Shown here in pieces: positions 1 to 64,000 of a DNA stretch of 64,000 nt. Within the stretch, counting starts at the first letter, position 1, and each line of letters starts with the position of its first letter. Made by a program: the position numbers and the translations under genes. This DNA comes from Tateyamaria sp. Alg231-49 (GTDB taxonomy: Bacteria; Pseudomonadota; Alphaproteobacteria; Rhodobacterales; Rhodobacteraceae), in NCBI RefSeq assembly GCF_900143535.1, contig NZ_FRFA01000006.1:1-64000 (forward strand). The letters are read 5' to 3'. Below the pieces are notes generated by a model, which made no database searches, was not told the origin of the DNA, and was given only the letters and a program-made list of their open reading frames with translations.

Positions 1-300
1 GTCATCATCGTCATGTCCTATGCTTGTCATGCAAGCCCATGAAAAATCCAGCTTGCGTATCCGTTCAGGCCTCATGCGAAGACGGCGGCTGACCATACTC
101 GAAAACGGTCCCTCACGACCAAGCCCAAAGCGATCCAGCCGCCACCACTGCCAGCCATAAATGGCTTGGCCGGCAGTGGCTCAATCTTTGCAGATCGATA
201 AGGAAAGCATAAGACAAGCCCAAAACTGACGGTGATAACCAGATTGAGTGCTGTTCGAAAATTTTCGGATCTTAAGTCGGGGGCAAAAGCGAGTGTAGAA
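1..300. other. No gene recognised
   Basis: No reading frame here has a ribosome binding site, a recognisable domain or convincing length. The base composition is mixed and includes an A/T-rich stretch near 240-300. It lies downstream of the small secreted-protein gene on the minus strand and may hold that gene's 3' end. Confidence 0.5.
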
Positions 301-762
301 TTATCTGGCTAGATCGATCGAATAGTAAAAGGTCGCACAGGTCCCCTCTTCAATAGCACCAGTCGGTATTTCAGTACCGGTGAACATTGCAATACCTAGA
401 TAATTTGACCCAGAAAGCTCCTCTTCCCAAGCCGCTAAATAGGTGACCGTCCCGGCACCGCAGGCTGTGTTCCCCCGCCGAAGGGACCCTGCGTCTCCCT
501 TAACGCGAAATACTTGAGCCGCAGGTACGTCGCCGGAAATTCCCCAACTACCCGAAGCGGCTTGCTCAACAAGATTGAGCTCGAGAAACGCGCCTGTCTC
601 AAAGACCATGCGCTTTGTGGACAAAATCACCGGCCCGGTAATCGCCAAGGCCGTTTCGCTGTAGGGGTTGAAGGCCTTACCGTCCTCTTCAAGCGGTTGC
701 GAATTCGCGGAAATGCCTAAGATTCCAATCAAAATCGACGACATCAACACCAAACGGTACAT
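301..762 (-). CDS. Small secreted protein, function unknown
   Basis: A 153-residue protein with an N-terminal signal peptide: a hydrophobic run of about residues 4-17 ending near an Ala-Asn-Ser cleavage region. The start at 762 is preferred over an upstream ATG at 810 because GGAG lies 7 nt before it and because the signal peptide then sits at the true N-terminus. The mature part has two cysteines that could form a disulfide, one in an ACGAG motif and one in GTCATF, and is rich in small residues, which suits a compact periplasmic or extracellular beta-rich domain. I recognise no family. No operon partner is visible; both flanks are non-coding. Confidence 0.55.
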   Translation of the reverse strand: MYRLVLMSSILIGILGISANSQPLEEDGKAFNPYSETALAITGPVILSTKRMVFETGAFLELNLVEQAASGSWGISGDVPAAQVFRVKGDAGSLRRGNTACGAGTVTYLAAWEEELSGSNYLGIAMFTGTEIPTGAIEEGTCATFYYSIDLAR

Positions 763-1257
763 ATCTTTACTCCCGAAGCCCTCAAAGCAGATGATCCACC
801 TCAACAGCATTGAAAGTTAGGGAATTCGAAGACAGAGGTCTACCTTCCAATCCGTATATTGGCCGTATTCGCTCGTTTTAATGATCGTGACGAAGGTCAA
901 AACTGTCCCGCGTAGCAGACACTCATACGCCCTGCCTGTGATGCTCCGCAGCGAACGGCGGCTTCGCCCCGCAAATTGGTCATTGAAGAGCCAGGCAGCG
1001 TACATTTGCTTCCGGTCGTTTCATAGGTCCAGAGCCTAAATGATCTGGTAGGTTAAACGAAGCGGGGGCAGGGGTCTTGCTCTGGGCCCGATGCAGTCAC
1101 CCGTGACCCTATTTCAACACCGATCTACGGTCAAAAAAGCAGCAAATCCGCTCAGAAAAAGTGGCGCCTCCCGTGGGGCAAGTCTGAACAATTGGTTAAG
1201 CCGCCTCTGTAACCCATTGAAAAGGTGTCACGCGCAGCCTGTCCCATCGTGGGACAC
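763..1257. other. Non-coding stretch with a hairpin
   Basis: No convincing gene. A 62-codon frame at 817-1005 on the minus strand lacks a ribosome binding site and any recognisable domain. At 1240-1256 there is a perfect 7-bp stem with a TCG loop (TGTCCCA/TGGGACA). It lies just past the stop of the small membrane-protein gene on the minus strand and could act as its terminator, although no clear U-run follows. Confidence 0.4.
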
Positions 1258-1476
1258 CTAAATATGCTTGCCCCGCCGGATCGAAGCGGCCTGACGCGCC
1301 GCGGCCCAAACGCGCCCTCGTTCGATCAGATGGTTGACCCCAACCGCCAACAAGAGGGCGGCGATAAGCCCCCACAAGGCCCAGATCAAAACCAGCACCC
1401 ATGTGATATTCACGCCGAACATGGCGATACAAGCCGTGGTATAATTCGGCGCGCGACCCACAGGTTTGTTGTTCAT
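1258..1476 (-). CDS. Small inner-membrane protein
   Basis: A protein of about 72 residues beginning MNNKPVGRAPNYTTA. It has one long hydrophobic segment, about residues 17-45 (FGVNITWVLVLIWALWGLIA and onward), followed by a basic amphipathic tail rich in Arg and Ala. The topology is one long or two short membrane spans. The start at 1476 has GAGG 5 nt upstream; an ATG at 1491 would add five residues. The gene lies 55 bp downstream of the aminotransferase on the same strand and may be co-transcribed with it. I recognise no family. Confidence 0.55.
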   Translation of the reverse strand: MNNKPVGRAPNYTTACIAMFGVNITWVLVLIWALWGLIAALLLAVGVNHLIERGRVWAAARQAASIRRGKHI

Positions 1477-1531
1477 GACAGCCTCGGACATGATGCAGAC
1501 ATCTGAAGTTATAATGCCGCAACCCGCAGTG

Positions 1532-2635
1532 TCAGCCCTTTTGCGCATCCCTCACAGCATTGGGAAGGACGTCGGCAAGGATGTCGAGATCACGCTGGGT
1601 GCCACAACTAACGCGGATGCAGCGGTTCTGCGGGGCGACAAAGGGCATGCGAACAAACACGCCGCGCGCGATCAGCCCATCAAGAATTGCCTTGGCAAAA
1701 GCTCCGTCTCGCCCGCAATCAATCGCGACAAAGTTGGTGGCTGATGGCAGGGGAGTAAGCCCATTTTCCAATGCTATCTCGGCGATACGGTCGCGCGCTG
1801 CCGCCACTTGGCCACGCACCTGTTCAAGATATGCCTGATCTGCCAAAGCGGCGAGCGCGCCAGCTTGGGCCGCGCGGTTCATACCGAAATGGTTTCGCAC
1901 CTTGTTAAACGCATCAATGAGGTCAGGCACGCCAATCGCATAGCCGACCCGCGCACCGGCCAAACCATAGACCTTGGAAAAGGTGCGCAGCCGGATCACT
2001 CGTGGATCATCTGGTGCAATGTCAGGGGCGGTGCCGTTTGGCGAACACTCAATATAAGCCTCATCCAAAACCAATATGCAGCCATGGGGCAGGTCATCCA
2101 GCGCACTCACCAGCGTTTCGCCCTTGTGCCACGTGCCCATTGGATTGTCCGGGTTCGCAAGATAAACCAATTTGGCCCCCGTCTCGCGCGCTTTGGCAAA
2201 CAGCGCGCGCGGGTCCTCTTGATCGTTCGCATAAGGCACTTTGTGTAAAACGCCGCCATACCCCGCAACGTGGTAGTTGAAGGTCGGATAGGCTCCGTCG
2301 GATGTCACGACAGTGTCACCGGGTCCGACAAACAAACGCACGAGGTAGCCCAAGAGCCCGTCTATTCCTTCGCCAATCATGATATTGGCGGGCTTAACGT
2401 TCAGATGAGCGGCAAGGGCACCACGCAACTCAAAGCTTTCGGGGTCGCCGTAGTTCCACACATCCGTTGCAGCCATTGCCTCTGAAGCAAGGGGAGAGGG
2501 GCCAAAGTTGTTCTCATTGGCGCCAAGGCGCGCGAGAAAGGGCGTGCCAAGCTTTCGTTCTTGTGCCTCGGGGCCGACAAACGGCACGGTCGAAGGCAGG
2601 CTCGCGGCGAGGGCGGTCAGGCGTAGATCAGTCAT
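1532..2635 (-). CDS. PLP-dependent class I/II aminotransferase (HisC-like)
   Basis: A 367-residue cytosolic fold-type I aminotransferase. Recognisable features in order are the substrate-arm region LGANENNFGPSP, the tyrosine region YPTF, the NPDNPMGT motif, the aspartate in LVLDEAYIE that contacts the pyridine nitrogen, and the Schiff-base lysine in TFSKVYGLAGARVGY. It ends with a cofactor-phosphate arginine-type region (RVSCGT). The pattern and length match histidinol-phosphate aminotransferase-like proteins. No other histidine-biosynthesis gene is nearby, so the substrate is unproven and could be another amino-acid or 2-oxo acid pair. The start at 2635 gives MTDLRLTALAASLP; longer versions lack support. 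Confidence 0.85.
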   Translation of the reverse strand: MTDLRLTALAASLPSTVPFVGPEAQERKLGTPFLARLGANENNFGPSPLASEAMAATDVWNYGDPESFELRGALAAHLNVKPANIMIGEGIDGLLGYLVRLFVGPGDTVVTSDGAYPTFNYHVAGYGGVLHKVPYANDQEDPRALFAKARETGAKLVYLANPDNPMGTWHKGETLVSALDDLPHGCILVLDEAYIECSPNGTAPDIAPDDPRVIRLRTFSKVYGLAGARVGYAIGVPDLIDAFNKVRNHFGMNRAAQAGALAALADQAYLEQVRGQVAAARDRIAEIALENGLTPLPSATNFVAIDCGRDGAFAKAILDGLIARGVFVRMPFVAPQNRCIRVSCGTQRDLDILADVLPNAVRDAQKG

Positions 2636-2760
2636 GTACTGAGGGGTAGCGCGGGTGGGCGCCTGGGGCAAGGATGTGCAAAGGTCAGTGTGCCGCAAGG
2701 TTTTGCTGGAACACCGGCCGTTCTTAGGATTGGTTGATGCCAGCTGAAGAGGAATGACCG

Positions 2761-3558
2761 ATGATTGACCCAACCCGCGTGAACGTGACGTATGAGAACC
2801 ACATTGCCCACGTCCGACTGGTGCGCGGTGACAAGATGAACGCGGTTGACCAGGCCATGATCGACTCTCTGATTGCGGCGGGTCACGAGGTCGCCTCCAG
2901 CGCTGCGCGCGTGTGCGTCATTTCAGGTGAAGGCAAAGGGTTTTGTGCCGGGATCGACATTGCTGGACTTGGCGCGATGATCGACAAAGACCCTAACGAT
3001 TTGCTGATGCCGCGGACCCATGGGGACGGGACAACCAACCAGTGGCAAGAGGTTGCCATGGTGTGGACCCGCGTGCCGGTGCCGGTGATCGCGGCCATCC
3101 ACGGGGTCTGCTACGGCGCTGGGATGCAACTGGCGCTGGGCGCTGACATTCGCATTGCGGCGCCTGATGCCAAGCTGGCGGTGATGGAGATGAAATGGGG
3201 CATTGTGCCAGATATGGGGGGCATGGTCCTGCTGCCGCGTCTGGTGCGCAGCGACGTTTTGCGGCGCTTGACCTACACCGCAGAGCCTGTCGCGGCAGAT
3301 CAGGCCGAAGCATGGGGCCTGATCACAGAAGTGGCCGACGACCCACTGGCGCACGCAATGGGCTTGGCGGAAAGTCTGACGCTCAAGTCACCCTCGGCGT
3401 TGCGCGCAGCCAAGGCGTTGATCGCTTATGCTGAAGCGCATGAACCCGACGACGTGCTGTTGGAAGAAAGCCGTGTGCAGTCGGAATTGATTGGCAAGCC
3501 AGACCAGATGGAGGTTGTCGCGGCGACATTTGCCAAACGTGCGCCTGTGTTCGATTGA
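2761..3558 (+). CDS. Enoyl-CoA hydratase/isomerase family protein (crotonase)
   Basis: A 265-residue crotonase-fold protein, probably acting on CoA thioesters in fatty-acid or branched-chain catabolism. The oxyanion-hole segments are visible as GEGKGFCAGIDI (about residues 57-68) and GVCYGAGMQLALGADIRIA (about 112-130). At the positions of the two catalytic glutamates it has MEMKWGIVPDMGG, so the second acid appears as Asp rather than Glu. That leaves hydratase versus isomerase or another reaction open. It is transcribed away from the aminotransferase and towards valS. AGAGGA precedes the ATG. Confidence 0.85.
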   Translation: MIDPTRVNVTYENHIAHVRLVRGDKMNAVDQAMIDSLIAAGHEVASSAARVCVISGEGKGFCAGIDIAGLGAMIDKDPNDLLMPRTHGDGTTNQWQEVAMVWTRVPVPVIAAIHGVCYGAGMQLALGADIRIAAPDAKLAVMEMKWGIVPDMGGMVLLPRLVRSDVLRRLTYTAEPVAADQAEAWGLITEVADDPLAHAMGLAESLTLKSPSALRAAKALIAYAEAHEPDDVLLEESRVQSELIGKPDQMEVVAATFAKRAPVFD

Positions 3559-3633
3559 ACCGGCGCAGCAGCACAGCTGCGCACTACCGCGCAGTGCGCC
3601 AATGCTCGGCAGAGGTGATCTGGCGAACTGTGT

Positions 3634-3678
3634 GGGGGCTCTGCCCCCGGCGCTGTGCGCCTCCCCCGGGATTTTTTT
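3634..3678. terminator. Terminator between convergent crotonase and valS genes
   Basis: Two adjacent stem-loops (GGGGGC-TCT-GCCCCC at 3634-3648, then GGCGC-TGT-GCGCC at 3649-3661) are followed by a C/G run and a seven-T tract at 3672-3678. The placement between two convergent genes and the T tract fit an intrinsic terminator for the plus-strand gene. Confidence 0.7.
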
Positions 3679-3691
3679 AATCAGAGAAGGG

Positions 3692-6600
3692 TTAGCCGAG
3701 TTCTTTCAGGCGGTTCAGCGCCTCATTGAGCTTTGCTTCTTCTTCTTCGCGCAGAGCAAGGTTTGCTTTCGTTTCCTCGACCACTTCCGGTGGCGCACTG
3801 GCGGCGAATTTGGGGTTCTTGAGACGTCCGCGTAGACCGCCCAGTTCTTTGCCAAGCTTGCCAAGCGTCTTTTCGAGCCGCGCGATCTCTTCGCCCACGT
3901 CGATCACATCTGCGAGCGGTAGCCCGAAAGTGCCCCCTGAGACGGCCAATGCAACTGTGCCTTTGGGGAAGTCATCAACTTCGCTCAGGCTTTCGAGCCG
4001 TGCAAACCGTTTGATCAATGCCTCGTTGCGGGCGTAGGCCGCGCGGGCATCCTCTTGGAAACTCTTTACGACCAAGGGCACGTAAGCACCGGCGGGGACG
4101 TGCATTTGTGCACGCGCGGAGCGGATGGATTCGATCAGTCGGATCACCCAGTTGAGTTCTTTGTCCGCCGTCGGATCGACCAGATCAGTGGTGTAGGTAG
4201 GCCAGTCAGCATGGATCAGTGATTTAGGGCGCTCTTTCTTGCCCCACAACTCTTCGGTAATGAATGGCATGATGGGATGTAGCAGGATCAGACATTGATC
4301 GAGCGCCCAAGCGTAGGTCGCTTTGGTTTCTTCAATTTCCTCGGCCGTGCCTTCGTCAAAGATCGGCTTGGTAAATTCGAGGTACCAGTCACAGAATGTG
4401 TTCCAAGTGAAGGCGTAGAGGGCGTTTGCCGCGTCGTTGAAACGGTAGTCAGTGAGGGCTGTGTCCACGATCTCGCGGGTCTTGGCAATTTCACCTTTGA
4501 TCCAACGATTCAGCGGGTGCTTTGTTTCGGGCACCGCGTCGGCGTGCGGCAGATCGAAAATGCCGCGCATATCGCCGTAGCTGGCCGCGTTCCACAGTTT
4601 GGTGCCAAAGTTCCGGTAACCAGCAATGCGCTGGGTGTCGAGTTTCAGGGCACCACCAAGCGAAGCCATTGCCGCATTGGTGAACCGCAACGCGTCGGCC
4701 CCGTATTCGTCAATCAGGTCAAGCGGGTCGATAACGTTGCCCGTGGATTTGGACATCTTCTTGCCCTTGGCGTCGCGGACCAGCCCGTGCAGGTAGACGG
4801 TGTCGAAAGGGATTTGATCCACGACGGCCAACTGCATCATCATCATCCGCGCCACCCAGAAAAACAGGATGTCCTGACCCGTGATCAGGTCGGAGGTGGG
4901 GAAGTATTTGGCAAGTTCGGGCGTGTCATCCGGCCAGCCGAGCGTGCCGATGGGCCAGAGGCCGGACGAGAACCACGTATCGAGCACGTCCGGGTCGCGC
5001 CAAAGACGTACAGGCTGACCATCGTCCTGATATTTTAGGCTGATGGACTCTTGTGGGTTCTGCGCCTCGGTATCCACAAGGAAGCCGCGCGCGCCAGAGC
5101 CGCCGTAATACTGACCTGCAAGGTCGAGCGCTTCTTCATGGCTTGCGGCGCAGAAATGGACAGGCTTGGTTGTGTCCCATTCGTCGGATTCCGTGCCGTC
5201 CTCGTTTTCGATATGGGTGACGCTGGGGCCATACCAAACTGGAATCTGATGGCCCCACCACAACTGCCGCGAGATGCACCAAGGTTCGATGTTCTCGAGC
5301 CAGTGGAAATAAGTCTTTTCCCCGGATTCTGGTATGATTTTGACGTCGCCGTTGCGCACGGCGTCGAGGGCAGGGCCAACGATCTTGTCCGTATCTACAA
5401 ACCATTGGTCCGTCAGCAGAGGTTCGATCACCACTTTGGAGCGGTCGCCAAACGGTTGCATGATCGGTTTGTTCTCGACGTAAGGACGGGTTTCTGAGAT
5501 TTCGTTCCCGTCCTCGTCCGTGGAGGCGACGGTTTCCATCACCGCCAACCCCTCGGCCGTGATATCTGCGACCACTCGCTTGCGCGCCTCGAACCGGTCC
5601 AGTCCGCGGTATTCGTCGGGAACCAGGTTCATGAGGGACACCATGATTTCGTCGAATTCCTGTTCACCGTTGGCGATGCTTTGCGCGACTGCTGCTTCTT
5701 CGGCGTATGGTTTGCCGTCTTTGCGCATGTTGGCGCGGGGGTCCATCAGGTTGTACATCGGGATGTTGCCGCGCTTGGCCACCTGGTAGTCGTTAAAGTC
5801 ATGCGCGCCAGTGATCTTCACCGCGCCGCTCCCAAAATCGGGGTCGGGGTATTCGTCTGTGATGATCGGGATCAGGCGGCGGTGTTCTTTGGGCCCAACG
5901 GGAATTTCGCACAGTTTTCCAACGATTGGCGCGTAACGCTCGTCAGATGGATGAACCGCCACAGCCCCGTCGCCCAACATGGTTTCGGGCCGGGTTGTCG
6001 CGATTGAGATGTAGTCGCGGGTCTCTTCAAGTGTGACGTTTCCGTCCTCGTCTTTCTCGACGTAGGTGTAGGTGTCGCCTCCGGCGAGCGGGTATTTGAA
6101 GTGCCACATGTGGCCAGCAACTTCGATGTTCTCGACTTCGAGATCCGAGATCGCGGTTTCGAAATGTGGGTCCCAATTCACCAACCGCTTGCCGCGATAG
6201 ATCAGGCCCTTGTTGAACATCTCGATGAACACTTTGATCACGGCGTCGTGGAAGTTGCCCTTGGCCACGTCCTCTGGTGCGCCTGGAGCGCCGGACATCG
6301 TAAAGGCCTCGCGGGACCAGTCGCAGGAGGCACCAAGCCGTTTGAGTTGGGATACAATTGTGCCGCCGCTTTCGGCCTTCCATTCCCAGACTTTCGCCGT
6401 GAAGGCTTCGCGCCCCAGTTCGGTGCGCGATGGTTCCTGATTTTCAGCAAGACGCCGTTCGACCACCATTTGCGTAGCGATCCCGGCGTGATCCGTGCCC
6501 GGTTGCCAAAGCGTGTCAAAGCCGCGCATCCGGTGCCAGCGCACCAGAATGTCCTGAAGCGTGTTGTTGAAGGCATGGCCCATATGCAAAACGCCAGTGA

Positions 6601-6739
6601 CGTTGGGGGGCGGGATCATCACGCAGTAGCTGGCCGCATCCGTGCGCGCGTTCGCTCCGGCGGCGAAACAGTCCCGTGCTTCCCAGTCCGCATAGATACG
6701 TGCCTCAACTTCGGCCGCGTTGAATTTTTCCAGTGCCAT
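3692..6739 (-). CDS. valS: Valyl-tRNA synthetase
   Basis: A 1015-residue class I aminoacyl-tRNA synthetase that charges tRNA-Val. The ATP-site HIGH signature is HMGH within [18 protein letters not shown] (about residues 43-60), and the KMSKS loop is [14 protein letters not shown]. Between them lies the long insertion of the editing domain. The C-terminal 70 residues ([20 protein letters not shown] and onward) form the tRNA-binding coiled coil typical of ValRS. It is somewhat longer than the E. coli enzyme (951), with acidic insertions in the editing half. It is transcribed divergently from the DUF3592 gene across a 101-bp gap. Confidence 0.97.
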
Positions 6740-6840
6740 GGCGTTTGGCCCCCTTTGTCTCTTGGCCCGTGAGATAGCCGCGTGTCTGACTGAAGGAAAG
6801 GGGGGTTTTGGGTGTGGTAGCCTTGGGCTAGCGTGCTGCC

Positions 6841-7599
6841 ATGAGCGATCTCACAAATGGCCCCGCGCCGGGGTTCTGGCGCATGTTGCGGCGCACGGGC
6901 GGGCTGTTGCCCGTGTTTCTGGCTGTGTTCACGGTGATCTTTTCGCTGATCAGCATGAACGAAATGCGCAAAGGGTTGGCATTTGCCTCTCGCGGCGTTG
7001 AAACGACGGGCGAAGTGATTGATCGCCAACAGCAACGTGTCCGCCGCGATGATCGTTGGCAGATAGATTACTACCTGACCATGCGCTTTGAGGCGGTGGA
7101 TGAGGTTGTGGAAGTCCGGCAAGAGGTTCGGCAATATGTCTACGATACCTCAGACATCGGATCGCTCAGAGATGTGCGCTACCTGCCAGAAGCGCCGCGC
7201 AGGGTAGAGTTCGAGATTGGGGAGACGATGAGGGATGGGCGCACCATGCGATGGGTGTCCCTTGCCATTGGGATCGCGACGCTGGGGGTGTTGTGGTGGA
7301 AAGGGAGCAAGGCGGTAGATGCCATCCGGGCCCGCAAGTTTGGCGCGGTTGAATACGTCACGGTGACCGGCCTGCGTGAGGTGAAACACAAAAACAGCAC
7401 TGCCTATGCGCTTCAATGGGTGGACACAGAAGGGAATGCGGGCAGCAGCATGACCCGTGGAGCCCGTGCACCGTTTGAAGCCTATCCCGTCGGAACACAG
7501 GTCGAGGTGTTTCGGGGCGTCGCAGGGCGTATGTGGTGGGTTGGTGACGTTGGGCCTCGCGAGGTCGCTACAACCGTGCCGTCGGTCGGCAAACGCTAG
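6841..7599 (+). CDS. DUF3592 domain membrane protein
   Basis: A 252-residue protein with two membrane spans, about residues 16-37 ([17 protein letters not shown]) and 138-155 ([16 protein letters not shown]). The soluble loop between them resembles the DUF3592 module, with the characteristic '[10 protein letters not shown]...YYLTMRF' and '[13 protein letters not shown]' beta segments. A second related soluble segment follows the last span. No enzymatic residues are evident. Such proteins are usually of unknown function. It lies 81 bp upstream of the CoxL-like gene on the same strand. Confidence 0.75.
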
Positions 7600-7680
7600 T
7601 CGTATCTGGCTCTGGACTCGGGGGGCACATCCGCTAGGTTCGCAGCCAACTGATGCCGCAGATTTTGCAGGAGCGCCCCC

Positions 7681-9978
7681 ATGGACAAGTTCGGAAAAAG
7701 CCAACCCGTCACCCGCCGTGAAGACATTCGGTTTTTGACCGGTGAGGGGCGGTATGTGGATGACATCGCCCCTGAGGGCGCCTTGCAGTGCTTTGTGTTC
7801 CGCTCGCCTGTTGCGCACGCAACGATCACCGACCTGGATGTGAGCGACGCCAAAGAGGCTGACGGTGTGCACGCGATCTACACGTTGGCTGATCTTGAGG
7901 CGGCTGGCATGAATGTGGGCATGGACGGGGCCACCATGAAAAATCGGGATGGCTCACAAGGGGCGGCCCCCGAACGTCCAATGCTGGCGCGCGATACAGT
8001 GCGATTTGTCGGCGAACCGATTGCCATGATCGTGGCTGACACGCTGGCACAGGCCCGCGATGCGGCAGAGATGATCATGCTGGATTACGACGATCTGCCC
8101 GCCAAGATGGACATGTCCGCCGGAGGCCAGACATTGCACGCCGAAGCGCCTGACAACGTCGCCTACGACTGGCACATGGGAGACAAAGACGCGACTGACG
8201 CTGCCTTTGACGCTGCGGCCCGCGTGGTCTCGCTGGATGTGGGCGACAACCGGATTATCGTCAATTCGATGGAGCCGCGCGGCTGTTACGCTGAAATGGA
8301 GGGGGATCGCCTGCATATCGCGATCAACGGGCAGGGCGTTTGGGGCCCTAAGGGGCAATTGGCCAAAGCGTTGGACGTGGAGGCCGAGATGATCCGTGTC
8401 ACGAACCCGGATACGGGTGGCGGATTTGGCATGAAGGGGATGATGTACCCCGAATACTTCGTGTTGGCGCACGCTGCACGCGACCTCAAACGCCCGGTGC
8501 GCTGGATGTCCGAACGCACCGAGGCGATGCTGAGTGACAATGCGGGCCGCGATCTGACCTCGCTGACCGAACTGGCGTTTGATGCGAACAACAAGATCAC
8601 CGCCTACCGCGTCAAGACCGAGGCCAACATGGGCGCCTACAACTCGCAGTTTGCACAAGCTATTCAAACGCAACTGTTTTCGCGGGTTTTGATGGGTGTC
8701 TACGACGTGCAGACCACCTACTTCCATTCGATTGGATACTATACCAACACCACACAAGTTGATGCCTATCGTGGGGCTGGGCGACCCGAAGCGATCTATA
8801 TTCTCGAACGTGCCATGGATCGCGCCGCGCGTGAGTTGGGCGTCGACCCACTGGAATTGCGCCGCATCAACTTTATCAAACCCGAACAGTTTCCCTACGA
8901 TACGACAACGGGCGAAACCTATGATGTGGGTGACTTTAACAAAGTGTTGACCCGGACCGAGACCGAGGCGGACATCCCCGGATTTGCAGCGCGCAGGGCA
9001 GCCGATGCAGAAAAGGGCCTGCTGCGTGGAATGGGGCTTTGTTACTATATCGAAAGTATTCTGGGCGACCCTGCGGAAACGACCAAAGTTGAATATACCG
9101 ATGAAGGCCGCGTGAACATCTATGTGGGCACACAATCAAACGGGCAGGGACACGAAACTGTTTATACCCAGTTCCTGAGCGATCAGACCGGGATTCCGGT
9201 GGATATGATCGACGTGGTTCAGGGGGATTCTGATTTGATCAAGACAGGTGGCGGCACCGGCGGGTCACGTTCGGTCACGACACAGAACAACGCCACGCTG
9301 GCGACGGTCAGTGCAATGACCGAAGCCTTCACCGCCTTTCTGGCCGACGAAATGGGTGTGCCCGCGTCCGAGATCACGTTTGACGATGAACAGTTCCGCG
9401 CCGATGGGTCGAACATGACGCCCACAATGCTGGAGGTCGCCGACATGGCCCGCGAGAAAGGCCGGGACGACCTGCTGGTCCACGAACGCCGCGTCGCACT
9501 GGAGGCGCGCAGCTTCCCCAACGGCTGTCATGTTTCAGAAGTTGTGATCGATCCGGATACCGGCGTGACAACTTGTGACCGTTACACAGTCGTGGATGAT
9601 TTTGGCAATCTTATCAATCCGATGCTGGCCGAAGGTCAGGTGCATGGCGGGGTGGTTCAAGGCCTTGGTCAGGCGCTGACAGAGCATGTGATCTTTGATG
9701 AAGATGGCCAACTGCTCACAGCAACGTTCATGGACTATGCCTTGCCCCGTGCCGACGACGTACCCATGATTGGGTTTACGTCAGAGCCGGTACCATCCAC
9801 AGCCAACATCATGGGTATGAAGGGCTGCGGCGAGGCCGGAACTGTCGGCGCGTTGGCGGCAGTCTCCAACGCAGTTCAGGATGCGCTGTGGGAACGCGGC
9901 GTGCGGCAGGTGGATATGCCATTTACGCCGCTCAAGGTTTGGGAATTGCTGAAGGATGATGCAATCGCGGCTGAATAG
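7681..9978 (+). CDS. Form-II CoxL-like molybdenum hydroxylase large subunit
   Basis: A 765-residue member of the xanthine oxidase/CO dehydrogenase large-subunit family, which binds molybdopterin cytosine dinucleotide. The AYRGAGR motif at residues 362-368 marks the form-II group, not the AYXCSFR of true CO dehydrogenases. GGGFGMKG (about 247-254) and the catalytic glutamate in GCGEAGT (E718) are present, so the active site looks intact. Its substrate is unknown; form-II enzymes probably oxidise aldehydes, purines or N-heterocycles. Unusually, the FAD (medium) and 2Fe-2S (small) subunit genes that normally flank it are absent. AGGAG lies before the start. The next gene overlaps its end by 23 bp. 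Confidence 0.88.
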   Translation: MDKFGKSQPVTRREDIRFLTGEGRYVDDIAPEGALQCFVFRSPVAHATITDLDVSDAKEADGVHAIYTLADLEAAGMNVGMDGATMKNRDGSQGAAPERPMLARDTVRFVGEPIAMIVADTLAQARDAAEMIMLDYDDLPAKMDMSAGGQTLHAEAPDNVAYDWHMGDKDATDAAFDAAARVVSLDVGDNRIIVNSMEPRGCYAEMEGDRLHIAINGQGVWGPKGQLAKALDVEAEMIRVTNPDTGGGFGMKGMMYPEYFVLAHAARDLKRPVRWMSERTEAMLSDNAGRDLTSLTELAFDANNKITAYRVKTEANMGAYNSQFAQAIQTQLFSRVLMGVYDVQTTYFHSIGYYTNTTQVDAYRGAGRPEAIYILERAMDRAARELGVDPLELRRINFIKPEQFPYDTTTGETYDVGDFNKVLTRTETEADIPGFAARRAADAEKGLLRGMGLCYYIESILGDPAETTKVEYTDEGRVNIYVGTQSNGQGHETVYTQFLSDQTGIPVDMIDVVQGDSDLIKTGGGTGGSRSVTTQNNATLATVSAMTEAFTAFLADEMGVPASEITFDDEQFRADGSNMTPTMLEVADMAREKGRDDLLVHERRVALEARSFPNGCHVSEVVIDPDTGVTTCDRYTVVDDFGNLINPMLAEGQVHGGVVQGLGQALTEHVIFDEDGQLLTATFMDYALPRADDVPMIGFTSEPVPSTANIMGMKGCGEAGTVGALAAVSNAVQDALWERGVRQVDMPFTPLKVWELLKDDAIAAE

Positions 9979-11047
9979 GACCATTGCAAACTGGCTGAAA
10001 GGCCGGTTTGGCAGAGGTGCGGCCCAAGTAGATCCGCCCACACGCGGGCGAACAATCCATGTGATCATCATTGACGGTACTATGTCGTCTCTTGAGCCAG
10101 GAGACGAGACAAATGCCGGGCTGTTGGCCAACCTGCTTGGCGAGGTCGGTAACGAGGTTTCGCTCTACTACGAACCTGGGTTGCAGTGGTCCGAATGGCG
10201 GCGTGCCGGGGACGTGCTGTTTGGGCGGGGGATCAATCGCCAGATCAGACGCGCCTATGGCTATCTGGCCTCACGCTATCGGCCGGGAGACAAGATCTAC
10301 CTGTTTGGCTATTCGCGCGGCGCTTATGCGGTGCGTTCGCTCGCTGGTATCATTGACCGCGTCGGGCTGTTGCGTAGCGATGCGGCGACCGTGCGCAATG
10401 TTCGTGACGTGTATCGCCACTACGAATGTACGCCAGATGGGGATGCAGCACGCACTTTTGCGCGCAACAATTGTCATGAATCGATTGAGATCGAGATGAT
10501 TGGGGCGTGGGACACTGTGAAGTCACTGGGTCTGAACATGCCCTATTTGTGGCGGCTGAGCGCGCCGCGCCATGCCTTCCACAACCACGCGCTGGGCAAA
10601 TCGGTAAAGCGTGGGTTCCATGCGCTAGCCCGCAATGAGACCCGCGTCGCCTATGCCCCGGTCATGTGGGACACATCAAAGGATTGGGACGGACATCTGG
10701 TGCAAATGTGGTTTCGCGGCACCCATGGTGATGTCGGTGGGCACCTGACCGGTTTCCACGTGGCGCGTCCGCTCTCCAATATTCCGTTCGTGTGGATGCT
10801 GGAGCAGGCAGAAAGCTGTGATTTGCCGCTGCCGCAAGGGTGGTCCGAGGGGATTGTGCAGGATGCCAGTGCGCCTTCCACGGGAACATTTCGTGGGTTT
10901 GGCCGCTGGTTCATCACGCGTAGGCCACGCAAGGTCGGGCTTGATCCGTCGGAACGCGTGCACCCTTCGGTCGCGCAATCACCAGAACCCCAAAGCTGGT
11001 CGGATTGGATGTCAAAGCGGCGGAACCGAGGGGCGGACGCTCTTTGA
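9956..11047 (+). CDS. DUF2235 alpha/beta-hydrolase (Tle1-like phospholipase fold)
   Basis: A 363-residue protein of the DUF2235 family, whose fold is shared with type VI secretion phospholipase effectors of the Tle1 group. The nucleophile elbow is GYSRG with Ser120. A candidate Asp is D186 in GAWDTV, and the His is H257 in WFRGTHGDVGGH. There is no signal peptide and no secretion-system gene in the window, so an effector role is not implied and a housekeeping esterase or lipase is equally possible. The start, with GAAGG just before it, overlaps the CoxL-like gene by 23 bp, suggesting translational coupling. Confidence 0.8.
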   Translation: MMQSRLNRTIANWLKGRFGRGAAQVDPPTRGRTIHVIIIDGTMSSLEPGDETNAGLLANLLGEVGNEVSLYYEPGLQWSEWRRAGDVLFGRGINRQIRRAYGYLASRYRPGDKIYLFGYSRGAYAVRSLAGIIDRVGLLRSDAATVRNVRDVYRHYECTPDGDAARTFARNNCHESIEIEMIGAWDTVKSLGLNMPYLWRLSAPRHAFHNHALGKSVKRGFHALARNETRVAYAPVMWDTSKDWDGHLVQMWFRGTHGDVGGHLTGFHVARPLSNIPFVWMLEQAESCDLPLPQGWSEGIVQDASAPSTGTFRGFGRWFITRRPRKVGLDPSERVHPSVAQSPEPQSWSDWMSKRRNRGADAL

Positions 11048-11058
11048 ACACTGCCTGC

Positions 11059-11076
11059 GGCGTGTTTAAACACGCC
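11059..11076. terminator. Palindromic hairpin between convergent genes
   Basis: GGCGTG-TTTAAA-CACGCC is an 18-bp perfect palindrome lying between the ends of the DUF2235 gene and the thioesterase gene, which converge. No T tract follows on the plus strand; it may act as a bidirectional hairpin terminator. Confidence 0.5.
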
Positions 11077-11090
11077 CGGCCCACCGTCCC

Positions 11091-11570
11091 TTATTTGAGC
11101 TTCATAATGATGCAGGTTGTGGATCCTGTGGCATAGAGCTTGCCATCCTCGACCCCGCGGATTTCGCCCTTCGCCACACCCGTGGAGCGTCCCGAATGAT
11201 CGATTGTCCCGATGCAGTCTATTGTCATCCCCAAAGGGATCCCGCGCGTGATGTTGATCTTGTATTCCAGGGTTGTATAGACCGACCCTGCGGGCACTTT
11301 GGTCATCACGGCGCAGGCCATCGCACTGTCCAAAAGCGTTCCATACCATCCCCCGTGAACCGTACCCATCGGGTTGGTCACATTGAATTCCGGAGTGCCG
11401 CGAAAGGTAACTCTGCCGTCCGAGACGGTATGCAGCCTATAGCCCATCGTGTTTGCAATCGGAGGGCCGGGCAGGGTGCCATTCAGAATTCCTGTCATGA
11501 AATCCAAGCCAGACATGGACAGCAATTCATCCTGGTTCAGCAGGTCGGATGGCGAGGTGGCAATGGGCAT
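11091..11570 (-). CDS. PaaI-type hotdog thioesterase
   Basis: A 159-residue hotdog-fold acyl-CoA thioesterase. The family signature NPMGTVHGGWYGTLLDSAMA (about residues 87-106) contains the conserved Gly-Gly turn and the Asp on the central helix that activates water. The preceding GRVTFRGTPEFNV and the following 'YTTLEYKINITRGI' strands complete the fold. The substrate is unknown; relatives act on aryl or medium-chain acyl-CoAs. It stands alone, convergent with the DUF2235 gene. An inverted repeat 42 bp upstream may be a TetR-type operator. Confidence 0.85.
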   Translation of the reverse strand: MPIATSPSDLLNQDELLSMSGLDFMTGILNGTLPGPPIANTMGYRLHTVSDGRVTFRGTPEFNVTNPMGTVHGGWYGTLLDSAMACAVMTKVPAGSVYTTLEYKINITRGIPLGMTIDCIGTIDHSGRSTGVAKGEIRGVEDGKLYATGSTTCIIMKLK

Positions 11571-11612
11571 TGGGTTCTCCGGCAGGGATCATTGCCGCGA
11601 ACGTATGTCAAT

Positions 11613-11628
11613 TAGACTGACTGGTCTA
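11613..11628. promoter_or_regulatory. Inverted repeat upstream of thioesterase gene
   Basis: TAGAC-TGACTG-GTCTA is a perfect 5-bp inverted repeat with a 6-bp spacer, 42 bp upstream of the thioesterase start codon. The size and symmetry resemble operators of TetR-family repressors. The cognate regulator is not identifiable from the neighbouring genes. Confidence 0.35.
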
Positions 11629-11704
11629 GTGCAGGGCCGCTGAAAGCGGTAGCAGCCTCTGCCTTATGCCCATCACGCGATGTGTCTGCCGAAATTTGGT
11701 TAGA

Positions 11705-12562
11705 TCAGGCCACGTTGCGAATGCTGGCCGCCGGTACAAGACCCAACGCACGGCAAACCTGAAGTGTCAGATCGGGGCGGTTGAGCGTGTAGAAATGGAG
11801 CGCGTCGACCCCTTGGCTGATCAGGTTGTCGCACAAGTCAGCACAATGGGTCAGAGCAAACAGATCGGCGCGATCATCTCGGGTGGCCCGATCGAACGAA
11901 GTGGCGATATCCGCAGGGACGGGTGTACCGCACCGTTTTGCAAAGGACTTGGCGTTGGCCCAGTTGCTGATCGGCAGGATGCCGGGCGTGATGGGGGCGG
12001 TGATCCCGGCATCCGCACAGGCATCGCGAAAGCGCAGGAACGTGTCTGCTTCGAAAAAGAACTGCGTGATCGCCTCGTGTGCGCCCGCGTCGATCTTTGC
12101 TTTCAGCCAGTCGATGTTTTGCGCCATGGACGCCGCGTCCGGGTGACTGTCGGGGTAGGCGCCGACACGAATCTTGAAACCACCGACTTTGCCAAGCGCT
12201 TCGATCAACTCAACGCTGTTTTCAAACCCGTCTTCATGGGGAACAAATTTACCGCCGTTGGCCGCATCTCCACGCAAAGCAACGATATCGTTGATGCCAG
12301 AGGCCTTGTAGCGTTCTGCGACGCGCAGCACTTCGGCGCGGCTTTGATCCGTGCAAGTGAGGTGGGCCGCCACATTCAGTCCAGATGTTTTGCGTAAAGT
12401 TTGTGCAGCTTCCTGCGTGAGTTCACGGGTCGAGCCACCCGCGCCGTAGGTCACAGAAACAAAACGCGGGGAAAGCGGCGTTAGCGATTTGACTGTCTCC
12501 CACAAATGAAAGGACGCATTGAGCGATTTGGGTGGAAAGGTCTCAAAGGACAGGGCGGTCAT
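11705..12562 (-). CDS. metF: 5,10-methylenetetrahydrofolate reductase
   Basis: A 285-residue FAD-dependent TIM-barrel enzyme that reduces methylene-THF to methyl-THF for methionine synthesis. It begins with the FETFPPKS segment that carries the catalytic glutamate, followed by FVSVTYGAGGSTRELT, the folate/FAD-site region LRGDAANGGKF, and 'GAHEAITQFFFEADTFLRF' with the conserved TQFFF. The length is close to the E. coli enzyme (296). It is divergent from metR across 91 bp that contain a MetR-type box, so MetR activation with homocysteine as co-effector is expected. Confidence 0.95.
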   Translation of the reverse strand: MTALSFETFPPKSLNASFHLWETVKSLTPLSPRFVSVTYGAGGSTRELTQEAAQTLRKTSGLNVAAHLTCTDQSRAEVLRVAERYKASGINDIVALRGDAANGGKFVPHEDGFENSVELIEALGKVGGFKIRVGAYPDSHPDAASMAQNIDWLKAKIDAGAHEAITQFFFEADTFLRFRDACADAGITAPITPGILPISNWANAKSFAKRCGTPVPADIATSFDRATRDDRADLFALTHCADLCDNLISQGVDALHFYTLNRPDLTLQVCRALGLVPAASIRNVA

Positions 12563-12612
12563 TGGATTAGCCTCCTCGGCGGGTTGCGTCCAGTATGACC
12601 AGAGCGGTATGA

Positions 12613-12625
12613 TGAAGCAAATTCA
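12613..12625. promoter_or_regulatory. MetR-type binding site in the metF-metR gap
   Basis: TGAAGCAAATTCA matches the published MetR consensus TGAA-N5-TTCA exactly and extends by one pair to ATGAA-N5-TTCAT. It lies in the divergent promoter region, 50 bp from the metF start and 28 bp before the metR ATG. The likely roles are activation of metF and autoregulation of metR. Confidence 0.7.
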
Positions 12626-12653
12626 TAACTCTCATCATTAACATGAGGTACGT

Positions 12654-13559
12654 ATGCATATCGAGTTCCGCCATCTGCGCACAATCAAGGCCATTCACGA
12701 GGCCGGTGGGCTGGCGCGTGCGGCGGATCAGTTGCACATCACGCAGTCTGCATTGAGCCATCAGGTCAAAGGGCTTGAGGATCAGGCAGGGGTGGAACTG
12801 TTTGTGCGCCGCTCCAAACCGCTGAAGCTTTCGGCGGCGGGCATGCGTCTTTTACGCCTTGCCGAACAGGTGTTGCCGCAGGTCGAGGCGTTGCAGGCTG
12901 AGTTTACATCCTTGCGCGATGGCTCCTCCGGGCGTTTGCACATCGCGATTGAGTGCCACGCATGTTTCGAGTGGTTGTTTCCGGTGCTTGAGCAATTTCG
13001 CCGCACATGGCCGGATGTAGATGTGGACATCCGTCCCGGTCTGGCCTTTGACGCGCTTCCGGCGCTGATGAAGGAAGAGGTGGATCTGGTTGTGTCCTCT
13101 GACCCTGAGGATCTTCCGGGGGTGGAGTTTGTAGAACTGTTTGATTACGCACCAGTTTTTGTGGCGGCCTCGACGCATCCTCTCGCGAAAAAGGCGTTCA
13201 TTGACGCTGAGGATTTCCGCGAGCAGACGTTGATCACTTATCCGGTCGAACGCACCCGTCTGGATGTGTTCAGTCAGTTGCTGATCCCGGCCAAGGTGGA
13301 ACCCGCGGCGGTGCGCCAAGCTGAGTTGACGGCCGTCATCCTGTTGCTTGTCGCTTCAAACCGCGGTGTGTCCGTGCTGCCCGACTGGGTGGTGCGCGAG
13401 GTGAAGTATTCGAACGATTATGTCACCCGTCCTTTGACCAAGTCAGGGTTGACCCGACGCCTTTATGCGGCCGTTCGGTCCGAGGAGCGTGACAAGCCTT
13501 ACATGCAAAAACTGATCGAATTGGCCCGGATCGAGGCGCGCAAGCTTCAAAACGTGTGA
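12654..13559 (+). CDS. metR: LysR-family regulator MetR
   Basis: A 301-residue LysR-type transcription factor. The N-terminal winged helix-turn-helix spans about residues 3-62 (FRHLRTIKAIHEAGGLARAA, QSALSHQVKGLE). A substrate-binding-like effector domain follows from about residue 90, starting with the GRLHIAIECHACFEWL segment that is typical of MetR proteins. The pairing with metF and the MetR box in between support the assignment. GAGG lies 5 nt before the ATG. The gene ends 2 bp from the convergent oxidoreductase gene. Confidence 0.9.
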   Translation: MHIEFRHLRTIKAIHEAGGLARAADQLHITQSALSHQVKGLEDQAGVELFVRRSKPLKLSAAGMRLLRLAEQVLPQVEALQAEFTSLRDGSSGRLHIAIECHACFEWLFPVLEQFRRTWPDVDVDIRPGLAFDALPALMKEEVDLVVSSDPEDLPGVEFVELFDYAPVFVAASTHPLAKKAFIDAEDFREQTLITYPVERTRLDVFSQLLIPAKVEPAAVRQAELTAVILLLVASNRGVSVLPDWVVREVKYSNDYVTRPLTKSGLTRRLYAAVRSEERDKPYMQKLIELARIEARKLQNV

Positions 13560-13561
13560 CG

Positions 13562-14599
13562 TCAGACGAGTTTGACGATCAGTTTGCCAAGGTTTTTGCC
13601 TTCCAGCAGGCCGATGAACGCGTCCGGTGCGTTTTCCAGCCCTTCTGTGATATCTTCGATGTACTTGATCTGGCCATTCAGCACCTTTGGCGCAACGTCC
13701 TGAATGAACTCGGGCAGGCGGTGGAAAAAGTCTGAGATAATAAAGCCTTGCACGCTGAGGTGGTTCACGAGGATTCCACGCCAGAGAGCGGGCACAGTCA
13801 TTGTCGCTTCTGCTCCCGCGCCAAGGCCGCCCGCGTTGTACCATGATATCATTCCGCAGACCGGCACGCGGCCATAGGCGTTCATCAAGGGCATCACGGC
13901 CTCAAGCACTTTGCCCCCTACATTTTCAAAGTAGATATCGACGCCATTGGGGCAGGCGTCGCTGAGCGCTGCGCGCAAGGATTTAGCATCCGGATAGGCG
14001 CGGTGGTCAAGGCAGGCGTCAAAGCCAAAGGTGTCTGTGGCAAGTGCGCATTTATCTGCGCCGCCTGCGATGCCAACGGCGCGCAGGCCTAGTGACTTGG
14101 CAAGTTGCCCGACCATAGACCCGACAGGTCCGGTGGCGGCGGCCACGACCAATGTCTCGCCTGCCTTGGGCCGTCCGTATTCCATCAAACCGTGCCAGCC
14201 GGTAAAACCCGGCATGCCCAAAACCCCAAGCGTCGCGGTCAGGGGCGCTACGTTTGGGTCCAACTTGCGCAGGGCCTTGGCGGGTTGCACGGCGTGGCTT
14301 GCCCAGCCGAACATGCCAAGGGCGAAGTCGCCGGCGCTCCAGCCTTCCGCATTGCTGGCGATCACCTCGCCAACGCCACCTGCGCCCATTGTTTCACCGA
14401 TTTGAGTGGCCGCGGTGTAAGATTTGCCCGCATCCATGCGACCGCGCATGTAAGGGTCGAGTGACATGTAGTGGACGCGCACAACGACTTCGCCGGGGCC
14501 CGGATCAGGAATGGGGGCAGTTTCAAAAGCGAAATTGTCGAGTGTCGGCGCACCAGTCGGGCGGCTGGCCAGCGTGATGTACTGCATCTGGTCCGTCAT
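13562..14599 (-). CDS. NADP-dependent oxidoreductase, zinc-free MDR family (CurA-like)
   Basis: A 345-residue medium-chain dehydrogenase/reductase without the catalytic-zinc ligands. This places it with leukotriene B4 dehydrogenase and curcumin/dihydrocurcumin reductases, which reduce activated C=C bonds. The N-terminal half has MSLDPYMRGRM, the family fingerprint. The Rossmann part has VVAAATGPVGSMVGQLAK and a later FENVGGKVLEAVMP segment. The start at 14599 is used because AAGGAATGAG precedes it and the protein then begins in the usual place; the upstream open frame runs antisense to the inositol monophosphatase region. The start region faces that gene divergently. Confidence 0.88.
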   Translation of the reverse strand: MTDQMQYITLASRPTGAPTLDNFAFETAPIPDPGPGEVVVRVHYMSLDPYMRGRMDAGKSYTAATQIGETMGAGGVGEVIASNAEGWSAGDFALGMFGWASHAVQPAKALRKLDPNVAPLTATLGVLGMPGFTGWHGLMEYGRPKAGETLVVAAATGPVGSMVGQLAKSLGLRAVGIAGGADKCALATDTFGFDACLDHRAYPDAKSLRAALSDACPNGVDIYFENVGGKVLEAVMPLMNAYGRVPVCGMISWYNAGGLGAGAEATMTVPALWRGILVNHLSVQGFIISDFFHRLPEFIQDVAPKVLNGQIKYIEDITEGLENAPDAFIGLLEGKNLGKLIVKLV

Positions 14600-14726
14600 C
14601 TTTGTCTCATTCCTTGTGGTTGAAGGCGTGAACCCGAACGTGCAGGGTCGCGTGCCCCTTGGCAAGGTAGCACATGCGGCGTATAGCGCAGCCTTTGATC
14701 CCATCATCCCGTTTCGGAGCACCCCA

Positions 14727-15512
14727 ATGGCCGCCAGCGCAAACCTGAACATCATGATCAAAGCCGCGCGCAAAGCGGGTCGGTCACTGGCCAAGGACTT
14801 TCGCGAGGTCGAGAACCTGCAAGTGTCGATGAAGGGGGCCGGTGATTTCGTCTCCAAGGCCGATCTGGCGGCCGAAGCGATCATCAAGGAAGAATTGCGC
14901 ACGGCTCGACCCACCTATGGCTGGTTGGCCGAAGAAGGCGGTGAAGAGCCGGGCGAAGACCCCACCCGCCGCTGGATCGTGGATCCGCTGGATGGCACCA
15001 CGAACTTTTTGCACGGGCTGCCCCACTGGGCTGTGTCTATTGCGCTTGAACACAAAGGACAGGTTGTGGCCGGGGTCGTGTATGATCCGGCCAAGGACGA
15101 ACTGTTCTTTGCTGAAAAAGGGCAGGGCGCTTTCATGAACGACACCCGTTTGCGGGTGTCCGGACGTTCCAAGATGATCGAGGGGCTGTTTTCGACCGGC
15201 TTGCCGTTTGGGGGCCGCTCTGATCTCCCGGAAACCCTGCAGGAACTGGCCCGCCTGATGCCGGTTTGCTCCGGCGTTCGCCGGTTTGGCGCCGCTGCGC
15301 TCGACTTGGCCTATGTGGCCGCAGGTCGTTATGATGGGTATTGGGAACGTCGTCTGAATGCTTGGGACATTGCCGCAGGTCTGCTGATCGTGAAAGAAGC
15401 GGGCGCGTTTGCCGAGCCGTTGACACCCGGCAACGACATTCTGGAAGATGGCGAGATCATTTGCGCCAACGAGCCGATGTTTCCACAACTCGCAAAGATC
15501 ATTCGCGCCTAG
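14727..15512 (+). CDS. Inositol monophosphatase family protein
   Basis: A 261-residue magnesium-dependent phosphatase (SuhB/IMPase family). Metal site 1 is visible in the EEGGEE motif and WIVDPLDGTTNF (about residues 88-99). The second signature, AWDIAAGLLIVKEAGA, is near residues 210-225. It probably hydrolyses myo-inositol-1-phosphate or a related sugar phosphate; the proteobacterial homologue SuhB also binds RNA polymerase. The start beginning MAASANLNIMIKAARKAG matches the family, and the upstream open frame overlaps the divergent gene. Its stop overlaps the convergent GFA gene by 4 bp. Confidence 0.9.
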   Translation: MAASANLNIMIKAARKAGRSLAKDFREVENLQVSMKGAGDFVSKADLAAEAIIKEELRTARPTYGWLAEEGGEEPGEDPTRRWIVDPLDGTTNFLHGLPHWAVSIALEHKGQVVAGVVYDPAKDELFFAEKGQGAFMNDTRLRVSGRSKMIEGLFSTGLPFGGRSDLPETLQELARLMPVCSGVRRFGAAALDLAYVAAGRYDGYWERRLNAWDIAAGLLIVKEAGAFAEPLTPGNDILEDGEIICANEPMFPQLAKIIRA

Positions 15513-15871
15513 GGTTTGCCATCTGACGGGTGATTGATCCCGTCTGTCCACGGGATCGGTTCGTGTTCCGCAGGATTCACGCCCTCAAGCGTGCCCATGT
15601 TTACCCCGATGTGGTCAGGGTTGGCCCGCTGGTTGTGGTACATGTAAATGCCGCAGATTTTGCAAAAGTGATGCCGCGCCGTTTGCGTGCCCCATTGATA
15701 TAACGTCAGCGTGTCCGTGCCTTGCACAACGCGAACATCGCCCTTCCGGGCGACAACAGCCGGTGCTGCACGACGGCGGCAGAACGAGCAGGTGCAGCGT
15801 CCGGCGGTCTCCAGCCCGTCGAGCAACGTCACCTCAAGGACGACGGCGCCGCAATGACAGGACGCTTTCAT
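15509..15871 (-). CDS. GFA family protein (CENP-V/Gfa-like zinc protein)
   Basis: A 120-residue small zinc-binding beta protein of the glutathione-dependent formaldehyde-activating enzyme family. Cysteine ligands are seen in SCHCGAV, RCTCSFCRRR and CKICGIY. Family members were named for formaldehyde-glutathione adduct formation, but most have no proven activity. Its start overlaps the rhomboid stop by 4 bp (ATGA), indicating a two-gene operon with translational coupling. Confidence 0.88.
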   Translation of the reverse strand: MKASCHCGAVVLEVTLLDGLETAGRCTCSFCRRRAAPAVVARKGDVRVVQGTDTLTLYQWGTQTARHHFCKICGIYMYHNQRANPDHIGVNMGTLEGVNPAEHEPIPWTDGINHPSDGKP

Positions 15872-16602
15872 CGGCGTACCTTTGGGATGCGGGAGGATGC
15901 GTAAACCGCCTCAGGATGGGGCGGATGTCCATGGGTACGCCGCCAGAACCCGACCCCGCCGCGTCTGAGCCACAGGGGCAGTGTCAGCACCAGCCCGGCC
16001 ACAAATCCACCTGCATGTGCCCAGTAAGCGACCCCGCCCGCCGACACGTCAGTGCCGATGCCGCCCACGAATTGCATTCCGAACCACACCGCCAGCATGA
16101 TCCATGCGGGGATCGGAAAGATGCGGATGAAGATGATAAGGATCAGCAATATGTCCACGCGCGCCTTGGGAAAGAGCAACAGGTAGCTGCCCATAACCCC
16201 TGCGATGGCTCCTGAGGCGCCAACGGTTGGAATGTCCGATCCGGGGGCGGAGATCACCTGTATCAAACCCGCCGCGATCCCGGCGATGAGATAGAAGATG
16301 AGGAAGGGGATATGTCCCATCTCATCTTCGATATTGTCCCCGAAAATCCACAAAAACAGCATGTTACCGATCAAGTGCATCCACCCACCATGCAGGAACA
16401 TGGAACTGATCAGGGTGCCGAATCTATCACCAGCGCTGATCTGTTTAGGGATTGCTCCGTACCCATCGAAGAACACCTCCAGCGCCAACGGATTGTTTAA
16501 AAGGGCCACATAGCTGAGAAAGATGCCAATATTGGCAGCCATCAGCATGTAGGTCACATATGGAATACGCCCCGACGGGTTATGATCACGGATTGGAAAC
16601 AT
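15868..16602 (-). CDS. Rhomboid-family intramembrane serine protease
   Basis: A 244-residue polytopic membrane protein with about six spans. The catalytic serine is in the GASGAIAG motif, and the catalytic histidine is in AHAGGFVAGL on the last helix; the amphipathic loop 1 and MHLIGNMLFLW segment are also present. It would cleave substrates inside the inner membrane. The ATG at 16602 (MFPIRDHNPSG) matches the usual N-terminus; a GTG two codons earlier is possible. The C-terminal tail is short and basic. The gene is translationally coupled to the GFA gene. Confidence 0.9.
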   Translation of the reverse strand: MFPIRDHNPSGRIPYVTYMLMAANIGIFLSYVALLNNPLALEVFFDGYGAIPKQISAGDRFGTLISSMFLHGGWMHLIGNMLFLWIFGDNIEDEMGHIPFLIFYLIAGIAAGLIQVISAPGSDIPTVGASGAIAGVMGSYLLLFPKARVDILLILIIFIRIFPIPAWIMLAVWFGMQFVGGIGTDVSAGGVAYWAHAGGFVAGLVLTLPLWLRRGGVGFWRRTHGHPPHPEAVYASSRIPKVRR

Positions 16603-16680
16603 CCGCACACAGTTGGTCGGGGCGCGCAGCGCGTCAAGGGCAGAGACGGAGCCCTTGACGGTTTCCTTGCCCTTTTTCAG

Positions 16681-19600
16681 TCAGCTCGCAGCGCCCAGGA
16701 GGGCAGTATTACCGCCTGAGGCGGTGACATCAACGCAGACGTGCCGTTCAACGGTGGCGTGGGCGCGATCAGGCATCCCTGCGATCAGCGGTATGATCGG
16801 ACCCGGGCGCGCCGCAAGATCGCATTCGAGCGCTCGCGCGGTTGCCACGTCTCCCCACCAAATCACGCCACCATAAGCGGGGCCCGATGTCAGCGCTCCG
16901 TCTGGAATGGCACCGCTCGCTTGAACGGGGGCGCCGCCCAGGGACGCGACGGCATCTGCTTGCGCGGCCGCAGTTTCTACACCTGGACCGGCGCACAGGA
17001 TTGCGGGGCGGCTTGCGTGGCTCAGCACATTTGACTCGCCCGTAGGGCCGGGCAGAGGGGTGCTGTTCAGAGGTTCGTTGGGCTGATTTGTAAGAACGGG
17101 TAACGGGGCCTCCGCGTCCCATGATCCCGCCCCAGGCGCAGGCTGCGTGCGCCGGAAGCGCAATAGGTAGTCAGGTCCGCCCGCCTTTGGGCCCGTGCCT
17201 GAAAGCCCAACACCGCCAAAGGGTTGGGAGCCTACGATCGCACCAATCTGGTTGCGATTGACGTAGACATTTCCCGCCTTAATCCGGTCCGAAACATGCT
17301 GCACACGGTCATCGATCCGACTGTGTAGTCCAAAGGTCAGCCCATATCCGCTGGCATTGATGTCGTCGATCACTGCGTCCAGTTCGCTAGCCTCAAAGGT
17401 CGCCAGATGCAGGACAGGGCCAAAGACTTCACGCTCCAGATCCGCGATCCCATGAACCTTGATCAGGGCAGGGGCGACAAATGTGCCTGAGGTGGGCGTT
17501 TTGAGGCGATGTAGCAGGCGCCCCTCTTGCGTGGCGGTCGCGATATGGGCCTCAATCCCTGCACGTGCCACCTCATCAATGACCGGTCCAACATCTGTTG
17601 CAAGGGTCCATGGGTTGCCCACGTTCAGCGCCTCCATTGCGCCAATCAGCATTTCGGTGAAGGCAGGGGCAATGTCGGCCTGAACATAGAGACAGCGCAG
17701 GGCCGAACAGCGTTGCCCGGCCGATTGGAACGCGCTTTCGATCACGCTGCGTACTGCCTGTTCGGGCAGGGCAGTGCTGTCCACGATCATGGCGTTCAAC
17801 CCACCTGTTTCAGCAATCAGTGGTGTGCCAGGGGCCGCGTGTTCAGCGAGGCTCGCCCTGATGCGCAAAGCTGTTTCGGTTGACCCGGTAAAGGCGACAC
17901 CGCTCGCACCTCCATGTGCCGTGAGGGCCCCACCCAGCTCTCCATCTCCCGGCAGCAGTTGCAGGGCTGAGACCGGAACGCCCGCCTGATGCATCAGAGA
18001 AACGCCCAGGTGCGCGATCAGTGGGGTTTGCTCAGCGGGCTTGGCCAGAACAGCGTTCCCTGCGGCAAGAGCCGCAGCGATCTGGCCCGTGAAGATCGCC
18101 AATGGGAAATTCCACGGCGAAATACAAACGAACGTGCCAGCTGGGGCCTCGCGATTGGCTTGGGTCGCGTAATAGCGCAAGAAATCCACCGCTTCGCGCA
18201 ATTCAGCGACGGCATCCATCAGTGTCTTGCCGGCCTCGCGTGCCAGAAGTGCAAATATCTCGCCGAACCGTTCTTCGTAGAGATCAGCGGCTGCGTTCAG
18301 GATGCGCGCCCGCTCGGGTGCTGTGGCCGCCCATGGTGTTGCATCCTGAAAGGCGCGGGCCGCCATGTCTGGGGTTGCAACGGTGACGCTGCCGACGGTG
18401 TCATCCGAGTCGGCCGGGTTTACAACAGCCCGCGACGTGCCGTCCGCTGACATGACTGTGAGTGGCATAGCCTTCCAATGATGCGTTGCATGTCCATCTC
18501 GGGCCGCATTGATCTGTGCCAGGGTTTCCACATTCGTGATGTCAAAACCGCGCGAGTTGGGCCGCTCTGGCAAGAACAGGGCTGGTCCGTCAGGTATTGT
18601 CACGACGCTGTCGCTTAGCGCGTCAAAGGGATCGGCGGCCACGACCTCGGGCAGAACACTGTCGTCGACGATCTGGTTCACAAAGCTGGAGTTGGCGCCG
18701 TTTTCCAAAAGCCTGCGTACGAGATAAGCAAGCAGGTCGCGATGCGCGCCGACCGGTGCGTAAATACGGCAGCGCGTGCCACGCCCGCGCAACACGATGT
18801 TATGCAGAGCCTCGCCCATTCCGTGGAGGCGTTGGAATTCATAAGGCTGGTCGCCAGCCATATGCAGGATTGCCGCAACGGTGTGGGCGTTATGGGTCGC
18901 AAATTGCGGGTAAATGCGGTCGGTCATGCCCAGCAAGCTGCGCGCATTCGCGATGTAGGAGACGTCCGTCGCAGCCTTGCGCGTGAAGACGGGAAACCCT
19001 TCGACCCCTTCGACCTGGGCCCGCTTGATCTCGGTATCCCAATAGGCGCCTTTGACCAGCCGCACCATGATCCGGCGGTCATGCCGTTGTGCCATGTGAT
19101 GGAGCGTATCGATCACCGTGCCTGCACGTGGTCCATAGGCTTGAACAACGATCCCGAACCCGTCCCAGCCCGCCAAGGCATCGTCCCCGAGCACTGCATC
19201 GATCACTTCGAGGCTAAGCGAGAGGCGGTCTGCTTCCTCCGCATCCACGTTGAGGCCCATGCCAGCGGATTTCGCCAGCAACGCAAGGGAACGCAAACGC
19301 GGGACCAGATCGCGCAGAACGGCCTCTTCCTGTGCGCGTTCATAGCGCGGATGCAGGGCCGACAGTTTCACCGAAATCCCAGGGTTTTCGCGGATGTCGT
19401 CGCGAATACAGGCCCGCGCAATCGCCGAAATCGCGCGCGAGTACGACAAGTGATAACGCCGCGCATCCGCTTCGGTCAGCGCGGCCTCTCCCAGCATGTC
19501 GTAGGAATAGGTGAACCCTTTGGCCTCCATCCCTGCCGCGCGGTCCATGGCGGCATCGATGTCTTCGCCCAACACAAACTGGCGGCCCATTTCCTTCATG

Positions 19601-20091
19601 GCGCGAGAGACGGCGGCGCGGATCACCGGTTCCCCCATGCGTTTGATTGCGCCGCGCAAGTGGCCGATCGGACCGGGTTGGTCATCATCCAGTACGCGCC
19701 CGGTCAACATCAATGCCCATGTGGAGGCGTTGACCAGCGATGACGTCGAATGGCCCAGGTGTTTGCCCCAATTGCTGGGCGCGATCTTGTCTTCGATCAA
19801 TGCATCGATTGTGTCCGCATCCGGGACGCGCAACAGGGCTTCGGCCAGACACATGAGCGCGATCCCTTCGTCGGTGGACAGGCCATATTCGGCAAGGAAT
19901 ACCTCCATCAAACCCGGTGCTGCCTGTGTTCTGATGGCCGTCACCAACTGTGCGGCGTCATTGCAAATCGCTGTTCGGTCGTCGGGCGATAGATTGGCAG
20001 TCTGGATCAACTCACTCAGCACAGGCTCTGGCGCGCCATACATGCCAATGTCGATGGTGCGTGCCAAATCCAGTTGTGCGTCATGTGCCAT
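16681..20091 (-). CDS. putA: Bifunctional proline dehydrogenase / glutamate semialdehyde dehydrogenase PutA
   Basis: An 1136-residue enzyme that oxidises proline to glutamate in two steps. The N-terminal half is the FAD-dependent proline dehydrogenase barrel (for example RLVKGAYWDTEIKRAQVEG and the EFQRLHGMGEAL segment). The second half is the aldehyde dehydrogenase, with the general-base motif AETGGLN and the catalytic cysteine in SAGQRCSALR. A C-terminal extension of about 130 residues follows. It lacks the N-terminal ribbon-helix-helix DNA-binding domain of E. coli PutA, so it should not be its own repressor. The ATG at 20091 has AAGGA 7 nt upstream. The divergent putR is the likely proline-responsive activator. 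Confidence 0.95.
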   Translation of the reverse strand: MAHDAQLDLARTIDIGMYGAPEPVLSELIQTANLSPDDRTAICNDAAQLVTAIRTQAAPGLMEVFLAEYGLSTDEGIALMCLAEALLRVPDADTIDALIEDKIAPSNWGKHLGHSTSSLVNASTWALMLTGRVLDDDQPGPIGHLRGAIKRMGEPVIRAAVSRAMKEMGRQFVLGEDIDAAMDRAAGMEAKGFTYSYDMLGEAALTEADARRYHLSYSRAISAIARACIRDDIRENPGISVKLSALHPRYERAQEEAVLRDLVPRLRSLALLAKSAGMGLNVDAEEADRLSLSLEVIDAVLGDDALAGWDGFGIVVQAYGPRAGTVIDTLHHMAQRHDRRIMVRLVKGAYWDTEIKRAQVEGVEGFPVFTRKAATDVSYIANARSLLGMTDRIYPQFATHNAHTVAAILHMAGDQPYEFQRLHGMGEALHNIVLRGRGTRCRIYAPVGAHRDLLAYLVRRLLENGANSSFVNQIVDDSVLPEVVAADPFDALSDSVVTIPDGPALFLPERPNSRGFDITNVETLAQINAARDGHATHHWKAMPLTVMSADGTSRAVVNPADSDDTVGSVTVATPDMAARAFQDATPWAATAPERARILNAAADLYEERFGEIFALLAREAGKTLMDAVAELREAVDFLRYYATQANREAPAGTFVCISPWNFPLAIFTGQIAAALAAGNAVLAKPAEQTPLIAHLGVSLMHQAGVPVSALQLLPGDGELGGALTAHGGASGVAFTGSTETALRIRASLAEHAAPGTPLIAETGGLNAMIVDSTALPEQAVRSVIESAFQSAGQRCSALRCLYVQADIAPAFTEMLIGAMEALNVGNPWTLATDVGPVIDEVARAGIEAHIATATQEGRLLHRLKTPTSGTFVAPALIKVHGIADLEREVFGPVLHLATFEASELDAVIDDINASGYGLTFGLHSRIDDRVQHVSDRIKAGNVYVNRNQIGAIVGSQPFGGVGLSGTGPKAGGPDYLLRFRRTQPAPGAGSWDAEAPLPVLTNQPNEPLNSTPLPGPTGESNVLSHASRPAILCAGPGVETAAAQADAVASLGGAPVQASGAIPDGALTSGPAYGGVIWWGDVATARALECDLAARPGPIIPLIAGMPDRAHATVERHVCVDVTASGGNTALLGAAS

Positions 20092-20161
20092 GTGTTTGTC
20101 CTTTCCCATTTTGATCAGTATATCGGTGTTTGAGTGGGCAGTTTTGTTGAATTTTGGGATA

Positions 20162-20674
20162 ATGGCAGATCATATGCGTGAAAATTCTAGATCAATGCAA
20201 GAAAAGAGACTGTCAGGACTCGACTCATTTGACCAATCGATTCTCGTCGCTTTGGCCGAAGATGGTCGGATGAGCATCACCGATCTTGCGGCGCGCATTG
20301 GTTTGTCCAAATCCCCGACGCAAGCCCGACTGAGGCGCCTTGAAAAGTCTGGGATCATTATGGGCTATCGCGCCTTGCTCGATCCTATCTCGCTTGGTCT
20401 GGATCACGTCGCTTTTGTCGAGGTGCGTCTGACGGACACGCGCGAAACCGCCTTGCGTGCGTTTAATGCTGCCGTGCAAAACGTACCCGAGATTGAGCAA
20501 GCCCACATGATCGCGGGCAATTTTGATTATCTTCTCAAGGTGCGCACCCGCGACATGGCGCAGTACCGCGCATTTTTGGGAGATGTCGTGTCAACCTTGC
20601 CCCATGTTGCTGCGACGTCGACCTTTGTTGCGATGGAGGCGGTCAAAGAAGTGATGTTGCCCGGAATTGATTGA
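20162..20674 (+). CDS. putR: Lrp/AsnC-family regulator PutR
   Basis: A regulator of about 170 residues (159 if the ATG at 20195 is used). The N-terminal helix-turn-helix, ITDLAARIGLSKSPTQARLR, lies near residues 37-56. An alpha/beta RAM effector domain follows (EQAHMIAGNFDYLLKVRTRD). The divergent arrangement with putA is the classical alphaproteobacterial organisation, in which PutR activates putA in the presence of proline. None of the candidate start codons has a strong ribosome binding site, so the N-terminus is uncertain by about 11 residues. Binding sites should lie within 20092-20161. Confidence 0.9.
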   Translation: MADHMRENSRSMQEKRLSGLDSFDQSILVALAEDGRMSITDLAARIGLSKSPTQARLRRLEKSGIIMGYRALLDPISLGLDHVAFVEVRLTDTRETALRAFNAAVQNVPEIEQAHMIAGNFDYLLKVRTRDMAQYRAFLGDVVSTLPHVAATSTFVAMEAVKEVMLPGID

Positions 20675-20725
20675 CCCAGGCATTGTAGAGTTGACCCATG
20701 CGACAAGTGCACCATCATATCGGTG

Positions 20726-21280
20726 ATGAAACCGCTCTTGATCCTTGCCTTTGTGTCGGCGCCTGCATGGGCCGACACTTGCCCGCCATCGCCGGATAAC
20801 ACGGCTGCCTTGTCCGCGCTGATCGAAAAGATACGCGCGGCCCCAGACGAACGTGCGGCTCAGCCCATATCAGGACAGATGTGGCAGCTTTGGTTGATGG
20901 CGCCAGATGCAGCAGCACAAGAAGCGCTTGATCAGGGCATGCGGCAACGAAGCAGTTATGATTTTGCCGGTTCGGTCGCGTCATTTGACCGGTTGGTCGC
21001 GTACTGTCCCGAATACGCAGAAGGGTATAATCAACGCGCTTTTTCGTACTTTTTGACCGAGGATTTTGAAGCAGCATTGGTTGATCTGGATGCAGCACTG
21101 CGCCTGTCGCCCGATCACGTCGGAGCCCAATCCGGGCGTGCGCTCACCTTGATGAACCTGGGCCGCATTGAAGAAGCGCGGGCCCAGATGCTTGAGGCTG
21201 TTGAGAACAACCCATGGCTGTCAGAGCGCGCACTTTTGGCAAAAGGCGCCCCCCTTGGCCCGGTTGGAGAGGATATCTGA
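20726..21280 (+). CDS. Exported TPR protein
   Basis: A 184-residue protein with a signal peptide (MKPLLILAFVSAPAWADTC, cleaved after AWA). A helical body follows with two or three tetratricopeptide-like repeats, for example from SVASFDRLVAYCPEYAEGYN through ALVDLDAALRLSPDHVGAQS. TPRs mediate protein contacts in the periplasm; no partner can be named. It sits between putR and tRNA-Leu. A GTG one codon upstream could serve as an alternative start. Confidence 0.8.
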   Translation: MKPLLILAFVSAPAWADTCPPSPDNTAALSALIEKIRAAPDERAAQPISGQMWQLWLMAPDAAAQEALDQGMRQRSSYDFAGSVASFDRLVAYCPEYAEGYNQRAFSYFLTEDFEAALVDLDAALRLSPDHVGAQSGRALTLMNLGRIEEARAQMLEAVENNPWLSERALLAKGAPLGPVGEDI

Positions 21281-21325
21281 GCGCGGGCTTGAGGTGTGAG
21301 GCGTGATTGCCTAACAAGGCGATGT

Positions 21326-21411
21326 GCGGGCGTGATGGAATGGTAGACATACCAGACTTAAAATCTGGAGGGCGTATGCCCGTGTGGGTTCGAGTCCCAC
21401 CGCCCGCACCA
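21326..21411 (+). tRNA. tRNA-Leu (anticodon UAA)
   Basis: The acceptor stem GCGGGCG (21326-21332) pairs with CGCCCGC (21401-21407), followed by discriminator A and an encoded CCA. The anticodon stem-loop is CCAGA-CTTAAAA-TCTGG with anticodon TAA at 21359-21361. A long variable arm (GGGCGTATGCCC) and the T arm (GTGGG-TTCGAGT-CCCAC) are present, as expected for a class II leucine tRNA. Confidence 0.97.
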
Positions 21412-22020
21412 CCAATTATTGAGGCAAAATAGTTGTTTCAGATGTTTGACTTGTAGGGGAAGTATTTTGTTCTCTCCACAAACTACATCTCAGTGGTGTG
21501 TGTGCAGCCATTGGGGTCGTTAGGCTTCAGCTTTTTATCCCAGAACTGCCCATGTAGAAGTTTGACCGCCCTTGCCGGGTTTTGGGGAAGACTGGGCCGC
21601 CGCGCGGCATCATGGGGCAAGGCTGACCTTTTGGGCGCTTAGATGCTCCGAGCCTGGATATGGCGGACGACCCGCGTCGATCTGGAAACATTTTGTTTCC
21701 GAATTCGGGAGCAGTTGAATTAGGCAAACATGTCGCATTTGGATTTCACCCACCGCTAGAAAACTGTCCACCCGAAAGGAAACAGTAGGGCCGCGAAATG
21801 GGGCGTTTAACATCTCTCCCAAGACCATTGTTCCGGTTCTCGAAACACGGCCGTCTATCAACTCGCCCTCTCAATCTCACTTTCGGCACAATGCCGCCTT
21901 TCCTTGGAAGAACCTGCCACACCGCGAACGTCATCGCTTGGTTAGTTAGGGTCAGTAACCAGTTGGTACAGTTGTCCAATTGTGGGGCGGCCATACCGTC
22001 TTAAAGTTGATGAGTGAGCG

Positions 22021-22080
22021 TCCGCTGAGGTTTTGTTTTTTGTTCTGACCTCGGCGGACAGCTTTTAGAGAATAGCTGTC
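22021..22080 (+). other. Two adjacent stem-loops upstream of micro-ORFs
   Basis: The first stem is TCCGCTGAGG (22021-22030) pairing with CCTCGGCGGA (22049-22058) with one G-U pair and a U-rich loop. The second is GACAGCT/AGCTGTC (22057-22080) with a 10-nt loop. They lie 34 nt before the start codon of a 30-codon ORF. They could be a terminator pair, a 5' leader structure or part of a small RNA. Confidence 0.4.
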
Positions 22081-22113
22081 AGGCAGAGCGTTGGAACATC
22101 GTGGAGAGAGTAA

Positions 22114-22206
22114 ATGAGTAAGACCCGCTACCCTTCACAATCCACCAAAACGGCACGGCAAAACGCCATGCTTCCTGGCCGCAAAAACGTCAAAGGGGTT
22201 TTTTGA
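22114..22206 (+). CDS. Candidate micro-ORF, basic 30-residue peptide
   Basis: A 30-codon frame (begins MSKTRYPSQSTKTARQ) preceded by GGAGAGAG with a 3-nt gap to the ATG. The peptide is strongly basic (several Lys/Arg) with almost no acidic residues. It ends 1 nt before the ATG of a second micro-ORF, suggesting a bicistronic unit. I recognise no homologue; it may be a leader peptide, a small regulator or chance. Confidence 0.35.
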   Translation: MSKTRYPSQSTKTARQNAMLPGRKNVKGVF

Positions 22207-22207
22207 C

Positions 22208-22309
22208 ATGACGCAGGTTGTGATTTTGCTCATATTGGTTTGTTATTTTGCGCAACGCGAAATGCCCTGCCGCAGATTAAAGATTCACTTTAAGGGCGGC
22301 GAACAGTAA
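22208..22309 (+). CDS. Candidate micro-ORF, 33-residue hydrophobic-basic peptide
   Basis: A 33-codon frame beginning MTQVVILLILVCYFA. The first 15 residues form a short hydrophobic helix; the rest (QREMPCRRLKIHFKGGEQ) is basic. AAGGGG lies 9 nt before the ATG. This layout of short membrane segment plus positive tail is shared by many small membrane peptides, including type I toxins, but no sequence homology is claimed. It follows the preceding micro-ORF with a one-base gap. Confidence 0.35.
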   Translation: MTQVVILLILVCYFAQREMPCRRLKIHFKGGEQ

Positions 22310-22605
22310 TCTGAACTTGGGCTCTCAACACGTCAAAGCGTGAGGTGGATGCCGTTCAGAACTCCGCCCTCACTACTTGTCTCATGGCTTTCCGGTGCTT
22401 CAACAACAATAGCTGCAGCGTACATGCGTCCAATCGTGCTGTAGAGGGTACTTGGCCAAACACCTTGGCTTGATCAGGGGCGAAGTCGCGGATTGCGTTC
22501 TCGCAAAGTGCGCGAGGATAGTGGCGAAAAGGCCGAGGCAGAAAGCGTGGACCGCACATTTCACTGAGTTCTAGCAGATAGGCCATGCGCCACCGGACCC
22601 TCTGT

Positions 22606-22651
22606 TGTGTTCAGGTTATCGGCCCGTCTGTGTTCAGGTTATCGGCCCGTC
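22606..22651. repeat. Perfect 23-bp tandem duplication
   Basis: Two identical head-to-tail copies of a 23-bp unit (22606-22628 and 22629-22651) that starts TGTGTTCAGG and ends GGCCCGTC. The copies are exact, so the duplication is recent or maintained. It lies about 235 bp upstream of the first gene of the DUF3604 cluster. Confidence 0.85.
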
Positions 22652-22886
22652 GATCTGAGTGGTATTCTTTCTTAACTTGCAGACTTCCAAGGTCTTACCG
22701 GCTGATCGTCAGTTGCTATGAACTGACAATAGGATGCGGTTGCCGGCCCATTGCTTTGACATCAGATCTGCGTGGCGATTTTGGGCGAAAGCTCATTTTT
22801 GCCTTGCGTGTGGTCGGTTCTGTCGTTTGGATTTGACGGACATATTGTGCATAGTCGTCGCAAAGGTTTGCGGTCGGCAGCTTGGG

Positions 22887-23999
22887 ATGATGGTGAAACA
22901 GTTGAAGATGATAGCAGCAGATGCGCGCCGCCCGACACCGTTGCGATGGTTTGTGACGCTGGTGACTGTGGCAGTACTGGTGGTTGTTGTGCCAGTTCAT
23001 CAGGTGCGCGCCTGCGCCTTTGATATGGTCAAGCCAGAACGCACAGCGATCGACTGGGTCGTTGAGGCGGACCACCTCTTGCTTGCAAGACCCAAGCCCG
23101 AAAATCCCTTTGCCTATGGAATGGTGGAGGTTCTTTACGGTGATACAACTGAAATTGATATTCCTCATCTGGTTGATAGGACGGCCCGACACCGGCTGTC
23201 GGCGGCACCACAGGATGCTGTTTTGTTTGCCAGATTCGACGACGGCGATTGGCGCCGAGTTGCATATGTAGATGCCGAGTTTCGCCGCGTCCTGGACATC
23301 TCTTTGGCCCATCGTGACGAATGGCAAGCCGGGTTCCACGAAAGCCGATTGCGCCTGATCGACAGCCTACAGGATATCGACCACAGGACGCTGCGGTTTC
23401 TTTTGATCAGTGAGCTCGACAAAGTTCCATATGATCATTTGCGTACCCTCGACTTACGTATACCCGCAGGGCAATTGCTGTCCGAACTCTGGCAGCCAGC
23501 GAACTATCCGTTTCAAGCCATACATGTTCTGCTGCTTGGGCTATCAGATGATGCGGCTGCACGCGCAGAGATCTATAATTTCGTTGACCGGGCCAAGGAC
23601 CAGATGTCGCCTACCAACTTGGGCGCGTTTTCCGCAGCCCTGATCGAATTGGAGGGCGCTGCGGCTGTTCAAAAGCTGTCAGAAGACATTCTTTTCGACC
23701 CAAATCAGCCGCTCGACAAAGTGGAACAGGTGGTTATGGCGCTGTCGGTTCAGCACGCGGTTACGGATGCGCAAACACAGCAAGCCATCGCAGACACCCT
23801 GTCCGATCTGGTTGAAAAAAGGCCAGAAACCGGCGCGTTGATTGCGCGGCAGTTCACGCTTAGGTCCGATTGGTCGCAAGCGATACTTCTTGAGCCGCTG
23901 ATCAGGGAACGCAAGCTGACAACGATCAAAGACTTGGCAAGCGTAACCGCTTACGTCCTGCGGGCAAAACAGACCACAGCACAAAGCGAAGACGGATAG
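22887..23999 (+). CDS. Exported or membrane-anchored protein of unknown function
   Basis: About 370 residues. Residues 21-37 (WFVTLVTVAVLVVVVPV) form a signal peptide or anchor, followed by RACAFDM, where a cysteine lies near the likely cleavage region; the context is not a standard lipobox. The mature part begins with a mixed alpha/beta segment (ADHLLLARPKPENPFAYGMVEVLYGD, split across two strands), and the second half is mainly helical. I recognise no family. It is the first gene of a same-strand run with the DUF3604, parvulin and HupE/UreJ genes, although 470 bp separate it from DUF3604. The ATGs at 22887, 22890 and 22908 are all possible starts. Confidence 0.7.
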   Translation: MMVKQLKMIAADARRPTPLRWFVTLVTVAVLVVVVPVHQVRACAFDMVKPERTAIDWVVEADHLLLARPKPENPFAYGMVEVLYGDTTEIDIPHLVDRTARHRLSAAPQDAVLFARFDDGDWRRVAYVDAEFRRVLDISLAHRDEWQAGFHESRLRLIDSLQDIDHRTLRFLLISELDKVPYDHLRTLDLRIPAGQLLSELWQPANYPFQAIHVLLLGLSDDAAARAEIYNFVDRAKDQMSPTNLGAFSAALIELEGAAAVQKLSEDILFDPNQPLDKVEQVVMALSVQHAVTDAQTQQAIADTLSDLVEKRPETGALIARQFTLRSDWSQAILLEPLIRERKLTTIKDLASVTAYVLRAKQTTAQSEDG

Positions 24000-24467
24000 C
24001 CGGGCAGCTTGCCAGGGCCCGCTTTCAGCCATAGCAGGCCGGATCAGAACTGGCTTTCACCCCGGTTTTTAGGCCCGAAAAGCTTTGGGCTGACATCTGT
24101 GTCTATGCGTTCGACACATGCCAGAGGGATGAGTGCGCACATCCCATTTGCCACGCAGTCTGAGGAATTGATTGGGTTTCCAGAAGGGGAATAAGCTCGA
24201 AAAAAGGTGGCTAATGATCGATGGAAACTCGATTTGTTTTCGACGCTAATGATCGCGGTCACTTGTCTAAATCGATTAACATGTGCACACTGCTCTCACG
24301 TCACTTGAGTTTTCAACTCAGTGAGCGGTTCTATGGTTTGGCGACCGCCCTCGAGAATAACCTTCTGTATAGGCAGTGTTTTCGACTTGTGGCCAGGCCA
24401 CGGGCGTCTTCTGCCGCTGTTCCAGTGTATGCGTCGCCCACGAATAAAGACACTTGGGGGGGAATCC
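24000..24467. other. Long leader region before the DUF3604 gene
   Basis: A 468-bp gap with no supported gene. A perfect 6-bp hairpin TGAGTT-TTC-AACTCA lies at 24306-24320. The gap probably contains the promoter of the DUF3604-parvulin-HupE genes and perhaps a structured 5' leader. I cannot point to a known riboswitch class. Confidence 0.45.
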
Positions 24468-26390
24468 ATGTCAAAATTATCTGTTGCCGCATTGAGTTTT
24501 ACTATCCTTGCAACAGGAGCGATCGCGGATGGAGTGCCGTCTGAAGAAGCTGCCGAGGGAACATTTCCGGCAAAACCTTTTTCGCCCTACGCAAACAGAA
24601 CAATACCTGAGCGGCCTCTGTGGGGAGACAGCCATTTGCACACCGGGCTTTCGCTGGACGCCGGCGCGTTTGGCAATACCCTTTTGCCAGACGAAGCATG
24701 GCGCTTTGCCAAGGGAGAGCAGGTCATTTCTTCAACAGGCCAACCAGTCAGGTTGTCCAGACCGCTTGATTGGATGGTATTGACAGATCACACCGATCTT
24801 ATGGGCTTTGCGCCTGACCTGCAGGCTGGCAAACCCTCCGTTTTGGCCGATCCCAAGGGACGGGAATGGTATGAAGGTTACTCAAAAGGTGGTGAAGCAG
24901 CTGGTAAATCTGCGTTTGACCTGATCACGAATTTTTCCCAGATGACCCTGCCTGAGTTGTTGCTGGAATCCTACAGCCCCGGAGCTGATGCGTTTGCTTT
25001 CACATGGGAACACATTGTGGACGCCGCCGAGCGGCATAACGATCCCGGTACGTTCTCGGCCTTTATTGGCTTTGAATGGACGTCGGTGCCCAAGGGGTTC
25101 AACTTGCACCGTAATGTCATGTTGCGCGATGGCGGGGTTCGAGCAAAGCAGGTGGTTCCACCTGTCACGCAACCGCCCTACGGCGATACAAACCCTCACA
25201 CGCTCTATGACTGGCTTGAAATGTACGAAGAAAAAACCGGCGGACGCGCGGTGGCTTTTTCGCATAACGGCAACCTTTCAAATGGTTGGATGTTTCCAAC
25301 CGAAGACACTTATCACGGTGGTGAGGTTGATCAGGAATATGTCGATCGCCGTGCAAAGTGGGAGCCGCACTACGAGGTCACTCAGATCAAGGGTGACGGC
25401 GAGGCACACCCTGCTCTTAGTCCGGACGATGCATTCGCCGACTATGAAAACTGGGATATCGGCAACCTTGATCTGACCGAGCTCAAAACCGAAGAAATGC
25501 TGGCGGGTGAATACGCGCGTGAAGCTCTGAAACAGGGGCTGGCTCTTGAGGCGAAGTTCGGGGTGAACCCATACAAGTTCGGCATGGGCGGCGCGACCGA
25601 TAGCCATACGTCTCTGGCGACTGCCGAGGAAGAAAATTTCTTTAGCAAATCGGTTAGCGTGGAGCCATCACCGACTCGTATCGAGCATCCCTTTATCAAA
25701 AGCGAACTGGGCGAAATTCCAGGCGATATGATAGTGGCATCAGGCTATACCGCTGTGTGGGCTACTGAAAACACACGGGCTGCGATCTTCGATGCATTTA
25801 AACGCCGCGAAACCTACGCCACCACCGGCCCACGCATGGGGCTGCGCTTCTTCGGTGGTTGGGACTACACGGATGATGATCTGCGCACGCGCATGCCTGC
25901 TCAGAACGGATACGACAAGGGTGTTCCCATGGGTGGCGATTTGCGCCCGCGCGAAGGCGATGCAGCACCAAGCTTTATGATCTATGCGCTGCGCGATCCG
26001 ATTGGAGCCAATCTGGACCGTATGCAAGTGGTCAAAGGCTGGCTCACACCTGACGGCGAACTGGATGAGAAAGTGTATGACGTGGCATGGTCCGGTGATC
26101 GGGTGGCGGACGCGAATGGCGTCGTTCCAGCCGTTGGCAACACGGTCGATCTGGAGACTGCCAGCTGGTCCAACACCATTGGCAGCGCGGAGCTCATGAC
26201 TGTTTGGACCGATCCTGATTTCGATCCCGAAGCGCGTGCGTTCTATTACGTTCGCGTCCTCGAAATTCCGACACCCCGTTGGATCGTTTATGACAAAGTC
26301 CGCTATGGGATCGACCTGCCGGAAGAGGCGCAGCTGACCCATCAGGAACGGGCTTATTCGTCTCCCATCTGGTATACTCCAGCCGAGTAA
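24468..26390 (+). CDS. DUF3604 protein, putative secreted PHP-like metallohydrolase
   Basis: A 640-residue protein with a signal peptide ([20 protein letters not shown]). The DUF3604 fold resembles the PHP/amidohydrolase superfamily. Candidate metal ligands are D54, H56 and H58 in [10 protein letters not shown]107 and H108 in LTDHTD, H266 in SHNGN, and D378 and H380 in GATDSH. A C-terminal beta-rich part includes [20 protein letters not shown]. By family analogy it should hydrolyse a phosphoester or related bond in the periplasm, but no substrate is known. GGGGGGAA precedes the ATG. A strong hairpin follows the stop before the parvulin gene. Confidence 0.9.
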
Positions 26391-26401
26391 TTTCAGACGG
26401 C

Positions 26402-26425
26402 GGTGGGCGCCTTTTGGCGCCCACC
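26402..26425 (+). terminator. Strong hairpin after the DUF3604 gene
   Basis: GGTGGGCGCC-TTTT-GGCGCCCACC is a perfect 10-bp stem with a 4-nt loop starting 12 bp after the stop. No U-run follows, so it may be a rho-assisted terminator, or an mRNA-stabilising element that lowers expression of the downstream parvulin and HupE genes relative to DUF3604. Confidence 0.6.
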
Positions 26426-26538
26426 CGTAAGGGGCAACAGACAAGTTGCGTGACATTGCCTAGGGCGTGTCGCGTCATTTGTGTCTGCAAATCCCATGTG
26501 TAATATTGAGCAAAATCAAAACAGTGGACACGGACAAC

Positions 26539-27357
26539 ATGGGCCCCATTCTACGCGAACCCCTTGTGCATTTTGTGGTGATCGGAGCTTTGCTGTTTGC
26601 AGCATTTGGCTATCTCAACCCTGAGCCCGCCGAAGTTCCCAACAAGATTGTCGTAACGACAAGCGATATCGAAGTTCTGGAACAGGCATTTCAAAGCAAT
26701 TGGCGTCGCCCGCCAAATGACGCTGAACGCGCAGCGATCATTGACGCACACGTCCGTCAGGAGGTCCTGGTCCGCGAAGCCGAGGGGCTTGGACTGGATC
26801 GAAACGACGCGATCATCCGCCAAAGACTGCAGCAGAAGATGGATTTTCTGCTGTCCTCCGGAGCAAATGCCGTCGTCCCGACAGATGAAGAGCTTGAGAC
26901 CTTTCTGAACGAAAATTCGGATCGATACCTGGTGAGTGGAAAGATGGCGTTTGAACAGGTCTATCTGGGGCAAAGGGCTACGGCGGACATTGTCACTGCA
27001 ACCTTGACCAGCCTGAATGCCGGAACAGATCGCAACACGATTGGCGAGCGGACGCTGTTGCCGGGAGAAGTGCCGCTGAGCACCGACGTTGCCATTGATG
27101 GAACGTTTGGCACCAGCTTTGCCGCAGCACTGGCGGGTCAACCAATCGGCACGTGGACCGGACCTGTTCAGTCCGGGTACGGCATACATGTCGTGCGGGT
27201 GATTGAGCAGACGCCAGCGCGTCAACCCGCTCTTGCAGAAGTTCGCGACATGTTGGAATCCGAGTGGCGCGCGGAGCGCGCCGTAGAACTCTCTGACGCA
27301 ATCTATGAAGATCTGCGAGAGCGATACACAATCGAAATCCAGATGTCCGACACATGA
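26539..27357 (+). CDS. Membrane-anchored parvulin-type peptidyl-prolyl isomerase
   Basis: About 272 residues: an N-terminal membrane anchor (EPLVHFVVIGALLFAAFGYL, about residues 8-27), then a helical SurA/PpiD-like chaperone region (about 40-130). A parvulin domain follows, ending with the family signature SGYGIHVVRVIEQTPARQ. It would face the periplasm and assist folding of exported proteins. Its stop overlaps the HupE/UreJ start by 4 bp (ATGA), so the two are translationally coupled. The start codon is not backed by a strong ribosome binding site; an upstream in-frame start would add 24 residues. Confidence 0.85.
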   Translation: MGPILREPLVHFVVIGALLFAAFGYLNPEPAEVPNKIVVTTSDIEVLEQAFQSNWRRPPNDAERAAIIDAHVRQEVLVREAEGLGLDRNDAIIRQRLQQKMDFLLSSGANAVVPTDEELETFLNENSDRYLVSGKMAFEQVYLGQRATADIVTATLTSLNAGTDRNTIGERTLLPGEVPLSTDVAIDGTFGTSFAAALAGQPIGTWTGPVQSGYGIHVVRVIEQTPARQPALAEVRDMLESEWRAERAVELSDAIYEDLRERYTIEIQMSDT

Positions 27358-28343
27358 AGCGACTCTTTGCATTAGCACTATCAGCAATGCTGTGGGGCAG
27401 CCTGGTACAGGCGCATGCCCTTCAGCCCGGGTATCTTGAACTGCGGGCCTTGGACGGCAACACGTGGAGCGTTTTCTGGCGCAAACCAGACGTGCAGGGG
27501 CAGCCGATGGCACTTGATGCCATCTTGCCCGACACTTGCGCGCAACGCCGCGGCCCTGAACCGAAGTTCGATGGAGAAGGGTGGTCGACCCGGTGGATCA
27601 CGTCCTGCTCAGGCGGACTGAGCGGGGGCATCATCTCGATCGAAGGTCTCGAAGAAACCAGCACCGACGTGTTGGTCCGTTACGAACTCGAACCCAAAAA
27701 AGGACAGGCATGGCGCCTTGTGCCTACAGCACCGTCCTTTGAAGTGCCTGTGTCGCCTGGGGCGTGGGAGGTTGTGAAAAGCTATACCTTCCTTGGGGCG
27801 GAACACATACTCTTCGGCTTTGACCACCTGTTGTTTGTGTTGGCGTTGCTGCTGTTGATACGGGACGTCCGCTTGTTGATCGGCGCGATAACCGCGTTCA
27901 CGGTGTCCCACAGTCTTACGCTTGGTGCTGCGGCGCTGGGCTGGCTGAACATACCGGGCCCTCCGGTGGAAGCGATCATCGCGCTATCCATCATGTTTGT
28001 TGCCTCCGAGATATTCCACCGCGACCCAGACAACCCGCGGCTTTCCGAGCGCGCTCCGTGGCTTGTTTCCTTCGGTTTCGGGCTTATCCACGGATTGGGG
28101 TTTGGTGGCGCGCTCAGCGAAATCGGACTGCCCCAAAGTGAGATTGTTCTGGCTTTGCTGGCCTTCAATATTGGGGTCGAGCTTGGTCAAATTGTTTTCA
28201 TATCCGTTTGCCTTGCTGCATGGGCACTTGTTCGACGGTTGATCAGAACAGACCTTAGCCTGCGTCTTGAAACCCTCGCCGTTTATGGCATTGGAGGTTG
28301 GGCAGCCTTCTGGTTCGTTGAACGGATCGCGGGTTTCGTCTAA
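27354..28343 (+). CDS. HupE/UreJ family membrane protein
   Basis: A 329-residue protein with a signal peptide (MKRLFALALSAMLWGSLVQA), a periplasmic beta-rich domain (about residues 22-135), and then a HupE/UreJ-type membrane domain of about six spans. Conserved polar residues in the first spans, GAEHILFGFDHLLFVLALLL and SHSLTL, look like a metal site (His-X3-Gly-Phe-Asp-His). HupE and UreJ proteins are associated with nickel or cobalt entry, so metal delivery is a reasonable guess. It is coupled to the parvulin gene and lies downstream of a putative metal-dependent hydrolase. Confidence 0.87.
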   Translation: MKRLFALALSAMLWGSLVQAHALQPGYLELRALDGNTWSVFWRKPDVQGQPMALDAILPDTCAQRRGPEPKFDGEGWSTRWITSCSGGLSGGIISIEGLEETSTDVLVRYELEPKKGQAWRLVPTAPSFEVPVSPGAWEVVKSYTFLGAEHILFGFDHLLFVLALLLLIRDVRLLIGAITAFTVSHSLTLGAAALGWLNIPGPPVEAIIALSIMFVASEIFHRDPDNPRLSERAPWLVSFGFGLIHGLGFGGALSEIGLPQSEIVLALLAFNIGVELGQIVFISVCLAAWALVRRLIRTDLSLRLETLAVYGIGGWAAFWFVERIAGFV

Positions 28344-28704
28344 CGCTCCTAACCCACGCCAGAACAGCAATCCGACCACGTTGCAGAGATTGGGTGCGCC
28401 TCATTTTTGCGCTGACAGCCCAAGGTCCATCAGCGGTGTCAAATTGCCAAAAGAGGCAATGGAGAGAAGACGGTTGGCACAACAAAGTGCTACAAAAAGG
28501 TCCGCCGAGTCCGAGCCATAATGGTCTGGAACAGTCTGCGGTCGCGACGCGCTATTCTGCTCACGGCCACTCTGCCGAAAAGTGAGCGCAGCATGCATTC
28601 AAACCAAAAGCTGCAACGTTAATCGGCCGGTAACAGAGGTAGTTTAGCCACGCCACATCCCAAAGGCTGTCCGGAATTGTCTGCAGTTTGGCTCGATAAC
28701 AGGT
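28344..28704. other. Gap with no supported gene
   Basis: 361 bp between the HupE/UreJ gene and a decayed chemoreceptor gene. Short frames of 60-84 codons lack ribosome binding sites or recognisable domains. It may contain remnants of deleted DNA, given the pseudogene next to it. Confidence 0.45.
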
Positions 28705-29544
28705 GTGGCAATGAATGGCTCCGAACTTTCGACGACTAAATCGTCCAAATTCAACAATACCCTGTTCAAAACGGTTTTGGTCGCTGCGTTGGCGATGCTT
28801 TGCGTTGTTGCTAGCAAGTCAATGCTAAGCGGTCAGGGGAGCCGTGGTTTGGTGCTTTCGGCCCAGTCGGATCGCGTCTCGGGTATTACTGAATTGCTGG
28901 CTTTGTAGTCTGGCGGCGCCACAAAATCTGGGAACCAGTTGGCAGTATCAAAGTCGATAGAAGGTGGCGAAGCGGGACAGGCAGGGGAGGCCGGACGCGG
29001 GTTTGCCGTAGTGGCCACAGAGGTACGTGCATTGGCTCAACGGTCTTCAGATGCGGCGCATGAAATCAATGCACTGATAACCGACAGTGCAGAGCACGTG
29101 CGGCAAGGTGTTGACTTGGTTGATCGCACTGGATCTGCACTCGCATCTATCGTTTCGTCTGTATCTGATATCTCTGAACGCGTTGCTGCAATTGCCAGTT
29201 CCGCGCGAGAACAGTCCTCAGGCCTCATTGAAATCAACATCGCCGTGAATGAACTGGATCACGTTACACAGCAAAACGCAGTTATGTTTGAGGAAACAAC
29301 CGCAGCAAGTCACGTACTCTCGTCCGAAGCGGACAAATTGGCGGCGGCGGTTGCCAAGTTTAATCTTGGCGATGCGCATTTGTGCGTCGAACAAAGCTCT
29401 ATGTCGGGGGGATCGATGCCGGGCCTTGTGACCAAAAGAGGCAAGCCAGCGCAGGTCGCATCGATTGCGGTGGCCGGAAACACGGCTTTGGCAGTGGGTG
29501 ATCAAAAGGATCCCAAGATCGAAGTGGGTTGGGAAGAGTTTTGA
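28705..29544 (+). pseudogene. Methyl-accepting chemotaxis protein remnant (nonsense codon plus internal deletion)
   Basis: The 5' part encodes a chemoreceptor start: a short cytoplasmic leader and a membrane span (LFKTVLVAALAMLCVVASKS). It stops at an in-frame TAG at 28906-28908. The same frame continues beyond the stop with SGGATKSGNQLAVSKSIEG, then jumps straight into the cytoplasmic signalling tip (AGEAGRGFAVVATEVRALAQ). A typical receptor has several hundred more residues between these points (rest of the sensor, second span, HAMP, first methylation helix). A residual 201-codon frame (28939-29544) carries the tip and a C-terminal tail ending in GWEEF. It cannot encode a normal transmembrane receptor, although the 3' frame could make a soluble tip fragment. 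Confidence 0.8.
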
Positions 29545-29770
29545 CGGTTCTGGACAGATTGCGAAGCGGCAGCCAATGAGAAACCCGCGCGTGCCTTGGA
29601 ACCTGGAAAACCACGTTAAGAGGCCGGCACCGGCTTTTGCCGGGGAATTTGCTTAATCAGGTTGGGACGGTGAACGCACGGAGGCGCGAGGCCGACTCTG
29701 CCCTAAACAGTCGTCCTAGATGCGCATCGCAGCCCATTTTCGCGACAAATTGCCAATGCGCATCTCTTGA

Positions 29771-31483
<1,713 letters not shown>

Positions 31484-31554
31484 AAACGGGGCCTTTGCAT
31501 GAGTGCGCCCCGTCTAGCAGTGCGGCGGGGCAGGGAAAAGACCCTGTTGGCGCT

Positions 31555-32778
31555 CTAGTCCCGTTCGCGACTGCGCCCAAGCAACCGCCCAATCACAAAG
31601 GATGTGCGCGGTGCATATACATAGCGTGTCCGCTCGGTTGGTGTGTTTCGCGCGCGCATCCGGGCAAGCCCAACAACGATCAACAACCCATGCCCGACTG
31701 AGATCATCGCAAAGAGCGCGGCGGGACCATAGGCATCAATCAGGGCAGATGCTGTAACCGGTGCCGCGATGGCCCCGACAGCGAAATAGAACATGAGCGC
31801 CGCTGAAAGCTCCACCCGCTCGGAACTGTCGGCAAAGTCATGGGCGTGGGCGGCGGCCACTGAATAAATCGGGAATGTTGTCAGGCCGAACAATGAGGCA
31901 GTCACCATGATCCCGAATGTTCCAAATTCAGAGCCCAAAACCGTGATCCCGCAACTGAGCATCGCTGCGACTGACAGCCAGATCAGTACCCAACGCCGGT
32001 CAAACTTGTCCGCTAACCAGCCGACTGGGTATTGGGCCAGCGCCCCGCCCAATACGAAGGCCGCCAGAAACCAGGCGATTTGGGCCGTGCTCAAACCCAC
32101 CTCTTGCCCATAGATCGGTCCAACCATTCGAAAAGACGCGCTGGAAAGGGCGGCAACGATTACTCCGAAGACCGCGAGGGGCGAGCGTTCAAAGGCAAGC
32201 CGGGGTCTGAGGCGTGGGGAGGAAGGTGTTTCCGGTTGCTTTGCTTTCGTCAAAGTGAGTGGCAACAGTGCGGCACAACATACGATTGCGAGGATGTTGT
32301 AGCTGACATAGCTGGCTGGCTCGAGGACGCTGATCACAAGCTGTGCGGTCAGCGAAGCCCCCATGTCCACCACGCGATAGACCCCCATGGCTCTCCCGCG
32401 TGTTTTGTTGGTGACCTTTGCCTGCAGCCAAGCCTCGATAACGGTGTAACACCCCGCCACGCACATGCCCGAGGCGATCCGCATGACTGCCCAAGCCGTC
32501 GGATCGAGAATTAGCATATGTGCAATGAGCGCAATGGCGCCCGATGCCGTGAAGGCGGCAAAGGCGCGAGCGTGACCGACGCTTCCCATCAGGCGCGGGG
32601 CCCACCAACACCCTATGAAAAAGCCAAAGAAGTGCGCTGAACCAAGAATCCCGATCTCTTGCGTGCTGAACCCGAGGGCAAATCCGGACAGTGCATCGAG
32701 TGGCCCGAGCGAACCAGAACTGAGCTGCAACAGAATGACAGACAGAAACAGGGCCGCGAAAGAAATGAGCATACGCAT
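31555..32778 (-). CDS. MFS transporter
   Basis: A 407-residue, 12-span major facilitator protein. The loop 2-3 signature is degenerate (GCWWAPRLMGSVGHARAF), and GWLADKFDRRWVL in the second half is a good copy of the motif. The substrate cannot be read from the sequence; the overall pattern resembles YcaD-like drug or sugar permeases. It begins with MRMLISFAALFLSVILLQLS and ends with a basic cytoplasmic tail. It may share a promoter region with metG, which lies downstream. Confidence 0.88.
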   Translation of the reverse strand: MRMLISFAALFLSVILLQLSSGSLGPLDALSGFALGFSTQEIGILGSAHFFGFFIGCWWAPRLMGSVGHARAFAAFTASGAIALIAHMLILDPTAWAVMRIASGMCVAGCYTVIEAWLQAKVTNKTRGRAMGVYRVVDMGASLTAQLVISVLEPASYVSYNILAIVCCAALLPLTLTKAKQPETPSSPRLRPRLAFERSPLAVFGVIVAALSSASFRMVGPIYGQEVGLSTAQIAWFLAAFVLGGALAQYPVGWLADKFDRRWVLIWLSVAAMLSCGITVLGSEFGTFGIMVTASLFGLTTFPIYSVAAAHAHDFADSSERVELSAALMFYFAVGAIAAPVTASALIDAYGPAALFAMISVGHGLLIVVGLARMRARNTPTERTRYVYAPRTSFVIGRLLGRSRERD

Positions 32779-32840
32779 AAGGCAGCACCTAGCCTGATTG
32801 GCCCGTCATCCCTTGCCCATTTCCGACAAAATGGGGCGGT

Positions 32841-33425
32841 TTATCCTGTTGCTTCGATATTTGCGTCGATTTCGATGGCGACGGTGTCATCAACCAGATC
32901 AGCGTACCCAACTGCGTCAAAATCCGCTCGATTTATGCTGCCTTTCAGGATGACCCGCAAAGCACTTAGGTCATCAGCGGCGCTGCCGGGGGCGCGAAAC
33001 AGTTGGGCATCAAACCGAACCGGTTTGGTCACGCCGCGCAGGGTCAGCATGCCTTCAATCGTTGCCCCTTCCGAGATGCGCCCACGTGCGCCAAGGGTGA
33101 CTTTGGTCGACTGGAACCGAGCAAGGGGAAAGTCGTCTGCCGCCAGTACACTGCGGGATTTCAAGGCTTCGGTGGCAAAGATGAGACCGGTCTTTGCGCG
33201 CCGCACGTCTGCTGTGACGTCGGCGGTCGAGGCCTCGAGGTTGGTGGGGTCAATCTGCAGTTCGGCGCGGTCGATGGGTACCGTGCCTTTTAGGGGCGTG
33301 CCTTCTAGTGTGAATGTGTAGGTGATTGTCGAGGCTGCGCCGTTTAGGCGGTAGGGCGTAGGCGCGGCCCAAGTGGGGGCGGCGATGGCGGCAAGCCCAA
33401 GGGCGAGGATGTGTCGGCGGTGCAT
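32841..33425 (-). CDS. YceI-family periplasmic lipid-binding protein
   Basis: A 194-residue protein with a signal peptide (MHRRHILALGLAAIAAPTWA). The mature part is a YceI beta-barrel (lipocalin-like, polyisoprenoid-binding) with typical segments: SKSRSVLAADDFPLARFQST-like strands and GMLTLRGVTKPVRFDAQ. Known members bind isoprenoid quinones or similar lipids. The start at 33425 is supported by AAGGAG 7 nt upstream. It is oriented towards the MFS gene. Confidence 0.88.
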   Translation of the reverse strand: MHRRHILALGLAAIAAPTWAAPTPYRLNGAASTITYTFTLEGTPLKGTVPIDRAELQIDPTNLEASTADVTADVRRAKTGLIFATEALKSRSVLAADDFPLARFQSTKVTLGARGRISEGATIEGMLTLRGVTKPVRFDAQLFRAPGSAADDLSALRVILKGSINRADFDAVGYADLVDDTVAIEIDANIEATG

Positions 33426-33489
33426 GGGTCGTCTCCTTTGGAGGGATTGATGCAGGGCTAACACCTCAGCGTTGCATTCTATACATCCC

Positions 33490-34131
33490 TCACGCGGCTT
33501 TTATTGCATTTGTGATGCGCGGGAGGGCGGTGCCTTTTTCTCTGGCGACATGCCAGGCGGCTTCGGGTGCGGTGCGTGCCCGCAACCGCCTGAGCGTCCA
33601 GGCCCCCGCTGACGCCTTGTGATCCGGGGCCAGATGCCAGCGGCTTTCCACCCCTTGCGCGCCGCCCATGCCCGGCGTCAACAGCAGGCCCAAGGGCGCG
33701 CGCCCCCGCATCTTGCCCCCGGTTTCTGCCGCCAGATGCATCCGCCGCACCGCTGTCAGGCCCGGTAGGCCGGGCAGGTCGGCCACAGCAAGAGCCACCG
33801 CACCTGTGCGCAGCACTTCCTCCATGCTCCACAACACATCCTCGGCCCGTTTGGGATGTACAAATGTGAGGCGGGCAGGGTCGATAAACGGCATCATCCC
33901 GCAGGGGTTTAGCCGGTCTGCGCCCCAATCAGGGGCAATCCAGATCACCGGCCCCGTGGCCTGCGTCGCAAGCCAAAGCGCCAGACGGTGGCGTGCTGGT
34001 CCGCACCCCTCATGCACGCGCCCCAGTGCCAATCCATGGCCCAGCCCGTGGTGTTCACTCTGCGGCAGCAGCGCCATGGAGGGCGTATCGCGCGCAGGGC
34101 CGCGCTGTAAGAGGGGGTGGGAGACTGGCAT
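33490..34131 (-). CDS. imuA: ImuA-like SOS mutagenesis protein
   Basis: About 213 residues with a RecA-like fold. The segment VIWIAPDWGADRLNPCGM and the helix VLWSMEEVLRTGAVALAV followed by LPGLPGLTAVRRMHLAAE match the ImuA pattern, while the P-loop region is degenerate (GRVHEGCGPARH). ImuA normally works with ImuB and DnaE2 in error-prone repair, but neither gene follows here. A perfect LexA box sits 16 bp upstream of the ATG at 34131. A longer start (ATG 34146) would directly abut the box and is less likely. Confidence 0.75.
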   Translation of the reverse strand: MPVSHPLLQRGPARDTPSMALLPQSEHHGLGHGLALGRVHEGCGPARHRLALWLATQATGPVIWIAPDWGADRLNPCGMMPFIDPARLTFVHPKRAEDVLWSMEEVLRTGAVALAVADLPGLPGLTAVRRMHLAAETGGKMRGRAPLGLLLTPGMGGAQGVESRWHLAPDHKASAGAWTLRRLRARTAPEAAWHVAREKGTALPRITNAIKAA

Positions 34132-34146
34132 AAATCCATCATACAT

Positions 34147-34161
34147 GTTCACTTTATGTTC
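34147..34161. promoter_or_regulatory. LexA (SOS) box upstream of imuA
   Basis: GTTC-ACTTTAT-GTTC matches the alphaproteobacterial LexA direct repeat GTTC-N7-GTTC exactly; a third GTTC follows at 34167-34170. It lies in the imuA promoter, between imuA and the divergent aldo/keto reductase gene. Repression by LexA and induction by DNA damage are expected. Confidence 0.8.
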
Positions 34162-34258
34162 TCAATGTTCAAATGCCACTTACCCCATTGAAAATTCGCT
34201 TGCCCGTAACGGTGTGCCGGTTAGGGTCACCCCAGCCAACGACGTGAAAGGACAAGGC

Positions 34259-35302
34259 ATGGAACGACGTAAACTCGGACGGACCAATATTGAGGTTTCT
34301 GCGCTGTGCCTTGGGACGATGACCTGGGGAACCCAGAACACTGTGGACGAGGCGCACGCACAGATCGAACGTGCGCTTGAGGCGGACATCAACTTTCTCG
34401 ACACAGCCGAAATGTATCCCGTCAACCCGATCAGCGCCGAAACCATTGGACGGACCGAACAGATCATTGGCCTTTGGTTCGAACGTGGCGGTGCTCGCAA
34501 TGATTGGATCGTTGCGACCAAGCATTCGGGCGAAGGGATGCGCCACGTGCGTGACGGCGCGCCGATCTCGTCCAAGACGATTCGGGAAACGGTGGAGGGA
34601 TCGCTGCGTCGGTTGCAGACCGACTATATCGACCTTTACCAGTTTCACTGGCCCAATCGCGGCAGCTACATGTTCCGCAAGAATTGGGATTATGACCCGA
34701 CTGGACCCGACCCCGTCGCGGTACGCCAGGACATGGAAGACTGCCTGGGCGCGCTTCAGGCTGAGGTGGACCGGGGTACGATCCGCGCCTTTGGCTTGTC
34801 CAACGAAAGTGCGTGGGGCACGTGCCAGTGGCTTGCCGCGTCAGAGCGGACAGGCGGGCCACGTGTCGCGTCAATGCAGAACGAGTATTCCCTGCTGTGC
34901 CGCCTCTATGACACCGACATGGCCGAGATGAGTGTGCATGAAGATGTTGGTTTGCTTGCGTTTTCTCCGCTCGCGGCGGGCCTTTTGACTGGCAAATATC
35001 AAGGGGGTGCGGTGCCGGACGGCTCTCGTATGTCGCTGAACAGCGATATGGGTGGGCGCAAGACGGACCGAGTCTTTGCAGCTGTTGACGCCTATCTGGA
35101 TATCGCAGCGCGCCACGGGCTTGATCCGTCCCAAATGGCCTTGGCATGGTGTATGACGCGTCCCTTCATGTGCTCGGTCATTTTCGGCGCAACGGACATG
35201 GATCAGCTTGAGGTTGCCCTTGGAGCCGCCGATGTGACTTTGAGTGATGAGGTGTTGGCCGAAATCACGGCTGCCCAACGCGCCCATCCGATGCCGTATT
35301 GA
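34259..35302 (+). CDS. Aldo/keto reductase (Tas-like)
   Basis: A 347-residue NADPH-dependent TIM-barrel oxidoreductase. The catalytic tetrad is visible as Asp and Tyr in FLDTAEMYP, Lys in IVATKHSG, and His in LYQFHWPNR. The C-terminal cofactor part has FGATDMDQLEVALGA. The long insertion after the catalytic His (SYMFRKNWDYDPTGPDP) is typical of Tas-type proteins. The substrate is unknown. AAGGA lies 6 nt before the ATG at 34259. It is divergent from imuA, with the LexA box in the shared intergenic region. Confidence 0.9.
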   Translation: MERRKLGRTNIEVSALCLGTMTWGTQNTVDEAHAQIERALEADINFLDTAEMYPVNPISAETIGRTEQIIGLWFERGGARNDWIVATKHSGEGMRHVRDGAPISSKTIRETVEGSLRRLQTDYIDLYQFHWPNRGSYMFRKNWDYDPTGPDPVAVRQDMEDCLGALQAEVDRGTIRAFGLSNESAWGTCQWLAASERTGGPRVASMQNEYSLLCRLYDTDMAEMSVHEDVGLLAFSPLAAGLLTGKYQGGAVPDGSRMSLNSDMGGRKTDRVFAAVDAYLDIAARHGLDPSQMALAWCMTRPFMCSVIFGATDMDQLEVALGAADVTLSDEVLAEITAAQRAHPMPY

Positions 35303-35309
35303 GCGTTTT

Positions 35310-35329
35310 CTCTGCCCGTTTGGGCGGAG
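35310..35329 (+). terminator. Hairpin after the aldo/keto reductase
   Basis: CTCTGCCC-GTTT-GGGCGGAG forms an 8-bp stem with one G-U pair, 8 bp after the stop codon, followed by CATTTT. This is consistent with an intrinsic terminator separating the reductase gene from the carnitine operon. Confidence 0.6.
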
Positions 35330-35485
35330 CATTTTCGGCGAGATAAAGTCTTTGAGGTGGGACGGCTCTTGAAGGGGGGCGGCGATCCTTGAAACATCGT
35401 TTTTTCTCTGTCGAAAGACGCTTTTGAGGTGGCGTATCCTCGTGTGATCGCGAAAGTGTTCAAAACACGAGAAAGGATGCCACCC

Positions 35486-36397
35486 ATGCCCCTATCTATG
35501 AACCGTGAGGTGTTTATTACCTGTGCCGTAACCGGCTCTGGCGGTACGCAGGATCGCAGTCCCCATGTCCCGCGGAGCCCGGCGCAGATCGCCGAAAGCG
35601 CGATTGCAGCGGCCAAAGCGGGGGCAGCGGTTGTCCACTGCCACGTGCGCGATCCAGAGACGGGCAAGCCGAGCCGTGATTTGGGGTATTACCGCGAAGT
35701 CACTGAACGTATTCGGGAATCCGAAGTCGACATGGTTCTTAACCTGACGGCTGGTATGGGGGGGGATATGGTATTCGGCCCCACGGAAAAACCGATGCCC
35801 CCGGTTGAAGGCACGGACATGATTGGTGCTGCCGAGCGGGTGCAGCACGTGGCTGAATGCCTGCCCGAGATTTGCACCCTTGACTGCGGAACAATGAATT
35901 TCGCTGAGGCTGATTATGTGATGACCAACACGCCGGGCATGCTGACGGCGATGGGGTCCATGATGACAGATCTCGGGGTCAAGCCCGAGATTGAGGCCTT
36001 TGATACGGGTCATTTGTGGTATGCAAAACAACTGGTTAGTGACGGTGTGTTGGACTCTCCGGCGCTGGTGCAATTGTGCATGGGTGTGCCGTGGGGCGCG
36101 CCCGATGACCTCAATACCTTTATGGCGATGGTTAACAATGTGCCTGACGATTGGACATTCTCGGCCTTTGGTTTGGGGCGCAATCAGATGGCCTATGTTG
36201 CGGCTGCAGTGCTCGCGGGTGGCAACGTCCGCGTCGGGTTGGAAGACAACCTTTGGCTGGGCAAAGGCGAATTGGCACAGAACTGGCAACTTGTTGAACG
36301 TGCGGGCACCATCATCGAAAACATGGGGGCGCGGGTAATTGGCCCGCAAGAAGTGCGCGAAAAGCTTGGGTTGGTGAAACGGGCGCCCAAGGGGTGA
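35486..36397 (+). CDS. BKACE-family beta-keto acid cleavage enzyme (3-dehydrocarnitine cleavage)
   Basis: A 303-residue zinc-dependent TIM-barrel (formerly DUF849). Metal ligands are visible as the HCH pair in AAVVHCHVRDPETG. The domain also shows NLTAGMGGDMVF and GLEDNLWLGKGELA, the latter carrying the conserved Glu. BKACEs transfer an acetyl unit from a beta-keto acid to acetyl-CoA. Next to a carnitine dehydrogenase, the expected reaction is 3-dehydrocarnitine plus acetyl-CoA giving betainyl-CoA and acetoacetate. AAGGA lies 8 nt before the ATG at 35486. The stop overlaps the next start (GTGA). Confidence 0.88.
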   Translation: MPLSMNREVFITCAVTGSGGTQDRSPHVPRSPAQIAESAIAAAKAGAAVVHCHVRDPETGKPSRDLGYYREVTERIRESEVDMVLNLTAGMGGDMVFGPTEKPMPPVEGTDMIGAAERVQHVAECLPEICTLDCGTMNFAEADYVMTNTPGMLTAMGSMMTDLGVKPEIEAFDTGHLWYAKQLVSDGVLDSPALVQLCMGVPWGAPDDLNTFMAMVNNVPDDWTFSAFGLGRNQMAYVAAAVLAGGNVRVGLEDNLWLGKGELAQNWQLVERAGTIIENMGARVIGPQEVREKLGLVKRAPKG

Positions 36398-36924
36398 GGA
36401 AGGCGATGCACAGGGCGTGCAAAACCTGTGCACAGACTGTGCACCGATTTGGTGCATATGCCATCCTGTCGCTAACACTGGTTGCGTGCAGCGATGCGGC
36501 GCTTTTTGGCTCTGACCCATCGCTGTTGCGCAATCCCACCGTGCCGATCGGTGCAATCACTCGCTTTGACCCGGCCCTTTTTGACGGGCGCTGGGAGGTG
36601 GTCGACACGGCTGGTGGCGCGTGGGATTTGCGCAGCTTTGAGGTCGCCAGTGCCAGCACCGAATGGCGCGATACGTCTGCCGGGGCCATCACACAACTGG
36701 CACCGGGTATTTTCAAGATCGGCTATGCAAACGGTGCCTCGCGTACCCTCTGGATCGTTTGGATTGACCCCGATCATCAAACAGCAGCCATCGGCGATCC
36801 GGACGGGCAGTTCGGCTTTGTCGCGACGCGTCCCGGACGTGTGCGCGCCGATCAGGTTGCGGCGGCCCGTCAGGTGCTGGATTTCAACGGATACAGAACG
36901 AAAGACTGGAAAGGGATGCCATGA
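36394..36924 (+). CDS. Lipocalin-like lipoprotein
   Basis: A 176-residue protein (172 if the ATG at 36406 is used). A lipoprotein signal ends in the lipobox LTLVAC, so the mature protein should be acylated on that Cys. A short beta-rich domain follows, with FDGRWEVVDTAGG matching the lipocalin Gly-X-Trp first-strand motif. It overlaps the genes on both sides by 4 bp, so it is an integral member of the carnitine operon. A role in binding a hydrophobic or quaternary-ammonium ligand is conjecture; it is not part of the known pathway. Confidence 0.75.
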   Translation: MRKAMHRACKTCAQTVHRFGAYAILSLTLVACSDAALFGSDPSLLRNPTVPIGAITRFDPALFDGRWEVVDTAGGAWDLRSFEVASASTEWRDTSAGAITQLAPGIFKIGYANGASRTLWIVWIDPDHQTAAIGDPDGQFGFVATRPGRVRADQVAAARQVLDFNGYRTKDWKGMP

Positions 36925-38393
36925 CAACGGCAACAATCATCGGCGGCGGTGTGATCGGGGGCGGTTGGGCTGCCCGGTTCTTGCTTAATGGGTGGAATGT
37001 GCGGGTGTTTGATCCCGACCCAGAGGCAGATGCGAAACTTGCCCCTGTCTTGGCGCAGGCGCGCCGGGCATTGCCCAGCCTCACGGATGTGGCCCTACCG
37101 CCAGAGGGGGTTTTGACATTTCACAATGATATGGCCGAGGCTGTATCCGGCGTTGACTGGATTCAAGAGAGCGTGCCCGAGCGTCTTGAGATCAAACATG
37201 CCGTTTTGGCTTCGGTGCAAGCGCATTGCCCTCCGGATGCAATCATCGGGTCGTCCACCAGTGGTTTTAAACCCTCCGAGTTGCAGCAAGGCGCAGCCCG
37301 TCCTGGTCAGATCATGGTCTGCCATCCGTTCAACCCGGTTTACCTGATGCCGCTGATCGAAGTTGTACCGTCGCCCCAGACTGACCTCGCACTTGTCGAA
37401 AAGGCCGAAGGGATTTTGCGCACTCTGGGCCACTTTCCGTTGCGGGTGCGCAAGGAAATTGACGCACATATCGCCGACCGTTTTCTTGAGGCCGTATGGC
37501 GCGAGGCCCTTTGGTTGGTAAAAGACGGTGTTGCCACGACTGAAGAGATCGATGAAGCGATCCGCATGGGCTTTGGCATTCGCTGGGCGCAGATGGGTTT
37601 GTTTGACACCTACCGCACTGCAGGCGGTGAGGCAGGGATGCGTCACTTCATGGCCCAGTTTGGCCCGGCGCTGAAATGGCCGTGGACCAAGCTCATGGAT
37701 GTGCCTGAGTTCACGGATGAACTGGTTGATTTGATCGCAGGTCAATCCGATGCACAGTCCGGTCATATGAGCATTTCCCAAATGCTGGCTGCGCGTGACG
37801 ACAATCTGGTTGGCATGATGCGCGCGCTCAAGGCCAACAACTGGGGCGCCGGTGCAGTGATGAACGCCCACGAGGCCGCATTGCGTGAAGGCACCGTATT
37901 GGGTGCGCATGCGGACGATCTCGAAGACGTATCGGCCCCGATCCTGACAGTGCGCCGCGCGGTGCCACTCGATTGGACGGACTACAATGGCCACATGAAC
38001 GAGGCCCGCTATTTGCAGGCCTTTGGGGATGCGACGGACCGGTTCATGGCCCTGATTGGATGTGATGCAGAATACATCGCGACCGGGGGCAGCTACTTTA
38101 CCGCCGAGACGCATATTCGCCATGTGGACGAGGCTTTGGCGGGTGCCACCATCGAAGTGCGCACGCAAGTATTGGCCGGTGCGGGAAAGAAGCTGCACCT
38201 GTTTCACGAGATGTTTGAAGGAGATCGTTTGCTGGCCACGGGCGAGCATTTCCTGCTGCATGTGAGCCTTGAGACCCGCCGTCCGTCCGAGCCGTCACTT
38301 GCCATTGTCGTCGCCCTTGACCGCATTGCTGCGGCCCACGCCGACTTGTCCACGCCAGAGGGCGCGGGGCGCGCTGTTGGGCAACGTCCATGA
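36921..38393 (+). CDS. lcdH: Carnitine 3-dehydrogenase fused to a betainyl-CoA thioesterase
   Basis: A 490-residue two-domain protein. Residues 1 to about 320 form an NAD-dependent 3-hydroxyacyl-CoA-dehydrogenase-like enzyme with IGGGVIGGGWAARFL at the dinucleotide site and HPFNPVYLMPLIEVV in the catalytic half, typical of L-carnitine dehydrogenase. Residues of about 340-490 are a 4HBT hotdog thioesterase (DWTDYNGHMNEARYLQAFGD). Fusion of the dehydrogenase (first step) with the thioesterase (last step, betainyl-CoA to glycine betaine) brackets the BKACE reaction encoded upstream. It overlaps both neighbours by 4 bp. Confidence 0.9.
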   Translation: MTTATIIGGGVIGGGWAARFLLNGWNVRVFDPDPEADAKLAPVLAQARRALPSLTDVALPPEGVLTFHNDMAEAVSGVDWIQESVPERLEIKHAVLASVQAHCPPDAIIGSSTSGFKPSELQQGAARPGQIMVCHPFNPVYLMPLIEVVPSPQTDLALVEKAEGILRTLGHFPLRVRKEIDAHIADRFLEAVWREALWLVKDGVATTEEIDEAIRMGFGIRWAQMGLFDTYRTAGGEAGMRHFMAQFGPALKWPWTKLMDVPEFTDELVDLIAGQSDAQSGHMSISQMLAARDDNLVGMMRALKANNWGAGAVMNAHEAALREGTVLGAHADDLEDVSAPILTVRRAVPLDWTDYNGHMNEARYLQAFGDATDRFMALIGCDAEYIATGGSYFTAETHIRHVDEALAGATIEVRTQVLAGAGKKLHLFHEMFEGDRLLATGEHFLLHVSLETRRPSEPSLAIVVALDRIAAAHADLSTPEGAGRAVGQRP

Positions 38394-39136
38394 GCCGGGT
38401 GCTGATCACTGCCGGAGCTTCGGGCATCGGTCTGGCCATGGCGCGCGCCTTTGCCGATCGTGGTGATGAGGTGTGGGTGACGGATGTGGACGCCGTGGCG
38501 CTGGAGGCTTTGCCGAAGGGCATCACCGGGCGTCACTGCGATGCGGTGGATGAGCCCCGGTTGGTCGAGGTTATGGGCGAAGTGGGCGCGTTGGACGTTC
38601 TATGTGCAAATGCTGGCATCGCGGGGCCAACGGCCAAGGTCGAGGATGTGGACCTTGCCGATTGGCGCGGGTGCGTTTCCGTCAACCTTGAGGGTGCGTT
38701 TCTGGCAGCCAAGCACGCGCTGGGCCCTATGAAAGCGGCGGGGCAAGGGGCAGTCGTCTTTACCTCATCCACTGCCGGGCAATTTGGCTATCCAAACCGC
38801 GCGCCCTACAGTGCGGCCAAGTGGGCCATCATTGGATTGATGAAGACAGTTGCCATGGAAGCAGGCCCGTTTGGTGTGCGCGCAAATGCGATTTGTCCCG
38901 GCGCTGTTGAGGGGCCGCGCATGGAAGGGGTATTGGCCCGCGAGGCGGCGGCCAAGGGAATGACCCGTGATCAGGTCTATGACGGATATGCCGCTGGAAC
39001 CTCCATGCGTTCTTTTGTTGAGGCTGAGGATATCGCCCAGATGGTTGTGTTTTTGGCCTCGGATGCGGCGCGTATGGTATCCGGGCAGGTGATTGCCGTG
39101 GACGGGCATACGGAGAACCCTGATCCGAAAGTGTGA
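38390..39136 (+). CDS. SDR family oxidoreductase
   Basis: A 248-residue short-chain dehydrogenase. The cofactor motif is TAGASGIGLAMARAF. The NAG motif is CANAGIAG. The catalytic Ser, Tyr and Lys lie in FTSSTAGQFGYPNRAPYSAAK, and the C-terminus is typical of the family (SGQVIAVDGHTENP). It is the last gene of the carnitine operon (4-bp overlap with lcdH) and may act on a side product or an alternative 3-hydroxy substrate. It is not a known carnitine-pathway member, so its substrate is open. Confidence 0.88.
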   Translation: MSRVLITAGASGIGLAMARAFADRGDEVWVTDVDAVALEALPKGITGRHCDAVDEPRLVEVMGEVGALDVLCANAGIAGPTAKVEDVDLADWRGCVSVNLEGAFLAAKHALGPMKAAGQGAVVFTSSTAGQFGYPNRAPYSAAKWAIIGLMKTVAMEAGPFGVRANAICPGAVEGPRMEGVLAREAAAKGMTRDQVYDGYAAGTSMRSFVEAEDIAQMVVFLASDAARMVSGQVIAVDGHTENPDPKV

Positions 39137-39210
39137 GCAGGTGTTTTGGCTTGGTGGATGCTCTGTTTGGCTTTGGCAAATGCGCCTCAGCGTCCGCTAG
39201 GCGTGCGCGT

Positions 39211-39252
39211 GACCGGACAGAGTGTCCACGCTTGCGTGGGCGCGGAGTCCGG
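39211..39252. terminator. Nested inverted repeats between convergent genes
   Basis: Outer arms CCGGAC (39213-39218) and GTCCGG (39247-39252) enclose CCACG-CTTG-CGTGG (39226-39239). An alternative hairpin GGACA-GAG-TGTCC (39215-39227) competes with the outer stem. Placement between the convergent SDR and XRE genes suggests a terminator. Confidence 0.45.
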
Positions 39253-39275
39253 CACCCACCGACCCCTGTGTGATG

Positions 39276-40136
39276 TCACTTTATCAGGCTGCGCAAACCG
39301 TCCAGATGGTCGGGGATATTGCGTGCGCTTACCCGCGCTTCGCGCACCAGTTCGTCAAAATGTAGTGACAGTGTTTCGATCCGTTCGCGGTCGCGAAAGG
39401 CCATGTAGTGTCCGCCAGTGTAGAGCACGGCGAGCAGGGGACCAAAGACGGTGATCGGGGCGGAATAGAGGCGACGGGCATCGAACAGATAGACCCGCAG
39501 TCGGGGGTAGAGTTGCCGGGTCAGGTCGGTGAGGTGATTGAGTTGCGCCTCGCGCGTTTGGGCGGGTAGCCCTTCGTAATATCCGGTGCCGGCCGCAAAG
39601 CTTTGTACCTCGTAGAGCGGCATGGCGATTTCGTAGTCCGATTGCGCAGCACGCATCCAGTTCAGCCGGTCACGGGAGGCGTTGATAGCCTGCGCCGTGG
39701 TCTTTCCGAGATGCGGCGAATACTCCCATTCCAGCATGTCCTGTGATTTCAGCATGTCGGGCAGGCCTGCAGGCACGTGGCGGATTTTGTAGCCCGCCGC
39801 CTCCTGATGCCAGCCGAAGATGCGCTCGTCTACCAGTGCGCGGGGGGCTTGGGTCAGGGTGAGGGCCGCTGCGGTCAGGGCCGCGGCACTTTCGGGCCGA
39901 TCCGAAAGCCCCAGCAGCCAGTCAGTCGAGACGCCGAGTGCTTGGGCGCATGCCCCGACAACTTGTGCCCCGGGCAGGCGCGCACCTCCGCTTGCCAGCG
40001 CCTGAGATACGGTGGAGCGGTCGGCGCCGATTTGGCGGGCCAGCGCGCTTTGGCTGATCCCTGTGCTTTGCATGGCGCGGGCAAGCCTGCGGCGGAACCG
40101 GTCCGCACGGTCGCGTTTGTCAATAATATTACTCAT
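39276..40136 (-). CDS. XRE-family transcriptional regulator
   Basis: A 286-residue protein. Residues of about 12-70 form a helix-turn-helix of the Cro/C1 type (GISQSALARQIGADRSTVSQ). The remaining 210 residues are an uncharacterised effector-like region containing SPHLGKTTAQAINASR and an alpha/beta C-terminal part with LRVYLFDARRLYSAPITVFG. It is convergent with the carnitine operon and divergent from the desaturase, so control of either is possible. No operator was identified. Confidence 0.82.
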   Translation of the reverse strand: MSNIIDKRDRADRFRRRLARAMQSTGISQSALARQIGADRSTVSQALASGGARLPGAQVVGACAQALGVSTDWLLGLSDRPESAAALTAAALTLTQAPRALVDERIFGWHQEAAGYKIRHVPAGLPDMLKSQDMLEWEYSPHLGKTTAQAINASRDRLNWMRAAQSDYEIAMPLYEVQSFAAGTGYYEGLPAQTREAQLNHLTDLTRQLYPRLRVYLFDARRLYSAPITVFGPLLAVLYTGGHYMAFRDRERIETLSLHFDELVREARVSARNIPDHLDGLRSLIK

Positions 40137-40246
40137 TTGGTGATATAAATCACAGAATGTCGGGTTTGTTAACGATATTCAGAATGTGCCCGCAGCGAAC
40201 GGGTGGCTAGGGTCCATAGTAGACCTTTGAAAGGACCCCCGTCATC

Positions 40247-41176
40247 ATGCCCCCCACATCCACCGCCCGACCGCTGCGTTCTGAATTTCTTGAGGCAGTG
40301 GAATGGGGCACTTTGGCACTGTGGTCGGGATGTATGGGGGTGTTGGGCGCGGCTGTGTTTTTCGTTTCGGACTGGTCACTAGCGCTTGCGGTTGTGATGG
40401 TGGCGCTGGCCCTCGTGTTGCATGCCTCTCTCAGCCACGAGGTGCTGCATGGTCACCCGTTTTCGTCCCGATTGGCCAATGAAGCGTTGGTGATTGTCAC
40501 GCCTTTGCTCTTCATTCCTTACATCAGGTTTCGCGACACCCACCTTGCGCATCACAGGGATGAAAACCTGACGGACCCCTATGACGATCCGGAGACCAAC
40601 TATATGGACCCGGCTGTCTGGGACGAGTTGCCTCGTGCGATCCAGATGCTTTTCCACGTCAACAACACGCTTATCGGGCGGATGCTGATCGGGCCTGTGA
40701 TCTCGCAATATGTGTTCATGCGCGACGATTGGCGCGCCATCCGGGCTGGGGAGTGGCAAGTAGCCATGGGTTGGCTTTTGCACCTGCCGGGCGTTGCGCT
40801 TGTTCTGGCTGTGGTCTGGGGCTCGCCTATGTCGCTGGGCGCGTATCTTTTGGCTTGTTATGCCGCTTTGTCGATCCTCAAGATCCGCACCTTTCTTGAG
40901 CATCAGGCCCACAAGCTGGCGCGGGCCCGAACTGTCATCGTGGAAGATCGTGGGCTGCTGGCGTTTCTGTTTTTAAACAACAATTTGCACGTTGTGCACC
41001 ACATGCACCCAAAGGTGCCTTGGTATCGCCTGCTGGGCATGTATCGCGCAAATGCCTCGCGCTATCTGGTCCGCAATGAGGGGTATTGTTACCGGTCTTA
41101 TGGCGAGGTTTTTGCGCGCCACTTGTTTGCTGCAAAGGACAAAGTGGCCCATCCGCTCTGGTCGCGGCGGCGCTGA
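40247..41176 (+). CDS. Membrane fatty acid desaturase/hydroxylase family protein
   Basis: A 309-residue di-iron membrane enzyme with four or five spans. The three histidine boxes are HEVLHGH (about residues 64-70), HLAHH (about 99-103) and HVVHHMH (about 246-252), the standard pattern for desaturases and carotenoid ketolase/hydroxylase relatives. The substrate is probably a lipid acyl chain or an isoprenoid. AAGGA precedes the ATG. It is followed 16 bp later by an EamA-type exporter, which may be co-transcribed. Confidence 0.88.
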   Translation: MPPTSTARPLRSEFLEAVEWGTLALWSGCMGVLGAAVFFVSDWSLALAVVMVALALVLHASLSHEVLHGHPFSSRLANEALVIVTPLLFIPYIRFRDTHLAHHRDENLTDPYDDPETNYMDPAVWDELPRAIQMLFHVNNTLIGRMLIGPVISQYVFMRDDWRAIRAGEWQVAMGWLLHLPGVALVLAVVWGSPMSLGAYLLACYAALSILKIRTFLEHQAHKLARARTVIVEDRGLLAFLFLNNNLHVVHHMHPKVPWYRLLGMYRANASRYLVRNEGYCYRSYGEVFARHLFAAKDKVAHPLWSRRR

Positions 41177-41192
41177 TCCCCCATAGCGGGGT

Positions 41193-42095
41193 ATGACCCT
41201 TTGGATTCCCATCACCGTCGCAGCGGCGTTGTTTCAGACGCTGCGGTTCATGCTGCAACGCCAGTTGTCGCTGGGCACGCTGAGTGCGGGCGGGGCGACG
41301 CTGGCCCGGTTCATGTATTCTGCCCCGCTGGTTGCGGTGCTTATCGTGATCTACATGGCGCAAACTGGGCAGGACTGGCCCCGGTTCGGGTCGGAATTCT
41401 GGGCGTATGGGGCCAGCGGGGGGCTTGCGCAAATCCTTGCGACCGTCGCTACCGTGCGTCTGTTTCAGGCACGTAATTTCGCTGTCGGGATCACGTTTAA
41501 AAAGACCGAAGTGATGCAGGCCGTACTGGTGGGCTGGGTCGTTTTGGGCGACTCCGTTTCTGTTTTGGGGTTTGCGGCCATCGGGCTCGGGCTGGTTGGC
41601 GTTTTACTTTTGTCCGCTCCGCCGGACCTTGTGCGTGTGCGTTTGCGCGATCTGGCCAATCGGTCTGTGGCTCTGGGCCTTGGCGCGGGGCTGCTGTTTG
41701 CCGTCTCAGGCGTCTGTTATCGCGGTGCGTCCCTCAGCCTTGGGTTGGAGGACCCGCTGGCCCGTGCGGGTTTGACCTTGTCTGCGGTGACGGCGATGCA
41801 GCTGGTTGCCATGGTGATTTGGCTGCGATGGCGCGATCCTGGGCAGGTGACTGCCGTTTGGGGCGCGCGCCGCGTTGCAGTTTGGGTCGGCCTGATGTCG
41901 ATGTTTGGATCTTTTTGCTGGTTCACCGCCTTCACCTTGCAGAACGCGGCCTATGTGAATGCGGTGGGGCAGGTGGAGTTGATCCTGAGCGCGCTGGCCT
42001 CCACGCTGGTCTTTCGTGAGGCTATCAGTGCCCGCGAGTGGGCCGGGATGGCGGTTTTGCTGGGATCGATCCTGATGTTGATTGTTGTGATCTGA
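41193..42095 (+). CDS. DMT-superfamily (EamA) transporter
   Basis: A 300-residue protein with ten predicted spans arranged as two EamA repeats (about residues 5-140 and 155-295). The second repeat ends FREAISAREWAGMAVLLGSI, a typical EamA terminus. Such proteins export amino acids, nucleotides or other metabolites; the specificity is unknown. It follows the desaturase closely and ends 2 bp before the convergent NUDIX gene. Confidence 0.88.
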   Translation: MTLWIPITVAAALFQTLRFMLQRQLSLGTLSAGGATLARFMYSAPLVAVLIVIYMAQTGQDWPRFGSEFWAYGASGGLAQILATVATVRLFQARNFAVGITFKKTEVMQAVLVGWVVLGDSVSVLGFAAIGLGLVGVLLLSAPPDLVRVRLRDLANRSVALGLGAGLLFAVSGVCYRGASLSLGLEDPLARAGLTLSAVTAMQLVAMVIWLRWRDPGQVTAVWGARRVAVWVGLMSMFGSFCWFTAFTLQNAAYVNAVGQVELILSALASTLVFREAISAREWAGMAVLLGSILMLIVVI

Positions 42096-42097
42096 TC

Positions 42098-42796
42098 CTA
42101 GTCCCGCATCGGGGTGCCGCGCAGGCGCAGGAACAGGCTTTCCTCGTCGTCATTTCGGAAATAGGGCACGCTGGCGGGCGGAGTTCGATCCTGTACCCGG
42201 GCCGCAATTTCGCTCAGCACCACTTCGGTGATAAAGGGCATGTCGAAACTACGTACTTCATCCAGACCAACCCATTGGAGGTGGGATAGCTCATCCGAGG
42301 CTTGGCCAAAGTCGTCGAGTTCAGAGGCCAGATCGTCTGCATCAATCAGGAAAAACCGAGCATCGAACCGGCGCGGGCGTCCGGGTGGTGTTAGGGCGCG
42401 GAATACGAACTGTAATGGTTCAGCATGAGGCAGGTGACCTGTGGCTGCAAATCCATGCCAGTCGGTTGGGGGAGCGTCCCACTCGCCGGGTGTGCCAAGG
42501 ATCTGCCCGGTTTCTTCAAACAGTTCACGGATTGCGGCAACTGCCAGAGCAGGGGCAAGACCTGGTGTACTGTCCTCGGACAGACGGTCCGTGTTGGGGG
42601 CGGCGAGTGTCGTGGCCAGTGGAACATGGTGGTCAGCGGCGTCCACTGCTCCGCCGGGAAAAACGAACTTATTGGGCATAAACGCAGCCTTCGCCCCGCG
42701 CTGTCCCATCAGAATGCGCGGCGACGTTCTCCGATCACGCAACACGATCACGGTCGCGGCGTCGCGCACTTGCGTCTTGTCTATCTCTGTGGCCAT
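42098..42796 (-). CDS. NUDIX hydrolase
   Basis: About 232 residues. The Nudix box is recognisable but stretched: FPGGAVDAADHH is followed after an insertion by the core AAIRELFEETGQILG, with the REXXEE acidic residues that bind magnesium. This insert-containing form resembles the NUDT7/NUDT19-like CoA or nucleoside-diphosphate hydrolases. The start at 42796 is preferred; a longer form beginning at 42865 would overlap the DUF983 gene upstream, with which it probably forms an operon. Confidence 0.85.
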   Translation of the reverse strand: MATEIDKTQVRDAATVIVLRDRRTSPRILMGQRGAKAAFMPNKFVFPGGAVDAADHHVPLATTLAAPNTDRLSEDSTPGLAPALAVAAIRELFEETGQILGTPGEWDAPPTDWHGFAATGHLPHAEPLQFVFRALTPPGRPRRFDARFFLIDADDLASELDDFGQASDELSHLQWVGLDEVRSFDMPFITEVVLSEIAARVQDRTPPASVPYFRNDDEESLFLRLRGTPMRD

Positions 42797-42848
42797 GCGG
42801 CGCGGCGTCCTGTCATTTGCAATGTCACGTCCGGGCAGCCTAGGCTGA

Positions 42849-43256
42849 TCAGCCGTTTTGAGCAAACCCGCCCATGCCGCGCGCCCACTGAAAACCTACG
42901 ATCGCCCCTTTGAGCCGCGGCAGCAGATACAGCGACAGCGCCACGCAGCCCACGGCGAATATCGTAAACAACACCAACGGCTCCGGCCGCCATTTGACAA
43001 AAGCAAAGTGCAGCAGCGGCGCCATCAGGTGCCCGACCAGCAGGATCGTGAGGTAGGCCGGTCCGTCATCCGCGCGGTGGTGCGAATAGTCGAGCTTGCA
43101 CACAGGGCAGGTGTCAGCCACAGCCAGATACCCCTTGAGAAGGGGCCCTTGACCGCAGCGCGGGCATTTGCGTCGCCAGCCACGAAAAAGGGCCGGGCGC
43201 ACGGCGCGTTGAGATGCGTCGTTGTCAGTATCGTCTGATGTGGAATCTGTGTGCAC
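42849..43256 (-). CDS. DUF983 domain membrane protein
   Basis: A 135-residue protein. The N-terminal part holds a zinc-finger-like pair of CXXC motifs (CPRCGQGPL and CPVCKLDYSHH). Two membrane spans follow (AYLTILLVGHLMAPLLHFAF and LVLFTIFAVGCVALSLYLL). This matches the DUF983 family, frequent in alphaproteobacteria near respiratory or cytochrome genes, function unknown. It is upstream of the NUDIX gene on the same strand. Confidence 0.88.
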   Translation of the reverse strand: MHTDSTSDDTDNDASQRAVRPALFRGWRRKCPRCGQGPLLKGYLAVADTCPVCKLDYSHHRADDGPAYLTILLVGHLMAPLLHFAFVKWRPEPLVLFTIFAVGCVALSLYLLPRLKGAIVGFQWARGMGGFAQNG

Positions 43257-43457
43257 GAAACTGTTCCTTCGTCACTGCCCGGTTAATGTGGAGACAAGCG
43301 GTGCAATATGGAATGGCTCAAACTGTCCTTGCGTCCCGATGTCGCGCTTTCGTGTGCCAAAATTTTTTCGACGGAATGTTCGAAAGCGTCCGTTTGATGG
43401 GTATGGCGCGGTTGGAAAAGCCAACCCGTCATGAAGTAATAACGGAGTAAGAAACAC

Positions 43458-43907
43458 ATGAAACGTACAACATTTATCGCCGCCATCGCAGCTGCTGCTG
43501 TAGGTTTGACCACGCTGTCCGCCATGGCCCGCGAACGCGGCCCCGACTTTGCCACTCTGGATGCCGATGGCAACGGGGAGGTGACTTTGTCCGAATTGCA
43601 GGCTGGCGGTGAGGCGCGGTTTGAAACAACCGACACGGATGGTGATGGTTTCCTGAGCCTGCCTGAGTTGGAAGCCGCAACTCAGGCACGCGCAAGCGAA
43701 CGCGCTGCTCGCACGATGGAGCGGATGGACGCCAATGATGATGGTAAATTGTCTGCAGAAGAGTTGAAGAACCCGCGCCGCGACCCGTCCCGCATGTTTG
43801 AACGGCTCGACGCAGACGGCAGTGGCGGCATTTCCGAGGAAGAGTTTCAGGAAGCCCGTGCCAAGATGCAAGAGCGTCGCGGTGGCAAAAAGCGCAACAA
43901 AAACTGA
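43458..43907 (+). CDS. Exported EF-hand calcium-binding protein
   Basis: A 149-residue protein with a signal peptide (about residues 1-24) and four EF-hand loops: DADGNGEVTLSE (35-46), DTDGDGFLSLPE (59-70), DANDDGKLSAEE (91-102) and DADGSGGISEEE (118-129). All have Asp at position 1 and Glu at position 12, so calcium binding is very likely. The C-terminus is a basic Arg/Lys/Gly tail. It is located upstream of an ECF sigma factor, separated by a strong hairpin, and may be a periplasmic calcium or metal buffer in the same stress response. Confidence 0.9.
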   Translation: MKRTTFIAAIAAAAVGLTTLSAMARERGPDFATLDADGNGEVTLSELQAGGEARFETTDTDGDGFLSLPELEAATQARASERAARTMERMDANDDGKLSAEELKNPRRDPSRMFERLDADGSGGISEEEFQEARAKMQERRGGKKRNKN

Positions 43908-43919
43908 GCCAGACCCGAT

Positions 43920-43944
43920 CCCGCCCCTTGCATAAAGGGGCGGG
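43920..43944 (+). terminator. Hairpin between EF-hand and sigma-factor genes
   Basis: CCCGCCCCTT-GCATA-AAGGGGCGGG is a perfect 10-bp stem 13 bp after the EF-hand stop. No T tract follows. It probably terminates most EF-hand transcription ahead of the sigma-factor gene, 20 bp downstream. Confidence 0.65.
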
Positions 43945-43964
43945 GCAGAGATAGCCCGGACCCG

Positions 43965-44555
43965 ATGGCCATGCCCCTTGATACCGATCCGCATATGGAT
44001 GACGCCGACCTGCTTGCGGCTTATGCACGTGGGGATGCCGGTGCGGCCCGTTTGTTGACGGTGCGCCTGACCCCGCGCGCCTATGGGCAGGCGGTGCGGA
44101 TGCTGGGCGATACGGGCGAGGCCGAAGATGTTGCCCAAGAGGCGATGATGCGCCTGTGGCGCGTGGCCCCGGAGTGGCGCCACGGCGAGGCAAAGGTTAC
44201 CACGTGGTTGTTCCGCGTGGTTGCCAACTTGTGCACCGATCGCCTGCGCAAGCGTGCTCGCGCTGCAATGCCACTGGACGCTGTGGCCGAGCCCGAAGAC
44301 CCGACCCCGTCCGTGGAATCACAGATGCAAGATGATGCGCGCCGGGATGCATTACGCCTTGCCCTTGCTGCCTTGCCGGAACGCCAGCGGATTGCGGTCA
44401 CGATGCGCCATTTTGAAGGGGCTGCGAACCCCGAGATCGCAGAAGCCCTTGGCATCGGCACGGAAGCGGTCGAAAGTCTGACGGCCCGTGGCAAGCGCGC
44501 CCTTGCGGCGGCACTCAAAGGTCAGGCTGCTGCCCTTGGATATGAAGAAGGATGA
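43965..44555 (+). CDS. ECF-type RNA polymerase sigma factor
   Basis: A 196-residue sigma-70 family protein. Region 2 is seen as GEAEDVAQEAMMRLWRVAPEWR, and region 4 as ALPERQRIAVTMRHFEGAANPEIAEALGIGTEAVESL with a helix-turn-helix. Regions 1.1 and 3 are absent, as expected for the extracytoplasmic-function group. It overlaps the next gene by 4 bp (ATGA); that gene encodes a short single-span protein and is followed by a CnrX-like sensor. The arrangement resembles the CnrYXH system, so the trigger may be a metal or another envelope signal. Confidence 0.92.
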   Translation: MAMPLDTDPHMDDADLLAAYARGDAGAARLLTVRLTPRAYGQAVRMLGDTGEAEDVAQEAMMRLWRVAPEWRHGEAKVTTWLFRVVANLCTDRLRKRARAAMPLDAVAEPEDPTPSVESQMQDDARRDALRLALAALPERQRIAVTMRHFEGAANPEIAEALGIGTEAVESLTARGKRALAAALKGQAAALGYEEG

Positions 44556-44929
44556 AGGACATGACCAACACCCCAAATCGCAACGGTGACGACGCTTGGA
44601 TCGATGGGATGCTGGATGATCTGGCCTGTATGCCCGTGCCGGAGACCCCGGATGACCTGATGACGTGTGTCATGGAGGATGCTTATGGGATGTTGCCCGC
44701 GCCCGGTGGGCGCGTGATCCCTGCGCCCTGGTGGCGCCAGGTCGTGGACGGGATTGGCGGCTGGGTGGCAGTAGGTGGTCTTGTTACGGCCGCTGCAACC
44801 GGGTTTGTCGTTGGCCTTGGCGGCCTTGACAGTGTGGGGGTCACTACCCCTTGGACCATGACCTACGAAACCTATTACGACAGCCCTGGCAGCCTCGATG
44901 CCTTTGGCTGGGACATGGAAGAAGGTTGA
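44552..44929 (+). CDS. Small single-span protein, candidate anti-sigma factor
   Basis: A 125-residue protein with a cytoplasmic N-terminal part of about 60 residues, one membrane span near residues 66-90 (GGWVAVGGLVTAAATGFVVG), and a short periplasmic tail rich in Tyr and acidic residues. Position and topology fit an anti-sigma factor of the CnrY type. I see no zinc-binding ZAS motif (HXXXCXXC), and homology is not evident, so the call is contextual. It is translationally coupled to the sigma gene. Confidence 0.65.
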   Translation: MKDMTNTPNRNGDDAWIDGMLDDLACMPVPETPDDLMTCVMEDAYGMLPAPGGRVIPAPWWRQVVDGIGGWVAVGGLVTAAATGFVVGLGGLDSVGVTTPWTMTYETYYDSPGSLDAFGWDMEEG

Positions 44930-44931
44930 TC

Positions 44932-45414
44932 ATGCAAGAAGAGACCGAAACCAAACGCTGCCCGCTGTGGATCAAGTTCGTTCTGGCTCTGTCATTGGGG
45001 TTGAACCTATGTATTGCGGGCCTTGTTGCCGGGTTTGTGTTGCGTGGCGGACCGATGGCCGGGCGCGCACCCGCGCTGGGCTATGCGATGCCGTATGTTC
45101 TGGCCTTGCCGCGCGAACTGCGCCGCGATGTGTTTAAGGCTGTGCGTAATGACGACAGCCTGCCTGACAGGCGCGCCCGCCGCGAAGAATACCGGGATAT
45201 GATAAAAGCCCTGAAGGTGACCCCGTTTGACGCCGCCGCCGTTGAGGCGGTGCTGCTCCGTCAGGGCGACGGTGTGTCTCGTGTGCAGACCGCCTCGCAA
45301 GCTGCGTGGCTGGAGGCTGTCTCTGGTCTGAGCGATGAAGAGCGCGCAGCCTATACTGACCGGATTCAAGATGCACTGAACCGAAATGATCGCCCGAAGA
45401 AGGGCAAGAACTGA
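44932..45414 (+). CDS. CnrX-like periplasmic sensor protein
   Basis: A 160-residue protein with one N-terminal span (IKFVLALSLGLNLCIAGLVA, about residues 12-31) and a helical periplasmic domain of about 120 residues. It contains LPRELRRDVFKAVRND and ARREEYRDMIKAL, the pattern of the heavy-metal-sensor/CpxP-like (Spy/CnrX) helical hook fold. It ends in a Lys-rich tail. Few His or Met residues are visible, so classical Ni/Co binding is not obvious. It starts 2 bp after the candidate anti-sigma gene. Confidence 0.78.
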   Translation: MQEETETKRCPLWIKFVLALSLGLNLCIAGLVAGFVLRGGPMAGRAPALGYAMPYVLALPRELRRDVFKAVRNDDSLPDRRARREEYRDMIKALKVTPFDAAAVEAVLLRQGDGVSRVQTASQAAWLEAVSGLSDEERAAYTDRIQDALNRNDRPKKGKN

Positions 45415-45507
45415 AGTCTCGTCCACTAAAGCCTGAACCGACCCCTTGGCCACGTCCATTTCAATGGTGTTTGGCGCAATCCTGCCAGGCGTCGGTGCAT
45501 TCTGCCT

Positions 45508-46905
45508 TTATGCCGCCGGGCGCAGCAGGGTGACCCGATGCCGTCCTTCAGCCTTGGCGCCGTAAAGCGCCTTGTCCGCCCGGTCCAGCAGCGATTCGGC
45601 TGTCATCGGCAGTGTATGCGTGGTTTTCAGATCCGGATCGCAAACCGTCAAACCAATCGAAATGGTTGCCGTGAAGCCCTGCATACCCAGGCCCGGCATT
45701 CCGAATGGCGTGTCGCGGATCATGCGGCACAGACGCTGGGCGGCCTTGCGCGCATTGCTCAGACCCGCGCCCGGCATCACGATCAGGAACTCTTCGCCCC
45801 CGATCCGGGCCACAAGGTCAACGCTGCGCAGGTTTTCACGTAATCGCCGTGCCGTTTCGATCAGGACAGCGTCGCCTGCCGCATGCCCATAGGTATCGTT
45901 GATCTGTTTGAAGTGGTCCATGTCGGCAACCATCACTGCGAACGGTCTTTTGGACTCCGCGGACCGGTCGGCCATCCGCGACAGATGGGGCATGGCGTAG
46001 CGGCGATTGTGCAGACCGGTCAGCGGGTCGATCACAGCCGCTTCGACCCCCGAACGGACCGTGTCGCGCAGCGCATCTGACATCCGCTTGCGGGTCATCA
46101 ATGTCTCTAACCGCGAGGAGAGTTCGGAAGGGGCCCTGTCGAAGGCCATCAGGTCGTTTGCCCCCATGTCGAGCATTTGAGCGCCAAGGCGAGGATCGGT
46201 GTCCATCTGGAGGATGACGATAGCACTGTGGCGCGTCACTGCGTGGCTGCGCAGCGTTGCCAGCAGGCTCAGCATGTCCGCCATATTGTCGCGGTCCACG
46301 GGCAATACAAATGCATCCGGCACTCCGTCCGCGTCGCTGTAAATGCCTTGGCATGGGGCACGAGCCGTGATGCGTGCTGACATCAAAGGGGCAATGGCGT
46401 CGCGCAAATCGGTGATGTCGACGGTGGGTTCTGCAAGGATACAGACGTGCTGGCGTGGGCCAAACTCTGCGCTTGGTTCAGCAAATCCCAGCGCGCGCGA
46501 CGTGCCGTCCCTGAGGGTCCATTCGCTGGCCGACGCATAGGCGCGCAGTACGCTGCGTGCGCGCGCCAACAGCAGGGCATCATCAACCGGGCGCTCCAGA
46601 ACATCTTCGACCCCCGCCCCAAACAGTCGCTGTCGGTCTAGCGGAGCCCCTGGCGCTGCCATAACGATCACTGGGATTTTGCCGAGCAGGCCCGCCTTGC
46701 GCAGCCGCGCAAGAAGGCGCAATGGATTTCCGTCTGGCAACATATCAGCACACAGGATCATGTCAGGCACCGATGCGGTAACCGCAGCCATGGCTGCCTG
46801 AATACTGTCGGCTTGCATCATTTCGTAATGACTCGCCTCTAACTTGACGCGCAACATGATGCGGTTGGTTGCAATGGCATCGATGACCAGGATCTTACCG
46901 TGCAT
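45508..46905 (-). CDS. pleD: PleD-type diguanylate cyclase response regulator
   Basis: A 465-residue protein with two receiver domains (about residues 1-120 and 150-275) and a GGDEF output domain (about 300-460). The phospho-acceptor is the Asp of ILCADMLPDG in the first receiver. The catalytic motif is ARIGGEEFLIV. An RXXD inhibitory site (RSVD) lies five residues before it, so product inhibition is expected. The start at 46905 gives MHGKILVIDAIATNR, matching PleD proteins. In Caulobacter PleD controls the motile-to-sessile transition. It is divergent from the DUF3572 gene, a common pairing in alphaproteobacteria. Confidence 0.92.
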   Translation of the reverse strand: MHGKILVIDAIATNRIMLRVKLEASHYEMMQADSIQAAMAAVTASVPDMILCADMLPDGNPLRLLARLRKAGLLGKIPVIVMAAPGAPLDRQRLFGAGVEDVLERPVDDALLLARARSVLRAYASASEWTLRDGTSRALGFAEPSAEFGPRQHVCILAEPTVDITDLRDAIAPLMSARITARAPCQGIYSDADGVPDAFVLPVDRDNMADMLSLLATLRSHAVTRHSAIVILQMDTDPRLGAQMLDMGANDLMAFDRAPSELSSRLETLMTRKRMSDALRDTVRSGVEAAVIDPLTGLHNRRYAMPHLSRMADRSAESKRPFAVMVADMDHFKQINDTYGHAAGDAVLIETARRLRENLRSVDLVARIGGEEFLIVMPGAGLSNARKAAQRLCRMIRDTPFGMPGLGMQGFTATISIGLTVCDPDLKTTHTLPMTAESLLDRADKALYGAKAEGRHRVTLLRPAA

Positions 46906-47006
46906 GAGGCGTGTCCATTTCATTACAGGTTCTGTGCATTCGTTATTTGTTCGTTTAGGTTAACAAAGGGTTTCGAAAGCCGAGAGAAGGTTCATTCGTC
47001 GTGGGA

Positions 47007-47285
47007 ATGTCGCAAGAATCCGCCGAAGTTGTGGGGCTGAAAGCTCTGACCTGGATGGCAGGCAACGAAGAGTTGTTGCCTGTTTTTCTTGGCGCGACAG
47101 GTGCAAGCGAGGCAGATGTGCGCGCAGGGGTCACCGATCCTGGCTTTTTGGGTGCGCTTTTGGATTTTGTTATGATGGACGACAATTGGGTCCGAGAGTT
47201 CTGTGATTCCGCCGGTCTGGCCTATGACCAACCGATGCATGCGCGCATGATGCTGCCCGGAGGGGATCAGGTGCATTGGACGTGA
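47007..47285 (+). CDS. DUF3572 family protein
   Basis: A small cytosolic helical protein of 92 residues, beginning MSQESAEVVGLKALTWMAGN. The pattern ALTWMAGNEELLPVFLGATG followed by LGALLDFVMMDD matches the DUF3572 family, found next to pleD in many alphaproteobacteria; function unknown. A GTG two codons earlier is an alternative start. Its stop overlaps the HAD gene start (GTGA), suggesting coupling. Confidence 0.88.
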   Translation: MSQESAEVVGLKALTWMAGNEELLPVFLGATGASEADVRAGVTDPGFLGALLDFVMMDDNWVREFCDSAGLAYDQPMHARMMLPGGDQVHWT

Positions 47286-48007
47286 GTGATTCCCCGCTCC
47301 CAGTAAACGGCATCATCTTTGACAAGGATGGCACCCTGTTTGATTTTGCCACCACGTGGGAGGCATGGGCGGCAGCCTTTCTGCTGCGCGTTTGCGAAGG
47401 CGATGCGGTCCGTGCCAGCACCTTGGGCGTTGCCATCGGTTTTGATCTGGACAGTCGCAGCTTTGCACAAGACTCCATTGTGATCGCAGGCACCGCTGGC
47501 GAAGTTGCTGCGGCCCTGTCGCCACAATTGCCGGACCTGACCACAGTTCAATTGCTCACCATGCTGAACGCCGAAGCTGGAGCAGCACCCCAGGCCGAAG
47601 CTGTCCCGCTGGCGCCATTTCTGAACGATTTGCAGGCGCGTGGATTGGCCCTGGGTGTGGCCACAAATGACGCCGAAGCGCCTGCGCGGTCCCATCTTGA
47701 TGCGGCTGGTGTCACCGGTCTTTTCGACTTTGTTGCTGGGTTTGACAGCGGCCATGGCGGTAAGCCGGCACCGGGTCAGCTGTTGGCCTTTTGTGCAGTC
47801 ACTGGCCTGTCACCAGAAGGCGTTATCATGGTTGGCGACAGCCTGCATGATCTGCACGCTGGTCGTGCAGCGGGTATGCGCTGTGTTGCGGTGCTGACAG
47901 GGATGGCCAGCGCCGAGGACTTGTCGCCGCATGCCGAAGTCGTTTTGCCGAATATTGGCTATATCCCTGACTGGCTCGATCAATTGCATGCGGCCCCACC
48001 GCGATAG
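47282..48007 (+). CDS. HAD-family phosphatase (phosphoglycolate phosphatase-like)
   Basis: About 241 residues. Motif I is FDKDGTLFD with the nucleophilic Asp, motif II Thr/Ser is in VATNDAEAPA, and motifs III/IV are visible as GGKPAPGQ and VGDSLHDLHAG. An alpha-helical cap lies between motifs I and II. The substrate is a small phosphoester such as phosphoglycolate or a sugar phosphate, unspecified. The GTG at 47282 is chosen because it overlaps the stop of the DUF3572 gene; a TTG at 47276 is also possible. Confidence 0.87.
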   Translation: MSDSPLPVNGIIFDKDGTLFDFATTWEAWAAAFLLRVCEGDAVRASTLGVAIGFDLDSRSFAQDSIVIAGTAGEVAAALSPQLPDLTTVQLLTMLNAEAGAAPQAEAVPLAPFLNDLQARGLALGVATNDAEAPARSHLDAAGVTGLFDFVAGFDSGHGGKPAPGQLLAFCAVTGLSPEGVIMVGDSLHDLHAGRAAGMRCVAVLTGMASAEDLSPHAEVVLPNIGYIPDWLDQLHAAPPR

Positions 48008-48110
48008 ACACCCCTGCCTTTAAAAACGACACGTACCGTCGCAAACGGCAATGTCGCCGCGTGTTCCGTGATGTGTCTTAGGGGGCGAACTGCATCGAAG
48101 GGGACGTTTC

Positions 48111-49667
48111 ATGACCGACACCAAACGTAAGACTCGTGGCGGCGGACGGGCAGGGGCGGCGGCCCGGCGTGGTGGCGCAGTGATCGAGCAGATGCCATGG
48201 AATCCTCCGGTCATGATTGACCCACCGGTGGAACCACTGCGTCCTGAGGGCGTTGAGGCGATCCATGACGGTGCGATGCGCATCCTGGAAGAAATTGGCA
48301 TTCAATTTCTTAACGATGAAGCATTGGAGATCCTGCGCGAGGCGGGATGTAAGGTTGACGGCGATATCGTCCGCATGGACCGCGAATTTGTTATGGAGAT
48401 GGTGGGCAAGGCCCCATCTGAATTCACGCTGACCCCGCGCAATCTGGATCGCAAGATCACCATCGGTGGACGTCACCTCACCTTTGGAAACGTGTCCTCG
48501 CCGCCCAATTATTGGGATATGGAGTTGGGCACAAAGGTGCCTGGCACGCGCGAAATGTGTGCGAACCTGCTCAAGCTCACGCAGTATTTCAACTGTATCC
48601 ACTTTGCTGGTGGGTATCCGGTTGAGCCGGTCGACATACATGCCTCTATCCGACATCTGGACGTTGTTTATGACAAGCTGACGCTGACGGATAAGGTCAT
48701 GCACGCCTATTCCCTTGGCAAGGAGCGGGTCGAAGATGTGATGGAGATGGTGCGCATCGCCGGCGGCCTTTCGGATGAAGAATTTGAAGCGACGCCGCGG
48801 ATGTACACAAACATCAACTCGACCTCGCCGCTGAAACACGACCATCCCATGATTGATGGCTGCCTGCGTTTGGTGCGTCGGGGACAGGCGGTCGTGGTAA
48901 CGCCTTTTACGCTGGCGGGCGCTATGGCGCCGGTGACCATGGCAGGGGCCGTGGCGCAGTCCATTGCCGAGGCATTGTGTGCGATCGCGTTGTTCCAATA
49001 CGTCCGGCCCGGCACGCCCTGCGCCATCGGGACGTTCACGTCCAATGTCGACATGAAGTCCGGCGCTCCGGCCTTTGGCACCCCTGAATACATGCGCGCC
49101 ACGCAGATGACAGGGCAGTTGGCACGGTTTTACGGGTTGCCCATGCGTTCATCGGGTGTCTGTGCTGCGAATGTGCCGGACGGGCAGGCCATGTGGGAGA
49201 CGTCCAACAGCCTTTGGGCGGCGGTGCAGTCGGGCACCAATATGGTTTATCACGCCGCAGGCTGGCTGGAAGGCGGGCTGATCGCAAGTCCGGAGAAATT
49301 TATCATGGATTGCGAAGTTTTGCAGCAAATTCAACGCTATCTCGATCCCTCTCTGACAGCGACCGGCCCTGACGAGATTGCGCTTGAAGCGGTCAAGTCC
49401 GTCGGCAATGACGGGCACTTCTTTGGCATCCAACACACCCAGGATCGGTATGCGACGGCCTTTTACCAACCCTTCCTGAGCGACTGGAAGAATTATGAAG
49501 GCTGGGAAGCAGCCGGTGGGGTGTGGACCCAAGAGCGGGCGCACACGATGTTCAAAAATATCATCGCCAACTTTGAAGCGCCGACAATGGACGTGGCGAT
49601 CCGCGAGGAATTGGCTGATTTCGTGGCGCGGCGCAAATCCGAAGGCGGAGCACCAACAGACTTTTAG
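48111..49667 (+). CDS. MttB-family (trimethylamine-type) corrinoid methyltransferase, non-pyrrolysine
   Basis: A 518-residue TIM-barrel protein of the MttB superfamily. The N-terminal part is basic and Gly/Arg-rich (TRGGGRAGAAARRGG), followed by the barrel with HDGAMRILEEIGIQFL, NTNSTSPLKHD-like and GTFTSNVDMKSGAPAFGTPE segments. There is no in-frame amber codon, so it lacks pyrrolysine and belongs to the glycine-betaine/proline-betaine type group (MtgB-like). These transfer a methyl group from a quaternary amine to a corrinoid protein. No corrinoid-protein or methyltransferase-2 gene is adjacent, so the substrate is unproven. Confidence 0.88.
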   Translation: MTDTKRKTRGGGRAGAAARRGGAVIEQMPWNPPVMIDPPVEPLRPEGVEAIHDGAMRILEEIGIQFLNDEALEILREAGCKVDGDIVRMDREFVMEMVGKAPSEFTLTPRNLDRKITIGGRHLTFGNVSSPPNYWDMELGTKVPGTREMCANLLKLTQYFNCIHFAGGYPVEPVDIHASIRHLDVVYDKLTLTDKVMHAYSLGKERVEDVMEMVRIAGGLSDEEFEATPRMYTNINSTSPLKHDHPMIDGCLRLVRRGQAVVVTPFTLAGAMAPVTMAGAVAQSIAEALCAIALFQYVRPGTPCAIGTFTSNVDMKSGAPAFGTPEYMRATQMTGQLARFYGLPMRSSGVCAANVPDGQAMWETSNSLWAAVQSGTNMVYHAAGWLEGGLIASPEKFIMDCEVLQQIQRYLDPSLTATGPDEIALEAVKSVGNDGHFFGIQHTQDRYATAFYQPFLSDWKNYEGWEAAGGVWTQERAHTMFKNIIANFEAPTMDVAIREELADFVARRKSEGGAPTDF

Positions 49668-49771
49668 AAGCCCTGCTGCCCGAAAGGGAAACTAGCTAAA
49701 ACTCGATTTGTTAGAGGATTGTTTAGTCCTGTTAACCAAAATCGCTGACGCGGATTTGGGATTAAGTCGTT

Positions 49772-50359
49772 ATGCATGGGTTAATAAATAGGGCAATTCA
49801 GTGCTTTGTCGAAGACAGCTATGGCTCTGAAACATGGGTAGAGGCTGCGGTAAACGCGGGTCTCGGATTTGTCGAGTTCGAATCTATGCTGGCCTATGAT
49901 GACGACGTTACACCGAAACTGCTGGATGCTGTCAGCCATGTCCTGAACCGTGAACGCAACGAGGTCATGGAAGATATTGGGACGTATCTTGTGTCGCATC
50001 CCAATGTTGAGGCATTGAGGCGGCTGTTGCGATTTTGCGGTCTAGATTTCGTGGAATTCCTGCATTCGCTGGATGATCTGCCAGACCGTGCGCGGTTGGC
50101 TGTCTCAGATTTGAATCTTCCGGGGCTGGAGTTGCGGGACCTTGCCCCGGGGCAGTTCAGACTAGCGTGTGACAAATCGATCGAGGGGTATGGGCACGTC
50201 GTTATGGGTGTTTTGCGCGCAATGGCGGACGATTATGGCGTCTTGGCCGTTTTGGAACATGCCGGATCAAACAACGGGACCGAAACGATTTCAATCACAT
50301 TGATTGAAACCGAATTTGCCGAGGGGCGTTCATTTGAATTGGGCGGGCGTGCGATATGA
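49772..50359 (+). CDS. Degenerate H-NOX (haem NO-binding) domain protein
   Basis: A 195-residue protein with the H-NOX fold: MHGLINRAIQCFVEDSYG at the N-terminus, then VEALRRLLRFCGLDFVEFLH and GHVVMGVLRAMADDYG. In bona fide H-NOX proteins a proximal His (in a pattern like DVIHLEV) ligates haem and YXSXR binds its propionates. By my alignment the His position is Asp105 in DDLPDRARLAV, and YXSXR is DKSIE (134-138). Haem binding is therefore doubtful, unless His98 substitutes. It overlaps a GGDEF gene by 4 bp, as normal H-NOX genes often pair with diguanylate cyclases. Confidence 0.82.
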   Translation: MHGLINRAIQCFVEDSYGSETWVEAAVNAGLGFVEFESMLAYDDDVTPKLLDAVSHVLNRERNEVMEDIGTYLVSHPNVEALRRLLRFCGLDFVEFLHSLDDLPDRARLAVSDLNLPGLELRDLAPGQFRLACDKSIEGYGHVVMGVLRAMADDYGVLAVLEHAGSNNGTETISITLIETEFAEGRSFELGGRAI

Positions 50360-51393
50360 TGGCGCCTGACCAACTCACGCGCATACTGGATGTTCTTTGC
50401 CCCATGCATTTGGTGATTTCGGACACGGGCATGATTACCCATGCGGGTCCGACTGTGCAGAAACTGCGCCCCGAGACAACGCTGGTCGGAGAGCAGTTCC
50501 TCGATGTTTTTGATCTCAAGCGTCCACGTTCCATAGAGAAAATCAGCGACTTGCGTGCCAATGCCGGGACGAAGATGCACCTTCAATTGCGTGCGGCACC
50601 CCAGACCGAGATTAAAGGCGTGTTGATGCCTGCACCGCTGTCCGGGCACAGCATCGTGAACCTGTCTTTTGGAATTTCTATCGTGGACGCGGTGGCCGAC
50701 TTTGCCCTGACCAGCGCGGATTTTGCCGCCACTGATCTGGCCATTGAGATGCTGTATCTTGTCGAGGCAAAGTCCGCCGCGATGGATGCTTCCCGTAAGC
50801 TGAACCTGCGTTTGCAGGGTGCTATGATTTCCGCAGAAGAACAGGCATTCACCGATACACTCACCGGCCTCAAAAATCGCCGTGCGATGGATCATGTTCT
50901 GGCACGCCATGTTGACTGGGGCACACGCTTTGGTCTGATGCAAGTCGACCTTGATTGGTTCAAGGCCGTCAACGACACGCTTGGGCACGCCGCAGGCGAC
51001 TTTGTCCTGCAGAATGTGGCCCGCATCATGGTGGAGGAGACACGCGGTTGCGATACGGTCGCACGCACTGGCGGTGATGAGTTTGTGATTATTCTGCCCT
51101 ATGCAAGTTCACAGGACGTGTTGGAGAATATTGGCCAACGCATCATTGAACAGTTGTGTCGCCCTATGATGTATCAAGGCGAGATGTGCCGGATTTCTGG
51201 CTGCATCGGAATGGCGATTTACGATCCCGAGTCCTCGAAAACTGTGGCGGAGATTATGGATGATGCTGACGTCGCGCTTTACGCCTCCAAAGATAGAGGG
51301 CGGGGGCGTCAAACGTTTTATGAGCCTTCCTTGCGGAAAAAGGTCGCCAATTCAAATGATCCCGCGGCGCCCGACGGCGTCGCACAAAGATAG
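50356..51393 (+). CDS. Diguanylate cyclase with HNOBA-like N-terminal domain
   Basis: A 345-residue protein. Residues 1 to about 150 form a PAS-like HNOBA domain (LVISDTGMITHAGPTVQKL, FLDVFDLKRPRS), ending in a helical linker. Residues of about 170-335 are a GGDEF domain with the intact motif RTGGDEFVIILPY and an RXXD inhibitory site (RGCD) just before it. It should make c-di-GMP from GTP. It overlaps the degenerate H-NOX gene by 4 bp, so the H-NOX protein is probably its direct partner and regulator. Confidence 0.9.
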   Translation: MMAPDQLTRILDVLCPMHLVISDTGMITHAGPTVQKLRPETTLVGEQFLDVFDLKRPRSIEKISDLRANAGTKMHLQLRAAPQTEIKGVLMPAPLSGHSIVNLSFGISIVDAVADFALTSADFAATDLAIEMLYLVEAKSAAMDASRKLNLRLQGAMISAEEQAFTDTLTGLKNRRAMDHVLARHVDWGTRFGLMQVDLDWFKAVNDTLGHAAGDFVLQNVARIMVEETRGCDTVARTGGDEFVIILPYASSQDVLENIGQRIIEQLCRPMMYQGEMCRISGCIGMAIYDPESSKTVAEIMDDADVALYASKDRGRGRQTFYEPSLRKKVANSNDPAAPDGVAQR

Positions 51394-51421
51394 TTTGTCC
51401 CTGTTCAAAGTGACAGTTGGC

Positions 51422-51826
51422 ATGGCTCTTGTGCTGCTGGTCGGCACGCTCAACCAGTTTATGATGGTTGAACTTTCTGTCGCTGTGATGCTGGCCCTGC
51501 CGTTACTGTTTGCACCCTTGAGCAGCTTGATCGGGTTCAGGTCGGACACCCATGTCTCTGCCCTCGGGCCGCGCCGCGTCCCCTTCATCTGGAGGGGCAT
51601 GGAATGCCGAAAACCGCACAGACGTCCTATGTGGCCAATGTGGCGACAGCTTCAGCCCGATACGATCGATCGTCAGGCATTGCAGCACCCGGTGCCGGGT
51701 CGCTGCGCATCGAAAGGAGCTGACATGACTGATGAAATGATCGACACGCTTTGGGCGCGGGTGAACTCTGCTGACCGAAACAAAGTGGTAGCATATGCGG
51801 ATGCATTGCCGTCAAAGCCAGTTTGA
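51422..51826 (+). CDS. Possible small membrane protein (uncertain extent)
   Basis: An open frame of about 134 codons beginning MALVLLVGTLNQFMM with a hydrophobic hairpin (VELSVAVMLALPLLFAPLSS). It is followed by a composition unlike a folded domain (GMECRKPHRRPMWPMWRQ), and the frame stays open into the micro-ORF that starts at 51725. Only the hydrophobic part looks protein-like. No good ribosome binding site precedes the ATG. The true gene may be shorter, or the 5' part may be a decayed gene. Confidence 0.3.
   Translation: MALVLLVGTLNQFMMVELSVAVMLALPLLFAPLSSLIGFRSDTHVSALGPRRVPFIWRGMECRKPHRRPMWPMWRQLQPDTIDRQALQHPVPGRCASKGADMTDEMIDTLWARVNSADRNKVVAYADALPSKPV
51679..51706. repeat. Palindromic repeat, copy 1
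   Basis: A 28-bp element with a GCACCCGGTGC core and flanking GCAGC/GCTGC arms. It lies 18 bp upstream of the first micro-ORF ATG. A second near-identical copy (29 bp, with three substitutions and one inserted base) is at 51928-51956. Confidence 0.7.
51725..51826 (+). CDS. Micro-ORF 1 with DRN[KR]V motif
   Basis: A 33-codon frame with a textbook ribosome binding site (AAAGGAG, 5 nt spacing) beginning MTDEMIDTLWARVNSADRNK. The segment ADRNKVVAYADALP is clearly similar to EDRNRVLGYIDGL in the next micro-ORF. Both recall the short 'EEDRERVLDYI' helices at the ends of some small DNA-binding or antitoxin proteins. Palindromic repeats flank the pair. Confidence 0.45.
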   Translation: MTDEMIDTLWARVNSADRNKVVAYADALPSKPV

Positions 51827-51831
51827 CAGAA

Positions 51832-51894
51832 ATGAACGACGAAGACCGAAACCGTGTCTTGGGTTACATCGACGGGTTGAAAACGTCAGATTAG
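51832..51894 (+). CDS. Micro-ORF 2 with DRN[KR]V motif
   Basis: A 20-codon frame, MNDEDRNRVLGYIDGLKTSD, starting 6 bp after the stop of micro-ORF 1 in another frame. It repeats the DRN[KR]V[VL]XYXD[AG]L motif. It could be a separate peptide, or the second half of a two-repeat protein broken by a frameshift: in its own frame the coding similarity extends upstream as SLTE. Confidence 0.35.
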   Translation: MNDEDRNRVLGYIDGLKTSD

Positions 51895-51927
51895 CAGATA
51901 AGCCGTGCATCACGTGATCCGCCAAGT

Positions 51928-51956
51928 ATTGCGGCACCCCGGTGCCGAGTCGCTGC
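51928..51956. repeat. Palindromic repeat, copy 2
   Basis: A 29-bp element with a GGCACC-CC-GGTGCC palindrome, nearly identical to copy 1 at 51679-51706. The two copies bracket the twin micro-ORFs. Confidence 0.7.
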
Positions 51957-52054
51957 ACTGACCTGATCCGCCGAATTCAATTGTACAAAGGAACGCACGA
52001 CGATCCGTGTTGGATCGGTTTGTTCAATTTTTACAGTGTGTTGAAAGATGCAGA

Positions 52055-52129
52055 TGGCATCCCGTAGGGGAATCGAACCCCTCTTTCCAGGTTGAAAACC
52101 TGGCGTCCTAACCGATAGACGAACGGGAC
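52055..52129 (-). tRNA. tRNA-Glu (anticodon UUC)
   Basis: On the minus strand the acceptor GTCCCGT pairs with ACGGGAT (terminal G-U pair), followed by G73 and an encoded CCA. The anticodon loop is TTTTCAA with anticodon TTC (plus-strand 52094-52096), and the T arm is GGGG-TTCGATT-CCCC. Confidence 0.96.
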
Positions 52130-52217
52130 ACAAACTGTGTTCGGGTCTTTAGGCAATCGGGGTATCGGGCGCAAGCGGAAAAATCGCATATGTTCCAGAT
52201 TGTCGGCCTCTCGTGGC

Positions 52218-53972
52218 TCAGGCGGGTGCCGCATCCTCAAGCCGCAGCTGAACGCTGGCCCGTCCCCGAAATGTATTGATTTCAAGGCGCCCTGCGAGGT
52301 GAAAGGATGCCCCGCCATGATCCATCAAGGCTGGACCAAGCGGACCATCAAAAGCACCAAAAGAGATTGCGTCAATGCGAGCGCCTCCGCGCGCGCCGAA
52401 AGAGAGTTTCAGGTGCGACTCGCCCACCCGCTTGGCGTAATAAATCTGCATGCCGGCAAAAGCATAGCGTGGCGCTGGCGCGCCAGCCCCGAAGGGTCCC
52501 GCAGAATCGATCTGTTCCAGCAATTGCACGGTTGCCGCATCGGGCATCAATGCGCCGCTCAGGCGTAGATCAGCAGGTCCAAGGGCGTCCGCCCCTTGCC
52601 GCGCCAGTAGCTCAGACAGACGCGCCATGGCCGCTTCGATCTTGTCTTCTGCGACGGTCAGGCCTGCAGCCATTTTGTGCCCGCCACCTTTGATCAATAG
52701 TCCTTCGGCCGCCAGCCGTTGGATTGGCGCGCCAAGATCAATGCCGGACACGGATCGTCCCGATCCTTTGCCAATGCCGTCTTCGACCCCGATCACGATT
52801 GAAGGGCGGTTGGTGGCCTCTTTCAACCGCGACGCCACAATGCCGACCACGCCTGGGTGCCATCCGGGGCCTGACGCCCATGCCAGAGCGCCATCCTGCC
52901 CGCGTTCCTCACTTTGGCTGAGCGCAGCGGCGCGCACCGACGCCTCGATATCGCGCCGTTCCGAGTTGAGTGTGTTGAGCCGTTCGGCAAGAGCTGCGGC
53001 TTCGTGCGGATCATCTGTGGACAGCAGGCGCGCGCCCAAATCGGCCTGACCGATCCGTCCACCCGCGTTGATGCGCGGGCCCAAAAGGTAGCCGAGATGA
53101 TAGGGCGTGGGCGCTGTATCCATGCCGGCAACATCCGCAAGCGCCACGAGGCCCTGACGGCTGCGCCGCGCCATCACAGTCAGCCCTTGGCGCACGAAGG
53201 CCCGATTGACGCCCACCAGCGGCGCGACGTCCGCGACAGTGGCCAGCGCCACAAGGTCGAGCAGAGCCATCAGGTCCGGACCTTTTTTGCCCGCTTCGCG
53301 CATCTGGCGACCGGTTTCGACCAGCATCAGAAACACCACGGCTGCGGCGCACAGATGCGCCAGAGTGCCGTCTTCGTCCTGTCGGTTGGGATTTACGACG
53401 CTGTGGGCCGCGGGGAGCGTTTCAAGGCCGAGGTGGTGATCGAGAACCACGACATCCGCCCCTTTTGCCGCCTCTATGGGGCCGTGGGACAGCGTGCCAC
53501 AATCCACGCAGATGATCAGGTCATGATCCCGGGCGAGGGCGGCCATGGCGGCGTCATTGGGCCCATAGCCTTCATCAATTCTGTCCGGGACATAGAGCGT
53601 CGCGGTGTGCCCGAGCCCGCGCAGCCAAGTCAAAAGCAAGGCGGCTGAACTGCCACCATCCACATCGTAATCGGCGAAAATCGCGATCCGCTCACGCTTG
53701 CTTAGTGCCTGCAAAACGCGTGTGGCTGCTTGCTCCATATCCCGCAATGACCGCGGGTCGGGCATCAAGTCGCGCAAAGTGGGGGACAAGTAGGCTTGCG
53801 CGCCGGTTGCATCGACACCTGCGCGCGCGAGAATTTGGCACACGGGAGGGGGCAGGGCGGTCTGTTGTGCCAATGCCTCTGCCGTGCGGGCCAGATCGGC
53901 CGAAGGTCCGACCCACGTGCGCCCGCTCAACGATTGCTCGACACCCAGAAACGCCACGGCCTCCTCCTTCAT
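52218..53972 (-). CDS. recJ: Single-stranded-DNA-specific exonuclease RecJ
   Basis: A 584-residue DHH-superfamily 5'-3' exonuclease used in recombination and mismatch repair. The phosphoesterase motifs appear in order: FADYDVDGGSSAALL, CVDCG, the name-giving DHH in VVLDHHLGLE, and LATVADVAPL. The DHHA1 domain follows with KGSGRSVSGIDL and IKGGGHKMAAGLTV, and then a C-terminal OB-fold. It lies downstream of glpX and hom on the same strand, an order common in alphaproteobacteria. Confidence 0.95.
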   Translation of the reverse strand: MKEEAVAFLGVEQSLSGRTWVGPSADLARTAEALAQQTALPPPVCQILARAGVDATGAQAYLSPTLRDLMPDPRSLRDMEQAATRVLQALSKRERIAIFADYDVDGGSSAALLLTWLRGLGHTATLYVPDRIDEGYGPNDAAMAALARDHDLIICVDCGTLSHGPIEAAKGADVVVLDHHLGLETLPAAHSVVNPNRQDEDGTLAHLCAAAVVFLMLVETGRQMREAGKKGPDLMALLDLVALATVADVAPLVGVNRAFVRQGLTVMARRSRQGLVALADVAGMDTAPTPYHLGYLLGPRINAGGRIGQADLGARLLSTDDPHEAAALAERLNTLNSERRDIEASVRAAALSQSEERGQDGALAWASGPGWHPGVVGIVASRLKEATNRPSIVIGVEDGIGKGSGRSVSGIDLGAPIQRLAAEGLLIKGGGHKMAAGLTVAEDKIEAAMARLSELLARQGADALGPADLRLSGALMPDAATVQLLEQIDSAGPFGAGAPAPRYAFAGMQIYYAKRVGESHLKLSFGARGGARIDAISFGAFDGPLGPALMDHGGASFHLAGRLEINTFRGRASVQLRLEDAAPA

Positions 53973-54062
53973 CTCGCCTAAAAATCTCCCGCCGGAGGCA
54001 CGAAAACTAACCCACGCCTCAGATCAGGTGAAAGACGCCGGTCGCTTGGCGCCTGTGGCCGC

Positions 54063-55031
54063 TCAGACCGTGTGAACTGGCGTGCGATAGTTGATGCGCC
54101 GAACCGAGCCGGTTTTGGAGCGCATCAGAAGCGTTTCGCACTCGAGCCATCCGGGTTCGCGGTGAACGGCGGCCAACAAAGACCCAGAGGTGACGCCGGT
54201 CGCTGCAAAGATCACATCCTGCGTGACCATTTCGTCGCGGCTGTAGATCCGGTTCAGGTCTGTGATCCCTGCCTTGGCCGCGCGCCCTTTTTCGTCGTCG
54301 TTGCGGAACAGCAATTGGCCATAAATCTGACCGCCCATGCATTTCAGGGCCGCGGCGGCCAGCACGCCTTCGGGTGCGCCGCCTTCGCCCATGTACATGT
54401 CGATACCTGTGGACGGGTCCGCGCAATGCATGACGCCGGCGACATCACCATCGGTGATCAGGCGAATCGACGCGCCTGTGGCACGCACCGCTTGGATCAT
54501 GGCCTCGTGGCGGGGGCGTTCCAGAATGCAGACTGTAATGTCGGACGTTTCGCACCCTTTGGCTTTTGCAAGCGCCGCTACACGCTCGGCCGGAGACATA
54601 TCAAGGGTCACAGTGTCTGCCTCAAAACCGGGGCCAATTGCCAACTTGTCCATGTAAACGTCTGGCGCATGCAGCATTGAACCGCGGGGTCCCATCGCGA
54701 TCACGGTCAGGGCGTTCGGCATATCTTTGGCGGTCAGTGTGGTCCCTTCAAGCGGGTCCAGTGCAATGTCCACTCCGGGGCCGTTGCCTGTGCCAACCTC
54801 TTCGCCGATGAACAGCATTGGCGCTTCGTCCCGCTCGCCTTCACCGATCACCACAACGCCTGCAATGTCGAGCATGTTCAATTGCTCGCGCATGGCATTC
54901 ACTGCGGCCTGATCTGCGGCCTTTTCATCACCATGTCCAACCAGACGGGCAGACGCCAAAGCGGCGGCCTCGGATACACGGGCCAGGCCAAGCGAGAGCA
55001 TGCGGTCCTGAAAGATGGAAGGGGTGGTCAT
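54063..55031 (-). CDS. glpX: Class II fructose-1,6-bisphosphatase GlpX
   Basis: A 322-residue metal-dependent phosphatase of gluconeogenesis; in some alphaproteobacteria it also acts on sedoheptulose bisphosphate. Metal-binding segments are visible in VVIGEGERDEAPMLFIGEEV and IALDPLEGTTLTAKD. Typical C-terminal parts include CADPSTGIDMYMGEGGAPEG. AAGGA lies 9 nt before the ATG at 55031. It is sandwiched between hom (34 bp upstream) and recJ. Confidence 0.95.
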   Translation of the reverse strand: MTTPSIFQDRMLSLGLARVSEAAALASARLVGHGDEKAADQAAVNAMREQLNMLDIAGVVVIGEGERDEAPMLFIGEEVGTGNGPGVDIALDPLEGTTLTAKDMPNALTVIAMGPRGSMLHAPDVYMDKLAIGPGFEADTVTLDMSPAERVAALAKAKGCETSDITVCILERPRHEAMIQAVRATGASIRLITDGDVAGVMHCADPSTGIDMYMGEGGAPEGVLAAAALKCMGGQIYGQLLFRNDDEKGRAAKAGITDLNRIYSRDEMVTQDVIFAATGVTSGSLLAAVHREPGWLECETLLMRSKTGSVRRINYRTPVHTV

Positions 55032-55064
55032 GGCAATAGTCCTTTTCGGGATCAAACAGGGTGC

Positions 55065-56351
55065 TCAGACGGCTTCGATGCGCAGCACCACAGGGTCAGA
55101 GAGCAATACGTCTATGGATTTCATCGCGCCAATCGCGTTGTCGAGGTCGGCGCGCGTGGTTTTATGCGTCACGATCAGCACGGGGGCCGAGGAATCGCTG
55201 TGTTCATACTGGCGCATCCGGTCAATACTGACACCCGCATCGCCCAGCACGGTTGCGATTTTGGCAAGCGCCCCGGGTTTGTCGGCCAGTGCCATCCGCA
55301 GATAGTACGGCGCAGGCAGGACGGAACTTGCGCGATCTGCATGTTCAAGCATGGCGGCGGGCTGACCAAAGACGGGCAGGCGGGTGCCGCGCGCTATGTC
55401 GCACACGTCGCCCATCACCGCAGAGGCTGTTGGCCCCTCGCCAGCGCCGGGCCCGCGCAACACGATTTGTTCGACCGCGTCGCCTTCGATGGCCACCATG
55501 TTGGTGCCACCCTGCAATTGGCCCATAGGCGAGGATGCGGGCACAAGGCAGGGCATCATTCGCTGTTCAAGACCGCGCCCGGTGCGCTGTGCAACGCCCA
55601 GCAGCTTGATTTTGAACCCCATGTCATCGGCGTGCCGGATGTCATTGATACTGACACGTTCGATCCCTTCCAGTTCGATCCCGTCAAAGTCGACCTGTGT
55701 GCCGAATGCGATAGAGGACAGAATAGCGAGTTTGTGCGCTGCGTCGATGCCGCCCACGTCCAGTTGCGGATCGGCTTCCAAATACCCAAGTGCGTCGGCT
55801 TCGGCAAAGACCTCATCATAGCTCAGGCCTGCGTTTTCCATGCGGGTCAGGATGTAGTTACAGGACCCGTTCATAACCCCGACGATCCGGGTGATGTCAT
55901 TGCCCGCAAGCCCTTCGCTCAGCGCCTTGATCACAGGGATGCCCCCGGCGACTGCTGCCTCATAGCGCAGCGACACTCCGGCAGCTTCTGCCGCTTCGGC
56001 CAGTGACTGGCCATGGATGGCAAGCATAGCTTTGTTGGCGGTGACCACGTCTTTTCCGGCGGCGATAGCGGCCTCAACCGAGGCTTTGGCCGGGCCTTCG
56101 GTGCCGCCCATCAGTTCGACATAGATGTCCACATCGTCCCGCTTGGCCAGCGCAACGGGGTCGTCTTCCCATGCGTAGGCCGACAGAGACACGCCGCGAT
56201 CCTTGTCACGGCTGCGCGCGCTGACGGCGGTTATTGTAATGTCACGACCCGTCCGCACAGCCAGCATAGCGGCGTGCAGGCGCACGATTTTGACCACACC
56301 GATACCAACCGTTCCCAATCCGGCGATGCCAAGGCGCAGGGGTGCGTTCAT
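55065..56351 (-). CDS. hom: Homoserine dehydrogenase
   Basis: A 428-residue NAD(P)-dependent enzyme of the threonine/methionine pathway. The Rossmann motif is IAGLGTVGIGVVK at the N-terminus, the catalytic part includes VMNGSCNYILTRME and AYADALGYLEADPQLDVGGID-like residues, and a C-terminal ACT domain (about 350-428) allows feedback inhibition, probably by threonine. AAGGA lies before the ATG. It is the first gene of the hom-glpX-recJ operon. Confidence 0.95.
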   Translation of the reverse strand: MNAPLRLGIAGLGTVGIGVVKIVRLHAAMLAVRTGRDITITAVSARSRDKDRGVSLSAYAWEDDPVALAKRDDVDIYVELMGGTEGPAKASVEAAIAAGKDVVTANKAMLAIHGQSLAEAAEAAGVSLRYEAAVAGGIPVIKALSEGLAGNDITRIVGVMNGSCNYILTRMENAGLSYDEVFAEADALGYLEADPQLDVGGIDAAHKLAILSSIAFGTQVDFDGIELEGIERVSINDIRHADDMGFKIKLLGVAQRTGRGLEQRMMPCLVPASSPMGQLQGGTNMVAIEGDAVEQIVLRGPGAGEGPTASAVMGDVCDIARGTRLPVFGQPAAMLEHADRASSVLPAPYYLRMALADKPGALAKIATVLGDAGVSIDRMRQYEHSDSSAPVLIVTHKTTRADLDNAIGAMKSIDVLLSDPVVLRIEAV

Positions 56352-56447
56352 GTGGGTGTCCTTTTCATCATGCGCACCGGTCTTCGGGCGTTTGGTCGCG
56401 ATGTAACGGGTTCCGGGATGGGGTGCAATTGCCGTGCACGCGCAGAA

Positions 56448-56735
56448 TCAGTTGCGCGCCGCCTCTAGCTGACGTTCGGTCTCCGCATCCACAACGTCGC
56501 GCTCTTGCAAGGCGGCGGCGCGTGCGCGGAGTGCGGCAATGCGCCCGTCTAGTGCCTGCGTGGTCTGGATTGGATCTGCCACAACCGGGGCGTTGGCATT
56601 TAAAAGCGGTTCAATTGGGACCAGTTGCGGGAAATCGGCATCCCTGAGGTCCGGCGCAACAGTGCCGTCAAGTTCGGGAAATTGCGTGCAAGCGGCAAGC
56701 GTCAGGCACAGTATAAGGGATGTAGCGCGTATCAC
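56448..56735 (-). CDS. Small lipoprotein
   Basis: About 95 residues starting at a GTG (56735); an upstream ATG at 56768 is the alternative. The signal peptide ends in the lipobox LTLAAC, so the mature N-terminus should be acylated. The remainder is short and ends with an Ala/Arg-rich amphipathic helix (ALDGRIAALRARAAALQERD) that could form a coiled coil. I recognise no family. It lies upstream of hom in the same orientation. Confidence 0.7.
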   Translation of the reverse strand: MIRATSLILCLTLAACTQFPELDGTVAPDLRDADFPQLVPIEPLLNANAPVVADPIQTTQALDGRIAALRARAAALQERDVVDAETERQLEAARN

Positions 56736-56813
56736 GTGGCAGGTGTCCGCAAAAGGCTGCAGGTTCAAAAAGGATGCACGATGGGGCCGCCCTGCGCAAG
56801 CGCCACTTGGTTT

Positions 56814-56827
56814 TGAACGCTTGTTCA
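56814..56827. promoter_or_regulatory. Inverted repeat before the TetR gene
   Basis: TGAAC-GCTT-GTTCA is a perfect inverted repeat ending 15 bp before the TetR ATG. This is a typical site for autoregulation by the adjacent TetR-family protein. Confidence 0.5.
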
Positions 56828-56842
56828 GTTAAACCCAACCGC

Positions 56843-57439
56843 ATGCCCCGTACCATTGGATCACATTCTGGCATCACAGGACCGCGCGTGCGCTCCGCTG
56901 CCTTGGCCTTGTTTGCGCGGCACGGGTTTGCGGCGGTTTCCATGCGCCAGATCGCGGCGGAGGTCGGTGTGCAGGCTGGTGCACTATATAACTACACACC
57001 GGACAAGCAGAGCCTGTTATTTGATCTGATGTGCAACCATATGGAGGAGTTGCTGGCGGCGTTGCCAAAGGAGTCCGATGCTTCGGCGGCAAAACAGTTG
57101 GAAAACTTTGTGCGCTTTCACATCGCCTTTCATCATGAACGTCCCGATGCGGTTTTCATCGCCTACATGGAATTGCGCAACCTCGCGCCTGACAATTTCA
57201 CGGTGATTGAGGGGCTGCGCCGTCGCTATGAAACTGCGCTTGAAACCATACTGCGCGCGGGAGCAGCAGAGGGCGTTTTTTCAGTTCAGGATACCAAAGT
57301 CGCCACCTTGGCCGTGATTGCCATGCTGACGGGTGTGACCACGTGGTTCCGCGCCGAAGGCCGTCTGAGTTTGCGCGCTGTGCAGGATCAATACTGGGAC
57401 ATGGTGCATCGAATGGTGTCGCCGGGCGGCACTGTTTAG
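56843..57439 (+). CDS. TetR-family transcriptional regulator
   Basis: A 198-residue regulator. The N-terminal helix-turn-helix covers about residues 15-60 (FARHGFAAVSMRQIAAEVGV and AGALYNYTPDKQSLLFDLM). The ligand-binding helical part follows, with FHIAFHHERPDAVFIAYMEL. The GALYNY signature and overall pattern resemble regulators of acyl-CoA or fatty-acid genes. The target genes are not evident. The ATG at 56843 (MPRTIGSHSG) is chosen because an inverted repeat lies just upstream. Confidence 0.9.
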   Translation: MPRTIGSHSGITGPRVRSAALALFARHGFAAVSMRQIAAEVGVQAGALYNYTPDKQSLLFDLMCNHMEELLAALPKESDASAAKQLENFVRFHIAFHHERPDAVFIAYMELRNLAPDNFTVIEGLRRRYETALETILRAGAAEGVFSVQDTKVATLAVIAMLTGVTTWFRAEGRLSLRAVQDQYWDMVHRMVSPGGTV

Positions 57440-57767
57440 CCCCTGCGGGCCTAAAGGCGCCCTCCCACCGACCCGGTATTGCAGGTGAAGAGCGACGGGA
57501 ACCACCACATCCGTTTGGTTCTCTCATTCCCGAGGACCTGTATGTACAGGTGGGTGCCAGGTAACCGGACCAGGATCCGGACAGAGCCAGCGCCCTCGGA
57601 ATTGCTTAAGGCCACCGGAATGCAACCTGTCACGAGAAGGGCAGAACCCGTCACTGCGCTAGATAGGCGGTGTGTATCGGCGCGGCAAGTGTGGCAATTG
57701 TGCCTTTGGCCGACCGGCCCTTCAGAGAGGATTTTGGAAACAGAGAAGGAGCCCGGCGCATTTAACG
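57440..57767. other. Gene-free stretch with consecutive inverted repeats
   Basis: No convincing gene. Three stem-loops follow one another: GGGAACCA/TGGTTCTC (57497-57523), ACCTGTA-TG-TACAGGT (57536-57551) and CCGGA-CCAGGA-TCCGG (57565-57580). The frames of 130-150 codons that cross it on both strands have no recognisable domain. It may encode a small structured RNA or carry regulatory sites. Confidence 0.4.
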
Positions 57768-58196
57768 CTAGGTGGTGTTGGGTGCACCTGTGTTTGCGTT
57801 CAGGTGGTCCCGCAGGCTGGTTTCGAAGAAGTGCTGCCACCCGCGCTGGCAGACGTCAAAGCAGGGCAGGGTGGGGCCGAGGCCTTCATGAGTTAATTGG
57901 ATTTTGCACCCTGTTTCGGTTGGCGTGATCTGCCAAAGGAGACGTGTCCCCACCCATTCGGCTGCGTCCTCGACATCCTCAATGATCATATGCGCGTCGG
58001 TACATTTCCATTCAAAGGACAATGGGCTAGCCCCAGGTTCAAAGTGAAATGTCGCATGGCTGTTGTTGAACCGTGTGGTGAATCCGTTTGTGCGCCGTTC
58101 AATCCGGGTGGACCACCATTGTTCCAGATCGTTCGTGATGGCCTGCGCCGCCCTTTCGGGCGACGCAGTGGTCGATATGGTTGCGCTGTAGTCCAT
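57768..58196 (-). CDS. SRPBCC (AHSA1/START-like) domain protein
   Basis: A 142-residue single-domain helix-grip protein. It begins MDYSATISTTASPERAAQAI with the first helix QWWSTRIERR, and has the typical late strand ITPTETGCKIQLTHEGLGP and the long C-terminal helix GWQHFFETSLRDHL. It binds a hydrophobic ligand, unidentified. Its ATG overlaps the stop of the preceding SRPBCC gene by one base (TAATG), so the pair is translationally coupled. Confidence 0.87.
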   Translation of the reverse strand: MDYSATISTTASPERAAQAITNDLEQWWSTRIERRTNGFTTRFNNSHATFHFEPGASPLSFEWKCTDAHMIIEDVEDAAEWVGTRLLWQITPTETGCKIQLTHEGLGPTLPCFDVCQRGWQHFFETSLRDHLNANTGAPNTT

Positions 58197-58615
58197 TAGT
58201 TATCACCGTGTAGGGCGCCGCGCATTTGCATGAGGTGGTCGTCCCAACCTTTGTCCAGAGCGAGCGTGAGACCGAAGGCCTCCGCACCTTGGGGCAGGCC
58301 TTCATGTGTCAGCGACAATTGAGTGCCGCCGGGCACATCGCTGAGCGCCCATTTAACCGTACTGACCGCATCGCCCATTGGGCCCACTGTGAACGTGTAT
58401 TCAAGATAGTCGGGCTTTTGCGCCTTGATCACGTCGCCCCAGATCAACAAATCGCCGCTGGTCGTGCCAAACATCTCTAGCTTTTCACCCGCAGCGATTG
58501 GCGTTTTCGGGGCGTGGAACCACTTGGCCAGATGTTCGGGTTGGGTGAGATAGTCCCAGACCAACTCGCGTGGGGCTTTGAGAAAGATCGTTTTGTTCAG
58601 CGTGGTGTCGGTCAT
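58196..58615 (-). CDS. SRPBCC (AHSA1-like) domain protein
   Basis: A 139-residue helix-grip protein of the AHSA1 (activator of Hsp90 ATPase homologue) group, with the family-typical PRELVWDYLTQPEHLAKWF and GGTQLSLTHEGLPQG motifs. The start at 58615 has AAGGA 6 nt upstream and overlaps the ArsR stop by 4 bp. Together with the ArsR regulator and the second SRPBCC gene it forms a three-gene operon. Confidence 0.88.
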   Translation of the reverse strand: MTDTTLNKTIFLKAPRELVWDYLTQPEHLAKWFHAPKTPIAAGEKLEMFGTTSGDLLIWGDVIKAQKPDYLEYTFTVGPMGDAVSTVKWALSDVPGGTQLSLTHEGLPQGAEAFGLTLALDKGWDDHLMQMRGALHGDN

Positions 58616-58932
58616 TGGATGTCCTTTTCGATGGCAGTTTTCAGGTCGGCAAGGCGGTCGTCCCAGAAGTGGTCGAAGAATTCGAGCCATGAGAGCACTG
58701 GCGCGAGGCCTAAGGGGTTGATCTGATTGATCCGTTCGCGACCGCGGGCTTCGACAGTGATGAGGCCGCCATCATTGAGCACGGTCAGGTGCTTTTTGAC
58801 GGCGGCGCGTGTCATGTCGAAATGAGCAGAGACTTCGGCGATGGTCAGCGCGTTGGCGCTGAGCAGTCGCATGATGTCCCGCCGGGTCGGATCGGCAAGG
58901 GCGCGAAAGGCGTTTTGGGTTTGGTCGGGCAT
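58612..58932 (-). CDS. ArsR-family regulator
   Basis: A 106-residue winged-helix regulator beginning MPDQTQNAFRALADPTRRDI. The helix-turn-helix is ALTIAEVSAHFDMTRAAVKKHLTVL (about residues 29-53). It lacks the CXC metal-binding motif of metal-responsive ArsR proteins. Such proteins are often found with SRPBCC genes; it probably represses its own operon. The promoter should be upstream of 58932; I did not identify the operator. Confidence 0.9.
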   Translation of the reverse strand: MPDQTQNAFRALADPTRRDIMRLLSANALTIAEVSAHFDMTRAAVKKHLTVLNDGGLITVEARGRERINQINPLGLAPVLSWLEFFDHFWDDRLADLKTAIEKDIQ

Positions 58933-59029
58933 GGTCTCGCAACGTGATACTTTTTGGTATCACGATAATGCGAAACCTTTTGGTATCATGTCAACCCCAG
59001 CGAATGCGCCTGAGAACCTAAGGTCTAAG

Positions 59030-59785
59030 TTATTCAGAAGTCTGGATAAAACCGTATCGTTCCAGCTCTTCGGGAAGCAGAACGTAGATCTCATCTGGTG
59101 GCGTGGACAGCGCTTGCTGCATCAAAAGGGGGTCGATTCCCATCTGATCCAGATATGTCATGACCTCGCCCTGACCGCGCTGAATATCTTCTACCGCGAA
59201 GGCTGCAGGCAGGAATGTCTTTTCTCCGAAGTAGTGCTGGTGCACGCCGATGTAGGCGTCAGCGTCGATGTCCCGGGTGACCCCCGCGGCCAACACGTAA
59301 GGGCAGGCGGAATAGCAGTATTCCCCTGCCAGCATTTGCGTGTTGATCCCTGCAGCGCGGATGTGGCGGCCAAGGGCCAGCGCGTCAACGACTGAACCAC
59401 CCGGAGATTGCAGGATTAACGTTTCGGGTGCGGGGTCGGCGGCATCGATCAGGCTGATCAGGCGTTCGGCGTCGCCGCCGCCGATTGCGCCTTCCAACCG
59501 ATAGGTGCCGTCACCGGTCGCGCTCAGTACCAGCCGTTTGGGCAACTGACCGGGATCGCGGGCGGGTTGAACGACGGGTCGGTCCCGGTCTGGGCGGAAG
59601 GTGCGCCGTTGGTCGCCGGGGCGAACGGGTTCTGTAAGGCGAGGCGCGTTTGGCCCAAACTGAGGCAGGCGCAGCCCTTGCATATCGCCAAGCACCAGCA
59701 ATCCGCCAAGGCCCAATTGGAAGATCAGGATACCCATAAGGACCCGCGCAACGGGGCCGCGTTCTTTGCCTGTGCCCGAATTCAT
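59030..59785 (-). CDS. Membrane-anchored ClpP-like protein
   Basis: A 251-residue protein with an N-terminal membrane span (about residues 13-34), a Pro/Arg-rich linker (50-80) and a ClpP/crotonase-fold domain. The oxyanion-loop motif is LQSPGGSVVDAL (about 125-136), the putative nucleophile is S159 in EYCYSACPYV, and the putative His is H182 in GVHQHYF. So it looks like a periplasmic serine protease or a related hydrolase. It overlaps the preceding gene (a coiled-coil membrane protein) by 4 bp. Confidence 0.8.
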   Translation of the reverse strand: MNSGTGKERGPVARVLMGILIFQLGLGGLLVLGDMQGLRLPQFGPNAPRLTEPVRPGDQRRTFRPDRDRPVVQPARDPGQLPKRLVLSATGDGTYRLEGAIGGGDAERLISLIDAADPAPETLILQSPGGSVVDALALGRHIRAAGINTQMLAGEYCYSACPYVLAAGVTRDIDADAYIGVHQHYFGEKTFLPAAFAVEDIQRGQGEVMTYLDQMGIDPLLMQQALSTPPDEIYVLLPEELERYGFIQTSE

Positions 59786-61059
59786 TCGGCTGCCCGATGG
59801 GGCAGAGGGCGCGGTGGTTCGTGCTGGTCACGCTCGTGCAGCGTGTTTTCGACGTCGCGCATCGCGGCCATTGCGGCACGCAATTCGGCCAGTGTCAGCG
59901 TGTCTTCGATGGCCGCCCCTTCGCGCCCCCCTCGGATGGCCGATTGGGTGATCGCAAGGATAAAGACCAACACTGCCGGCAAAAGGTCGATGGCGATAGC
60001 CCCGGCCCATGAAGGTACGAAGTTGCGGGCATAAAGGATGACAGCATCGGCCGAAGAGATTGGTGTGTAGGTTACATCGCTGGCCGGTTGCAGGGCCTGT
60101 ACGGTCTGCGCGGCGCGTTCCAGCGTGTTGGCGCGCTGGGCTAGCACTTCGAGCACCGAGGAGATCGTTGCGGCCTGATCCGCGCGACCTTCAGTTGTGC
60201 TGCCATCAAGTTCGGGCAACACGACAGAGGCGGCAAGGTCTTGGGCCGCCCGCTCGACGAGGGGCGCGACAGAGAGTTGGCGCAGTTGCGTGATCAGCCC
60301 GGCCAAGCGTACGGCCTGTTCTGAAAATTCAACGCTCCGGGCCTCGACAGGGCCGGGTTCAACGGTCAAGGCCCGCATGCGCGACAAGATCGCGTTGCCT
60401 TCAGCAAAGGCGGCCTCAACCAGTGGGGTCTGGGCGCTGATTTGCCCCTCAAGCCCGGAGAGTTCCGCAGATTTTTGACGCAATACGCGGAAAACGGCAC
60501 CTTGCCCGGCAAGGCCCGACAGAGACCCTGCGGCCTCTTGCTCCGAGAGATCTTCGAAGGACTGGCGCACCCGCGCAACATCGCGTTCAAGCGATTGGCC
60601 CGTCAGTGCCACCTCATGGGCCCGCTCAAGGCTGACCTGATAATCCTGAACGGTCTTGGCCAAATGCTGTTCTACGGCGGCCGATCCTGCGAGCGCGGCG
60701 GCGTTGAGCCAGGACGACATGGCCACAATCGCGAGAGATCCGGCACCCATGGCCAGCATCAGGCCGATGCGGGCGCGCGCCGAACGGACGGCCGGAAAAA
60801 GGCGCATCATGTACGACCAAAACACGAAGATGCCCACGGAGACGGCCACCGAATAGGCGATGGCAGCAAAAACGGACATGGCCCCGTTTTCATCGAGCAG
60901 AGAAGATACTCCAAGGTAGGTGTAGATCCCGGAGGCGGTGGCAAGCACGCCGAGTGCTGTGCCAGAAAACGTATCCAGCCAGCCAAGGTGCCCTTCAAGC
61001 TCGCGGGCATAGCGAACGCCGCGCGCTTGCGCTGCGTCAGAGCGAGTGTCGTCTGTCAT
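59782..61059 (-). CDS. Large coiled-coil membrane protein, function unknown
   Basis: About 425 residues. Three N-terminal spans (about residues 32-53, 60-86 and 94-118) are followed by a long helical region (about 125-350) with repeated Gln/Glu/Ala heptad-like segments, typical of a coiled coil. A last span (GAIAIDLLPAVLVFILAIT, about 372-392) and a cytoplasmic tail with LTLAELRAAMAAMRDVENTL complete it. I recognise no family. Its stop overlaps the ClpP-like gene start by 4 bp, so the two probably work together. The start at 61059 has GGGGGACAGG before it. Confidence 0.78.
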   Translation of the reverse strand: MTDDTRSDAAQARGVRYARELEGHLGWLDTFSGTALGVLATASGIYTYLGVSSLLDENGAMSVFAAIAYSVAVSVGIFVFWSYMMRLFPAVRSARARIGLMLAMGAGSLAIVAMSSWLNAAALAGSAAVEQHLAKTVQDYQVSLERAHEVALTGQSLERDVARVRQSFEDLSEQEAAGSLSGLAGQGAVFRVLRQKSAELSGLEGQISAQTPLVEAAFAEGNAILSRMRALTVEPGPVEARSVEFSEQAVRLAGLITQLRQLSVAPLVERAAQDLAASVVLPELDGSTTEGRADQAATISSVLEVLAQRANTLERAAQTVQALQPASDVTYTPISSADAVILYARNFVPSWAGAIAIDLLPAVLVFILAITQSAIRGGREGAAIEDTLTLAELRAAMAAMRDVENTLHERDQHEPPRPLPHRAAE

Positions 61060-61138
61060 ACCTGTCCCCCGGTTCGTTGGGGATAAGGTAGGGGTGCAAG
61101 TCGCTGACGCCAAGGGTTGGGGATGCACGCTTGCTTTT

Positions 61139-61153
61139 GTTCAGGTTTTGTTC
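61139..61153. promoter_or_regulatory. LexA (SOS) box upstream of mmcB
   Basis: GTTC-AGGTTTT-GTTC matches the GTTC-N7-GTTC direct repeat exactly. It lies 12 bp before the mmcB ATG and 79 bp from the divergent coiled-coil gene, so LexA could repress mmcB and possibly the neighbour. Confidence 0.8.
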
Positions 61154-61165
61154 ATATTCGGTTTC

Positions 61166-61636
61166 ATGCGAAATCCGCTTGATCCCGTTGCTTTGGTAAC
61201 CGACCTGATGCCGGGCCAATTGCTTGCACGTGGCGTGTCGCGCCATCTGGCCAGCCTGGGTTGGGTCACTGTCGAAGAGCTGGTGCCGACTCGAGGTTTG
61301 CGGGTGGATGTGATGGCGCTTGGACCCAAGGGAGAAATCTGGGTGGTCGAGTGCAAGTCTAGCCGCGCGGATTTCGTCGGTGATTCCAAGTGGGAAGGGT
61401 ATCTGGAGTGGTGCGACCGGTTCTTTTGGGCAGTCGAAGCCGACTTTCCGGTCGATCTGTTGCCCGAGGACAGTGGGCTAATCATCGCAGATGCCTATGA
61501 CGCTGAAATCATCCGTGTGGGGGATGAGGACAAGCTTGCGCCAGCGAGGCGCAAAGCAATGGTTCACACTTTTGCCACCCACGCGGCACGTCGCCTGCAT
61601 GGCTTGCGTGATCCAGGTGCTGGGCTCGGCTGGTAG
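61166..61636 (+). CDS. mmcB: MmcB-family DNA repair protein
   Basis: A 156-residue protein of the MmcB family with a nuclease-like (PD-(D/E)XK) pattern: RVDVMALGPKGEIWVVECKSSRADF, where D, E and K correspond to catalytic residues. In Caulobacter mmcB is an SOS gene involved in mitomycin resistance. A perfect LexA box lies just before the ATG at 61166, supporting damage induction and this start. It begins MRNPLDPVALVTDLM. Confidence 0.88.
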   Translation: MRNPLDPVALVTDLMPGQLLARGVSRHLASLGWVTVEELVPTRGLRVDVMALGPKGEIWVVECKSSRADFVGDSKWEGYLEWCDRFFWAVEADFPVDLLPEDSGLIIADAYDAEIIRVGDEDKLAPARRKAMVHTFATHAARRLHGLRDPGAGLGW

Positions 61637-61799
61637 CTATCGGGCAAAGCTTGTCGACACGTGCTTTCTCTGCGGGGAAGGTGTTGCGCAATTCTCATGC
61701 GGGCACAGGATGTGACCAAGATGTGGATGACACGGTTGACGGAGGGTTGCGCATTGGTCAACAAAAAGACCGTTATCATCCAAAGAGGCCTTAGCCGCG

Positions 61800-62591
61800 A
61801 TGTCCGTCAATCCATTGGAATTTCTACCTCTCTGGGCATATTTTTCCATTACGGTGGCCTTTATCGGCATCGCTGTCTACGCAGGGTGGACGGTGGGCGC
61901 GCGCAGCTTTGAGCGGTCCGGCGAAGTGGAAGGCCCGTCGATCGGGATTACGGTAGGTGCACTGCTCAGCCTGACGGGTTTCTTGCTGGCGTTCACATTC
62001 AGCATGGTTAACGCGCGGTTTGAGGATCGTAGGCAAACCGTATTGATCGAGGCGAACGCCATTGGAACTGCGTATCTGCGTACCGACCTATTGCCCGAGC
62101 CAAAAGGGGCAGAGGCCAGAGAATTACTGCGGCAATATATCGAACTTCGGATCGTAACCCACGCGTTCAGTTCTACCGACCCAGAAGTCGATCAGGTGAT
62201 CTCGGAATCCGAAGACCTTCAAGCCGCGCTATGGGCCGTTGCGACGGAGGTCGCGCAAAGCGCGCCGACGCCGATTTCTGGCTACTTCGTACAATCGATC
62301 AATGAGGTTATCGACGTTCATTCGGTTCGGGTCATTTTTGGGACCCGCAGCACTATTCCAACAGAAATATGGGTGTGTCTGTATGTGCTGGCGGCTGTCG
62401 GAATGGCAGCATCCGGGTTTCTGGCCGCGAACAGTGGTGGGCGTAATATCTATCCGACGTTTGCGCTGGTGCTGACCTTTTCGGCCATCCTGACGATCAT
62501 TACTGATCTCGACAATCCCGGTCAGGGCGCGATGCGCACAGATCAAGCAGCGCTGATCGACCAAGCTGCACTGATGCCACCGGGCACTTAG
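61800..62591 (+). CDS. Bestrophin-like (DUF4239) membrane protein
   Basis: A 263-residue protein with spans near residues 12-35 and 50-68 (GALLSLTGFLLAFTFSM), and a pair near 196-240 in the C-terminal half. The segment AFTFSMVNARFEDRRQTVLIEANAIGTAYLR is the hallmark of the DUF4239 (bestrophin-like) family. Function unknown; relatives are sometimes regarded as channels. Confidence 0.87.
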   Translation: MSVNPLEFLPLWAYFSITVAFIGIAVYAGWTVGARSFERSGEVEGPSIGITVGALLSLTGFLLAFTFSMVNARFEDRRQTVLIEANAIGTAYLRTDLLPEPKGAEARELLRQYIELRIVTHAFSSTDPEVDQVISESEDLQAALWAVATEVAQSAPTPISGYFVQSINEVIDVHSVRVIFGTRSTIPTEIWVCLYVLAAVGMAASGFLAANSGGRNIYPTFALVLTFSAILTIITDLDNPGQGAMRTDQAALIDQAALMPPGT

Positions 62592-62637
62592 TATGCCGGC
62601 GGGCACTTAGGAAAAACAGTCTCGGATAAGCAGTATC

Positions 62638-62826
62638 TTAGCGCCGCATGGCACCAGCGGCCTTGGCCGCTGCGCGGATTTCATCGGCGATTTCGTTGGC
62701 CTCATCCGGGTCAAAATCCATCGGGATTTCGACGCCCTTGGATTCGATGAAAATGCGCACCATGCCCTGATCGGTTGGACCGATCTGCATGTTTGCTTCG
62801 ATGTCGCGTTCGTTGTTGATACCCAT
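62638..62826 (-). CDS. DUF6324-like small protein
   Basis: A 62-residue protein, MGINNERDIEANMQIGPTDQ at the start, with a very strong ribosome binding site (AGGAGG, 5 nt before the ATG). It consists of a small beta region (GMVRIFIESKGVEIPMDFD) and a C-terminal Ala-rich helix (ANEIADEIRAAAKAAGA). I believe it belongs to DUF6324, a family of small alphaproteobacterial proteins of unknown function. It is convergent with the bestrophin-like gene and divergent from the GNAT gene. Confidence 0.8.
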   Translation of the reverse strand: MGINNERDIEANMQIGPTDQGMVRIFIESKGVEIPMDFDPDEANEIADEIRAAAKAAGAMRR

Positions 62827-62906
62827 GTGCGCCTCCTGGCTGGCCGTTTTTTCTGCTAGCGTCTGTTCCCTTGAAACGCAAGGTGACGCCGTGCACAGTC
62901 GGGGCC

Positions 62907-63389
62907 ATGAGCAATGTGATCCTGCGTCCTTTCGAACCTGCCGACACTGACTGGCTGGTCGAGCGACATGCCACACTTTATGCGCGCGACGAGGGCTTTG
63001 ATGATACGTTTGGCCCACTTGTCCGCAATATCCTTGAAGCCTTCTGTGCTGAGCATGATCCGACGTGCGAACAGGGTTGGATTGCCGTGGAAGGTGACCA
63101 GCGACTTGGGTCTGTTTTTTGTGTGCGCCTTGACGCGGAGACCGCCAAGTTGCGCCTGTTTTTGCTGGTGCCCGAGGCGCGTGGCAAAGGGGTTGGTCGG
63201 CGCCTGTTGGAACAATGCATGGGGTTCGCGCGTGATAACGGATACGAAGGGATGCAGCTTTGGACCCATGAAAGTCACTCTGCGGCTTGCGCACTTTATC
63301 GCCGGGCCGGATGGATGCTGACCGAGTCTCACCCCGTCCGGTCTTTTGGTCAGGATCTGGTGGAGCAGACGTGGATTTATCGGTTTTGA
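62907..63389 (+). CDS. GNAT-family N-acetyltransferase
   Basis: A 160-residue acetyl-CoA-dependent acetyltransferase. The acetyl-CoA-binding motif A is LVPEARGKGVGRRLLEQC (about residues 88-105). Motif B follows with SHSAACALYRRAGWMLTES. The N-terminal strands include ILRPFEPADTDWLVERHATL. The substrate is unknown. The ATG at 62907 is preferred; an upstream TTG would add 12 residues. Confidence 0.88.
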   Translation: MSNVILRPFEPADTDWLVERHATLYARDEGFDDTFGPLVRNILEAFCAEHDPTCEQGWIAVEGDQRLGSVFCVRLDAETAKLRLFLLVPEARGKGVGRRLLEQCMGFARDNGYEGMQLWTHESHSAACALYRRAGWMLTESHPVRSFGQDLVEQTWIYRF

Positions 63390-63432
63390 CGGTCTTGCAA
63401 TCGCGCATTCTCGAGAGTATTTGGATGTCAGT

Positions 63433-63509
63433 GCCGCCTTAGCTCAGTAGGTTAGAGCGCTTGATTGTGGATCAAGAGGTCCCTGGTTCGAGACCAGGAG
63501 GTGGTACCA
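63433..63509 (+). tRNA. tRNA-His (anticodon GUG)
   Basis: The acceptor GCCGCCT pairs with AGGTGGT (with G-U pairs), followed by discriminator A73 and an encoded CCA. The anticodon stem-loop is CTTGA-TTGTGGA-TCAAG with anticodon GTG at 63467-63469. No extra G is encoded at position -1 (the base is T), and A73 replaces the usual C73, as known for alphaproteobacterial tRNA-His. Confidence 0.96.
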
Positions 63510-64000
63510 AAAACCCCCTAAAAATAAGATGCTTAAGGGTTCGGATCGCTGGACCCTATCGGGGTAGTCGCGTTCTAAGAGACTTCTAGGAGACTTTTTG
63601 CCAGACTATCCGTGCTTCGGGTCGATCGCAGGTAACTCTATTCTCCTGCCGTTTTAAACCACGAATCGAAAAAGGGGGATGGTGTGCTCCCTTGGCCTTT
63701 GTCATGTCGGACCGCATCGCCCAGACCGAACTAAACTGTGTTTGTCCGCCATATTAAAAAGTTTAGACGAAAATCCAAGGCAAGCGATGGACTGCGCCCC
63801 TTCCAACGCGGTGCAGGACGACGCCTCAACAAACACTGTCTCGTTTCGCTATTCTCATTGTCCTTCTCCACTCGCAAGAGATCGGACCGTTTATAGAGGC
63901 GTCGTGACTTCTAAAACATCGGCGTGCAGGCGTTAGTTTTCACCCTACCGTTTGCCAGTTTTCTAACCACCTAAAGTGAGATTTGCGGTCGCCACTTCAA
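63510..64000. other. Non-coding stretch after tRNA-His
   Basis: 491 bp with no supported gene. An 85-codon frame at 63679-63936 (plus strand) has no ribosome binding site or recognisable domain. The region is mixed in composition and may continue into the next gene outside the window. Confidence 0.5.

What the first reader, a model, noticed from the sequence alone, without database searches (positions are those of the whole stretch)
22887..28343. Exported four-gene cluster: unknown protein, DUF3604 metallohydrolase, membrane parvulin, HupE/UreJ-like protein
Seen: four same-strand genes, each with a signal peptide or membrane anchor. The parvulin and HupE genes overlap by 4 bp, and a strong hairpin sits between DUF3604 and the parvulin gene. 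Known: DUF3604 is a PHP-like fold with His/Asp metal ligands and no assigned substrate; HupE/UreJ proteins are linked to nickel or cobalt entry; parvulins fold exported proteins. Inference: a periplasmic metal-dependent hydrolase with its own folding factor and metal-supply membrane protein. I know of no described system with this composition.
Basis: partly seen in the sequence, partly recalled or inferred. Interest (0 to 1): 0.74.

Follow-up and report, generated by a model that had tools for sequence, protein, structure and literature searches.

The report
Accessory genes of exported metal hydrolases
A membrane foldase and a metal-transporter-like protein travel together, in several bacterial phyla, with a family of exported, probably metal-dependent hydrolases of unknown job, which suggests a dedicated kit for folding and metal-loading enzymes outside the cytoplasm.

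Summary
In 398 Pseudomonadota genomes all 24 with a full-length DUF3604 also carry a distinct membrane parvulin, against 2 of the other 374; in 120 genomes of the window's family it is 13 of 13 against 2 of 107. A HupE_UreJ_2 gene follows the parvulin directly, usually overlapping by 4 bp. The pair is kept even where it lies far from DUF3604 (6 of 13 genomes), and one or two pairs stand against 1 to 9 DUF3604 copies, so it looks like a shared accessory module, not a neighbour's private helper. The set spans at least eight phyla. DUF3604 models as an exported PHP-type hydrolase with nine candidate metal ligands invariant. Gene 1 is an optional member; its relatives often sit in zinc-uptake clusters, and two Bacteroidota DUF3604 loci hold a ZnuA gene. 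Best reading: the parvulin folds, and HupE2 supplies metal (perhaps zinc) to, exported PHP hydrolases. Co-function is strongly supported; metal, direction of transport and substrate are inferred. I found no paper describing the set.

The parts
22887..23999 (+). Gene 1: exported 370-aa protein, no known family; predicted small beta domain plus helical solenoid; mature chain probably starts at Cys43 (inferred)
24468..26390 (+). DUF3604 (PF12228): exported PHP-type metallohydrolase by model, PHP part about 48-456, Ig-like part about 457-640
24633..24641 (+). Codons of His56-x-His58, first candidate metal-ligand motif of DUF3604, invariant in 26 of 26 aligned sequences
25599..25607 (+). Codons of Asp378-x-His380, last candidate metal-ligand motif of DUF3604, invariant in 26 of 26
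26402..26425 (+). Perfect 10-bp hairpin between DUF3604 and parvulin, no T tract
26539..27357 (+). Membrane-anchored periplasmic parvulin (Rotamase_2) of the DUF3604-linked type
27354..27357 (+). 4-bp start/stop overlap ATGA of parvulin and HupE2; the parvulin gene ends in ATGA, GTGA or TTGA in 36 of 41 named loci
27354..28343 (+). HupE_UreJ_2 membrane protein with signal peptide and N-terminal periplasmic domain (by reading)
27804..27827 (+). Codons of H151-ILFGF-D157-H158, variant of the HupE signature motif; H151, D157 and H158 invariant in 19 of 19

Best explanation
Parvulin plus HupE2 is a shared accessory module for exported PHP-type hydrolases of the DUF3604 family. DUF3604 crosses the inner membrane unfolded, through Sec by the look of its signal peptide (inferred). 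The membrane-anchored parvulin holds and folds it in the periplasm (inferred from family). HupE2, whose membrane segments carry a conserved set of His, Asp and Glu, handles a transition metal at that site, most simply by supplying it to the PHP centre with its nine conserved candidate ligands (inferred). One or two modules per genome serve all paralogues. Gene 1, and a separate family of Cys-starting exported proteins (K17) found next to the pair in some loci, are optional parts, probably linked to zinc supply. Shown: the locked co-occurrence, the gene order, the PHP fold of the predicted model, the ligand conservation and the zinc-gene neighbourhoods. Not shown: metal identity, direction of transport, physical contact, substrate.
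Against: No direct metal or transport data. Neighbouring zinc genes are importers, which fits uptake as well as loading. Genomes with the pair but no intact DUF3604: G463, G278 (a broken piece lies beside the pair), G008, G083; diverged pairs (parvulin 82 and 70 bits) also occur in G356 and G442, which have no DUF3604. G239 has a diverged anchored DUF3604 and no such parvulin. Four of 34 traced genomes, all MAGs, have DUF3604 and no parvulin hit. G073 has both a signal-less relative and the pair, with full DUF3604. No metal riboswitch in the window or in 42 of 43 pair loci. No Zur-like palindrome in the window. HupE_UreJ_2 occurs in 86 of 398 genomes, 60 of them without the cluster-type parvulin, so its family role is wider. 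Foldseek alone ranked unrelated chains first, none below E 0.001.
Confidence: 0.52

Rival explanations
1. Metal or nutrient scavenging: DUF3604 releases something (for example a metal from an organic ligand) in the periplasm and HupE2 imports it; the parvulin merely folds the enzyme.
For: Linked zinc genes are uptake genes (ZnuA, ZrgA); in Ruegeria sp. THAF33 ExbB, ExbD and TonB genes lie just upstream of DUF3604; for HupE/UreJ proteins nickel uptake is assumed and cobalt transport was shown in Synechocystis (PMC7689651, passages).
Against: DUF3604 paralogues multiply while the pair stays at one or two and is often unlinked; DUF3604 neighbours also include sulfatases (12 of 80) and barrel-like proteins (8 of 80), suggesting varied organic substrates; no Zur-like site or metal riboswitch at the window cluster.
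Confidence: 0.2
2. Pure folding or anchoring module: HupE2 is a membrane scaffold for the parvulin and carries no metal.
For: HupE2 follows the parvulin in all 41 cluster-type loci examined, usually overlapping; cluster-type parvulin in every full-length-DUF3604 genome of both samples.
Against: H151, D157, H158, H186, E219 and H246 of HupE2 are invariant in 19 of 19 and lie in hydrophobic segments by reading, which suits metal handling; zinc-gene neighbourhoods.
Confidence: 0.14
3. The set is a catabolic cluster for one organic substrate, HupE2 moving the product and not a metal.
For: Sulfatase, SphA-like porin, DUF1254/DUF1214 and TRAP-type neighbours (the SphA and TRAP labels are by reading, not by a family search).
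Against: These neighbours are each in a minority of loci (12, 5 and 4 of 80 for sulfatase, SphA-like and DUF1254), whereas the pair is in most; Pfam assigns HupE2 only to HupE families.
Confidence: 0.1
4. Hitch-hiking on mobile DNA without shared function.
For: Many copies are on Rhizobium, Sinorhizobium and roseobacter plasmids (79 and 78 records).
Against: Unlinked pairs are retained in 6 of 13 genomes and the association spans several phyla.
Confidence: 0.02

Closest known systems
TerC-family exoenzyme metallation (MeeF/MeeY of Bacillus subtilis), PMC10550928, abstract and section list read
   Same: A membrane transporter-like protein needed to put metal into enzymes that leave the cytoplasm through Sec
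   Different: HupE2 matches only HupE families in Pfam; here it is tied by gene order to a parvulin and to one hydrolase family; manganese is the TerC metal, and nothing here points to manganese
PHP superfamily phosphoesterases (BVU_3505 3e38, TM0559 2anu)
   Same: Fold of the model and, by recall, the order of metal ligands
   Different: 640 aa, exported, with an extra Ig-like domain and no PDB relative by sequence
CehA/McbA carbamate hydrolases (NF038032; PMC8292978, passages read)
   Same: Exported or periplasmic hydrolases in which several histidines are needed for activity
   Different: DUF3604 of the window has no NF038032 match up to E 1
HupE/UreJ nickel/cobalt permeases (PMC7689651, passages read)
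   Same: Membership of PF13795 and an H-x5-D-H motif like the described signature
   Different: Extra periplasmic N-terminal domain by reading; no urease, hydrogenase or cobalamin gene seen among the window neighbours I looked at (18-34 kb, by reading)
ZrgABCDE / ZnuABC zinc uptake (PMC9820375 and PMC6103462, passages read)
   Same: Gene-1 relatives and some DUF3604 genes sit with ZrgA, MacB-like permease or ZnuA
   Different: The four window proteins include no ZrgA, ZnuA or ABC component

Membership tests
PHP superfamily (DUF3604) | PHP fold | tested here: met
PHP superfamily (DUF3604) | Nine metal ligands (HxH, D/E, H, E, H, H, DxH) | tested here: met
   All nine invariant in 26 of 26; matching them to PHP sites is by recalled order, not by measured geometry
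PHP superfamily (DUF3604) | Bound metal and hydrolase activity | not testable with these tools
   Needs protein
CehA/McbA metallohydrolases | Score over NF038032 cut-off of 80 bits | tested here: not met
   Window protein: no match up to E 1; paralogue L003 16 bits
HupE/UreJ | Pfam score over cut-off | tested here: met
   PF13795 156.6 bits over 24.5
HupE/UreJ | Signature HPxxGxDH in the first membrane helix | tested here: inconclusive
   Window has HILFGFDH: His, Gly, Asp, His kept, Pro not
HupE/UreJ | Nickel or cobalt transport | not testable with these tools
   -
Parvulin PPIase | Rotamase domain over cut-off | tested here: met
   PF13145 51.7 bits over 27
Parvulin PPIase | Isomerase activity | not testable with these tools
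   -
TerC exoenzyme metallation | TerC-family transporter | tested here: not met
   HupE2 matches only HupE families in Pfam up to E 1
Zrg/Znu zinc uptake | ZrgA or ZnuA plus ABC ATPase and permease in the cluster | tested here: not met
   None among the four window proteins; present next to relatives

The most novel reading that the evidence does not exclude
HupE2 works as an outward metal supplier: with the parvulin it forms a folding and metal-loading station on the periplasmic face that serves a whole family of exported PHP hydrolases, a Gram-negative counterpart of TerC-type exoenzyme metallation built from unrelated parts.
Probability: 0.33. Interest if true: 0.8.

Novelty: new variant of a known kind. 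Interest (0 to 1): 0.64.

Why it matters
How Gram-negative bacteria put metal into enzymes that fold outside the cytoplasm is, to my knowledge, largely open. A pair of genes locked to one exported hydrolase family across several phyla gives a clean handle: delete two genes and ask whether a named enzyme loses its metal or its fold. It also gives DUF3604 (no assigned function, one paper in the searched library) a fold and candidate ligands, and gives this parvulin and HupE_UreJ_2 type a candidate client.

Full report
Observation. The four ORFs, the 4-bp overlap and the hairpin are present as described. Pfam confirms DUF3604, a Rotamase_2 parvulin and HupE_UreJ_2; gene 1 matches nothing. The DUF3604 start at 24468 follows a G-rich stretch and opens a signal-like segment; a GTG further upstream (24321) is possible. 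Gene 1 is separated from DUF3604 by 468 bp.

Is the grouping more than chance? I searched the same 120 genomes of the window's family with HupE_UreJ_2, DUF3604 and the window's parvulin. Thirteen genomes have a full-length DUF3604; all thirteen have a parvulin of the window's type (best copy 166 bits or more); of the other 107, two do (G008 and G083, 85 and 95 bits). In 398 Pseudomonadota genomes, 24 have a full-length DUF3604 (650 bits or more) and all 24 have the parvulin (166 bits or more; the next score is 83, a gap on which I set the threshold); two more have the parvulin alone: G278, where a broken piece of DUF3604 lies beside it, and G463. Fisher p is 1.2e-15 and 1.6e-36; relatedness of genomes is not corrected for, and the samples share some genomes, the window's own among them. 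The phylum searches scored at most 3 DUF3604 and 6 parvulin candidates per genome. Rows set aside before these counts: weak or fragmentary DUF3604 hits (phylum sample G150, G239, G247, G278, G358; family sample G009, G014, G040, G084, G088, G101, G108).

The pair. HupE_UreJ_2 lies directly downstream in all 41 cluster-type parvulin loci that were returned with flanks (15 family, 26 phylum; the window's own is in both sets), and also in two diverged ones, L209 and L210, but not in L211 and L212. Three further family copies (G007 C56, G013, G038 C6) show the same by coordinates. Among the 43 named loci with the pair, the called HupE2 start overlaps the parvulin stop by exactly 4 bp in 26; in others a longer start was called. 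In the 41 named loci with all three genes over 200 bits, the parvulin gene ends in ATGA, GTGA or TTGA in 36; distance matrices of parvulin and HupE2 correlate at 0.69 and each with DUF3604 at 0.46-0.47, no shuffle of 2000 reaching these values, which shared descent alone would also give.

Shared, not private. The pair lies within 5 kb of a DUF3604 in 22 of 24 phylum genomes but in only 7 of 13 family genomes, where one or two pairs stand against 1 to 9 DUF3604 copies (there I entered five of the six copies of the window's genome and left out split or fragmentary copies of others, which does not alter the seven). Retention without linkage is the strongest sign of shared function.

Breadth. A scan of species genomes gave 80 named DUF3604 loci (594 relatives found, the best 80 kept), in Alpha-, Beta- and Gammaproteobacteria, Desulfobacterota, Bacteroidota, Verrucomicrobiota, Acidobacteriota, Myxococcota, Nitrospirota, Krumholzibacteria and Campylobacterota by their record titles (phylum names from my knowledge). 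Parvulin and HupE2 (over 80 bits each) lie in the fetched stretch in 43 of 80, 26 of the 41 with 5 kb on both sides. Of the 37 without, 36 were traced to 34 genomes: 30 have the parvulin (86 bits or more), for L219 as the local copy whose HupE2 scored under 80; the four without are MAGs (L236, L238, L254, L270). HupE2 follows in 28 of the 30 parvulin loci returned, three of them weak (36-64 bits); L368 and L385, the latter near a contig end, show none. Plasmid records show the same order in Rhizobium and Sinorhizobium relatives and roseobacters (in L100 one small gene lies between).

The transporter-like protein. In 19 HupE2 sequences of seven phyla H151, D157, H158, H186, E219 and H246 are invariant and E206 and E276 are kept in 18; that they lie in membrane segments is by reading. 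For described HupE/UreJ proteins nickel uptake is assumed and cobalt transport was shown in Synechocystis (PMC7689651, passages).

Zinc. Relatives of gene 1 (10 of 120 genomes) sit in at least five of the ten (L143, L147, L148, L149, L150) beside zinc-type genes: ZrgA, CobW, a MacB-like permease, DUF3299 (Pfam on representatives). Remote relatives lie in the DUF3604 cluster itself: in G013 inside the operon-like run DUF3604-gene 1-parvulin-HupE2 (L140; 22% identity), in Mesorhizobium muleiense between HupE2 and DUF3604 (L256; 22% identity), and in plasmid pSC52_1 before a small HupE, the parvulin and HupE2, then CobW proteins and DUF1826, with only remnants of DUF3604 (L103). In Carboxylicivirga (L219) and Robertkochia (L226) a ZnuA gene (128 and 151 bits), an ABC ATPase and a MacB-like permease precede DUF3604; the third Bacteroidota locus, L282, shows none. 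Against zinc: no Zur-like site in the window and no metal riboswitch in what was scanned.

An informative exception. G083 has the pair but no DUF3604; the divergent neighbour is an exported (by reading) 701-aa protein with the motif series KHNH, TGHGG, IE...GHEH, PAHVE, SDWH and a weak CehA/McbA match (32 bits, cut-off 80). If it is a PHP hydrolase, the client class is exported PHP enzymes and not DUF3604 alone. One case only; G008 and G463 showed no client near the pair.

Judgement. That the three genes work together is close to certain. That the pair matures exported PHP hydrolases by folding and metal supply is my best reading, at about one in two; direction of transport, metal and substrate are open. 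Literature: DUF3604 appears in one paper of the library, as a table entry for Chlamydia (one passage seen); HupE UreJ with parvulin in none; a search by Pfam accessions and names listed three papers, two holding the HupE_UreJ name once each, which I did not open. Most subscription papers are not in that library.

Noticed in passing
window 22606-22651: Perfect tandem duplication of a 23-mer (TGTGTTCAGGTTATCGGCCCGTC) just upstream of gene 1; its first 21 bases occur nowhere else in the window with up to 3 mismatches.
   Followed up: partly
window 21409-22730: About 1.3 kb after a tRNA gene without any ORF of 100 aa and without a plasmid match.
   Followed up: partly
L102 9754-10491, L142 8444-9220, L247 6219-7004, L278 5814-6872, L287 2204-3022: A second family of exported Cys-starting proteins (K17), next to the parvulin-HupE2 pair; two members scanned had no Pfam match.
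   Followed up: partly
L221, L284, L290, L140, L123, L124: Small HupE_UreJ-type proteins follow or accompany HupE2; in L221, L290 and L140 a second small HupE-like protein follows (Pfam on the L140 pair).
   Followed up: partly
L314 5739-9721 (G442): A diverged parvulin-HupE2 pair next to an exported MBL-fold alkyl sulfatase.
   Followed up: partly
L098 7251-9801 (Ruegeria sp. THAF33 plasmid): An ExbB-ExbD-ExbD-TonB set directly upstream of DUF3604-parvulin-HupE2.
   Followed up: no
G150 C2 46141-46476: A DUF3604 piece and a HupE2 piece side by side, both reported in a 333-aa frame, perhaps a decayed cluster.
   Followed up: partly
80 DUF3604 loci L213-L292: Sulfatase-cluster genes near DUF3604 in 12 of 80 loci and barrel-like proteins in 8 of 80 (Pfam on one sulfatase and one barrel-like member, the latter only a sub-threshold DUF481 match).
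   Followed up: no
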